From positions 1 to 35,807 of the IMG/VR virus record IMGVR_UViG_3300021964_000218: DNA of 35,807 nt. One strand, written 5' to 3'. The notes under the pieces were generated by a model that had not been told where the DNA came from, ran no database searches, and saw nothing but the letters and a program-made list of their open reading frames with translations. Position numbers and translations under genes: made by a program. The first letter of the stretch is position 1; each line of letters opens with the position of its first letter. Below, piece by piece: positions 1 to 35,807 of the stretch. This DNA comes from a virus.

Positions 1-2
1 CT

Positions 3-44
3 GACCTAACGGTTGGCATGTCTGAAATGAGATTAGCGGCGTAA
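3..44 (+). CDS. possible C-terminal end of an upstream gene (partial)
   Basis: Frame 3 is open from the window edge and reads DLTVGMSEMRLAA before TAA, with a second TAA directly after it. Nothing in this short tail identifies a family. It may be the end of a plus-strand gene that starts outside the window, or a chance open frame. The following 58 bases up to the next gene hold no clear promoter; TGGCCC (65-70) and GGGCCA (89-94) could pair, but there is no T-run to make a terminator. Confidence 0.3.
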   Translation, partial: DLTVGMSEMRLAA

Positions 45-102
45 TAACCGTTGATCACAGGGTCTGGCCCACCTGGTAACAGAACGGGCCATAACTAATG
101 CT

Positions 103-312
103 ATGTTCAAATTGTTTGCAACCATGTGTTTCCTGGTCAACGGTGCGGTGGAGTGCACCGGCTACGACGACAGCGAACAGCGTGTGTACCAGACATTATC
201 GGAGTGTGAGAAGGACGCCCAGTACAGATTCTACGGGCTCACTGACGTGTTCCGACAGTACGAACAACCTTACGAGAAGATCATCATAGGTTGCGAAGAA
301 ATCAAGGATTAA
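103..312 (+). CDS. small hypothetical protein with hydrophobic N-terminus
   Basis: This 69-residue protein is not recognised. It opens with a short hydrophobic stretch (MFKLFATMCFLVNGA) that could be a weak signal or anchor segment, followed by a polar, charged body. Four cysteines (C9, C18, C35, C64) would permit disulfides if it is exported. The ATG at 103 lacks a clear Shine-Dalgarno sequence; a later ATG at 124 is possible. Its 3' end overlaps the convergent 409-residue gene by 4 bases. Confidence 0.55.
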   Translation: MFKLFATMCFLVNGAVECTGYDDSEQRVYQTLSECEKDAQYRFYGLTDVFRQYEQPYEKIIIGCEEIKD

Positions 313-1538
313 CTTAAAGTATTAGAGGATTCGTTGAGATCCAACTGCTGAGCGATGACGTCTCTGTCATGTTGATTCATGTTGTTCAACAGTCTGCGAC
401 TCTGATCCGTTATGCTCCTGTTGGCAGTCACTAATTCCAACTGCTCACAGCTCTTGGTTATCTGCTGTTCCACTGTGTACCTGTCATAGTACTTGGTGTC
501 TATCCTGCTGTCACGCTGTGCCTTGTTGGCCACGGCCCGTAGATCCGTTGGATCGGTGACATCTGGTAATCCGCTATCCGCTAAAATCTGATCTATCAAT
601 GAACTCTTGTCTGAGTCTGTGTCCGTGGTGTATATGGGATTGAGGTTGCCGCGATTGGTCTCGTATTCCTGGAAGTAGGTCTGCCAGTTGCTGTCCTGTG
701 CCACACGTGCCATCAGTTGTCTCAGCGTGTCGTCCTCTGCCAATGAAGCATAACTGATGTTGTCAGACAGGGTGTCTATGTAAGCGCTCAGGGTTGTGAG
801 GTTGCTGTTCTCCAGTGCCACCTGCACGTTTATCTTCTCCCGCTGTGTGATGAGGTTGTTCCTGTGAGTGAGGTAAGGTTCACTCGCTAGTGCGTTGTTG
901 AAGTTTGTGTGTGCTGTTGCGACTGCTGTGGCAAAACTATCAAGTGTTTGCTGAAAATCAGTCGAGTCGCCAACCACGCCATCTATGAACGACTTCAGAT
1001 CATCATAAGCCGTTTCTAGTGCGGACTCCGTGGCCAGATTGGCTGTGACTATGAAATTTATTGATTCCAACAATGACGTGAACACGGGTGCGGAACTGTC
1101 ATCGGTCGTAGTGAATGTGTTGTTAAGTGTGCCCAGGTGGTCGTTCACCGCCCTCGCTTTGTCTGATGCTGGCACTCCGTAGAGTTCAGGGATCAGAGAT
1201 TGAATTATCTGGACGTTCTGAAGTATGCCAAGAAAAGTCTCAGTCTGTGTCTCGTTTTCTGGCACGGGCACTATGGTGGCATCTATGATCGAGGCGCTGT
1301 GTCTTATGAGATCCCCGAGCGTCCTCCCCAGATTGAGGTGTGCGACGTTGTTGATGTCGTCCTTGAGGTCATTCTTCTGTGATGTGGTCAGCACGGTGTT
1401 GTCCTGTATGGCCGTGTCGAGCTCATAACTTTTGATCACCCATCCAACCTTCAGTGTGTTGACCGCGTTTTCAAGGGCCTGGTTAGAGAAGTTTGGTTCG
1501 TTCTCAACTATTGATAATAGTCCTTTCTTTACTGTCAT
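309..1538 (-). CDS. putative virion structural protein (409 aa)
   Basis: The protein is rich in Asn, Thr, Asp, Leu and Ser, is predicted largely helical, and has no signal peptide, membrane segment or catalytic motif. Composition and length resemble structural or baseplate-associated proteins of T4-like marine phages, but no family is recognised. It starts 3 bases after the PAAR gene stop, with AGGA about 8 bases before the ATG, so the two are probably co-transcribed. That neighbourhood favours a tail or baseplate role by inference only. Confidence 0.65.
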   Translation of the reverse strand: MTVKKGLLSIVENEPNFSNQALENAVNTLKVGWVIKSYELDTAIQDNTVLTTSQKNDLKDDINNVAHLNLGRTLGDLIRHSASIIDATIVPVPENETQTETFLGILQNVQIIQSLIPELYGVPASDKARAVNDHLGTLNNTFTTTDDSSAPVFTSLLESINFIVTANLATESALETAYDDLKSFIDGVVGDSTDFQQTLDSFATAVATAHTNFNNALASEPYLTHRNNLITQREKINVQVALENSNLTTLSAYIDTLSDNISYASLAEDDTLRQLMARVAQDSNWQTYFQEYETNRGNLNPIYTTDTDSDKSSLIDQILADSGLPDVTDPTDLRAVANKAQRDSRIDTKYYDRYTVEQQITKSCEQLELVTANRSITDQSRRLLNNMNQHDRDVIAQQLDLNESSNTLS

Positions 1539-1541
1539 AGG

Positions 1542-1856
1542 TTATCCTGCGAACACGTTTGGAGACGCTCCCGTCATCGCACCGGAGTCTGCTTTGTCAT
1601 CCCGCCTGCCAACTCCTATTCCTTTGACGAAGACAGTTCTTGAACTACCCGTGAGATTGGCCTTGTGTGGAATACATCGCGGACGCTTCGGTGGGTAGTC
1701 CGGATTGGGTCTCACGTGTGGTGCCACACGGTCACCCCTCTTCAATATGGGCTTGCCGTTGGCGAACACCGTGAACTGTGACGCCAGCACGGGTGCCGTC
1801 CTGTCACAAAGGTGTCCTGTAGTGCATTTATCTCTGTGTCTTGATATCCTTGGCAT
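1542..1856 (-). CDS. PAAR-domain protein (baseplate spike tip, gp5.4-like)
   Basis: The 104-residue product shows the PAAR pattern: a CTTGHLCDRTAP segment near residues 11-22, then repeated F(A/V)NGKP...GD and TGSSRTVFVKG blocks, and a final SPNVFAG. PAAR proteins bind a metal ion and cap the spike of contractile tails (T4 gp5.4, type VI secretion). The reading frame extends upstream to 2063, but that extension overlaps nrdB. The chosen ATG at 1856 is the first after nrdB and lies 5 bases after a CATAAATA late-promoter octamer. The start is therefore well supported. It precedes the 409-residue gene, probably in one late transcript. Confidence 0.85.
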   Translation of the reverse strand: MPRISRHRDKCTTGHLCDRTAPVLASQFTVFANGKPILKRGDRVAPHVRPNPDYPPKRPRCIPHKANLTGSSRTVFVKGIGVGRRDDKADSGAMTGASPNVFAG

Positions 1857-1861
1857 AACAG

Positions 1862-1869
1862 TATTTATG
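1862..1869 (-). promoter_or_regulatory. T4-type late promoter octamer CATAAATA
   Basis: On the minus strand the octamer CATAAATA (T4 consensus TATAAATA) lies between nrdB and the PAAR gene, 5 bases before the PAAR ATG. With T4 spacing the transcript would start at the A of the ATG. Confidence 0.6.
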
Positions 1870-1890
1870 GATGCCAAAAAACCATTTGGT

Positions 1891-2991
1891 TTATAACTTA
1901 AATTTGCTGAATTGTCCTTTTTTGACGTCCTGCTTGATGCCACCAACGATATAAGACTCGACTTCTGTTTCCTGGGGGGCCACCTGCATGCCTTTTGAAC
2001 TAAGCCAGTGCTGGGTCCATGGCAGTGGATTAGTGCCCGCTGGTTGGTCGTACAGTGCGTCATAACCTAACGCCTTCAGTCTCTTGTTGGCGGTCCACTC
2101 CACGTAGTTGGCAAGAAGTTTCTCATTCAGTCCGATGATTGATCCGTCCTTAAACAGATGCTGTGCCCAGGCCTTCTCCTCTTCCACGACAGACTTGAAC
2201 ATTTTGATCACTTCACCATCGCACTCTTTGATCACCTGCATCATCTCCTTGTCATCACCAGCCATCCAGTTCTTGAGGATGTGTGTTGATATGGCCAGGT
2301 GCTGTGATTCGTCCCTGGCGATCAGTGAAAGTATCTTGGCTGATCCTTCCATCAGTTTCAGTTCACCGAACGCGAACGTGCATGCGAATGAAACATAGAA
2401 ACGTAGTCCTTCCAACAGGTTCACGTTGACCATCGCTAAAAATAATTTCTTCTTCAGCACCTTGGTCGATCCCTTGCCATTGATGTCCCACTGCTTGGCG
2501 TACTCGATGAAGTCATCGTAGTGTTTGGTCACAGACGTGGCCCTCTTAAGGATCTGTTCATCGTCGACTATGGTGTCAAACACCTCTGACGGATCTGAGT
2601 AGATGTTCTTGATGATGTGCGTGTATGACCTGGAGTGTATGGTCTCGAAGAAATCCCACGTCACGATACAGCTTTCCAGTTCTGGCAATGACACGTAGGG
2701 TAGGAACGCTATCACTGGTCCCCTGCCCTGTACCGAATCCAATAGGGTTTGATACTTCAAGTTCGAAGTGAATATGTGTTTCTGTTCTGGTCTGAAGTTC
2801 TGGAAGTCCGCCCTGTCCTTCTGTAGTGAGACCTCTTCTGGTCTCCAGAAGTAACCCAATTGCGTCTGTGTGAGCTTGTCGAACACGGGGTACTTGTACA
2901 CATCGAACCTCTGTGTGTTCTGGTCCTCACCAAAGAACATTGGCTGTTTAGTGAAGTCAACTCGGTTCTGGTTAAAAATTGTTTTGCTCAT
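1891..2991 (-). CDS. nrdB: ribonucleoside-diphosphate reductase, beta subunit (class Ia)
   Basis: NrdB carries the di-iron centre and tyrosyl radical that start ribonucleotide reduction in complex with NrdA. At 366 residues it is close to the E. coli length (376). Metal and radical residues are in register with E. coli: D85 (in TLLDSVQGR), E116 and H119 (in ETIHSRSY), Y123 as the radical tyrosine, a glutamate in LLEGLRFY, and E/H in RDESQHL. The C-terminus FSKFKL is the type of tail that docks on NrdA. It starts 17 bases after nrdA, preceded by an AGGAACGAGGA ribosome-binding region, so the two form an operon. Phages use this pair to make dNTPs during infection. Confidence 0.97.
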   Translation of the reverse strand: MSKTIFNQNRVDFTKQPMFFGEDQNTQRFDVYKYPVFDKLTQTQLGYFWRPEEVSLQKDRADFQNFRPEQKHIFTSNLKYQTLLDSVQGRGPVIAFLPYVSLPELESCIVTWDFFETIHSRSYTHIIKNIYSDPSEVFDTIVDDEQILKRATSVTKHYDDFIEYAKQWDINGKGSTKVLKKKLFLAMVNVNLLEGLRFYVSFACTFAFGELKLMEGSAKILSLIARDESQHLAISTHILKNWMAGDDKEMMQVIKECDGEVIKMFKSVVEEEKAWAQHLFKDGSIIGLNEKLLANYVEWTANKRLKALGYDALYDQPAGTNPLPWTQHWLSSKGMQVAPQETEVESYIVGGIKQDVKKGQFSKFKL

Positions 2992-3008
2992 CCGTCCTCG
3001 TTCCTATG

Positions 3009-5366
3009 TTAGATTGTACAGGCCTCGCACTCACCGTCGTCGTCTGCGATGGTACTTATCTCCGCGATAGTATTTTCAGGTTCCAGGATCACATCCTCGC
3101 CCTCATCCTCCGTGATTGATCCTATGCCCGCTGGTTGCACGTCCTCTTCTTCGCCCTTGAAGTCGTACGTGTTCTGGTAGTATGAGGTCTTCCAACCGTA
3201 CTTGTATGCGGTCAGCATGTCCTGTGCCATGGCCGATAGGGGCACCTCGTTGTTCTCGTAGTGTAATGGGTTGTATGACCAGTTGCCTGATATGGCCTGG
3301 TCGAAGTACTTCTGCATCATGGCCACAACATTGATGTAGCCCGTGTTGTCTGGCATATCCCACAACAGCGTGTAGTCATTCTTTAGTTTGGGGAACCCTG
3401 GTGCTATCTGCTTCAGAGGACCCTTCTTGGATTTCTTGATCGACAGCATGGCCCTAGGTGGTTCGATGCCGTTGGTCTCGTTTGAAACAACTGAACTTGA
3501 TTCCGATGGCATCTGTGCTGACAGTGTGCTGTGTCTCAATCCATGCTTGGTAATGTCTTTCCTCAATGATTCCCATGCCATCCTCTGTTTGTGTGGCACG
3601 ATCTCGTCCACTTCCTTCTTGTAGTGGTCTATGGGTAGTAATCCGTCTGCGTATTTTGTTCTCTCGAATCCCTCACACTTGCCCTTCTCCATGGCTATGT
3701 CACAGCTCGCCCTCAACAGGTAGTACTGGAATGCTTCTGACAGTCTGTCCACCAGTTCCCAAGCACCCTTCTCGGTGTACTTGACTCCGTTCTTGGCCAG
3801 GTAGTGTGCCAGTCCGATGTATCCAATCCCAAGACTTCTTCTCCTCTTGGTGGACACTTCAGCGGCCTTGACCGGGTAGTCCTGGTAGTCTATGATCTGT
3901 TCCAGTGCCCTGACTGATAGGTCACATAAAATTTCTAGTTCACTCAACTCGCCCAACTGTCCCACGTTGATCGCTGACAGTATGCAGAGTGCTATCTCTC
4001 CCTGGTCATCGTGTATGTCCTGTATGGGTGTGGTCGGTAGCGTGATCTCTTGGCAGAGGTTACTCATCGAAACTTTGTCCTTGAATGAACTGTGTGAATT
4101 ACAGTGGTCCAGGTTCATTATGTAGATCCTGCCCGTCTCCGCTCTCTCCTTCAATAGGTCAAAGAACAGGTCCTGTGCTGGCACTGTCTTCTTTGGAATG
4201 GTCTTGTCCGCTTCATACTTCAGGTAGAGGTCATCGAAGTCCGGTGTGCCGAACGCCTCGTAGAGACCTGGTGCCATGTGTGGTGATATCAGTGTGATGT
4301 CTTCCTCGTTCATGAATCTCTCATAGAACATCTTGCTGATCTGTATTGAGTAGTCCATTCTTCTGACCCTGTTGTCCTCCGTGCCCTTGTTGTTCTTCAG
4401 TACCAGTATGTCCTCTATCTCTGGATGCCATATGGGGAAGTGTACAGTGGCGTTACCTCCACGCACTCCGTTCTGTGTGCAACATCTCACAGTCGACTCG
4501 AATTTCTTTAGGAACGGGATCACGCCTGTGTGTTGTACCTCACCACCCCTTATTTTACTGTTGATACCTCTGATACGTCCTGCGTTGATACCTATGCCTG
4601 CCCTCCTGGCGACATACAATCCGATCGCCATGTCCGACGAGAATATCGAAGGCAATGTGTCGTCACTGTCCACAAGCACACAACTTGCGAACTGTCTGAT
4701 CGGAGTCCTCACTCCTGCCATGACCGGCGTTGGTATGTTGATCTTGTGTAGTGAGATCGCGTCATAGTATTTCTTGACGTAACTCAATCTGGTCTTCTCT
4801 GGATATTCAGCGAATAAGGTTGCCGCGATCATCATGTACATGTCCTGAGGTGTCTCGTACAGTTGTCCTGTAGATCTGTCCTGCACCAGGTACTTGTCAC
4901 AGATCTGTCTCAGTCCTGCATACGTGAATTTGAGATCCCTGTCTCTTCTTATCCAAGTGTTTAATTTTTTGATCTCTGTCTTGTTGTACTTGTCTAGGAT
5001 GCCTTTGTCGTACACACCTAGTCTGATGTTTCTCAGAATAAGTTTCAGTAATGGAATGTATTCGTACTGACCATGTGCTTCCTTCCTCACGTCATAGGAA
5101 AGCAGTCTCGCCGCGGCGAATTGGTAGTTGGGTGTCTCCAGACTGATAAGATCGTTTGCTGAACGAACCAAAACATTCTGGATGTCTTTGGTCGTCATGC
5201 CATCATAGAACTGTATGTTGGCGTTCATCTCGATCTGTGACGAACTGACGCCTGCGAGACCTTCACAGGCCTCCTCGACCACGAAGTGTATCTTGTTGAT
5301 GTCTAAGGGTTCCAGCCTACCATCTCTTTTCTGGACTTGGATCGTACTAGAGTTGGTGTTCGGCAT
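3009..5366 (-). CDS. nrdA: ribonucleoside-diphosphate reductase, alpha subunit (class Ia)
   Basis: NrdA is the catalytic subunit. An N-terminal ATP-cone (from QKRDGRLEPLDINKIH) is followed by the barrel domain. Using the ATG at 5366 (785 aa), the key residues fall at C229, N436, C438, E440 (SNLCQEI) and C461 (ALCIL), almost the E. coli numbers (C225, N437, C439, E441, C462). The radical-transfer tyrosine pair is in SYYQNTYD, and the redox-active tail ends CEACTI. The frame extends to an ATG at 5414, but that ATG sits inside a GATAAATA octamer, and the extra 16 residues are absent from typical NrdA, so 5366 is preferred. It is followed at once by nrdB. Confidence 0.96.
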   Translation of the reverse strand: MPNTNSSTIQVQKRDGRLEPLDINKIHFVVEEACEGLAGVSSSQIEMNANIQFYDGMTTKDIQNVLVRSANDLISLETPNYQFAAARLLSYDVRKEAHGQYEYIPLLKLILRNIRLGVYDKGILDKYNKTEIKKLNTWIRRDRDLKFTYAGLRQICDKYLVQDRSTGQLYETPQDMYMMIAATLFAEYPEKTRLSYVKKYYDAISLHKINIPTPVMAGVRTPIRQFASCVLVDSDDTLPSIFSSDMAIGLYVARRAGIGINAGRIRGINSKIRGGEVQHTGVIPFLKKFESTVRCCTQNGVRGGNATVHFPIWHPEIEDILVLKNNKGTEDNRVRRMDYSIQISKMFYERFMNEEDITLISPHMAPGLYEAFGTPDFDDLYLKYEADKTIPKKTVPAQDLFFDLLKERAETGRIYIMNLDHCNSHSSFKDKVSMSNLCQEITLPTTPIQDIHDDQGEIALCILSAINVGQLGELSELEILCDLSVRALEQIIDYQDYPVKAAEVSTKRRRSLGIGYIGLAHYLAKNGVKYTEKGAWELVDRLSEAFQYYLLRASCDIAMEKGKCEGFERTKYADGLLPIDHYKKEVDEIVPHKQRMAWESLRKDITKHGLRHSTLSAQMPSESSSVVSNETNGIEPPRAMLSIKKSKKGPLKQIAPGFPKLKNDYTLLWDMPDNTGYINVVAMMQKYFDQAISGNWSYNPLHYENNEVPLSAMAQDMLTAYKYGWKTSYYQNTYDFKGEEEDVQPAGIGSITEDEGEDVILEPENTIAEISTIADDDGECEACTI

Positions 5367-5413
5367 TAGGTCTTTATATTTTTTCTGTTTGATTATTGTT
5401 TTTGTTGTATCCA

Positions 5414-5421
5414 TATTTATC
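5414..5421 (-). promoter_or_regulatory. late-type octamer GATAAATA upstream of nrdA
   Basis: GATAAATA reads on the minus strand 47 bases before the preferred nrdA ATG. The 142-base gap to the tail-spike gene (5415-5556) also holds TAGACA-17-TAATAT on the minus strand, which could be a sigma70-like promoter, though I am less sure of it. No gene is seen in this gap. Confidence 0.4.
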
Positions 5422-5556
5422 TAAATCCGTGTTTATAATTTTTTTTGTCGTCTGTCGCTACCTTTCGTATGACTGAAACTACAGCGTCGTTGTGTAATTT
5501 CTTAATGTACTAATATTATGACAAAAAAAGTTCTTTGTCTATCTGTTTATGGATCT

Positions 5557-7140
5557 TTATGCTATGATTGTGGTCTGGTAATCTAAAGTGGCGTCACTAC
5601 CTGTGCTTGTGGTGGTGTACTTGAGTGCCACGGTCTCTGAACCTGCGGTTGAATCTTTGTCATCCAGCACTGCTGTTAACTCAACACCAATGTCTGATCC
5701 GCTCTCTGTGAATGTGTCATCGTATTGAACACCGTTGGTGGACGCACTGATTACTAATTCACCAGTCCTGTCCAGTGTTCCCCTGACTATCTTGTATTTG
5801 ATCCTCAGACCTTTTCCTGCCAGAGCTGGGTATTCGTTTATCGTGGTGGCCGACGATGTGTTGTCTGTCAGTGTTTGTGATTTTATCGCTTTGTCCTGTA
5901 TACCGATTCCTTGTAGTTCCGGAGCGGCGTTGAGTTCAGAACTGCCATCCGATCTCCTCAGATCTGATCTCTCGAAGAAGTCCATGATAGAACTACACTC
6001 GTCTTGGTCAAACTGTAACACGGGAACTTCTCTGACAGAACCCACGCCTTCGAAGTTGTTGGCTACATCTTTTGCGTACCAGTTACCATGCGAGATTATG
6101 TTTCTAGATGGTGCTTCAACCGTCTGTTGGGCCTTGACATAGATTGCCTGTTGACTGATGGTGCTCCAACTGTTTCCTGTGAATTGTATGTCTCTTGGGC
6201 CAACAGTCATACCGTTGGTTGTGGAACTGTCCCACTCATCGCCAATGATGGCACCGTAGTAGGCAGTGCTGAAATCACAGTCGTTGAATCTGATATTTGT
6301 CGCGTCAAAACTTAAATCAATCAACCTTGCGAATTTTGTGAATTGGCATTGATTGAAATGTATTTTCTCACAAGGCAACGCCGTTGTAGAAGTCACTGTG
6401 ACTCCCTTAGATGTTGATGCATCCGCCGGAGACGATGTGGCGTATGAACCTTGGAACTTACAGTTATTGAAATACACTTCTTTGGCATGATCCAATGACA
6501 CTCCTCCGTAGGCCACTGTGTTCCGCAAAGTCATGTTTGAAATTTGTATTTGGTTGACTTGAGCAGTTATATTAAGACCAACATTGCCTGCGTTGTCCTG
6601 TGTAACCATCACAGCGTTGTTTCCTGAATTCCTGATGATTGTCTTGTCTGGACCTTCACCCACCAAGTGTGCGTATGGTGGTATCTTGAGTGCGGCATTG
6701 ATCCTGTAAGTGCCCGCTGGAAAGAAAAGGATTCTCCTAGATCTTGTGTCGCTTTTGTCTGTGTCTATGTAGATCTCGTCAATGGCATTCTGTATGGCTG
6801 TTACGTCTGCTGTGGAGTCATCACCTTTTGCACCAAAGTCCTTGACCGATACGTAGTCGTCTAACCTGTCTTGCAGTGTCCTGCTGACCGTGGTTGATAT
6901 CGGTGTTGAATCACCCAGGTATCCTTTATAGGTGTGTGTAAGCGCCGTCGTGAATGCTGAACTGCCCGCCGTGACGATCTCCGTGTTGCCCACCGCTGGG
7001 GCACCATCCGCCACCGTGCCGTTACCTATGAACAATCTCTGTTCGTCGATGACCCAACCCAGTTCTCCCGCGGCCAACTGTGGTAGATCCGTTCTTTTTC
7101 CACGTCTGTGCTGTATTCTTGAAATCTGAACTATTGGCAT
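5557..7140 (-). CDS. tail fibre/tail spike with pectate-lyase-like beta-helix
   Basis: The 527-residue protein has two parts. Residues 1-50 (ISRIQHRRGKRTDLPQLAAG, then GELGW and RLFIGNG) match the short repeat at the N-terminus of phage tail fibres of the 'major tropism determinant N-terminal' type. From about residue 95 (VSVKDFGAKGDDSTADVTAI, then FFPAGTYRI and LVGEGPDKTII) it matches the pectate-lyase-3 / glycosyl hydrolase 28-like right-handed beta-helix of tail spikes. Such proteins bind and often cut host surface polysaccharide. Catalytic residues cannot be assigned. It has its own late octamer 7 bases before the ATG. Confidence 0.85.
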   Translation of the reverse strand: MPIVQISRIQHRRGKRTDLPQLAAGELGWVIDEQRLFIGNGTVADGAPAVGNTEIVTAGSSAFTTALTHTYKGYLGDSTPISTTVSRTLQDRLDDYVSVKDFGAKGDDSTADVTAIQNAIDEIYIDTDKSDTRSRRILFFPAGTYRINAALKIPPYAHLVGEGPDKTIIRNSGNNAVMVTQDNAGNVGLNITAQVNQIQISNMTLRNTVAYGGVSLDHAKEVYFNNCKFQGSYATSSPADASTSKGVTVTSTTALPCEKIHFNQCQFTKFARLIDLSFDATNIRFNDCDFSTAYYGAIIGDEWDSSTTNGMTVGPRDIQFTGNSWSTISQQAIYVKAQQTVEAPSRNIISHGNWYAKDVANNFEGVGSVREVPVLQFDQDECSSIMDFFERSDLRRSDGSSELNAAPELQGIGIQDKAIKSQTLTDNTSSATTINEYPALAGKGLRIKYKIVRGTLDRTGELVISASTNGVQYDDTFTESGSDIGVELTAVLDDKDSTAGSETVALKYTTTSTGSDATLDYQTTIIA

Positions 7141-7147
7141 ATACTGT

Positions 7148-7155
7148 TATTTATT
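7148..7155 (-). promoter_or_regulatory. late promoter octamer AATAAATA
   Basis: AATAAATA on the minus strand lies 7 bases before the tail-spike ATG and overlaps the stop codon of the preceding nuclease gene. Confidence 0.55.
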
Positions 7156-7864
7156 ACAGTATCTTCTTGTAGTATTGCTCCAGTTTGGCGTACCACTGCC
7201 CAACCCAGTGCTCGTAATCGTCTATCTCGAAAGTTTGGTACTCGTTGTTCTGTGTGCATATAAAGATACGACCCGTTCGTATCTGTGTGTCATACATTTT
7301 GTTGTGGGCCTCCGAGTATGCCACCAACTGTAAGAAGTAGTCCTCCACCCATTCTTTCTTCTTGAGTTTCCTTGCCTGCTTGAAATCGAGAATAGCCGGT
7401 GCTCCCTTGTACACTCCCACCAGGTCCGTTGTGCCCGCGTACAGTTCTGGGTAGTACAGTGAAACCTCTGATCCCCAAACCTCCGACACGTCCTTTAGTC
7501 CGTTGTCTATTATGACATTGGCCATGGCGTGTGCCTTCTGCTGTATGAGATTAGATCCCGGCGTCCTGTCTTCGCCCTTGACGTGCCGCTCCAGGCTACG
7601 GTGCATCACTGTTCCTATGTTTGCTGACTCTGTGGTTATCTGTTGTGCCTTTTCCGCACCAATCCTTTTACGCCATGCGTGTAGGTGTGTCATGTCCTTT
7701 GTAGCACTCAAAACAGTAGTCACACTGGGTACTTGCCTACCGTCGGGTGTTTCATAATGTCGCTTGTGATTCTTTGTTACTCTGGATAATTCACCGTAAG
7801 GATATTTCTGGTAATAGGTTATGCCCTTGCTCTTAAGAACATCTTGAGGTATTTTCATATTCAT
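7154..7864 (-). CDS. PD-(D/E)XK (RecB-family) nuclease
   Basis: The 236-residue protein carries the RecB-type nuclease signature in order: GTVMHRSLE (H88), E133, GTTDLVG (D147), LDFKQ (D160, K162) and LQLVAYS (Q179, Y183). These give one metal-dependent DNase active site of the kind found in phage exonucleases and Cas4/AddB nuclease domains. Proteins of this sort are common in T4-like marine phages and may process DNA in recombination or host DNA breakdown; the exact substrate is unknown. Either ATG at 7864 or 7858 could start it. It follows the radical SAM gene by 8 bases and is likely read with it. Confidence 0.82.
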   Translation of the reverse strand: MNMKIPQDVLKSKGITYYQKYPYGELSRVTKNHKRHYETPDGRQVPSVTTVLSATKDMTHLHAWRKRIGAEKAQQITTESANIGTVMHRSLERHVKGEDRTPGSNLIQQKAHAMANVIIDNGLKDVSEVWGSEVSLYYPELYAGTTDLVGVYKGAPAILDFKQARKLKKKEWVEDYFLQLVAYSEAHNKMYDTQIRTGRIFICTQNNEYQTFEIDDYEHWVGQWYAKLEQYYKKIL

Positions 7865-7872
7865 ATTGTATA

Positions 7873-9135
7873 TTACTTTAATGATTTTGTCAAAGACTCT
7901 TCCAGAGCAGGCAACAAATGTCTCCAGGTCTTTGTCACGTTACGGAACTGATCCTGTCTGTCGTTGTATTTTATGAATGCTTCTTGTAATTGCCTGTACT
8001 TTTCAGGTGAGTGCTGATCTCTTCTCAGTTCCTTTATGATGTTCTCGTAGTTCTCATCAAATTTATACTTAGATAGTTTGTCCGCCACCTGCAACCTCCA
8101 GTCACGTGGTGCCATGTTGGGATTGCATATCAGTGGATACCACACTGTGGCCAACCAAGTGAATCCATACCTTTCGTTAAATTCTCCGCCACACCAGTGC
8201 TTCCACCACTTGATGATGTCGTCCAGTTGGTCTATATTAAGCAGTTGCACGGCAGGACTCAAAACTATTTGTCCATTTGTACCAAGTATGCTCCTGTAGA
8301 ACTCAAGACTTTGTAGAACTTTGTTCCACACACTTGGGTATCTGATATACTCCGTCCTCTCCCCCACTCCGTCCACACTGGCCCATATCCTCCAACCTTT
8401 TAATTTCGGCAACCATTTTGTGAGCCTGGTATTGGTGTTGGTTAGATTCGTAACTATTGTGACATTCTTGCTTCCTAAATTTCCCTGTTGATCGCAGTAT
8501 TCAAACAGTTCATAGAACTCTGGTATGAGAGTTGGCTCACCACCTATCACACAAAGATCATTTATGTTTTCACTTATGTGTTTGAACATCTTTAACTTGA
8601 ACTCGTTGTTCTTGTACCATTCTTGTTTCTTTCCTAGTTCGTTGGTCCAGTTATTGACGTTGGCACCTTGTTCTTTGACCCAATGCAACCATTCAGGATC
8701 TTGTTCACCGATGTCTTTGGTCTCCATGCCGTGCATGTGGCTGTACATCTGACTACACATCTTGCATTTGAGATTGCATATGTTTCCCAGTTGTATCTGC
8801 ATAGAATAAGCACTTTTCTGATAGGTGCCATCGGGTAAAGTATCTCCTATAAACTTATCCATGCCCGTCGTTGATCGTAAACTCTGTGTACCTTGCTCTT
8901 CCTGTCTGTAACACCTTTCACAATCTCTGATCTTTTCCCCAGCGATCATCCTCCTACGTATGTCCTTCATGCGATTGCTGTTCCAGTATTCTTCTATACT
9001 GTGTTTGCTGGCATCGAACAGGGTGTAGTTGTTATCGGTAGGAAGGTCCTGTATGGTGGTACAGCACAATCGCATCTTGCCATTGGGGTGTATGTAATTG
9101 TGATTGAAAGGCTTGTCACAGAAAACTTTGCTCAT
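7873..9135 (-). CDS. radical SAM protein with twitch/SPASM-like N-terminal cysteines
   Basis: Residues 120-127 form CNLKCKMC, the CxxxCxxC motif that binds the radical SAM 4Fe-4S cluster. Upstream, C6, C24-C25, C72 and C75 form a second cysteine set of the kind seen in phage 'twitch domain' radical SAM proteins. Further motifs include VIGGEPTL (residues ~215-222) and LTNTNTRLTKWL. These enzymes make radical modifications, often on peptides; the substrate here is unknown. The open frame starts at GTG 9138, but ATG 9135 shares one base with the preceding stop (TGATG), so translation is probably coupled to the peroxidase-like gene. Confidence 0.85.
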   Translation of the reverse strand: MSKVFCDKPFNHNYIHPNGKMRLCCTTIQDLPTDNNYTLFDASKHSIEEYWNSNRMKDIRRRMIAGEKIRDCERCYRQEEQGTQSLRSTTGMDKFIGDTLPDGTYQKSAYSMQIQLGNICNLKCKMCSQMYSHMHGMETKDIGEQDPEWLHWVKEQGANVNNWTNELGKKQEWYKNNEFKLKMFKHISENINDLCVIGGEPTLIPEFYELFEYCDQQGNLGSKNVTIVTNLTNTNTRLTKWLPKLKGWRIWASVDGVGERTEYIRYPSVWNKVLQSLEFYRSILGTNGQIVLSPAVQLLNIDQLDDIIKWWKHWCGGEFNERYGFTWLATVWYPLICNPNMAPRDWRLQVADKLSKYKFDENYENIIKELRRDQHSPEKYRQLQEAFIKYNDRQDQFRNVTKTWRHLLPALEESLTKSLK

Positions 9136-9527
9136 CACACTTTCCTCACAAATCTAGTCTTGGCATCAAAGTGATATTCAGTGAAGTCGTTAACTGGCAC
9201 GCCAAAGTCTTTGAAGAACTTGTGGGTGACATCTATCTTTTCTACTACATAAGATTTGAAACCCAATATGTTTTCGTAGTAGGCCACGATCTCGTAGTCA
9301 TCGCCTGGTTCAGTACCATTGTTGTCGAAAGGTATAGCAATAATGTTTTGCTCGTTTTTATTAATTAGGTCTTTGTAATAATCTATGTGTGATATGGCAT
9401 CTGGTGATTGGGAGCCCATTGCCACAAAGATTGTAGGCTTTCCATATATGTTATCCTCATGGATAAGGCCTAGTCGTAGCGAGTTCAACTGATACACTTT
9501 ACTTTTATAAAACATGATAGTCATCAT
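9135..9527 (-). CDS. glutathione-peroxidase-like protein lacking catalytic cysteine
   Basis: The 130-residue protein aligns by eye with glutathione peroxidases: GKPTIFVAMGS matches the strand before the catalytic loop, NIIAIPFDNNGTEPGDDYEI matches the 'GFPCNQFGGQEPG' signature, VVEKIDVT matches the 'FEKIDVNG' block, and NDFTEYHFD...FVRKV matches the 'WNFTKFLVDR...VVKRF' end. However, it contains no cysteine at all, and the Trp and Gln of the active site are not visible, so peroxidase activity is unlikely. It is coupled by a 1-base overlap to the radical SAM gene. It may act as a binding partner or substrate for that enzyme; this is inference. Family assignment rests on pattern recognition without a search. 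Confidence 0.6.
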   Translation of the reverse strand: MMTIMFYKSKVYQLNSLRLGLIHEDNIYGKPTIFVAMGSQSPDAISHIDYYKDLINKNEQNIIAIPFDNNGTEPGDDYEIVAYYENILGFKSYVVEKIDVTHKFFKDFGVPVNDFTEYHFDAKTRFVRKV

Positions 9528-9530
9528 AGA

Positions 9531-9573
9531 TTATTTTCTTCTGTTCATGGCTGACCTGGCCATCATCTTCACG
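9531..9573 (-). repeat. degenerate direct repeat: duplicated 3' end of the 118-aa gene (copy A)
   Basis: This 43-base stretch matches 11419-11461 at 36 of 43 positions. Read on the minus strand, it encodes NVKMMARSAMNRRK-stop, compared with DVVKKMARSAMKRRQ-stop in the intact gene. No start codon or gene body precedes it, so it is a gene-tail remnant. With copy B it brackets the AT-rich two-gene island 9610-11403. The gap 9528-9609 holds nothing else I can identify. Confidence 0.75.
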
Positions 9574-9609
9574 TTGATATGTTTTCTTATAGCAGTTATT
9601 CATTATGAA

Positions 9610-10368
9610 TTATTTACTGAACTCATTATATGTCTGATCAAAAAAACTAGGATCGTCTTGGTTTTGTAACATGGCTTCATATCCAATGATTATTCCTTTT
9701 TCGTTTTCGGTTAGATCGTTTCTAAACTTTTTATTTTTAATACACTCTCGTATTTGTAATGCCTTTTCTAGTATGGTTTTTTGGCCAAACCTGAATTTAT
9801 GATACCAAACAGAAAGATAATCACTGGATAAATCTAGATTTAGTTTTTCTGATAAGGATAAAAATTCATTAATCCATGTATCTTTTTCTAGATAAAAGTT
9901 TCGAAATTTAAAAATTAAATCATTCGGTTTTTTCTTTATCACTTGTTCTAACTGTTTATGTAGTCTAACAATTCTTCTCGCCTCGTTACTTGCTATAGGA
10001 TGACTATGATTACGCCAATACTCTAAAGCTAACTCGTTTGATTTTTTGTGCCAATCGGGCATCTTTGCGATGTAGTTCAAACGATATTCGATGAAATGTG
10101 AATCGAGTTCTATGTATAGGAATTTTAAATTTTCTTCACCATACAAGAAATTTTCAAACTCAGCAGAATTATGTGATATAATTTTAAATTTTTTTTCATT
10201 GTACACTTTTTTGAATTTTAAGTCATCGGCGCTATGGTACGATCCTGTGTGTAGGACTTCTTCATTATTTTTTAATCCATAATCGAATTCTGCTATAGGA
10301 TTACGTCCGATTAATACATGACATAAAAAATTTCCAAGACAGGCCGCTTCGTATTTTACACAAATCAT
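9610..10368 (-). CDS. AT-rich hypothetical protein, possibly sulfotransferase-like
   Basis: This 252-residue, Lys/Asn/Phe-rich protein is not firmly recognised. The N-terminal CVKYEAACLGNFLCHVLIGR segment and a C-terminal part built like sulfotransferase tails (EKDTWINEFLSLSEKLNL, then FRFGQKTI) suggest a degenerate sulfotransferase-like fold, without a clear PAPS loop. Its overall plan resembles the 248-residue gene at 29122-29868. It begins directly after the amidinotransferase stop (TAA-ATG), so both are one unit. Base composition is clearly more AT-rich than the phage genes around it, consistent with acquisition from another genome. Confidence 0.55.
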   Translation of the reverse strand: MICVKYEAACLGNFLCHVLIGRNPIAEFDYGLKNNEEVLHTGSYHSADDLKFKKVYNEKKFKIISHNSAEFENFLYGEENLKFLYIELDSHFIEYRLNYIAKMPDWHKKSNELALEYWRNHSHPIASNEARRIVRLHKQLEQVIKKKPNDLIFKFRNFYLEKDTWINEFLSLSEKLNLDLSSDYLSVWYHKFRFGQKTILEKALQIRECIKNKKFRNDLTENEKGIIIGYEAMLQNQDDPSFFDQTYNEFSK

Positions 10369-11403
10369 TTAATCAAAATAGTTTTCCCGTTGACCATCTC
10401 TCTCTAAGTCCACTGTCAAACAGTGTACACCGCCATCCCAGAAGTACCTGTGTCTTTGTTTCCATATGATTGGTTCAATATTATGTTTTTTAAGATAATC
10501 AAAAACAAGTTTATTGTAATTGTTTACAATCACGCATTCCTCACTAATAGATAACATGTTAACATCAAACACAGTTTCCTCCACGTAACCCACCCAAGTG
10601 CTGAGCCACTCGTTAACAAACTTTATAAAAGGTTCGTTTTCTTCGCGTCCCGGAACCCACCAACGTCCTCCAACTTTATTTTTTATTTTTAAAAATTTAC
10701 TGACCTTGCTCCAGGATTGATCAGGCAAGTAAAGTATGTCCCATCCGGGAAAATTCTTCTTATAATCTTGTATGTTGTTGAGCGTCACGATTACACCGGG
10801 TTTCAGACAAGAAAAAACTCCGTCAGTGTGTCCATCGCAATTAGTTTCAATCAATTTATATCCTTGCTCTTTCCATCGTTCAACGTAAACGGATCGACAT
10901 TTTGAATCGAGGTCGGGTGGCAGTATGATACGATCACCTATTTTTATACAGTTCGCACCACTCACATAATTTCCATCTATCACAACCTTTTCATTCTTAT
11001 CCCAACAGGTATGAAACTGATTTTCATAGTGGTCGGGGTCCACGATATCGTGAATGTAATCCCAAACAGGTAAGGTAGAAATCTGCATACATTGATTGCC
11101 TAGTGTCATGAATTCGCCACGTGGTTGAAGAGGAGGGTATTGTAAAGCTCGAGGATTGTCCATTGACATCATACTAGTCTCGTTGGTTAAAGGACTTGGT
11201 TGGAAAACTTCTACGTTTAAATTAGTAAGAATTTTCTTGAGATTATCTAGGTCTTCGTTTGTTTCGTCTAGTATTTGTTGCAGTTGTGATCTTAAAATTT
11301 TATTTTGAATAAAATCAAAATAATTCTTGTGCCAAGCCTGTCCTAAAAGTATTTTTTTTAAGGGTTGGAAAGGCGAGTGAGAGTTTATTTTTACTTTATT
11401 CAT
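10369..11403 (-). CDS. amidinotransferase-like protein (guanidino-group enzyme superfamily)
   Basis: The 344-residue length and motif order fit glycine/inosamine amidinotransferases and related guanidino-modifying enzymes. PLKKILLGQAW (residues 14-24) matches the first strand. GHTDGVF supplies the catalytic H192 and D194, and GGVHCLTVDLER carries the nucleophile C328 (compare 'GFHCxTxDxRR' in AGAT). An Arg-rich segment around C169-R170 may bind substrate. The probable reaction is transfer of an amidino group from arginine to an amine; the acceptor is unknown. The gene is AT-rich, is followed without a gap by the unknown 252-residue gene, and lies inside a repeat-flanked island. Confidence 0.75.
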   Translation of the reverse strand: MNKVKINSHSPFQPLKKILLGQAWHKNYFDFIQNKILRSQLQQILDETNEDLDNLKKILTNLNVEVFQPSPLTNETSMMSMDNPRALQYPPLQPRGEFMTLGNQCMQISTLPVWDYIHDIVDPDHYENQFHTCWDKNEKVVIDGNYVSGANCIKIGDRIILPPDLDSKCRSVYVERWKEQGYKLIETNCDGHTDGVFSCLKPGVIVTLNNIQDYKKNFPGWDILYLPDQSWSKVSKFLKIKNKVGGRWWVPGREENEPFIKFVNEWLSTWVGYVEETVFDVNMLSISEECVIVNNYNKLVFDYLKKHNIEPIIWKQRHRYFWDGGVHCLTVDLERDGQRENYFD

Positions 11404-11418
11404 GTAAAGTAATTATTT

Positions 11419-11461
11419 TTATTGTCTACGCTTCATGGCCGACCTGGCCATCTTTTTCACG
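11419..11461 (-). repeat. direct repeat copy B (3' end of the intact 118-aa gene)
   Basis: This is the intact counterpart of 9531-9573. It comprises the stop codon and about 13 codons of the 118-residue gene. The pair flanks the AT-rich island, as expected if the island entered by recombination at the gene end or between tandem gene copies. Confidence 0.75.
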
Positions 11462-11775
11462 ACATCGGTGCTACCTTGATCGTCGTAGTCCATGGCGGGA
11501 TCCTTCTCCGCCTCGTGGTCGGTCTTGATCACTATCTTCTCTTGGTCGAAGTCCGCAACAACATTGGCCAGATCACCATCCGCATCGTAGATCCTCTTGA
11601 ACACGTCGTAGTTGAATGCTGGGTATCCGGTGTTGCTCATGATCTGTTTGACAGCGTCCATGCTGATGTCTGATGGTTGGTCCTTGTCGTCGGCGTCGCC
11701 CCTCATGTTCATCAAAACGTTGATGATCGCTGACTCCAGGTTGCTGTCTGACTTGTTGAATTCGAAGAATCTCAC
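11419..11775 (-). CDS. conserved-type phage protein, MRFFEF N-terminus (118 aa)
   Basis: Function is unknown. The N-terminus MRFFEFN is a form seen on many proteins of marine T4-like phages and resembles the capsid-targeting start of T4 internal proteins. The body is acidic (DADDKDQPSD, DADGDL, DYDDQ), and the end is basic (KKMARSAMKRRQ). It starts with GTG at 11775, with a weak GGGGAAG ribosome-binding sequence, 4 bases after the 285-residue gene. A copy of its last codons lies at 9531-9573. Confidence 0.7.
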   Translation of the reverse strand: MRFFEFNKSDSNLESAIINVLMNMRGDADDKDQPSDISMDAVKQIMSNTGYPAFNYDVFKRIYDADGDLANVVADFDQEKIVIKTDHEAEKDPAMDYDDQGSTDVVKKMARSAMKRRQ

Positions 11776-11779
11776 GGGA

Positions 11780-12637
11780 TTACTTCCCCGCTAGTTTAGA
11801 GTAAAGCCTGTTGGAAGCCTCGAACACTTCCTTTGATTCTCTCTGCTCTCTGCCTTCTGGTTCCGTGCCACCGGCTTCTGCGTCAGAGGCCCCAAACTCG
11901 TCTGTCTCTTCTCCACCTTCGGAGTCCAGTGAGTCTAGGTCTGTGTCCATGTCCATCGTGTCATCGGCGCCCATTGGGGTTGATTCCACTTCTTCTCCGG
12001 TCAATATTCTTACACCGTTGTCTAACTCTTGTCGAGTCGTCGTCAAAGTGGCTTCCGCCTGTTCAATCGCTGGTTGGATCTTCTGTAGAAATGCGTCCGC
12101 CTTGTCGGCGCCCATCTCGTCTCTGATTCTGTCCGCCAGTTCCAGCATGCCTTCGGTCTTCATCGATGCTAGGTCTTCCAAGAAACCCGTGACTTTGTCC
12201 ATCATGTCCTTGGCCGCTAAAATTAATTCTGATTGTTCTTCCACGCCCTCTTTGGTCATTATCTTCTGCACCACCTTCTTCTCTTCTTGGTCCAGTGCCT
12301 GTCCCTTGTCGATCTTGGCCTTGGCTGACAGTGCCGTGTTGGCCACCTTGGCCACAGGATCCATGGTTCCACCGTACTCAGCAAGTTTTCTTTCTGAGAT
12401 GGCTGTGTTGATAATATCCAACATCATCTGACTCTTCTGGTACTTGTCGTCCTTCAACTCTCTGCCGAAGTGCGTGTTTTGTGTGATCTCGTGTATCTTG
12501 GTCCGCACGTGGTTAGCGTAGTCCTCTAGTTCTTCCTTGGTGAACTGTGCGAGATCCATGGTCTGATTGAACCTGGATTCGAATTCTTTGAGTAATGATT
12601 CTGTTGTAATGGGTTTTGTAAGTTCTAAGCTCTTCAT
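11780..12637 (-). CDS. acidic helical phage protein, scaffold- or core-like (285 aa)
   Basis: The protein is mostly helical, with coiled-coil-like stretches (residues ~1-160), and has a strongly acidic, low-complexity section near residues 220-265 (repeated D, E, G, S). There is no enzyme motif. Composition resembles scaffolding or head-core proteins of T4-like phages, but that role is inferred only from composition. The late octamer AATAAATA lies 8 bases before its ATG. It precedes the MRFFEF gene with a 4-base gap. Confidence 0.65.
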   Translation of the reverse strand: MKSLELTKPITTESLLKEFESRFNQTMDLAQFTKEELEDYANHVRTKIHEITQNTHFGRELKDDKYQKSQMMLDIINTAISERKLAEYGGTMDPVAKVANTALSAKAKIDKGQALDQEEKKVVQKIMTKEGVEEQSELILAAKDMMDKVTGFLEDLASMKTEGMLELADRIRDEMGADKADAFLQKIQPAIEQAEATLTTTRQELDNGVRILTGEEVESTPMGADDTMDMDTDLDSLDSEGGEETDEFGASDAEAGGTEPEGREQRESKEVFEASNRLYSKLAGK

Positions 12638-12645
12638 ACTGTGTT

Positions 12646-12653
12646 TATTTATT
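12646..12653 (-). promoter_or_regulatory. late promoter octamer AATAAATA
   Basis: On the minus strand it lies 8 bases before the ATG of the 285-residue gene and just after the stop of the 167-residue gene. No Shine-Dalgarno fits in between. Confidence 0.6.
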
Positions 12654-12655
12654 AT

Positions 12656-13159
12656 CTATGCTCCGAACGTGTCATTGAAAATGTGCTGTATCCTGCTCTT
12701 ACATTCGTCCGCTAGGCGGTTAGCGACGTCCAATCTGTCCCAGTAGATGTCCTCCGAGGATTCGTCCTCATCTTTCTGTGCCTCCCTGATCATGCGTTTG
12801 GCGTTCTGTATGTCGAAAAGTTGTGAAGCGAACTTGGTGTCCAGGTCCAGTATGTGTTTGGGCACCACCTTGCCGTCCGCCAGGTAGTGCGCCACCAGGA
12901 TGGCGGTCTGCTTGAGATTGATGTCCTCGTGTAACACACGGGCCTCCAGCATGTCCGCTATCACATAAACATAACGGGTTCCAGTGTACTTCTTGGGCAC
13001 GATGGCTATGTTGCCTATAAGGATGCCCTTGGAGAACTGTTTTGGTAGGTGTCGGAACGGTCTTCGTGCTTCCTCACGTCGTGCGAGGTCCGCCAACTTG
13101 TTCTTGAGGCCATAGGCCTCGATCTGTTTTACCAGTTCTGATTTATCTTTTCCACTCAT
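12656..13159 (-). CDS. hypothetical phage protein (167 aa)
   Basis: Not recognised. The central part (residues ~45-75, GILIGNIAIVPKKYTGTRYV then YVIADML) looks like mixed beta strands, and the C-terminal half is charged helix (AKRMIREAQKDEDES). It has no membrane segment or cysteine cluster. It overlaps the end of the 77-residue gene by 17 bases, so the two are translated from one message. Confidence 0.65.
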   Translation of the reverse strand: MSGKDKSELVKQIEAYGLKNKLADLARREEARRPFRHLPKQFSKGILIGNIAIVPKKYTGTRYVYVIADMLEARVLHEDINLKQTAILVAHYLADGKVVPKHILDLDTKFASQLFDIQNAKRMIREAQKDEDESSEDIYWDRLDVANRLADECKSRIQHIFNDTFGA

Positions 13160-13376
13160 CCCGGACTATCCTTATCTTCCTATTTAAAGCATATTGGACT
13201 CCGGTGTCAAGTTTCTTCCTGACGAATATGGCCTTGTCGGCCAACCTCTTGGCTCGGTCTTGTTCCTCGGGTGCTAGTTGGTCACTCCTGAACGAGTCGT
13301 GTGAGTGTGACCTTATGAACAGCATGTCCTCCTCAGTCACGAAGACCTTTACCCTGGGTGCTATCTGTATGAACAT
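13143..13376 (-). CDS. small hypothetical phage protein (77 aa)
   Basis: A compact basic protein with a beta-rich start (MFIQIAPRVKVFVTEEDM) and a helical, Arg/Lys-rich end. No family is recognised. Its coding value is supported by tight packing: it overlaps the next gene by 17 bases and lies 22 bases after the coiled-coil/membrane gene. Confidence 0.6.
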   Translation of the reverse strand: MFIQIAPRVKVFVTEEDMLFIRSHSHDSFRSDQLAPEEQDRAKRLADKAIFVRKKLDTGVQYALNRKIRIVRDEWKR

Positions 13377-13398
13377 GTGTGTTGCTGGATGGTGTGGA

Positions 13399-13713
13399 CT
13401 AGCCCGGCATCTTCATCAGGATCACCACCACCGTTGATAGTAAGCCCGCGACCACTGTGCCTGCCGTTGCTATGATTGTCTTGGTTGTTGACTTATGGCT
13501 GATGCTCATGTCCTCGTTCATCTTGGCCAGTCTGATCTCGATCGCAGAAAGCCTGTCGTGTAGGCCCTTGTACCTCTCGGCGCATAGGTCCACGTGTGCT
13601 TCTAGGTTCGTTTTCTCTAGTTCTGTTGTACTCATAAGTCTAATAAATTCTCTCAATTCCTTCTTGATCTCTCTGATCTCTTCGCCTATTGCCTGGAACT
13701 GTGCCTGTCGCAT
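13399..13713 (-). CDS. coiled-coil protein with C-terminal membrane anchor
   Basis: Residues 1-70 form a long charged coiled coil (EIREIKKELREFIRLM, EIRLAKMNEDM). Residues ~77-100 form a single hydrophobic segment (IIATAGTVVAGLLSTVVVIL) near the C-terminus. This architecture resembles XhlA/holin-accessory or tail-anchored phage membrane proteins, so a role in lysis is possible but unproven. A GATAAATA octamer lies 51 bases upstream. Confidence 0.65.
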   Translation of the reverse strand: MRQAQFQAIGEEIREIKKELREFIRLMSTTELEKTNLEAHVDLCAERYKGLHDRLSAIEIRLAKMNEDMSISHKSTTKTIIATAGTVVAGLLSTVVVILMKMPG

Positions 13714-13762
13714 TGCCTGTATGAGCCTTGGTAATGTGTTTTTGTTGTGCCTTAATGTACAA

Positions 13763-14236
13763 TTATTTATCCATAGGCCCAGCGTACGAAAAGTACGTGT
13801 TTAAAGTGCGGAGGTCCTGTGTGTCGAATGTACTCAGGGGGAATGTGACAGTCTCCTTGCAGAAAGACAGTATGGGCACCTGGTGGAAGTCCTCCACTAG
13901 TTGTGCCACGGGATCTTGCTCATCTCCATACACCCCTGCCTGTTCCGTGAAGAACTGGAAGTGCCATGTGGTCTGCTTGCCCTCGTAGAACGATCCGAAG
14001 ATGTGGTTCTTCAGGCTCTGTATCTCGATCCTCTGTGGTGGCAGTTCCCAGGTGATGTTTCCCCTCATCTGTAGCAGTTGTATCATGGTAGTGAAGTTTG
14101 AGTTCTGGTTGCGGGCTATAGACAACGAGTGCCGGTCATGTATGACCTCACCGGCCTCGGTCTTGAACGGGAACGCCTGTTTCAGGTTGCCGTTGTCAGT
14201 TATGTCCACTAAGGTGTGTATCCTGTACTCGTGCAT
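13763..14236 (-). CDS. hypothetical phage protein (157 aa)
   Basis: Not recognised. The protein is mixed alpha/beta and aromatic-rich, with a HIFGSFYEGK segment near residue 79. A similar HHVFGSYYDH segment occurs near the end of the 155-residue protein at 28668-29135, but the rest does not align by eye. It starts immediately after the stop of the ParB-like gene (TAG-ATG), indicating coupled translation. Confidence 0.6.
   Translation of the reverse strand: MHEYRIHTLVDITDNGNLKQAFPFKTEAGEVIHDRHSLSIARNQNSNFTTMIQLLQMRGNITWELPPQRIEIQSLKNHIFGSFYEGKQTTWHFQFFTEQAGVYGDEQDPVAQLVEDFHQVPILSFCKETVTFPLSTFDTQDLRTLNTYFSYAGPMDK
13764..13771 (-). promoter_or_regulatory. late-type octamer GATAAATA
   Basis: It overlaps the stop codon of the 157-residue gene on the minus strand and precedes the coiled-coil/membrane gene by about 50 bases. 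The longer leader is unlike most other late octamers in the window. Confidence 0.4.
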
Positions 14237-14641
14237 CTATTTGATCTTTTCTTGTCTTGCTATCTCCACTATCTTGTGCTGTTCCTTTTCTATCACACAA
14301 TCTATGTGGGTGTAACCCATCTCTTTGGCCAGTTGATATCTCTGTCTGCCCTTCCACACCACCAAGACCTGGCCATCCTTTTCTGGAGCCACATCAGGTA
14401 GCGTGGGACAACTTCTTCTGTAGAACTTGAGATGAATGTTCTTCCAATAGTCCTGAGTGATTGGCCATAGCACCAGCGGTTTGTCCATAGATCCCTGTGC
14501 CAACTCGGGTTTTATCTTCTCCTCATCGGGCACGGTTTCGTAGATTGATGCTGGCACTATCTCATCCATTGGAAAGGTCTGTATTTCATACTTTTTCGAA
14601 TGGTCCATGAAGTAGGAATCAGTTGCCTTGAGATGTTTCAT
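14237..14641 (-). CDS. ParB/sulfiredoxin-fold (ParB-like nuclease domain) protein
   Basis: The 134-residue protein has the ParB-N pattern: a KPLVLWPI strand, followed by QVLVVWKGRQRYQLAKEMGY and THIDCVI, equivalent to 'yvvdGhhRleAakelGh..ipvvv'. Such domains bind NTP or DNA in partition proteins and occur in many phages as stand-alone regulators or nucleases. The usual Gly-His before the Arg is replaced by KGRQR, so activity is uncertain. It has a GTAAATA motif 5 bases before its ATG and lies just downstream of a strong terminator. Confidence 0.7.
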   Translation of the reverse strand: MKHLKATDSYFMDHSKKYEIQTFPMDEIVPASIYETVPDEEKIKPELAQGSMDKPLVLWPITQDYWKNIHLKFYRRSCPTLPDVAPEKDGQVLVVWKGRQRYQLAKEMGYTHIDCVIEKEQHKIVEIARQEKIK

Positions 14642-14646
14642 AGTGA

Positions 14647-14653
14647 TATTTAC
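14647..14653 (-). promoter_or_regulatory. late promoter motif GTAAATA
   Basis: Minus-strand GTAAATA, 5 bases before the ParB-like ATG and directly after the terminator at 14661-14696, as expected for a fresh transcription unit. Confidence 0.5.
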
Positions 14654-14660
14654 GTCATAA

Positions 14661-14696
14661 AAAAAGGGCGAACCTAATTAAAGATCCGCCCTTTTT
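14661..14696 (-). terminator. rho-independent terminator, probably bidirectional
   Basis: AAAAAGGGCG pairs perfectly with CGCCCTTTTT across a 16-base loop, giving a GC core with A and T runs on either side. On the minus strand it ends the three-gene virion transcript (16148-14728). Confidence 0.85.
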
Positions 14697-14727
14697 GGTA
14701 ATCCAGTCCGTTGACTAGAAGTGATTA

Positions 14728-15264
14728 TTACGCATCACCCCTTTGGTCGAACATTCCGTAGATCGCATCGTCACCTGAAGATGTTACACCTTCTGGTAAT
14801 AATGTTCTGATCTTCACGTGCTGTGTGTTGTTAGAAGAGTCACTAGATAGAACTGCTCTGATGTCTGCTTCTAGGTCCGCTTCAGCGTCAGCAACAACAG
14901 TTGCGTCGTTGGTTCCGTCCCACTCCATGTTCACGTCACCGGCAGTGTCAGCCGCGTTGAACTGTCCTGGTCCACCTTCAACGATGTATTGGTAAGAGTC
15001 GATCGAGTTGTCTGCTGTGATCTCAGAAGCCTCTGCCGCGTCGTTGTCGGTAGCCTTAGCCGCTAGTCTGTAAGACGCCGCTAATAACGTTCCGTTTTTG
15101 TTGATTACTTTAGTTACTTTGTCAAAATCAGAATTAAGGGCTTCTGGTGTAGTCGCCGTTGTTGTGATTGACTGTGCGAAGATAACTTCAATGAAAGTTA
15201 AACCCTTGCCATTGAAAGCCTGTCTTCTTGTTAGATCTGTTGATCTGTTTTGAGTAATAGCCAT
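14728..15264 (-). CDS. putative virion protein, Ala/Thr/Asp-rich (178 aa)
   Basis: The protein has no enzyme motif. It is rich in Ala, Thr, Asp and Asn, typical of abundant head or tail surface proteins of marine phages. The start MAITQNR is preceded by the strong Shine-Dalgarno AAAGGAG, and codon choice looks optimised compared with neighbours, implying high expression. It is third in a cluster with the 133- and 141-residue genes and ends at the terminator. The exact structural role is unknown. Confidence 0.7.
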   Translation of the reverse strand: MAITQNRSTDLTRRQAFNGKGLTFIEVIFAQSITTTATTPEALNSDFDKVTKVINKNGTLLAASYRLAAKATDNDAAEASEITADNSIDSYQYIVEGGPGQFNAADTAGDVNMEWDGTNDATVVADAEADLEADIRAVLSSDSSNNTQHVKIRTLLPEGVTSSGDDAIYGMFDQRGDA

Positions 15265-15294
15265 TGTATTAATCTCCTTTTACTTGTTCAATGA

Positions 15295-15696
15295 TTACGC
15301 GTTAGTACCAGTGTCAGAAGCGCCAGTTGTGTTAACTGTCACTGTTGCTGAACCGATGTTAGCAGTGATCTTTGAGTTTGAGTTTAGCGCCTGGATCGCA
15401 GTCTGTAATGCACTCGCAGTTGTTGTAGAACTGATAGTGTCTAGAGAGTCTGCTCTGACCATGTACGTCATTTCAGTGTTTGAAACTGCCAAAGATCCAT
15501 GACCAATGATGTTGACACCTTGGTTCTGGATTGCTTCTTTGACAAGAGCCAAACCTGCCGTGTTAGCAGTTGCTAACGGGTCAGTGATCTCGGCCGCCAT
15601 TGAGTTGATGAAGTCAACAGTTACGAAAGCAACGTCAACGCCTTCGAATTCGCTTGCCACGTTTGGGGTCGCGAAATTGTTTTTTGCTATAGGCAT
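15295..15696 (-). CDS. putative virion protein (133 aa)
   Basis: Small, Ala/Thr/Asn/Ser-rich and weakly acidic, starting MPIAKNN, with no membrane segment or catalytic motif. AAGGAG lies about 9 bases before the ATG. It sits between the 141- and 178-residue genes, which share composition and strong ribosome sites, so the three are probably virion components (decoration or tube-like proteins) made in quantity. That role is inference. Confidence 0.68.
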   Translation of the reverse strand: MPIAKNNFATPNVASEFEGVDVAFVTVDFINSMAAEITDPLATANTAGLALVKEAIQNQGVNIIGHGSLAVSNTEMTYMVRADSLDTISSTTTASALQTAIQALNSNSKITANIGSATVTVNTTGASDTGTNA

Positions 15697-15722
15697 TTCC
15701 TATTTCTCCTTCTTAACTGTTA

Positions 15723-16148
15723 TTAGATGTTAGTTACAACCGCAACTGTAGTTCCACCCACGTCGATGGTAGCATCTTCTGTGGTTGATGTTGAACTAGC
15801 TCTGCACTTGACTGAACCCAATGATTGTAGGTAAGTCTGCATGTTAGCGGCCGGTGTAGCAGTTGGTGAAGCAACGTTTCCGTCTGAGTCTCCCCATGTT
15901 GTCTCTCTTTCGACAGCAACAGTGATCACACCGTTTGTGGTTGTTACGTTGTAGTACTTTAAAGTACCCCTAGTCTGGATCGCCTGTAATATTCTGTCAA
16001 CGATTCCATCCTTGTGGGTGTTCGCGTCGATGTCTACTTCTGTTCCTGATGTGTCTTTAACCGTTACTGTGAAGTACTCGATTGCAACGTCACCAAAAGT
16101 AGTTGAACCCGCTGTGAACACCGCGTTGTTGTTTGAGTTGATTGCCAT
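15723..16148 (-). CDS. putative virion protein (141 aa)
   Basis: A beta-rich, Thr/Val/Asn-rich protein starting MAINSNN, with segments such as YFTVTVKDTSGTEVDID and GVITVAVERE that suggest an Ig-like or jelly-roll fold. The perfect Shine-Dalgarno AAGGAGG lies about 9 bases before the ATG. It is the first gene of the three-gene virion unit; upstream lie a hairpin and a perfect TATAAATA late promoter. A function in the capsid or tail is inferred. Confidence 0.7.
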   Translation of the reverse strand: MAINSNNNAVFTAGSTTFGDVAIEYFTVTVKDTSGTEVDIDANTHKDGIVDRILQAIQTRGTLKYYNVTTTNGVITVAVERETTWGDSDGNVASPTATPAANMQTYLQSLGSVKCRASSTSTTEDATIDVGGTTVAVVTNI

Positions 16149-16182
16149 TTTTAATCCTCCTTTTTATCTGATTTAAATGACT

Positions 16183-16203
16183 TTGATGCCGCTCAGGCAT
16201 CAA
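16183..16203 (-). promoter_or_regulatory. hairpin in the 5' leader of the virion operon
   Basis: TTGATGCC and GGCATCAA pair perfectly (8 bp) around a 5-base loop between the late promoter and the AAGGAGG site of the 141-residue gene. It is not followed by a T-run on the minus strand, so it more likely stabilises the mRNA 5' end, as hairpins do in highly expressed phage messages, than terminates transcription. Confidence 0.6.
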
Positions 16204-16211
16204 GTTAAATG

Positions 16212-16219
16212 TATTTATA
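16212..16219 (-). promoter_or_regulatory. T4 late promoter, perfect TATAAATA
   Basis: A perfect match to the T4 late consensus on the minus strand, 63 bases before the 141-residue virion gene. Unlike most other octamers here, it leaves a true leader with a hairpin and a strong ribosome site. Confidence 0.75.
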
Positions 16220-16247
16220 GATTAGTTTGGTAAATTATGCTGTAATA

Positions 16248-16367
16248 TTAAGATCTGGTGCGTTTTTGGCACTCCTTACAGCCACAGTCAGGGCAGTCCA
16301 GGCACTCTGTGCATGATTTGTTACAGTGCTGTTCACAGCCACAACGCTCACAGATGTACTTGATCAT
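16248..16367 (-). CDS. cysteine-rich miniprotein B (metallothionein/zinc-ribbon-like, 39 aa)
   Basis: Thirty-nine residues with ten cysteines at 6, 9, 11, 15, 19, 22, 25, 28, 30 and 33, arranged as CxxCxCx3Cx3CxxCxxCxxCxCxxC. The other residues are polar and charged. This density implies metal binding (Zn, Cu or Cd) by CxC and CxxC pairs, as in metallothioneins or small zinc clusters. The ATG overlaps the stop of miniprotein A (ATGA). The spacing is nearly the same as in A, so they are a tandem duplication. No family is recognised. Confidence 0.8.
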   Translation of the reverse strand: MIKYICERCGCEQHCNKSCTECLDCPDCGCKECQKRTRS

Positions 16368-16480
16368 TCTCTCTCCAGGCACTCGTGGCAATCGCAGACC
16401 TCACAGTTATCACAGTTGGTGCACTTCTTTTCGTCGCAGTGTGGATCACAGTTGCATCTATGACACTTTTCTTTAGTCAT
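16364..16480 (-). CDS. cysteine-rich miniprotein A (metallothionein/zinc-ribbon-like, 38 aa)
   Basis: Thirty-eight residues with ten cysteines at 6, 9, 11, 15, 20, 23, 26, 29, 31 and 34 (CxxCxCx3Cx4CxxCxxCxxCxCxxC). AAGGAG lies 5 bases before the ATG, inside the last codons of the 186-residue gene, and the ATG shares a base with that gene's stop (TAATG). It overlaps miniprotein B by ATGA. The three genes therefore form a translationally coupled late unit. Metal binding or metal-dependent folding is inferred from the cysteines. Confidence 0.82.
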   Translation of the reverse strand: MTKEKCHRCNCDPHCDEKKCTNCDNCEVCDCHECLERE

Positions 16481-17040
16481 TATAACTCCTTGAACTTCCT
16501 CTGTAGATCCGTGTTGGGCAACTTGTTGTTCAAAAGTTGTTGTAAGTTTTTTATCGTGCTGGCACGCGTCTTGGCGTCCAGGTTCGTGAAGTCGGCCACT
16601 CTCCTCCTGATGTTCCTGTAGTTGGCGTCGGTTATGTTCAGTGCCCTCTCCAGTTGTGTGAGGAATCGGTAGTGGTCCTCCCAGGTCCTCAGGTACCTAC
16701 GCACAGCCATCACGGGCACAGGTTGCCTCTGCCTCATGGCCTGTGCCTGGTTCTTGTTCTTGAGCTTCTTGGTTATCTCTGGATCACCGGATACAATAGC
16801 CAACATGTTGGCCAGGTCGTTGTGCACCATCCTCACGCGATCGAACGTGCCGTAGCTCATGGTCTGTGTGCCGTAGTTGTGTGCAAATGATCGGGTGTTC
16901 CGCTGTTGGCTCAGCACAGAAAGTGCCAGCAGGCTGAGGTATATCCTCTCCGTCACTTCCGGAAATGTGAACCTCTCCAGGTCACTATGACGCCTGATCA
17001 CCTTGCCCTCAGATACATACTTAAGAAATGGTGTTAACAT
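16480..17040 (-). CDS. basic hypothetical phage protein (186 aa)
   Basis: A helical, Arg/Lys-rich protein (QAQAMRQRQPVPVMAVRRYL, NYRNIRRRVADF) without recognised domains. The basic character could mean nucleic-acid binding or a structural role. The late octamer TATAAATA lies 5 bases before its ATG. It is followed by the two cysteine-rich genes with overlapping stop/start codons. Confidence 0.65.
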   Translation of the reverse strand: MLTPFLKYVSEGKVIRRHSDLERFTFPEVTERIYLSLLALSVLSQQRNTRSFAHNYGTQTMSYGTFDRVRMVHNDLANMLAIVSGDPEITKKLKNKNQAQAMRQRQPVPVMAVRRYLRTWEDHYRFLTQLERALNITDANYRNIRRRVADFTNLDAKTRASTIKNLQQLLNNKLPNTDLQRKFKEL

Positions 17041-17045
17041 AAAGA

Positions 17046-17053
17046 TATTTATA
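17046..17053 (-). promoter_or_regulatory. T4 late promoter, perfect TATAAATA
   Basis: Perfect octamer on the minus strand, 5 bases before the 186-residue gene's ATG, so the transcript would begin at the start codon itself. Confidence 0.7.
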
Positions 17054-17059
17054 GGCTAT

Positions 17060-18106
17060 ATGCAAAGAAACTTTATTCTCACAGACGTTATGAAGACCGG
17101 AAACCATCAGGAGTTGGAGGATTTTATATCAAAGCACTCCTTGGAAGGCCAGTCATTTGATATGACCGGACAGTACTATACCCTGCACGACTACAATCTT
17201 GACTCGTATGACAGGAGGTTCGCAATCATAGACACACGTCAGGTCAATGATCATTTAAAGGAAAACCCAGAATTCATGGACGAACTGAACAGGAGAGTCG
17301 ATCTTCTCAAGAGTCAAGGATTCGTTTTCATCAAAGCAACCCCATGGGAATCAATAGAAAACATAGAAGAACATCCAGGATACATGTACCCCGAGATTGA
17401 TGTGGATCACATCAAGTGGACCGGAGGCACCAGTTGGTTTTGGCATCACATGTACCAACTACACAAGGATAAAACTTTCAACTTTGATCACTCTAACAAA
17501 AAAAAATACGATTTCCTGTATCTCAACAAGACGCATAGGCCACACAGACATAAACTATACGAGAGGTTGTATGAAAAAGGCACATTAAGCAATAGCCTTT
17601 ACACAAAATGGCCAGATAGGAAATTGCCAGCCGAGTATGAATTGCCATGGGCGTTGGATTATCCGCTTTATGGGATGGACCAACAAATATACGAGAAACC
17701 CTACAATGACACGGCCTGTAGCATTGTTTCTGAGACCAATGCCAACGACTTTGAGGTTTTCATGACAGAGAAGATATGGAAACCCATTATCGCACAACAC
17801 ATTTTCGTAGTACACGGTAACTATTTGTACCTTCAGAAGTTTAGAGACATGGGATTCAAGACATTCAATAACTACTTCGACGAAGGGTATGATCTAGATC
17901 GAGATCCTGATACCAGGATAGACACCATTGTCGATGTGTGTGATAGACTGCGTGATGCGCCATGGCAAGACATATACCTACAGAGTAAGGCACTTAGAAA
18001 ATACAATCATGATCATTTCTTTAATCCTGAGAAACTCAGTTTAGAAATTAATAAGACCTTAGACCTATTTCTTGAATTTGCTGATAGCCGTCAAGTTTCT
18101 TCTTGA
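17060..18106 (+). CDS. glycosyltransferase-like phage protein (GT10/exostosin-type C-terminus)
   Basis: The 348-residue protein shares its C-terminal half with the gene at 27612-28691: SIVSET..., TEK..KP/CL, GFKTF/GYKTF, DE(G/S)YDL and a D..R pair in the same order. That pattern (SxVxET...TEKxxKP...G..TF...D) is typical of nucleotide-sugar-dependent transferases of the fucosyltransferase/exostosin type. Donor and acceptor are unknown. ATG 17060 is chosen because the frame upstream runs into the opposite-strand gene; ATG 17090 is an alternative. The 3' end overlaps the convergent 404-residue gene by 42 bases. Confidence 0.6.
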   Translation: MQRNFILTDVMKTGNHQELEDFISKHSLEGQSFDMTGQYYTLHDYNLDSYDRRFAIIDTRQVNDHLKENPEFMDELNRRVDLLKSQGFVFIKATPWESIENIEEHPGYMYPEIDVDHIKWTGGTSWFWHHMYQLHKDKTFNFDHSNKKKYDFLYLNKTHRPHRHKLYERLYEKGTLSNSLYTKWPDRKLPAEYELPWALDYPLYGMDQQIYEKPYNDTACSIVSETNANDFEVFMTEKIWKPIIAQHIFVVHGNYLYLQKFRDMGFKTFNNYFDEGYDLDRDPDTRIDTIVDVCDRLRDAPWQDIYLQSKALRKYNHDHFFNPEKLSLEINKTLDLFLEFADSRQVSS

Positions 18107-19279
18107 GAATCCCAACCTATCAACCAACTTAACAGCATTACCTGACCTGTCAACAGCGACGAAACCCTCCGGCTCTGTGACCTCCAGTCCGCCGTCGGTC
18201 TGTTGGAATGAGCCTATGGCCTGAGCCTGGTTCATTTTCTTGAGCACGAATGCTTTCATTGTCTGTACCGCCCTGTAGAAAGTTAGCATGGCCTGTAATG
18301 GCTTCTTGGCCCTGTTGAGGAATATGGGCATCTGTTTCATCTTGTCCTGTCTCAGTTGAAGAGCCTTCTGTGCTTTTAGTCCCGACATCTGCTGTTGCAT
18401 CCTGTCCGCGTAGAATTGTTTGAAACCCTGCAGGAACTGATTGGCGTCGTTGGGCAGTTCACCTTCCCTGACCCGGGAATTGATGTACATCTGGAACATG
18501 GGCACGAAATCCTGATTCTGTCCCAACACACTGGCAAGGTTCCTCGGCACGTTGTTGAGCAGTGCCTCCAGTTTCTCTATGCCGTTGTAGAACTGTTTGG
18601 TCTCGGCGTCAGTGAACTTGGCCGAACCCGACACGTCCTTGTAGGTGGCGTTATCACAGAACACGTCCGGCGATCGGTTAAATGCATCAACGTCCGCCCC
18701 CGCCTGTGCGTCCATCGTGGCCAGCGTGTCTCCCACGTATGTGGTATGGAATATGATGCCCACCTTGGCCCTGTCTATCTGTCGGCCAAGATCGCTCTGC
18801 TCTGGCACCGCGTAGGTTATGGTGTTGGGTGTGAATGTTAGGTTGGGCTTGCCGTCTATGTTCTTTCTTGTGATGTCCTCATCAGTGAACAGGAGGTCTC
18901 CCTGGTACACTCCGGTCATGCCTAGTTTCTTTAGATGGACCAGACACTTCAGTAACTTCTGTCCCAGGTCATCAGTGCCATGGTTCCTGGCTATGTCCTG
19001 CTTGGTGTAGTTGATCTTGGCCGCCTTAGCGAACACCGACTTGGTGCCAACGAAGAATTTTCCATTGTCGGGGTTGACGCCACACACCACCGCCGGTGCC
19101 CCATCCCACTTCACAGAAACCTTGACGGCCTCTGAGCTGGTGCCTTTTAATGTTAGTAGCAGTCCCCTGAAGTATTCAATCACTGCCCGGCCACCCTCGT
19201 AGCCGTCGGTGATCACTATGTCCTCGATGTGTTCTAGGTGCGTCCTCTTGAATTCTGTAAGGACATCTTCTATCAACAT
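18065..19279 (-). CDS. DUF6267-like phage protein with nucleotidyltransferase (ligase) motifs
   Basis: The start MLIEDVLTEFKRTHLEHIED, and the overall length of 404 residues, fit a family common in T4-like cyanophages and their relatives (I recall DUF6267). By eye it shows motifs of covalent nucleotidyltransferases: K57-W-D-G60 (motif I, KxDG), GTKS (residues 78-81), YQGDLLF near 125-131 (acidic, III-like), E371-G-F (motif IV-like) and K384-L-V (motif V-like). A long helical insert (residues ~230-350) separates III from IV. RNA or DNA ligase-like adenylylation is therefore possible but untested. It lies 3 bases after the 99-residue gene. Confidence 0.65.
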   Translation of the reverse strand: MLIEDVLTEFKRTHLEHIEDIVITDGYEGGRAVIEYFRGLLLTLKGTSSEAVKVSVKWDGAPAVVCGVNPDNGKFFVGTKSVFAKAAKINYTKQDIARNHGTDDLGQKLLKCLVHLKKLGMTGVYQGDLLFTDEDITRKNIDGKPNLTFTPNTITYAVPEQSDLGRQIDRAKVGIIFHTTYVGDTLATMDAQAGADVDAFNRSPDVFCDNATYKDVSGSAKFTDAETKQFYNGIEKLEALLNNVPRNLASVLGQNQDFVPMFQMYINSRVREGELPNDANQFLQGFKQFYADRMQQQMSGLKAQKALQLRQDKMKQMPIFLNRAKKPLQAMLTFYRAVQTMKAFVLKKMNQAQAIGSFQQTDGGLEVTEPEGFVAVDRSGNAVKLVDRLGFSRRNLTAISKFKK

Positions 19280-19282
19280 TGG

Positions 19283-19582
19283 TTAGTCCTCTTGGTATTC
19301 GCCGTCTCGTATCTTAAGCACGTTCTCTTTGATGTCTCTGTTCTCTTTTATTCTTGCCACACCTTTTGAGAACTTGGACGCGTCCATGTTCTTTAGTGCT
19401 GAGTTGAATTTCTTCTCTAATTTGAATGCCGTGTCTTGGTCAAAGTTCTCCCTGATATAGTGCATCAACCTTATAGCACTCTCAAGGATGTGCGAAGCCC
19501 TGCTCTCGACCACTTCCTCCTTGTCCCTTTTCAGGGGCATCGAGCTCAATTCTTCTAATAGACTTCTAGTGTGTTTTTGCAT
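19283..19582 (-). CDS. small helical phage protein (99 aa)
   Basis: A charged, almost wholly helical protein (SLLEELSSMPLKRDKEEV..., then KKFNSALKNMD) of unknown function. A GTAAATA motif sits 6 bases before its ATG, and the 404-residue gene follows after 3 bases, so the pair forms one late unit. Confidence 0.65.
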   Translation of the reverse strand: MQKHTRSLLEELSSMPLKRDKEEVVESRASHILESAIRLMHYIRENFDQDTAFKLEKKFNSALKNMDASKFSKGVARIKENRDIKENVLKIRDGEYQED

Positions 19583-19588
19583 TGTAGG

Positions 19589-19595
19589 TATTTAC
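19589..19595 (-). promoter_or_regulatory. late promoter motif GTAAATA
   Basis: Minus-strand GTAAATA, 6 bases before the ATG of the 99-residue gene, in the 43-base gap after the methyltransferase gene. Confidence 0.5.
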
Positions 19596-19625
19596 ACTTT
19601 ATTGTAGCACAATTCTAGCATAAGT

Positions 19626-20288
19626 CTACAATAATTTCTTGCGATAAACGAAGTATTTGCGTGAATTGGTGTCGTCCCTGATGTCTAAAACTTGTAGATT
19701 GAACATCTCTGCCAGTTCTATTATGAATGGTACGTTCCAGCTGAAGAATTCGATCCAACGGGCCTCGGGTCGATCGTGCTGTATTCCCGGGTTGACCCTG
19801 AAGAACATGGTTCCTCCGTTCTCTAAAAGATCCACACACCTGCCCACCTCTGCTATGATCTTGTCCCTGCTACCGAAGTTCACCGAACCCAGACACAGTA
19901 TGACATCAAACTTCTGATCGGTCTTGTAGTCCAGTGTGCTGACCTCGAGGTCCGCTCTGTCATTGTAGGGATCTATCCCAATCAGGTTGTCTATCTTGCC
20001 CTTGAACTCGTTGTAGCCACAGCCCACATCCAGCACTGCACGTGGTTTGAGGCTGTTGACTTCGTCTATCAACGCGACACCCGAATGTTTCCATTTCTTC
20101 ATGTTGTTGTTCCAATACTTGGAGAAATATTTGTGTAGGCAGGCGTCGTCTATTGCCTCTGCGTACTTTTCAAGTGTGTCACAACGATCGACTTCTACTC
20201 CGAAAATTTCGAGTATGTACGGCTGTGTTATTTTGTCTAGATCGTTTTGACTGTGTGCCAGCAGTTGTGCGAATATCTTCTTGTTCAT
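19626..20288 (-). CDS. class I SAM-dependent methyltransferase
   Basis: Residues 85-91 (VLDVGCG) form the SAM-binding motif I, D106 in GIDPYN is the acidic residue that binds the ribose, and FDVILCLGSVNFG (~129-141) is motif IV. A Met10-type Rossmann order is kept to the end (220 aa). The substrate cannot be read from the sequence; the N-terminal 80 residues are probably a substrate lid. It follows the 2OG-oxygenase gene by 35 bases in a cluster of modification enzymes, so a small molecule or glycan target is plausible. Confidence 0.82.
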   Translation of the reverse strand: MNKKIFAQLLAHSQNDLDKITQPYILEIFGVEVDRCDTLEKYAEAIDDACLHKYFSKYWNNNMKKWKHSGVALIDEVNSLKPRAVLDVGCGYNEFKGKIDNLIGIDPYNDRADLEVSTLDYKTDQKFDVILCLGSVNFGSRDKIIAEVGRCVDLLENGGTMFFRVNPGIQHDRPEARWIEFFSWNVPFIIELAEMFNLQVLDIRDDTNSRKYFVYRKKLL

Positions 20289-20323
20289 GTGTCTACTATT
20301 TTATACTGATAGTGTGCCCGTGT

Positions 20324-20980
20324 CTATATTCTTTTCTTGATAGGGCTGGCCAGTATCTCCCTGGTCCTGTCAGTCATCACGCCCGTCACCACCAGCATGG
20401 GTCTGGGCTTATTGCTGGCGTTGGCCGTCGCGTGTGGTAAATTCTGCCAGTCGAACTTGTGTATGTCACCCGCCCGCCATCTGTCGAACTGTTCGTTGCC
20501 ATACATGATGAACTGTCCGGGCTCCCAGTCCTGTAGCATGATCATGATCCTCACCACCTTGTTGGGATCGGCGTCCAGGTCATACAGTTTGTCTATGTGC
20601 ATGTTCAACACCTCGCCCGTGAACTGTATGTGCAGTTTGGCTTTCACCGGTTCCAGTGCGAAGAACTCCGTCATCCTCTGTAGCGTGGGACACTTGGTGA
20701 AGTCCGCCAGTCCCCTGTAGATGGTCATCTTGGGATCGGCGCCCGCGTTCCTGAGATCGTTCTCCTCGGCCTCCACGTTGATGTTGGTGTTCTCCCTGCC
20801 CGTGCCCTCCCTACGGTTGGCCCAGTTCAATGGCTTGGCGTCGTCGATCACTGACTGTATCTCGGTCTGCCATCCTCCCGTAAACCTGCCCAGGTGTTGG
20901 ACGCAGTCCGTGTCCCGATGCCACTTGTTGAAGTGGTAGTCGCTCCTTGCTTTTGACTCTTCCCAATTACTTGTAGACAT
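20324..20980 (-). CDS. 2-oxoglutarate/Fe(II) oxygenase-like (Asp/Asn beta-hydroxylase type)
   Basis: The 218-residue protein has the cupin facial triad pattern: H128-x-D130 in MHIDKLYD and a distal H183 in LPHATAN, followed by R193 (KPRPMLVVTG), which would bind 2-oxoglutarate. Strands around VRIMIMLQDWEPGQF and WRAGDIHKFDW match the double-stranded beta-helix of aspartyl/asparaginyl hydroxylases. The substrate is unknown. It overlaps the sulfotransferase-like gene by 14 bases, indicating coupled expression. Confidence 0.75.
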   Translation of the reverse strand: MSTSNWEESKARSDYHFNKWHRDTDCVQHLGRFTGGWQTEIQSVIDDAKPLNWANRREGTGRENTNINVEAEENDLRNAGADPKMTIYRGLADFTKCPTLQRMTEFFALEPVKAKLHIQFTGEVLNMHIDKLYDLDADPNKVVRIMIMLQDWEPGQFIMYGNEQFDRWRAGDIHKFDWQNLPHATANASNKPRPMLVVTGVMTDRTREILASPIKKRI

Positions 20981-21584
20981 ATACTTTAATATCCTTGCTC
21001 GCGTAGTTGTGTGTGTGTACGCTGTCCCTTGGGCCTGGTGGTTTTATTTCTAGAACCCGACACAGGTCGAAGTTGTCCACGGGACAGGTTATCCTGCCTA
21101 GGTTTTGCTGTATGAACCGTGTGATGTCTGTGTTTTGATCCTGTATGTGTGTCCACATCCGGTCCAAGTTCTCGAAGTGTTGGTAGTTGGGATATGTGAT
21201 CGTGAACTCTCCACACAGTTTCCACCAGTCATAACATTCTATGTTGCTCCTGCGGACCATCACGATGGGGTGTCCCAGCGTCTTCAGTTCGTCCAGTTGG
21301 TGAGCGAACGTGTGTGATTTGATGATCCTCCTGCCCGTGCCCGTGCCCGAGAATGGCCGGTCCCAATTGTCTCTACCATTGTCGAACTCCATACCTGGAT
21401 CCCAGTACACCCCCGTGTGCATGAGCTGTCTACGTCCAGGGGTGTCGGCGTCGTGCCAGTAGGTCCTGTCCTCGGAGTAGTCGGTGTGGTCGATGTCCGA
21501 ACTCCAGTAGATGTTCTTGACAACACTACTCCATTTCGATCCGGGGGCACCTGTCACTAATATGTATTTTTGTTCTTTACTCAT
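20967..21584 (-). CDS. sulfotransferase-like protein
   Basis: From ATG 21584 (205 aa) the N-terminus YILVTGAPGSKWSSVV resembles the PAPS-binding 5'-loop, and RRIIKSHTFAHQL and PIVMVRRSNIECYDWW match the 'KSH/TH' strand and the 3'-phosphate-binding 'RNPxd' region of sulfotransferases. It would move a sulfate group from PAPS to a sugar or other hydroxyl. The longer frame from 21611 is rejected because ATG 21584 forms an ATGA overlap with the SGNH gene. It overlaps the next gene by 14 bases. Confidence 0.72.
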   Translation of the reverse strand: MSKEQKYILVTGAPGSKWSSVVKNIYWSSDIDHTDYSEDRTYWHDADTPGRRQLMHTGVYWDPGMEFDNGRDNWDRPFSGTGTGRRIIKSHTFAHQLDELKTLGHPIVMVRRSNIECYDWWKLCGEFTITYPNYQHFENLDRMWTHIQDQNTDITRFIQQNLGRITCPVDNFDLCRVLEIKPPGPRDSVHTHNYASKDIKVYVYK

Positions 21585-22747
21585 AGTTTCATTAAACTTT
21601 TTTTTATCCACTCTTTATGACTCAACGGTCCTGGAAATTTTTCATATGGTCCTGCTTCTTCGCTGGTGTCGATGGTTTCAAAAAAAGGTAAAAGATTATT
21701 TTTGTTTAATTCTAATTCTAGAAAAGAGTATGTTTCTTTATCCCAGGAAGAAAATAAAAATGGAATTTCTTTTTGTGCTAATAATTCTTTTATTTTTAAT
21801 ATAAAATTTTTACTGTTTGACTTATATGAATATGAGTCTAACTTTAAATTTTTTTTACATTCACCTATTAATACTCCTATTTCCTTTAAACTAAACCAAA
21901 AATTATTAGTATAAAAAGTACCAGAATGATCATTTTTGGTAAAAACCAAAGGTAATCTAAAAAAATTATTTGATTTTTTAAAAACTGCCAACATTCTATT
22001 TAGATCTGGAAAAAGAATAATGACTTTTTTAATTTTAAATTCATCCAGTGAATTTTTTAAAATTTGATATATAGAATCCGCTCCTAAGGACGGTTGTCCA
22101 AAATTAATTATTTTTGTTTGAATATTTTTTGAAATTAATTGAGGCCAGCATTCTTGTTTATATATAGATTTTCCATAGGTTATTGAACATCCGAAACAGG
22201 CCACTTCTATTTCTTGTCCTTTTGTTAAGTTTTTCTGGTCATAAGGAAGATTACTCCATGTTTTATTCTTATGAGGCGGTTCTCTTACCATTCCATGCAA
22301 ACAACCTATAGGATTATCACAATCATGAACTACATTGTTATATATAAAATCATTCTCGTTTGACGAATAGTAATATGGAAAAAATAAAAATTGTTTTAAG
22401 TTATCTTTTATATTAAAATAAAAATCTCCATTGAAACACAGTACATTTTGTTTTTTAAGATAGAGATTATCTACATATCTATTGCCAATCATTTCAAAAC
22501 TACAAAACTTATGAAAATCTATATAATTTTCTCCATTAACTTTCATAGATAAAATAGTCACGCTCTGCATTTTTCCGGGAATAAAGTTTTTGAGAGAAAA
22601 AATTTTTATTTTATCTACAGGATCATTAAAATTATATGTTATTTTTTTATCAATAATATTATTATGCAAAATATCTTTTGGTTCCGACAATAAAGCGGAA
22701 CCATTATCATTTATCGATATTTCAAAAGATAATTCTATATTAAGCAC
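21581..22747 (-). CDS. SGNH/GDSL-type hydrolase, AT-rich
   Basis: The 388-residue protein is two-part. Residues 1-170 look like a beta-sandwich, and from residue 180 EVACFGCSITYG contains the block I serine S188, IINFGQPSLGADSI supplies block II (Gly), and a late SHKEW (near residue 379) could be the block V His. Such enzymes remove acetyl or acyl groups from carbohydrates or lipids. It starts with GTG after an AGAGG site 8 bases upstream. The frame is open for 11 more codons upstream with no other start codon. Base composition is far more AT-rich than tctC upstream, suggesting separate acquisition. Confidence 0.72.
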   Translation of the reverse strand: MLNIELSFEISINDNGSALLSEPKDILHNNIIDKKITYNFNDPVDKIKIFSLKNFIPGKMQSVTILSMKVNGENYIDFHKFCSFEMIGNRYVDNLYLKKQNVLCFNGDFYFNIKDNLKQFLFFPYYYSSNENDFIYNNVVHDCDNPIGCLHGMVREPPHKNKTWSNLPYDQKNLTKGQEIEVACFGCSITYGKSIYKQECWPQLISKNIQTKIINFGQPSLGADSIYQILKNSLDEFKIKKVIILFPDLNRMLAVFKKSNNFFRLPLVFTKNDHSGTFYTNNFWFSLKEIGVLIGECKKNLKLDSYSYKSNSKNFILKIKELLAQKEIPFLFSSWDKETYSFLELELNKNNLLPFFETIDTSEEAGPYEKFPGPLSHKEWIKKSLMKL

Positions 22748-22833
22748 AATCCAATCCTCTATCTCTGTTCCTGATACATCTTATCACTATATATCGACAC
22801 TGCCACACTGCTCCATATCGATTCTGGCGCCCC

Positions 22834-22850
22834 TGTAAACAGTATTTACA
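22834..22850. repeat. perfect inverted repeat TGTAAA-N5-TTTACA
   Basis: A 6-bp perfect inverted repeat with a 5-base spacer, directly after the tctC stop codon. The right arm contains GTAAATA on the minus strand, the late motif, so it could be an operator or promoter element for the SGNH gene cluster, or a chance palindrome. The remainder of the 103-base gap 22748-22850 shows no gene. Confidence 0.4.
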
Positions 22851-23897
22851 TTATTTGGTCAACTCCTCCTTGTACACCGTGTTGTAGCCCAGTTGTTCAC
22901 TCCCGAAGTCGGCCAGGGTCTTCAACGCCTTTGGCGTGATGAACGATTTCAGCGTCCTCACTGCGGCGTCACCCTCTGCTCCGGTCCTCCACTCGTACTG
23001 TCCCACGTTCTTCTCTATGGCGGCACGTGATTCAGGATCCTCTATCATCCGGTTCAGTGCGTCCACGAGTTTATCTTTGTTGGGATTGCCCTTGTTCACC
23101 CAGAACGCCTTCTGGAGTGCGTCCCTCCAGCTCTTGACCAGTTTGTATGCGTCATAGAAGTCACCGCTTGGTGCCACTCCGTGCGTCTTTTCATACAGTG
23201 CCTCGAACGTGGGTTCAGTGAAGTTGGGATCCACGTCGTGCTCGCCAGTGTTGACGTTCAGCAGTCCATGATGGAACCATGTGATGGCCTCACCCTTGCC
23301 CACGATGGGCTCCACGTGTTTCTTGTACGCGGCAGGGTTCTCCCTAGTGGCGTTGAGGTCTCCCCTGATGAACGCCAGTCTCCTCTCGGAACCACTCATG
23401 CCCTTGACCCACACGATCTTCTCTGCGAAGACCTTGTTGTAGTCCGCGCCCGGTCCACCCAACAGCATGGTGATGGCCATGATCTCTGGGGTCATGCCCG
23501 ATCCTGAAGGGAACTTGATCGGTCCGTTGATGGTGTCCGCATCGTTCCTGGCGCCCACTATGATGTTGAGGTTCATCTGTCCTATGGACTCCCATTCCAG
23601 GTAGTTGTAGTCCACTGGCTCTATCAGGTATGATATACCATTACCACCATGTGATACCAAGATTGTCTTGTCATCGAACCTCAGCGTGTTCTGGAATTCA
23701 TCAGGACCCAGTATGTCCCTGGCCCCCGGCTTGTACACGAGGTTGATCTTCTCTCCCAGGTGTTTCTCCCATTCGGCCACAACTATCTGTGCCCACACGG
23801 ATGTTCCACCTGATGGTTTCTGTGGCACGATCAGGTTGTAGTCGGCCACGGCGACTGATGTCATCAACAGCAGTGCCATTATCGTTTTCTTAAGCAT
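22851..23897 (-). CDS. tctC: tripartite tricarboxylate transporter, substrate-binding protein (TctC family)
   Basis: TctC proteins are periplasmic binding proteins that hand carboxylates to TctA. The 348-residue product starts with a signal peptide (MLKKTIMALLLMTSVAVA, cleavage near residue 18), then YNLIVPQKPSGGTS and NLVYKPGARDILG, equivalent to the family's 'ltvpfpaGG..D' and 'vvenkpGAgg' blocks. The ligand cannot be predicted. It overlaps the end of tctA by 8 bases. TctC proteins are usually ~320 aa, so it is full length. Base composition is GC-richer than the surrounding phage genes. Confidence 0.88.
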   Translation of the reverse strand: MLKKTIMALLLMTSVAVADYNLIVPQKPSGGTSVWAQIVVAEWEKHLGEKINLVYKPGARDILGPDEFQNTLRFDDKTILVSHGGNGISYLIEPVDYNYLEWESIGQMNLNIIVGARNDADTINGPIKFPSGSGMTPEIMAITMLLGGPGADYNKVFAEKIVWVKGMSGSERRLAFIRGDLNATRENPAAYKKHVEPIVGKGEAITWFHHGLLNVNTGEHDVDPNFTEPTFEALYEKTHGVAPSGDFYDAYKLVKSWRDALQKAFWVNKGNPNKDKLVDALNRMIEDPESRAAIEKNVGQYEWRTGAEGDAAVRTLKSFITPKALKTLADFGSEQLGYNTVYKEELTK

Positions 23898-25326
23898 AGT
23901 CTATTCGACTCCTTTTTGTTATGCCCCAGTACAGCAACAGTATAACACAGACCATTATGGAAATAAAGATAGGTCTTGTTATCAAGTCAGTCACCGTGTG
24001 GAGCGTTGTTAGTTGATAAGTGAGATTGTAAATCCTGTCACTCAACAGGTATCCGATCAGCAGTGCTGGCCTACTGACTTGGAATTTCTTACATAGCAGT
24101 CCCATGATCGAGAATGCCACCAGTGTCGCTAGGTCCTCCCAGCCGCCCGTGTATTGTAGGGTTGCCCAAACAATCACTGCCAGTATGAAAGGGAAGTAGT
24201 ACACATATGGTATGCGTGTGACCCAGCCCGCGAAGTAGGCCAGTCCATAACAGATGATGGCAGTTATGATCGTCCCTAGCAAGAAGGCGAACGTCATGCT
24301 GTCGAACAGCCTGTCATCGTAGAATGTGTCGGGTGATCCCAGATCGATGCCCAGGTACAGGAACAAGCCCATCAGTATCGCGGCGAAACTGGCACCGGGT
24401 ATGCCGAACAGCACCGTAGGTATAAATGACGAGGCTTTCTGTGCGTTGTTGGCGCCCTCGGCACCTACCACACCCCTGACGTTGCCGTCACCGAATCGCT
24501 CCTTGGGATTCGCGGCCACCGTGGCCCCGTATGCCAACCAATCTGCCATGGCACCACCTAGGCCTGGAAGTAGTCCTATGAAACTACCTATCGCCCCGCC
24601 ACGCAGGCTGTCCCGCCAACACAGCACGGTGTCCTTCATTCCTTGTTTGAGATCATGCCAACTGCCACGCTCGGCCTTGATTGTCGTCGTGTTCTTCCTG
24701 TTGAACCACCCATCCCACAGTTCCGGTATGGCGAACAGTCCCGCCACGAACGGCAAGATCTGTACTCCGTCCTCGAGGTATCTCCAGCCCATGGTGAATC
24801 TTGGGACGTTGTTGACGTCCACTCCCACCAGGCCTATCACGATGCCCAACACTATGGCCAGTATGCTCCTGATGTATCGTCTGGTGGACACGAAGCCCAC
24901 TGTGACGAACGCCAACACGACCAGTGCCCACAGCTCGGGTATGCCCATCAACATCACGATCTTGGTGTAGTAGGGCAGGAACAGGAATGTCAGTGATCCC
25001 CAGAACAGACCGTTGGCGGTACTTGATGTAATGGCGGCACTCAATGCCCGCGTGGCCTCTCCACGCTTGGCCATGGGGAACCCGTCCACCATTGTCGCGG
25101 CCGCGGAGTTGGCCCCCGGTATGCCCAAGAGCACACCACTGAATGAATCACCGGTTGTCGAGGATGCCACAACTGCCACACAGAATATCACGCCCAGGTA
25201 GGGATCTCCCACGAAGTACGGCATGAATCCAAACAGTGTGATCAGTCCAGTGGTCGCCCCAGCGGCTGGTATCAGGCCGATGATCAAGCCATAAGCGATA
25301 CCCGCCATTAAGATAGCAAGTTCCAT
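23890..25326 (-). CDS. tctA: tripartite tricarboxylate transporter, large permease (TctA family)
   Basis: The 478-residue protein is a full-length TctA permease (family ~500 aa) with about 11-12 hydrophobic segments. The two repeated signature blocks are visible: GLIPAAGATTGLITL with LLGIPGANSAAAT in the first half, and GLLPGLGGAMADWLAYG with VLFGIPGASFAAILMG in the second. It moves organic carboxylates across the inner membrane using an ion gradient. A TctB (small 4-TM subunit) is missing between or beside the genes. It has its own sigma70-like promoter (25380-25407) and is followed by tctC with an 8-base overlap. Confidence 0.92.
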   Translation of the reverse strand: MELAILMAGIAYGLIIGLIPAAGATTGLITLFGFMPYFVGDPYLGVIFCVAVVASSTTGDSFSGVLLGIPGANSAAATMVDGFPMAKRGEATRALSAAITSSTANGLFWGSLTFLFLPYYTKIVMLMGIPELWALVVLAFVTVGFVSTRRYIRSILAIVLGIVIGLVGVDVNNVPRFTMGWRYLEDGVQILPFVAGLFAIPELWDGWFNRKNTTTIKAERGSWHDLKQGMKDTVLCWRDSLRGGAIGSFIGLLPGLGGAMADWLAYGATVAANPKERFGDGNVRGVVGAEGANNAQKASSFIPTVLFGIPGASFAAILMGLFLYLGIDLGSPDTFYDDRLFDSMTFAFLLGTIITAIICYGLAYFAGWVTRIPYVYYFPFILAVIVWATLQYTGGWEDLATLVAFSIMGLLCKKFQVSRPALLIGYLLSDRIYNLTYQLTTLHTVTDLITRPIFISIMVCVILLLYWGITKRSRIDYA

Positions 25327-25379
25327 GTTCTAGTCTGTTTGATTGGTAATGTTGTGAACTTCCTTGGGAGCGTTACAAC

Positions 25380-25407
25380 AATATATGTGCTAGTAGTTAT
25401 CCGTCAA
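25380..25407 (-). promoter_or_regulatory. sigma70-like promoter for tctA-tctC
   Basis: Minus strand TTGACG, 16-base spacer, TATATT, ending 53 bases before the tctA ATG. It resembles the early-type TTGACC promoters elsewhere in the window, so the transporter is likely expressed early, by host polymerase. Confidence 0.6.
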
Positions 25408-25421
25408 CATAATTACTTTAT

Positions 25422-25865
25422 ATGAAACTGAGTCCACAGCAGATAAGGATGATGTACTCACACTACCCGGACCCAGACCTGGACGAGGATGAATTCTGGC
25501 CCATGATGGGCATACTGGCGGCGATCTTATTAATATGGACCGGCATCATACATCTCATAGACTGGCTCACTTTCGATGTCATACCCCTGTGGGCGGAACC
25601 GTTCACCATAGCACCCTTGATATTCCTAGTGATCATGAAGGAAGTGTATGATTCCATCAACCCCCTGCACTGGTGGCCCATGTTCTGGGGTTACCGTGTC
25701 AGATTACCAGACGATGAGCGGATAACCATAAGGCCCCTGGAGGCCGAGGACGTGCTGTTGAAGTACGGCGGTAGGCTGAACGTGTGCATACTGGACTACG
25801 AACACATCAAATTCCGACGTCGTCGAGATGCTGTGATGTTTGGATTGACACACTTTACCTTCTAG
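25422..25865 (+). CDS. membrane protein with two transmembrane segments (147 aa)
   Basis: Residues 27-45 (MMGILAAILLIWTGIIHLI) and ~58-73 (FTIAPLIFLVIM) are hydrophobic and flanked by an acidic N-terminal part (DPDLDEDEF) and a basic C-terminal tail (KFRRRRDAV). No family is recognised. It is not a TctB: it has only two segments and is divergent from tctA. No Shine-Dalgarno is evident before the ATG. The end overlaps the convergent 64-residue gene by 11 bases. Confidence 0.6.
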   Translation: MKLSPQQIRMMYSHYPDPDLDEDEFWPMMGILAAILLIWTGIIHLIDWLTFDVIPLWAEPFTIAPLIFLVIMKEVYDSINPLHWWPMFWGYRVRLPDDERITIRPLEAEDVLLKYGGRLNVCILDYEHIKFRRRRDAVMFGLTHFTF

Positions 25866-26049
25866 AGGATTTAAACACCGAACCGTTGATCTCCTCGTAA
25901 AGCCTCAGTCGGTCTGACAGCTCTTTCACTATCTGAGAATACTCGGCGTTCTGGAATTCCAGGTTGCCCACCTGCGCAGACAGTTTCTTTATCTCCAGAT
26001 CCTTCTGTTCCACTTCCAGGGCTAGGGCCTCCAATCGGTCTTGGTTCAT
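25855..26049 (-). CDS. small coiled-coil protein (64 aa)
   Basis: Residues 4-52 form a heptad-like charged coiled coil (LEVEQKDLEIKKLSAQVGN), followed by a basic tail (KSSRR). It is similar in style to SlyX or to phage coiled-coil accessory proteins, but not identified. It starts one base after the stop of the 47-residue basic gene, so the two form a unit under the promoter at 26203-26229. Confidence 0.55.
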   Translation of the reverse strand: MNQDRLEALALEVEQKDLEIKKLSAQVGNLEFQNAEYSQIVKELSDRLRLYEEINGSVFKSSRR

Positions 26050-26050
26050 G

Positions 26051-26194
26051 CTACCTTCCCTGTCCTTGGTACATTTTAAAAGATCTCTTCTTGGCCTTGT
26101 TCATGGAAGACATTTTTACTCTCCTATGACTCTTGCCCTGCGAGGTCTTTTTCTTTGGACCTTTGACGTATCCTGATGTGTTAAATGATGCCAT
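26051..26194 (-). CDS. small basic protein (47 aa)
   Basis: MASFNTSGYVKGPKKKTSQG opens a Lys/Arg-rich peptide ending MYQGQGR. Its composition suggests nucleic-acid binding, though no family is recognised. Coding is supported by a fitting sigma70-like promoter 8 bases upstream and by tight spacing (one base) to the 64-residue gene. Confidence 0.6.
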   Translation of the reverse strand: MASFNTSGYVKGPKKKTSQGKSHRRVKMSSMNKAKKRSFKMYQGQGR

Positions 26195-26202
26195 GTACTC
26201 AT

Positions 26203-26229
26203 ATTATAGTAGACACATTTAAAGGTCAA
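26203..26229 (-). promoter_or_regulatory. early-type promoter TTGACC-15-TATAAT (minus)
   Basis: Minus strand TTGACC at 26224-26229 and TATAAT at 26203-26208, with a 15-base spacer (short). It drives the 47- and 64-residue genes and interleaves with a plus-strand promoter. Confidence 0.5.
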
Positions 26230-26238
26230 GTGTATAAT
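26210..26238 (+). promoter_or_regulatory. sigma70-like promoter TAGACA-17-TATAAT (plus)
   Basis: A -35 TAGACA (26210-26215), a 17-base spacer and a perfect -10 TATAAT (26233-26238), 12 bases before the DUF1178 ATG. It overlaps the minus-strand promoter 26203-26229, so the two may compete. Confidence 0.6.
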
Positions 26239-26245
26239 GTAAATA
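26239..26245 (+). promoter_or_regulatory. late promoter motif GTAAATA (plus)
   Basis: GTAAATA, 5 bases before the DUF1178 ATG and directly after the TATAAT box, so this gene may be read both early and late. Confidence 0.45.
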
Positions 26246-26250
26246 ATATT

Positions 26251-26667
26251 ATGATCAAGTACCAACTGAGATGTAGATGTGGGCACGAGTTCGAGGGTTG
26301 GTTCCCCAGCAGTAAGGAGTACACCCGACAGAAGAATCGTGGCATGGTACAGTGTCCCATGTGCGACAGCACAGCGGTGGACAAGGCCATCATGGCGCCC
26401 GCGGTCAAGACTTCCAAGAAGAAACATATACCAGACGAGGACTACTTCGTGATGGGCGAGAGTGCTGAATCAATCCTACGTAAACTCAACAAGAAGATAA
26501 AGAAAGACTTCCAGGACGTTGGTAAAAACTTCGCCCGTGAGGCCAGACGAGCACACAAAGGCAAACGTGATCAGAAGTTCTATGGTAATCCCACCAAGGA
26601 AGAGACCAACCAACTGCTGGACGAGGGCATAGATCTGTTCGCAGTGCCGGACTACAAGGACAATTAG
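26251..26667 (+). CDS. DUF1178 family protein
   Basis: The 138-residue protein matches DUF1178 closely: MIKYQLRCRCGHEFEGWFPS, then CPMCDST...K.IMAPAVKTS. Four cysteines (C8, C10, C35, C38) are placed to bind one zinc ion. The family is mainly known from alpha- and other proteobacterial chromosomes and has no assigned function; its presence in a phage is unusual. The C-terminal half is basic and helical (KLNKKIKKDFQDVGKNFARE). The start at 26251 is fixed by homology. Confidence 0.85.
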   Translation: MIKYQLRCRCGHEFEGWFPSSKEYTRQKNRGMVQCPMCDSTAVDKAIMAPAVKTSKKKHIPDEDYFVMGESAESILRKLNKKIKKDFQDVGKNFAREARRAHKGKRDQKFYGNPTKEETNQLLDEGIDLFAVPDYKDN

Positions 26668-26695
26668 TCGCTTAGATGCTGACTTTTCTCACCGG

Positions 26696-26724
26696 TTGAC
26701 CTTTCACACGTCTTAGTGTATAAT
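26696..26724 (+). promoter_or_regulatory. early promoter TTGACC-17-TATAAT
   Basis: TTGACC (26696-26701), a 17-base spacer and TATAAT (26719-26724). It shares the -35 form TTGACC with the promoters at 32129 and 34009. Confidence 0.75.
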
Positions 26725-26802
26725 TGTAGCATGATACGTAGGATAACAGAGATTGAAACTCCGGCGAATCGTTTATTAACAAACCAAGGAAAAGGAAACA
26801 AT

Positions 26803-27174
26803 ATGCTACAAGGTATGTTCAATACACTTTTTCCTTCTACTAAAAAGGAAGAAAAAACCATGGCAAACTCAACACAATACGTTGTATACACTAGAAACTT
26901 CAAATCTAGAGCTAAACAGATCGGTGTATTCGCCGAGCCTGCCGCTCAGTACAAAGTGAACGGTGAAGTACACGGTGGTAAGATCAAGTTCAAGAACTTG
27001 AACGTGAAAACAACTGCTAGAAAAACAGCGACTAACAAGTTGTTATCAAAAGGTTTAGACTTCACAGTGGAAGTGTTAGGTACAGCACCTAAGTCTTCTG
27101 CTTTGACAATGAAGTCAAACATCATTTCTCTATTGAAGAAATCAGGCAGAAAAGTAATCAACTACTCTGCTTAA
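26803..27174 (+). CDS. highly expressed-looking hypothetical phage protein (123 aa)
   Basis: Not recognised. It is Lys/Thr/Asn-rich with a beta-strand-like centre (TQYVVYTRNFKSRAKQIGVF, YKVNGEVHGGKIKF), and codon choice looks optimised compared with its neighbours. The start is uncertain: ATG 26803 has AAGGA 6 bases upstream, ATG 26860 (MANSTQ) also has AAGGAAG, and ATG 26731 lies exactly where the promoter's transcript would begin. It has its own promoter and terminator, so it is a single-gene unit. No clear domain or function. Confidence 0.6.
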   Translation: MLQGMFNTLFPSTKKEEKTMANSTQYVVYTRNFKSRAKQIGVFAEPAAQYKVNGEVHGGKIKFKNLNVKTTARKTATNKLLSKGLDFTVEVLGTAPKSSALTMKSNIISLLKKSGRKVINYSA

Positions 27175-27199
27175 TTCCCAATAGTTAAGTTGTTGGAGT

Positions 27200-27226
27200 G
27201 GGCGATAGCGATATCGCCCTCTCTTT
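27200..27226 (+). terminator. rho-independent terminator
   Basis: GGGCGATA and TATCGCCC pair perfectly (8 bp) around a GCGA tetraloop, followed by TCTCTTT. It ends the 123-residue gene. Confidence 0.8.
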
Positions 27227-27345
27227 AAGGCATAAGTAAAATTGAGACAAGAGTAACAAGACAAGACGCAGAAGAACTAACAAACCTCCCGCCCTATTTT
27301 AGATACAGACTACCTCATAAAATTAACAATAACGAAAGAGCAAAC

Positions 27346-27546
27346 ATGAGCAATCAAGGAACAGTGAAATGGTTCAACGCCTCCAAGGGTTTTGGATTCA
27401 TCGCACACGAGGACAAGGATGTCTTCGTACACATCTCAGCAGTCGAGGCCGCGGGCCTGACTTCGTTGAATGAAGGCGACACCGTTACGTTTGAAACACA
27501 GGATGGTCCCAAGGGTCCAAGCGCTGTGAATCTATCAGTAGCGTAA
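27346..27546 (+). CDS. cold-shock-domain protein (CspA family)
   Basis: At 66 residues this is a full cold-shock domain: KWF near residues 8-10, RNP1 KGFGFI at 14-19 and RNP2 VFVHI at 26-30, with the usual [10 protein letters not shown] end. Such proteins bind single-stranded RNA or DNA and melt RNA structure. In a phage it may aid translation or transcription during infection. It starts at ATG 27346 after a weak AAAGAG and a long A-rich leader. The in-frame region from ~27233 upstream is open but has no standard start codon. Confidence 0.95.
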
Positions 27547-27562
27547 ATTTAGAGTATAGAAG

Positions 27563-27595
27563 AGGGCGGTACGGAAACGTGTCGCCCTTTTTTTG
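27563..27595 (+). terminator. rho-independent terminator after the cold-shock gene
   Basis: AGGGCG pairs with CGCCCT around a GAAA-type loop (inner ACG/CGT pairing), followed by a run of seven T. It is 17 bases after the cold-shock stop codon. Confidence 0.88.
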
Positions 27596-27599
27596 TGAC

Positions 27600-27606
27600 T
27601 TAAATA
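27600..27606 (+). promoter_or_regulatory. late promoter motif TTAAATA
   Basis: TTAAATA lies immediately after the terminator and 5 bases before ATG 27612. Confidence 0.5.
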
Positions 27607-27611
27607 TCTGT

Positions 27612-28691
27612 ATGAAAAATAGAACAGTTCTATGGTATTGGTATGAGATAGACGAAATAGAGATGGCCTCCGAATTAGGTTTTGATATATTACCAGGAAT
27701 AATAATCAAGAAACAATATTATGATAAAACCAAAATTAACAGCAATGACTTCAATGTTGTACTGATAAATCATTTCTTTCATGAAAGTTATGATAGAATC
27801 AAGGAGGACCTATCGTGGGCCGATCTAGTGATACACTATACCACAGAAATTGTATCAGGTCCATGGCAGGAATATGAAGATTTGATTTTTGAAACTGTTA
27901 ATAACAAAAATTTTATCACAATATGTAACGGGTTGGCCAACATGCCATGGTATCCAAGTGAGAGAGTGTTCGCAGACGCCCAGACTTTCTTCACGAGGGT
28001 GGCAAGATTCTGTCCTATCACAGAGGTAAAAAGAGTACAAGAGCACAGAACTATTATGTTTGACGCGCTTCTGGGAAAGCAAGGTGCTAGACGAGACAAA
28101 ATCTTCAAAATCCTCAAGCAAAATGATCTAGTAGAAAAAAACTTGGTCAACTATTATTGGGATATGGGTGATACAATCTATAGATCTCCTTTATTGGACA
28201 TGTACGACAACAATCCGATAATTGGCTCATCTAATCCATCGCCGGCGGAAATTCCCTTTAGCCATGTAATATCAAAAGCAATTTATGACTGTTCATGGTT
28301 TTCTATCGTCTCAGAGACCTACTCAGGAACAACATTCATCACTGAGAAGACGGCAAAGTGTTTGCTTACTGGCAGATTATTCGTGATGTTTGGAGAAATG
28401 GGGCATCTAGCAAAACTTAGAAGTTACGGTTATAAAACTTTTGCACCATTCGTAGACGAAAGTTATGATCTGATACAGGATGAAGATGAGAGGATAAAAC
28501 AAGCATTCACACAGGTACACAACCTATGCAGACGAGACGACATTGGTGAAGTTATAAATGAGATGTATCCTATTTTTAAACACAATCAAAAATTACTTTT
28601 AGATAACCAGTCTAGATTAAAAAATTTCAAAAACTTTTTATTGCCTTATCTAAATCAAAAAAAAACTTTAGAAAATAACACTGTGTTCTAA
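27612..28691 (+). CDS. glycosyltransferase-like phage protein (GT10/exostosin-type C-terminus)
   Basis: At 359 residues, it shares the C-terminal block SIVSETYSGTTFITEKTAK...GYKTFAPFVDESYDL with the 17060-18106 gene, and both resemble fucosyltransferase-like transferases with an SxVxET...TEKxxKP signature. A distinct N-terminal domain (from VLWYWYEIDEIEMA) differs from that copy. It is likely to modify a glycan. ATG 27612 is chosen because a late motif lies 5 bases upstream; a longer frame to 27579 would run into the terminator. It is AT-rich. The 3' end overlaps the convergent 155-residue gene by 24 bases. Confidence 0.6.
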   Translation: MKNRTVLWYWYEIDEIEMASELGFDILPGIIIKKQYYDKTKINSNDFNVVLINHFFHESYDRIKEDLSWADLVIHYTTEIVSGPWQEYEDLIFETVNNKNFITICNGLANMPWYPSERVFADAQTFFTRVARFCPITEVKRVQEHRTIMFDALLGKQGARRDKIFKILKQNDLVEKNLVNYYWDMGDTIYRSPLLDMYDNNPIIGSSNPSPAEIPFSHVISKAIYDCSWFSIVSETYSGTTFITEKTAKCLLTGRLFVMFGEMGHLAKLRSYGYKTFAPFVDESYDLIQDEDERIKQAFTQVHNLCRRDDIGEVINEMYPIFKHNQKLLLDNQSRLKNFKNFLLPYLNQKKTLENNTVF

Positions 28692-29135
28692 ATGATCATA
28701 GTAAGAACCAAAAACATGGTGTTTGAAACCGTGACTTATTGATTGACTTTCACATATTTCATTGAATTCCTTCCAGTCCCTCTCGTGTGCAAAATTGGCT
28801 GTGATCTTCAATCCCTTGTAGTTAACCAATTGGTATGATGTTTCCGCGACAAGATGTTTAACGCTTTGATGCCACTCAATACCAAAATGTTTCATGGAGT
28901 CGTTTAGGTCAGAGAAAGTTTTGAAATCAAATGCTCGCCTGAGGTCACAGTCAACACCGTCAAGGAAACCAAGGAATGCTGGGTGATTTTCCATCAAGAA
29001 ATGTTCTAGGGAGTCGGTGACGATCTCTTGATTTTTAGAATTCACAAAATGGTACCTGTCCCCCGTGCTTCCTTGGTGATGAGTGCCTTTAAAGGTGTCT
29101 AGGTCCACGAGATAAAATATTTTAATGGTCTGCAT
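28668..29135 (-). CDS. hypothetical protein (155 aa)
   Basis: An unrecognised, aromatic- and His-rich protein. HHVFGSYYDH near its end recalls HIFGSFYEG in the 157-residue gene at 13763, but similarity elsewhere is weak. It overlaps the sulfotransferase-like gene by 14 bases, so it belongs to the operon that starts at 31039. Confidence 0.6.
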   Translation of the reverse strand: MQTIKIFYLVDLDTFKGTHHQGSTGDRYHFVNSKNQEIVTDSLEHFLMENHPAFLGFLDGVDCDLRRAFDFKTFSDLNDSMKHFGIEWHQSVKHLVAETSYQLVNYKGLKITANFAHERDWKEFNEICESQSISHGFKHHVFGSYYDHLEHSVIF

Positions 29136-29868
29136 GTATTATGTTGTGTATCTCCTGGACGTCTTTTAATTTTTCTTCTTTGTAGTTGCGTAAGAATTGT
29201 AAAGTCAAATCCCAGTCACCTTGCACGTAGGTGGAGATTATCAAGAGTTTCTCATACTCGCAAAGTGACTCTATGTTTTTAGATCTGTTCCTTTCTAGAC
29301 AATCAACGCTTTCCACTATGTTTTTGGTGAAATTCTCTAGGTGTCTTAGATTGTTCTCACGTTTGGATCGTATGAAATCAAAAGTATTTTGTTTCAGTCT
29401 CTGTCCAACGAACGATTCGAAGTTTTTGATGAAGAGGTCAAGATTATCAAATAGGTCGTCCATTTTAATGTTGAAACATTTTTCTGACACACTGTCTTGA
29501 GCGTTCCAGTAGATTTGAAGAAGAACCTTATGGAAGTTCCCGGGGTTTTTTACATCGTAGTAATCGTGTAGGGTGTCTTCGTCAGGAAAAGATTTGAACC
29601 ATTTGATATAATGGAGGTATTTTGGAAAATATGACAAGTGTCTTGTCTCAAAATATGGTTTGATCACTTTCACGCCTTCTGGTATGTTTCTATCGTTGTG
29701 AGGATGTAGTGCAAGAACTTGTTCGGGCTTCATGATGCCGTAGTGACTATCATCCTTGGTTGAGTTCAAATCAATGTCAACGTTGAATATTTGTATTCCT
29801 ATTGCGCACCTTAGTAACTGACCAAACGTGCCCGGATTCCAACTGACTCCCCATTCATTGTTGTCCAT
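29122..29868 (-). CDS. hypothetical protein, possibly sulfotransferase-like (248 aa)
   Basis: The opening WNPGTFGQLLRCAIG and the C-terminal FNIKMDDLFDNLDLFIKNFE resemble the overall plan of degenerate sulfotransferase-like proteins, including the 252-residue gene at 9610. A clear PAPS loop is missing, so this is only suggestive. Overlaps of 14 bases on both sides (29122-29135 with the 155-residue gene and 29855-29868 with the dehydrogenase) mark a three-gene operon. Confidence 0.5.
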   Translation of the reverse strand: MDNNEWGVSWNPGTFGQLLRCAIGIQIFNVDIDLNSTKDDSHYGIMKPEQVLALHPHNDRNIPEGVKVIKPYFETRHLSYFPKYLHYIKWFKSFPDEDTLHDYYDVKNPGNFHKVLLQIYWNAQDSVSEKCFNIKMDDLFDNLDLFIKNFESFVGQRLKQNTFDFIRSKRENNLRHLENFTKNIVESVDCLERNRSKNIESLCEYEKLLIISTYVQGDWDLTLQFLRNYKEEKLKDVQEIHNIIHADH

Positions 29869-31039
29869 AATAGATTACATTTGACGCCTTTGGATATGAC
29901 CTCCATGGATCGAATATTATAGTTTCATTATCTGCTATTATTTTGTCTGACTCATGCACACGCACTATGACCTCAACTGGATTGTCAAACCCGTGTACAA
30001 TTTGTCCACCGTGCTTGATCACGTAATGTTGCACCAACAAGGAGTATGAGCCATCCACTAGGTCAGTGCCGGGCTTGTAACTATCCGACGTGAAGAACAC
30101 GTTCTTACCGTGTTCCAGTACAGCCTTAGCCATGGTCTCGGCCTGTCGCTCCCTGGCTGTCATGATGCTCTCGAATAGGTCATAACCTAGATCAAGTTCT
30201 TTGGCCAACCAACGAAGTGCGATGTTGTCTCTGGGATGGCAGGCACCGCCGTCTCCCATTCCGGATTTCATGTATTTGGCACTGACGATCCTTTTTGTGC
30301 TTTTAGCCAATGCTCCAGTCACGGTATCAACATTCATGTTACCCAACTTATGTGCTACGTCCTGTATCATGTTGACCAGTGCGATCTTGTTGCTGATGAA
30401 TGTGTTGTAGAATATCTTCATGCTCTCCACTTCCTCGAAAGTGCCGAACTCCACGCGTGGAGAGTTCTCACACACCTGGTTGTAGAAACTTTCCAACAAC
30501 AAACTCCTTGCCTTGCAGTTGGTGCCAGACATTCCATTTTTAGATCCTATCATGATCATCTCAGGGTTTATCATGTCGTCCGCAACCGTGCCCATGGCTA
30601 TCAGGTAAGGGTTGTACATCAGTTTGGTGTTGGTGACCAGTGGTTGTAGTTCTCTCCTACAGGTGCCCGGCAGTACCGTTGATATCAGTACCAGGGTCTG
30701 AGATTCCCCCATGTGCTTGTCACACTTGGTCAATACTTTCTTCACAGCATCGTAATTGAAATCCTTCACGGGGAGATGACCGGTCGGTGCTCTCCCATCG
30801 TAGCCATCCTCGTGTGGCGTGGGTGTGGCCACGAACACTATGTCCCTGTCCCTGCAGACATCCTCTATGCTTTCTCTGATCTCCACGTGGTTGCTGGTCT
30901 TTGGAACGATGTCATAACCTGTGACATCAAAACCTTTGCGGGCTATGGCCTCGGCACACGGTAGGCCCAATTTACCTAATCCTATGAATCCAACCTTGGT
31001 TTCATATATGATTTTGTTGTCGCGTAACTGTTCTAGCAT
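29855..31039 (-). CDS. UDP-glucose/GDP-mannose dehydrogenase family protein
   Basis: The 394-residue protein has an N-terminal Rossmann fold (KVGFIGLGKLGLPCAEAIA, residues 15-33), the STVLPGT block (120-126), a middle-domain helix EVESMKIFYNTFISNKIALV (K218 in the conserved N-K pair) and the catalytic cysteine C267 in GGACHPRD. These enzymes oxidise a nucleotide sugar twice, to a uronic acid. The substrate is unknown; YN and GG-C-x-P-R-D are as in UDP-glucose dehydrogenases. It heads an operon with a possible sulfotransferase-like gene, consistent with making or decorating acidic sugars. Confidence 0.9.
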   Translation of the reverse strand: MLEQLRDNKIIYETKVGFIGLGKLGLPCAEAIARKGFDVTGYDIVPKTSNHVEIRESIEDVCRDRDIVFVATPTPHEDGYDGRAPTGHLPVKDFNYDAVKKVLTKCDKHMGESQTLVLISTVLPGTCRRELQPLVTNTKLMYNPYLIAMGTVADDMINPEMIMIGSKNGMSGTNCKARSLLLESFYNQVCENSPRVEFGTFEEVESMKIFYNTFISNKIALVNMIQDVAHKLGNMNVDTVTGALAKSTKRIVSAKYMKSGMGDGGACHPRDNIALRWLAKELDLGYDLFESIMTARERQAETMAKAVLEHGKNVFFTSDSYKPGTDLVDGSYSLLVQHYVIKHGGQIVHGFDNPVEVIVRVHESDKIIADNETIIFDPWRSYPKASNVIYYGQQ

Positions 31040-31051
31040 ATAGACTAGTTA

Positions 31052-31073
31052 TGGCTCGCTATTGGCTCGCTAT
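31052..31073 (-). repeat. 11-bp tandem direct repeat upstream of the dehydrogenase gene
   Basis: TGGCTCGCTAT occurs twice in direct succession (31052-31062, 31063-31073), followed by a twofold TCTTTGA (31078-31084, 31085-31091), in the 55-base gap before the 78-residue gene. Function is not evident; it could be a leader or protein-binding site. Confidence 0.6.
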
Positions 31074-31094
31074 TAGGTCTTTGATCTTTGATGG

Positions 31095-31331
31095 TTAGGC
31101 CGAGTAATCTGGCAGAGGTCCGCCATAGGCCCGTCCCTTGATACGCTTGCCAGCCACCTTCTGTGTCTTGCCGTGTATCTTCTGTTTGCGTTCACCTGTG
31201 CGTTTCATCCTGCCCTTGCTTTTACAACTCGAGATCCATGATGCCGGCAGTTTAGACTTGGGTCTGGAACACACTCCTGCGGGTGCTGGTCCTATGTTCT
31301 CGTCTGTGTTGTACACCTCATATATCTTCAT
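31095..31331 (-). CDS. small basic protein with MKIYEV N-terminus (78 aa)
   Basis: The start MKIYEVY lies 8 bases after the late motif TTAAATA, which supports this ATG over a frame running up to 31577. The protein is Lys/Arg/Gly-rich (SKGRMKRTGERKQKIHGK) with C21 and C36, and shares with the divergent 168-residue protein a short N-terminal M-K-I-x-E block and a C-x-x-P-K...S-C-x-K layout. Basic, small and late, it may be an internal head protein or DNA-binding packaging protein; this is inference. Confidence 0.6.
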   Translation of the reverse strand: MKIYEVYNTDENIGPAPAGVCSRPKSKLPASWISSCKSKGRMKRTGERKQKIHGKTQKVAGKRIKGRAYGGPLPDYSA

Positions 31332-31339
31332 CGCGTATG

Positions 31340-31346
31340 TATTTAA
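31340..31346 (-). promoter_or_regulatory. late promoter motif TTAAATA
   Basis: Minus-strand TTAAATA, 8 bases before the 78-residue gene's ATG. Confidence 0.5.
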
Positions 31347-31403
31347 CACATCTGTCCAGGTCAAGTTGATCTCGTGCAGAGTAACGCACCGTAACATTTT
31401 GTT

Positions 31404-31451
31404 ATCAGCATCAGTATCAGTATCAGCATCAGCATCAGCATTAGTATCAGC
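31404..31451. repeat. hexanucleotide tandem repeat (ATCAGY)8
   Basis: Eight tandem units of ATCAGC or ATCAGT (one ATTAGT) between the two divergent late genes. On the minus strand one open frame would read Ala-Asp/Thr-Asp repeats, but the late motifs suggest these bases are untranscribed leader or spacer. It could be a slippage-prone tract. Confidence 0.8.
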
Positions 31452-31484
31452 CATGTTAGGTTTAGTAGTGTTAGGTGTTAGGCC

Positions 31485-31492
31485 AATAAATA
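31485..31492 (+). promoter_or_regulatory. late promoter octamer AATAAATA
   Basis: Plus strand AATAAATA, 5 bases before ATG 31498; it fixes the start of the 168-residue gene. Confidence 0.6.
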
Positions 31493-31497
31493 CCCGT

Positions 31498-32004
31498 ATG
31501 AAGATCACGGAAATCATCCTAGCGCCGACCAAAGCATCAGACACACAATCTAGTGCCACAACATCTAGTACCACCAAAGATAGTCAGATACGAGATATAG
31601 TACCACATAATGCCGTGTCAGAACGGTTCGAAGGCCTTATAGAGGAACATCCGGACCATTCCGCCATCACAGAAGGCGTGAGCCAGATCCTGAGGCGTAC
31701 CAAGGGTGGAGCCCCCAAACAGGGTTTCAGGTGCTCGTCAGGACCAAGGAAGGGCAGGATAGTGGCCAAGCCAAGCACCTGTTTCATGAAGACCAACCCA
31801 CAGAAGTCGGCCAAGATCCGTAAGAAGAGACTGATCAAGGCCAAGACGGCGGGCAAGAAGTTGGCCCAGACCAAACGATCAGGGGCGGGCTCTCGCAGGC
31901 TCAAAGGCGTACAGATCAAACAGGCCCGTCAGAAGGGCAAGAGCTTCAGGCCAGCCATTAAGGGCAAGGCACCCATCAAGTCAAAGATTGTCAGACCCAA
32001 GTAA
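31498..32004 (+). CDS. basic Lys/Arg-rich protein with MKITEI N-terminus (168 aa)
   Basis: The first ~60 residues are Ser/Thr-rich and polar. Residues ~65-168 are strongly basic (KKRLIKAKTAGKKLAQTKRS, KQARQKGKSF), with a C..PRKGR...S.C layout similar to the 78-residue protein. A role as an internal or DNA-binding head protein is plausible. The start is set by the late octamer 5 bases upstream, not by the longer frame to 31138, which overlaps the opposite gene. MKITEI contains I-x-E, matching the T4 prohead protease cleavage pattern (L/I-x-E). Confidence 0.65.
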   Translation: MKITEIILAPTKASDTQSSATTSSTTKDSQIRDIVPHNAVSERFEGLIEEHPDHSAITEGVSQILRRTKGGAPKQGFRCSSGPRKGRIVAKPSTCFMKTNPQKSAKIRKKRLIKAKTAGKKLAQTKRSGAGSRRLKGVQIKQARQKGKSFRPAIKGKAPIKSKIVRPK

Positions 32005-32128
32005 TTTGGACCATTAGGAGTTTTTGGTAAGTTTGATTACCACAGGATCCTGTAGTTGATCTTGTTCCATGGTGTACGATCTAGTCCCCCTCACCCCAGC
32101 CACTTTATATTATATACACCACACCAGG

Positions 32129-32156
32129 TTGACCGTGTGTGGATCCGTGCTATACT
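32129..32156 (+). promoter_or_regulatory. early promoter TTGACC-16-TATACT
   Basis: TTGACC (32129-32134), a 16-base spacer and TATACT (32151-32156). The spacer ends GATCCGTGC, nearly the same as GATCCATGC in the promoter at 34009, so the two are copies. The 125 bases before it (32005-32128) hold no gene, only a palindrome ACAGGATCCTGT at 32042-32053. Confidence 0.78.
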
Positions 32157-32161
32157 GAAGG

Positions 32162-32266
32162 ATGATCACAAGGTTGCAGATTCCAGAGACCATTTATAAA
32201 AGCCACGTCAGTGGTCAATGCGAGGCGTCTGCGGTGATCTCGAATTTTACAAGGGAGGAGATATGA
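32162..32266 (+). CDS. possible 34-residue leader peptide
   Basis: MITRLQIPETIYKSHVSGQC is the start of a 34-residue frame that ends with ATGA overlap at the next ATG (32263). The ATG lies 5 bases after the -10 box, so it would be read from a near-leaderless message. No homology is visible; it may be a true small gene or only leader sequence. Confidence 0.35.
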   Translation: MITRLQIPETIYKSHVSGQCEASAVISNFTREEI

Positions 32267-32523
32267 TAGAGGGAGCATTGAAATTGAGGAGCATAGATGA
32301 GATCGTGGACGAGATGACGGAGGCCTATATGTTGGGCGACTACCTGGAAGGGTACACCCAGGACGGAGATGACGCCTTGATGTCACCCAAATCATTCGCG
32401 GAGAGATTCCATAATGTATGTTTAGGATTTGGATATCGTGAGGCCGAGATAATACCCGCAAAGATGGAGATCGAGGAGTGGTGTCGAGAACACCTTTCAC
32501 ATCTGGAGAGCAAGTTCAGATGA
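32263..32523 (+). CDS. small acidic hypothetical protein (86 aa)
   Basis: The start MIEGALKL is set by the strong GGGAGGAG site just upstream and by ATGA overlap with the preceding 34-residue frame. The protein is helical and acidic (DEIVDEMTEAY), with three residues of note: C52, C74 and W73. Its function is not recognised. It belongs to an early-type operon in which each gene overlaps the next by 4 bases. Confidence 0.62.
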   Translation: MIEGALKLRSIDEIVDEMTEAYMLGDYLEGYTQDGDDALMSPKSFAERFHNVCLGFGYREAEIIPAKMEIEEWCREHLSHLESKFR

Positions 32524-32654
32524 AGAAGAGAAAAAGAAAAGAATACAAATTAACCAAAGAGGACTGGGTGGAGTTATTGGAATTCTGGCCAATGACGGTG
32601 GTGGTGCCAGCGATGTTGATACTGATATTGTTTGGACCTTGGATGATGAGATGA
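32520..32654 (+). CDS. small single-pass membrane protein (44 aa)
   Basis: A basic N-terminus (KKRKRKEYKLTK) is followed by one hydrophobic segment (MTVVVPAMLILILFGPW). Its ATG shares ATGA with the previous gene's stop and its stop shares ATGA with the next gene. The predicted topology is basic side inside. Function is unknown. Confidence 0.6.
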   Translation: MKKRKRKEYKLTKEDWVELLEFWPMTVVVPAMLILILFGPWMMR

Positions 32655-32857
32655 TCATAGAAACCATATTCAGCCTGGTGTTATCATTGGCCAGTGCCAG
32701 CGAGACCGCCAACACCAGCACCAAGATCCTGTCGGCCCTGAACACCACGACCAAGATAATTGAGAAGACCGAGAAAAAGGAGTGGAAGGCAAGCCTACAC
32801 GAAGAGGGGCACCAGATAACCAAGGATTCAATCTTAAAAATGGGAGGACTTAAATGA
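32651..32857 (+). CDS. small hypothetical protein with hydrophobic N-terminus (68 aa)
   Basis: Starts MIIETIFSLVLSLASA, a hydrophobic segment that may insert in the membrane, followed by a Thr/Ser-rich and then charged tail (KIIEKTEKKEWKASLHEE). ATG 32651 is chosen over 32639 for the ATGA overlap. Function unknown. Confidence 0.58.
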   Translation: MIIETIFSLVLSLASASETANTSTKILSALNTTTKIIEKTEKKEWKASLHEEGHQITKDSILKMGGLK

Positions 32858-33090
32858 CGATATCAGAAACTCATAGACACCATTTCCAGGTGGCCGACAT
32901 CGGAGCATATGACCTGGATCAGGACCGGAGCATCGTGCCTGAAATCCACAATGTGTTGAAGCATTCCGGGATCACGGCGGTAGTGGACGGCGACGAGATG
33001 AACCAGGCTTCATTCACCGTTTGGACTTACTCACCCAGAGAAGCGGTCGAGCAGGTGTTGAAAGAGCAAGGCATAGAACTGGAGGACTAG
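32854..33090 (+). CDS. small hypothetical protein (78 aa)
   Basis: A compact alpha/beta protein (HHFQVADIGAYDLDQDRSIV, then GITAVVDGDEM) without recognised motif. Shares ATGA with the preceding gene and is followed at once by the methyltransferase. It could assist that enzyme; this is only context. Confidence 0.6.
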   Translation: MTISETHRHHFQVADIGAYDLDQDRSIVPEIHNVLKHSGITAVVDGDEMNQASFTVWTYSPREAVEQVLKEQGIELED

Positions 33091-33091
33091 A

Positions 33092-33976
33092 TTGTCCCAC
33101 CAGATACACACGGGCGATAACCAAACTATCCTAAAGACATTTGACGAAAACAGCCTCGACGGTTGCGTCACAGATCCACCCTACGGCATGGGCATGGAGG
33201 AGTGGGATGGATCAGTGCCAACGACGGAGACATGGCAAGAGGTGTTAAGGGTGCTCAAACCAGGAGCATTCTGTCTTTCATTCTGTTCACCGGAACTGTA
33301 CCACAGGATGGCCATGAATGTTGAACGGGCGGGTTTCAGGATTATGGACATGATCAACTGGATCGTCACGACCAAGATGGCCAAGACCAACAGGCTGAAG
33401 CCGGCACACGAGCCCATCGTGGTGGCACAGAAGCCATTCACGGGCACGATCAAACAGAATTCGGACAAGTGGGGCACGGGCATGATCACCATAGACGGTG
33501 CCAGGGTTCCTTGGGATGGCAGGCCGCCCACAGGATGGACACGGGGTGGACACCAGAGACGGGTGTTCGGCAAGAGTGAGACTCAATCAGACAGGGCAAA
33601 GGACGGCACGGTGGACGCCAACCCTGACGGCAGGTATCCCAGCGATGTCGTGGGACACTTCGACCAACCAGACATACAGAAATATTTCTATGCCCCCAGG
33701 GTCACAAGAAAAGAAAAAGGCGAATACAATGATCATCCAACCGTGAAACCCATAAACCTTATGAGATATCTTGTGAGGATCTACACACCAGCGGGTGGTA
33801 AAGTTTTAGATCCGTTCAACGGCACGGGCACCACTGGCATAGCCAGTATCCAAGAAGGCAGGTCTTATGTTGGAATCGAACTCAGTGAACATTACCGGGA
33901 GATATCAGAACAGAGGATCCGGGATCACTGTTCAAATTCTGGTAATTTTGACAAGTTGTTCGACTACGAGCGGTGA
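33092..33976 (+). CDS. DNA methyltransferase, N6-adenine or N4-cytosine, beta-class order
   Basis: The catalytic motif DPPYGMG (IV) lies at residues ~28-34, and the SAM-binding motif VLDPFNGTGTTGIA (I) comes later, at residues ~239-252. That IV-before-I order marks the beta class of amino-methyltransferases. NWI/NLMRYL segments and PTVKP (before motif I) fit the family. It starts with TTG at 33092, 7 bases after a strong GGAGG, since no ATG is available. It may protect phage DNA from host restriction; the recognition site is unknown. 294 residues is full length. Confidence 0.9.
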   Translation: MSHQIHTGDNQTILKTFDENSLDGCVTDPPYGMGMEEWDGSVPTTETWQEVLRVLKPGAFCLSFCSPELYHRMAMNVERAGFRIMDMINWIVTTKMAKTNRLKPAHEPIVVAQKPFTGTIKQNSDKWGTGMITIDGARVPWDGRPPTGWTRGGHQRRVFGKSETQSDRAKDGTVDANPDGRYPSDVVGHFDQPDIQKYFYAPRVTRKEKGEYNDHPTVKPINLMRYLVRIYTPAGGKVLDPFNGTGTTGIASIQEGRSYVGIELSEHYREISEQRIRDHCSNSGNFDKLFDYER

Positions 33977-34008
33977 AAAAATCGCATAGAATGGGAGTTT
34001 TTAGGTGG

Positions 34009-34036
34009 TTGACCGTACGGAGATCCATGCTATTAT
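34009..34036 (+). promoter_or_regulatory. early promoter TTGACC-16-TATTAT
   Basis: TTGACC (34009-34014), a 16-base spacer and TATTAT (34031-34036), nearly the same as the promoter at 32129-32156 including the spacer end. Confidence 0.78.
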
Positions 34037-34071
34037 GAACTATACATTAACCAAAAAAAGGAGTTGAAAAT

Positions 34072-34362
34072 ATGTATATGAAGTTGAACAAGATGCTAGA
34101 AGACATCAATGTTTTAAACAACGCGGAGTTGGAGCAGGTGATCTCGGCAGTGAAACTGAGAAGAAATGCCCTACACTCAATCAATGCCCACGCCTTCAAG
34201 ATCGGTGATACTGTATCTTTCACAGGCAGAGGTGGTAGAATTACAACGGGCACCATCCAGAAGATCAAGATCAAGTATGTTTTGATAGACTGTGGCATCC
34301 ATGGTAGATGGAATGTTCCAGGATCTCACTTAACATTGGTCAAGGAGGTTGTTAATGCCTAA
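34072..34362 (+). CDS. hypothetical protein with SH3/KOW-like end (96 aa)
   Basis: The first 40 residues are helical (MLEDINVLNNAELEQVISAV). Residues ~43-90 are beta-rich with the pattern FKIGDTVSFTGRGGRITTGT then IQKIKIKYVLIDC, like small SH3 or KOW barrels that bind nucleic acid. AAGGAG precedes the ATG. ATG 34078 is an alternative. It overlaps the next gene by 8 bases. Confidence 0.62.
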   Translation: MYMKLNKMLEDINVLNNAELEQVISAVKLRRNALHSINAHAFKIGDTVSFTGRGGRITTGTIQKIKIKYVLIDCGIHGRWNVPGSHLTLVKEVVNA

Positions 34363-34999
34363 TTGGTGCGATAATCAAGTCACTATCACAGGGCCAAACT
34401 CTGTGATAGACAAGATAGAGAAGATCGTGAACGAGGAGAAAGGCACACAAGGCCTGCTCCAGTTCATGTATCCTATGCCACAGGAGTTGAAGGACACCAC
34501 GGCGGACGGTTCAGACAACAAGGAGATGATCAAGAAGTACGGCTACTCGGACTGGTACGGTTGGGCCTGCGATAACTGGGGCACCAAGTGGGACATCAAC
34601 GAGTTCTACGGTGTGGACAGGCAATATCTAACAGAACAGAGTGAGGGCGAGAGCACGATTTCATTCTCATTCCAGTCGGCCTGGTCACCACCAACGGGGG
34701 CCTACGAGAACTTCATATCGGAGAACTCGGAGTGTTCGTTGAAGTCATACTACTACGAAGGTGGTTGCGACTTCATGGGCGTCTGGGACAATGGCGATGA
34801 CCAGTGTTATACCATATCGGAGACGGCTCCGGATGGTAGCAAGGACGAGTTCTGGGACACCGAGGATGGTGAGATGTTGGACGAGATGTTCGGCATAACG
34901 GAATCAATGGCGGACTGGGAGGCAGAACAGGAAGCCGAGAAGGAAGACGTCACAGAGTATGTTAAAGGCAAAGCAATGAACATAGGCGAGGAGGCATAA
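34355..34999 (+). CDS. YubB/Api92-like ferredoxin-fold protein
   Basis: The start MPNWCDNQVTITGP is the well-known opening of DUF1281/YubB/Api92-like proteins carried by phages and plasmids, whose biochemical role is unknown. GYSDWYGWACDNWGTKWD is also typical. The C-terminal 60 residues are strongly acidic (EAEQEAEKEDVTE). The ATG at 34355 is preceded by GGAGG, overlapping the preceding gene by 8 bases. It is 214 residues. Confidence 0.8.
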   Translation: MPNWCDNQVTITGPNSVIDKIEKIVNEEKGTQGLLQFMYPMPQELKDTTADGSDNKEMIKKYGYSDWYGWACDNWGTKWDINEFYGVDRQYLTEQSEGESTISFSFQSAWSPPTGAYENFISENSECSLKSYYYEGGCDFMGVWDNGDDQCYTISETAPDGSKDEFWDTEDGEMLDEMFGITESMADWEAEQEAEKEDVTEYVKGKAMNIGEEA

Positions 35000-35175
35000 T
35001 GATCAGACAAGCGACCAACAAGATATTGGAGATGGTGGATGAAGGCGTCCTGGATAAGGACACGGTCATCATGTCATGCCTGAAGTATATGTCAGAGGAT
35101 GACGTGGCGGACATGGCTCATGCCAATGAGTTTTTTATCAACGAGGAAGAGTACGATGAGGAGGATGAAGAGTAA
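34999..35175 (+). CDS. small acidic hypothetical protein (58 aa)
   Basis: Helical and acidic, ending in a run of Asp/Glu (NEEEYDEEDEE). The ATG overlaps the preceding stop (TAATG), and its own stop overlaps the next ATG (TAATG). The family is not recognised; the acidic tail suggests binding to a basic partner. Confidence 0.6.
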   Translation: MIRQATNKILEMVDEGVLDKDTVIMSCLKYMSEDDVADMAHANEFFINEEEYDEEDEE

Positions 35176-35426
35176 TGTGGGAAGATGAATTATTTGACGA
35201 GATACAGAAGGGTGACAAGGTGTGGTACTGTGGACAACCCGACGATGACACGGTCCACGGACCTGTCAAGGCCTTGATGATAGGACCTATGGGTTGGGTC
35301 TGTGACAAGGGTGATGGACAACCAGTGGTGGTCAACGAGGGCGACAACTACCTGGGTCACACGCCTGCCAAGGACAGGCAACCTGACCACTTTGGTCACT
35401 TCATGAACCAGTTCGGAGCAGATTAA
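35175..35426 (+). CDS. small hypothetical protein (83 aa)
   Basis: An alpha/beta, Gly/Asp-rich protein (GDKVWYCGQPDDDT, IGPMGWVCDKGDG) with two cysteines (C19, C43), not recognised. It starts at an ATG sharing a base with the previous stop. Confidence 0.6.
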   Translation: MWEDELFDEIQKGDKVWYCGQPDDDTVHGPVKALMIGPMGWVCDKGDGQPVVVNEGDNYLGHTPAKDRQPDHFGHFMNQFGAD

Positions 35427-35438
35427 CAAGGAGAGACT

Positions 35439-35603
35439 ATGGCTAAGAAAAAGAAGAAACAGGAAGAACGATGGGATTTCCGTTGCCGTGATTGCGGTTG
35501 GACTGGACTCGTGGACGAATGCTTCTACGACGATGACAACGACGGCCTGGCGATGTGTCCCGAGTGTGACTCCAAAGACATGGAGTTGTGGTCAAATGAT
35601 TAA
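35439..35603 (+). CDS. small zinc-ribbon protein (54 aa)
   Basis: A Lys-rich start (AKKKKKQ) is followed by CRDCGWTG (C16, C19) and CPECDS (C40, C43), a four-cysteine zinc ribbon. Such proteins bind nucleic acid or partner proteins. The leader AACAAGGAGAGA is repeated almost exactly before the next gene, 12 bases downstream of the stop, so both have the same translation signal. Confidence 0.72.
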   Translation: MAKKKKKQEERWDFRCRDCGWTGLVDECFYDDDNDGLAMCPECDSKDMELWSND

Positions 35604-35615
35604 CAAGGAGAGAAG

Positions 35616-35807
35616 ATGGTAAAGAAAAAGAAGAAGGCGACAGCCAAGAAGAAAAAGAAGGCTGTGAAGAAGTCAGCCAAGAAGATCAAGGAACAGAAGA
35701 AGTTGATCAGGACGATCAAAAACCCACACAGGTATTTCAAGTTAGATGTGGGCAGGTACGGTGGTGAGGTGGCCATGGGTTCCATAACCAAGGAGCAATT
35801 TGAATTC
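35616..35807 (+). CDS. Lys-rich protein, 5' part (partial at window end)
   Basis: The first 30 residues are mostly Lys and Ala (VKKKKKATAKKKKKAVKK), histone H1-like, and then ...PHRYFKLDVGRYGGEVAMG begins a more ordered domain that runs off the window at residue 64. The Lys-rich segment should bind DNA or RNA. It has the same AACAAGGAGAGA leader as the preceding zinc-ribbon gene. Confidence 0.7.
   Translation, partial: MVKKKKKATAKKKKKAVKKSAKKIKEQKKLIRTIKNPHRYFKLDVGRYGGEVAMGSITKEQFEF

Follow-up and report, generated by a model that had tools for sequence, protein, structure and literature searches.

Two overlapping cysteine-rich genes in a T4-type late operon

Two small tandem genes, here called A and B, lie on the minus strand of the stretch of DNA that we analysed, a virus record of 35,807 bases (IMGVR_UViG_3300021964_000218, positions 1 to 35,807) referred to below as the window. 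ORF A (16364..16480) spans 38 codons (117 nt) and encodes a 38-aa protein with 10 Cys, 3 His and a pI of 5.2 (MTKEKCHRCNCDPHCDEKKCTNCDNCEVCDCHECLERE). ORF B (16248..16367) encodes a 39-aa protein with 10 Cys and 1 His (MIKYICERCGCEQHCNKSCTECLDCPDCGCKECQKRTRS). Cysteine makes up about 26% of each protein (10 of 38 residues in A and 10 of 39 in B). The cysteines of B are arranged as C-x2-C-x-C-x3-C-x3-C-x2-C-x2-C-x2-C-x-C-x2-C, and the arrangement in A is the same except that the fourth gap is x4. The two proteins share 49% identity across 37 residues, which makes paralogy the most likely relationship between them. Both contain CxC and CxxC pairs, nearly no aromatic residues, and five residues ahead of the first Cys. 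The start codon of B overlaps the stop codon of A within the sequence ATGA, and the start codon of A lies within the stop codon of an upstream 186-aa gene (TAATG). A first-pass annotation of this DNA, which named no strand, had described two tandem ten-cysteine genes with near-identical spacing and these two junctions, and the window sequence bears out every part of that description. The usual minimum ORF of common gene callers is 90 nt, so that at 117 nt shortness alone need not hide these genes from such programs.

We compared the window with 60 dinucleotide shuffles of itself, counting ORFs of 25–70 aa with at least 8 Cys and a Cys content of at least 20%. Exactly two ORFs of this kind, A and B, were present in the real window, and none occurred in the 60 shuffles. 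Together with the conservation described below, this result rules out A and B as chance ORFs.

The upstream gene (16480..17040, minus strand), which is coupled to A through TAATG, encodes a protein predicted to be an all-helical late protein. A T4-type late promoter box, TATAAATA, is located at 17046..17053 on the minus strand, 5 nt before the ATG of this gene, as the first-pass annotation had proposed. This box was the sole control element that we saw upstream of the operon. Its distance to the 186-aa gene was constant in 80 of 81 loci, in line with the earlier suggestion that A and B are produced late, and the stop/start overlaps of the operon were mostly retained across the same 81 loci. 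Preceded by a TATAAATA box and coupled to late structural genes, A and B belong to a T4-type late operon. The 186-aa protein is highly conserved, with 195 relatives in viral contigs. An AlphaFold2 model of it (pLDDT 78, pTM 0.79) gave no significant PDB fold match, and the protein matched no family and no phage isolate. Downstream of B, a second TATAAATA box (16212..16219, minus strand) serves the next gene, which encodes 141 aa (15723..16148, minus strand). Most relatives carry a methyltransferase gene that separates B from the region equivalent to that of the 141-aa gene.

Late boxes of the form NATAAATA, the one of the 186-aa gene among them, were recorded at 17053(-), 31485(+), 1869(-), 12653(-) and 7155(-), each ending only 5–8 nt ahead of the start codon of the ORF that follows, although the ORF behind the box at 1869(-) is possibly not a real gene. 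In T4-type late transcription the start site follows the box at a distance of roughly one helical turn (PMC2988020). With a box only 5–8 nt from the ATG, the leader of these late mRNAs would be very short or missing. The nearest isolates were Pelagibacter phage HTVC008M by the DUF6267 gene (43% identity) and Pelagibacter phage Mosig by nrdA (70% identity), both of which are marine T4-like phages. In an overlapping pair of genes elsewhere in the window (22851-25326, minus strand), one encodes a TctA-family tricarboxylate transporter (PF01970, E 1.8e-92) and the other a 348-aa product that resembles the binding protein of such a transporter and had no Pfam match. These two are possible phage-carried transport genes.

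Conservation at the syntenic locus

A set of relatives free of any bias towards Cys was assembled by using the 186-aa protein as the only bait. Eighty viral contigs were fetched, and A and B were tracked in them by means of the flanking gene and DNA patterns. A and/or B occupied the expected position in 58 of the 80 contigs, and both were missing from the other 22. With the window included, the 81 loci comprised 38 with B alone, 20 with both genes, 1 with A alone and 22 with neither. Where both were missing, the 186-aa gene runs straight into a methyltransferase-like frame, the counterpart of which in one relative (L174) matches the FkbM family. The three frames of these empty loci showed no trace of A or B, and we saw no degenerate copy among the 80 syntenic contigs, so that each gene is either present in intact form or missing altogether. 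Presence and absence required 5 changes on the tree of the 186-aa gene, and none of 500 shuffles gave an equally low number. Thus, A and B appear to be mostly inherited, with occasional gain or loss.

The fetched loci contained 27 distinct A proteins, and 97 distinct B proteins were counted, a few of which were read from an upstream ATG. In the sets found through the flanking gene, pN/pS was 0.13 for B and 0.16–0.21 for A, the latter in two length classes. The Cys codons of both genes alternate freely between TGT and TGC, and B is strongly conserved outside its cysteines as well. The A and B frames are under strong purifying selection. The first-pass annotation had named a lack of conservation and broken frames as the outcome that would tell against its proposal; we found frames intact in the majority of relatives and pN/pS values in the range just given.

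Distribution and divergent members of the family

The strict cysteine pattern of B was matched by at least 119 stretches. At 91 of 113 strict-pattern B loci the neighbours include the 186-aa gene as well as an FkbM-like gene; 14 adjoin a virion structural gene (phrog_5838), and 5 are near no reference gene. A, B and more divergent members share a common core. In an alignment of 44 members of all three kinds, the only invariant columns were the ten cysteines and His14; because the members were gathered in part by their cysteine spacing, His14 is the unbiased part of this result. On a single contig (L358), A and B are fused as one ORF, like a two-domain protein. A further group, subfamily C, carries an N-terminal D-D-x3-Y extension ahead of the same cysteine core, and its alignment with A and B gave an hhalign probability of 99.6%, a value possibly inflated by Cys content. 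Twenty-eight contigs carry subfamily C between phrog_11591, a virion structural gene, and the gene for the gp15 tail-sheath stabiliser (PF16724), with reading frames that touch or overlap. The corresponding two genes of the isolate Pseudomonas phage Cassandra abut, with nothing between them.

Other settings were encountered as well. A subfamily C gene lies beside an IscU-like gene at three loci. In L431 and L433 (IMGVR_UViG_3300027710_000958) it overlaps the IscU-like gene (PF01592), which is followed by an IscA-like gene (PF01521). Genes for rubrerythrin and redoxin were noted about 2–4 kb from a B gene (L116:5348-7568, minus strand).

Searches for relatives and comparison with known metal-binding proteins

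Neither A nor B matched any entry in PHROGs, matches in Pfam and NCBIfam were at chance level, and B had no significant match in the PDB by sequence or fold. A tblastn search of 50,697 phage records with A, B, the L411, L418 and L340 proteins and the C types returned no credible match; in a local control, A/B relatives down to about 42–48% identity would surface, and with composition statistics the method has little sensitivity for proteins as short and Cys-rich as these. A profile search of a sample of 1,045 bacterial genomes from three classes gave no positive, with a control value of E 2.4e-18 on the window. When 84,980 bacterial and archaeal genomes were scanned with the cysteine scaffold as a DNA pattern, the matches listed were low-complexity poly-Cys frames only and were rejected. 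A word-matching literature search of partial coverage found no phage metallothioneins, which is therefore weak evidence. Within the scope of these literature and family-library searches, we agree with the earlier statement that no described phage system fits. We conclude that this family of aquatic T4-like phages is real, strongly selected, uncatalogued and virus-specific.

The profiles of two known metallothionein families were also run against the window. The bacterial profile (PF02069) gave no match at E 10; as a control, it responded in four genomes including Synechococcus elongatus, in one of them above the cut-off. The animal profile (PF00131) likewise gave no match at E 10, with a weak control in which no control genome passed the cut-off. 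Because both profile tests failed, A and B are not filed as members of these families. Several likenesses to SmtA/BmtA (PF02069) are nevertheless apparent. A and B are small, contain about 26% Cys arranged in CxC and CxxC pairs, which is a trait of bacterial metallothioneins, and have a His as a probable extra ligand and, probably, the ligand count of a four-metal cluster. They differ from SmtA/BmtA in having no aromatic-rich zinc-finger part, in being encoded by a virus, and in being under a phage late promoter instead of a metal-responsive repressor; their invariant cysteine spacing is presumably also unlike that of SmtA. Eukaryotic metallothioneins (PF00131 and others) similarly consist of Cys-rich domains, which in the phage family stand side by side or fused. 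In contrast to these proteins, the phage family has an invariant His and B has much conserved non-Cys sequence.

A proposed role in metal-thiolate coordination

The invariant Cys and His residues, the CxC and CxxC pairs, the lack of a leader peptide, the scarcity of aromatic residues and the reducing cytoplasm together point to metal-thiolate coordination, and metal binding by A and B is probable. CxC/CxxC pairs and a near absence of aromatics are typical of metallothioneins. Four-metal clusters, of which cyanobacterial SmtA offers an example, use eleven ligands, as many as the putative ligands of each domain here. Four Zn are bound by SmtA (PMC10612145). Based on the ligand pattern and count, we favour a cluster protein of the Zn(II) type that would serve as a late metal buffer or donor. 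In the scheme that we infer, from the metal and its stoichiometry to the fold and the physiological role, A and B would be paralogous single-domain miniproteins, each domain folding around metal ions of the d10 type (with Zn(II) the most likely) and having its ten cysteines and one invariant His as putative ligands. Their late synthesis would depend on the TATAAATA promoter ahead of the 186-aa gene and on translational coupling, and they may buffer metal freed in host takeover and/or hand metal to late phage metalloproteins. That A and B are virus-specific late miniproteins binding Zn(II) or other d10 metals as thiolates and acting like metallothionein is, in our estimation, an evenly balanced proposition. 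The A–B fusion speaks for it, since it resembles a two-domain protein. The conservation of B outside its cysteines is more than a passive metal sponge needs, and the virion-structural operons of several lineages also fit a structural role. An AlphaFold2 model of B was moderately confident (pLDDT 74) and is silent on metal. The metal-binding, metallothionein-like biochemistry put forward in the first-pass annotation is the most plausible one in view of the ten invariant cysteines and the invariant His, although known metallothionein profiles do not match.

As a virion or assembly component, A and B would be a small zinc-stabilised clip or a metal cargo, attached to a protein of the head, neck or tail and carried out of the cell with the particle, a role that we consider rather unlikely. 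It would account for the fact that A and B of the window clade are coupled to a late gene, for the approximately 14 of 113 loci directly beside the phrog_5838 gene, for the placement of subfamily C between phrog_11591 and gp15, and for the conserved non-Cys sequence of B. However, absence from 22 of 81 syntenic loci and from between the same two genes in Cassandra argues that the proteins are not an essential structural part, and the neighbouring genes vary between lineages. A virion metal store, as suggested earlier, would suit the virion-structural surroundings in several lineages, but phages can do without the gene at these sites. That same non-Cys conservation would also suit a regulatory or adaptor zinc finger, with one or two structural zinc sites, whose partner late in infection would be a protein of the host or the phage, or a nucleic acid, for example as an inhibitor or assembly factor. 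B does contain C-x2-C-x4-H-x4-C, the spacing of CCHC zinc knuckles (retroviral nucleocapsid, AIR2), and its top PDB sequence matches were such knuckles, none of them significant (E 1.2–7.8). The family has six more invariant cysteines than a knuckle, and all ten are kept, which is more than two zinc sites require. Moreover, the knuckle spacing is broken in A of the window (x5) and in most of subfamily C, in which the first gap is altered, so that A and B do not belong to the CCHC family; A is also acidic (pI 5.2), unlike nucleic-acid-binding knuckles. We regard an adaptor of this type as doubtful.

The remaining alternatives involve iron or peptide modification. Donation of iron or Fe-S clusters, or thiol redox activity, for phage iron enzymes would explain why subfamily C genes overlap or adjoin IscU- and IscA-like genes at three loci, and why other members are near genes for heme oxygenase and fatty-acid desaturase (L175), radical-SAM proteins (L340), or rubrerythrin and redoxin (L116). 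These neighbours are suggestive and few. Genes of these kinds are possibly widespread among aquatic phages, and the main clades have no iron or Fe-S neighbours. We regard this function as improbable. Still less credible is a precursor of a radical-SAM-modified, thioether cross-linked peptide. The window does contain a radical-SAM/SPASM gene (7873-9138, minus strand), and the L340 relative, which has a longer N-terminus than A and B, adjoins radical-SAM genes. However, the radical-SAM gene of the window lies outside the operon, at a distance of about 7 kb, and five residues before the first Cys leave no leader peptide. With neither a leader peptide nor an adjacent maturase in the window, this candidate was rejected.

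A broader version of the metallothionein-like reading is that these phages own a metallothionein-type family, unrelated to the cellular ones, that loads virion or tail proteins late or exports metal in particles. We think this unlikely; if it were true, abundant aquatic phages would move zinc, copper or iron between cells. Phage tail fibres carry iron-binding HxH sites, which underlie the Ferrojan or Trojan Horse hypothesis (PMC11705849). That system similarly links aquatic phages, late proteins and metal, but its ligands are His residues within large fibre proteins, whereas A and B are free-standing putative thiolate miniproteins. An uncatalogued and strongly selected family thus recurs in late structural operons of aquatic T4-like phages. 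If its members bind metal, they would constitute a virus-owned metal-thiolate system built of peptides of about 40 residues, relevant to the way phages deal with zinc, copper or iron in waters where metals are scarce.
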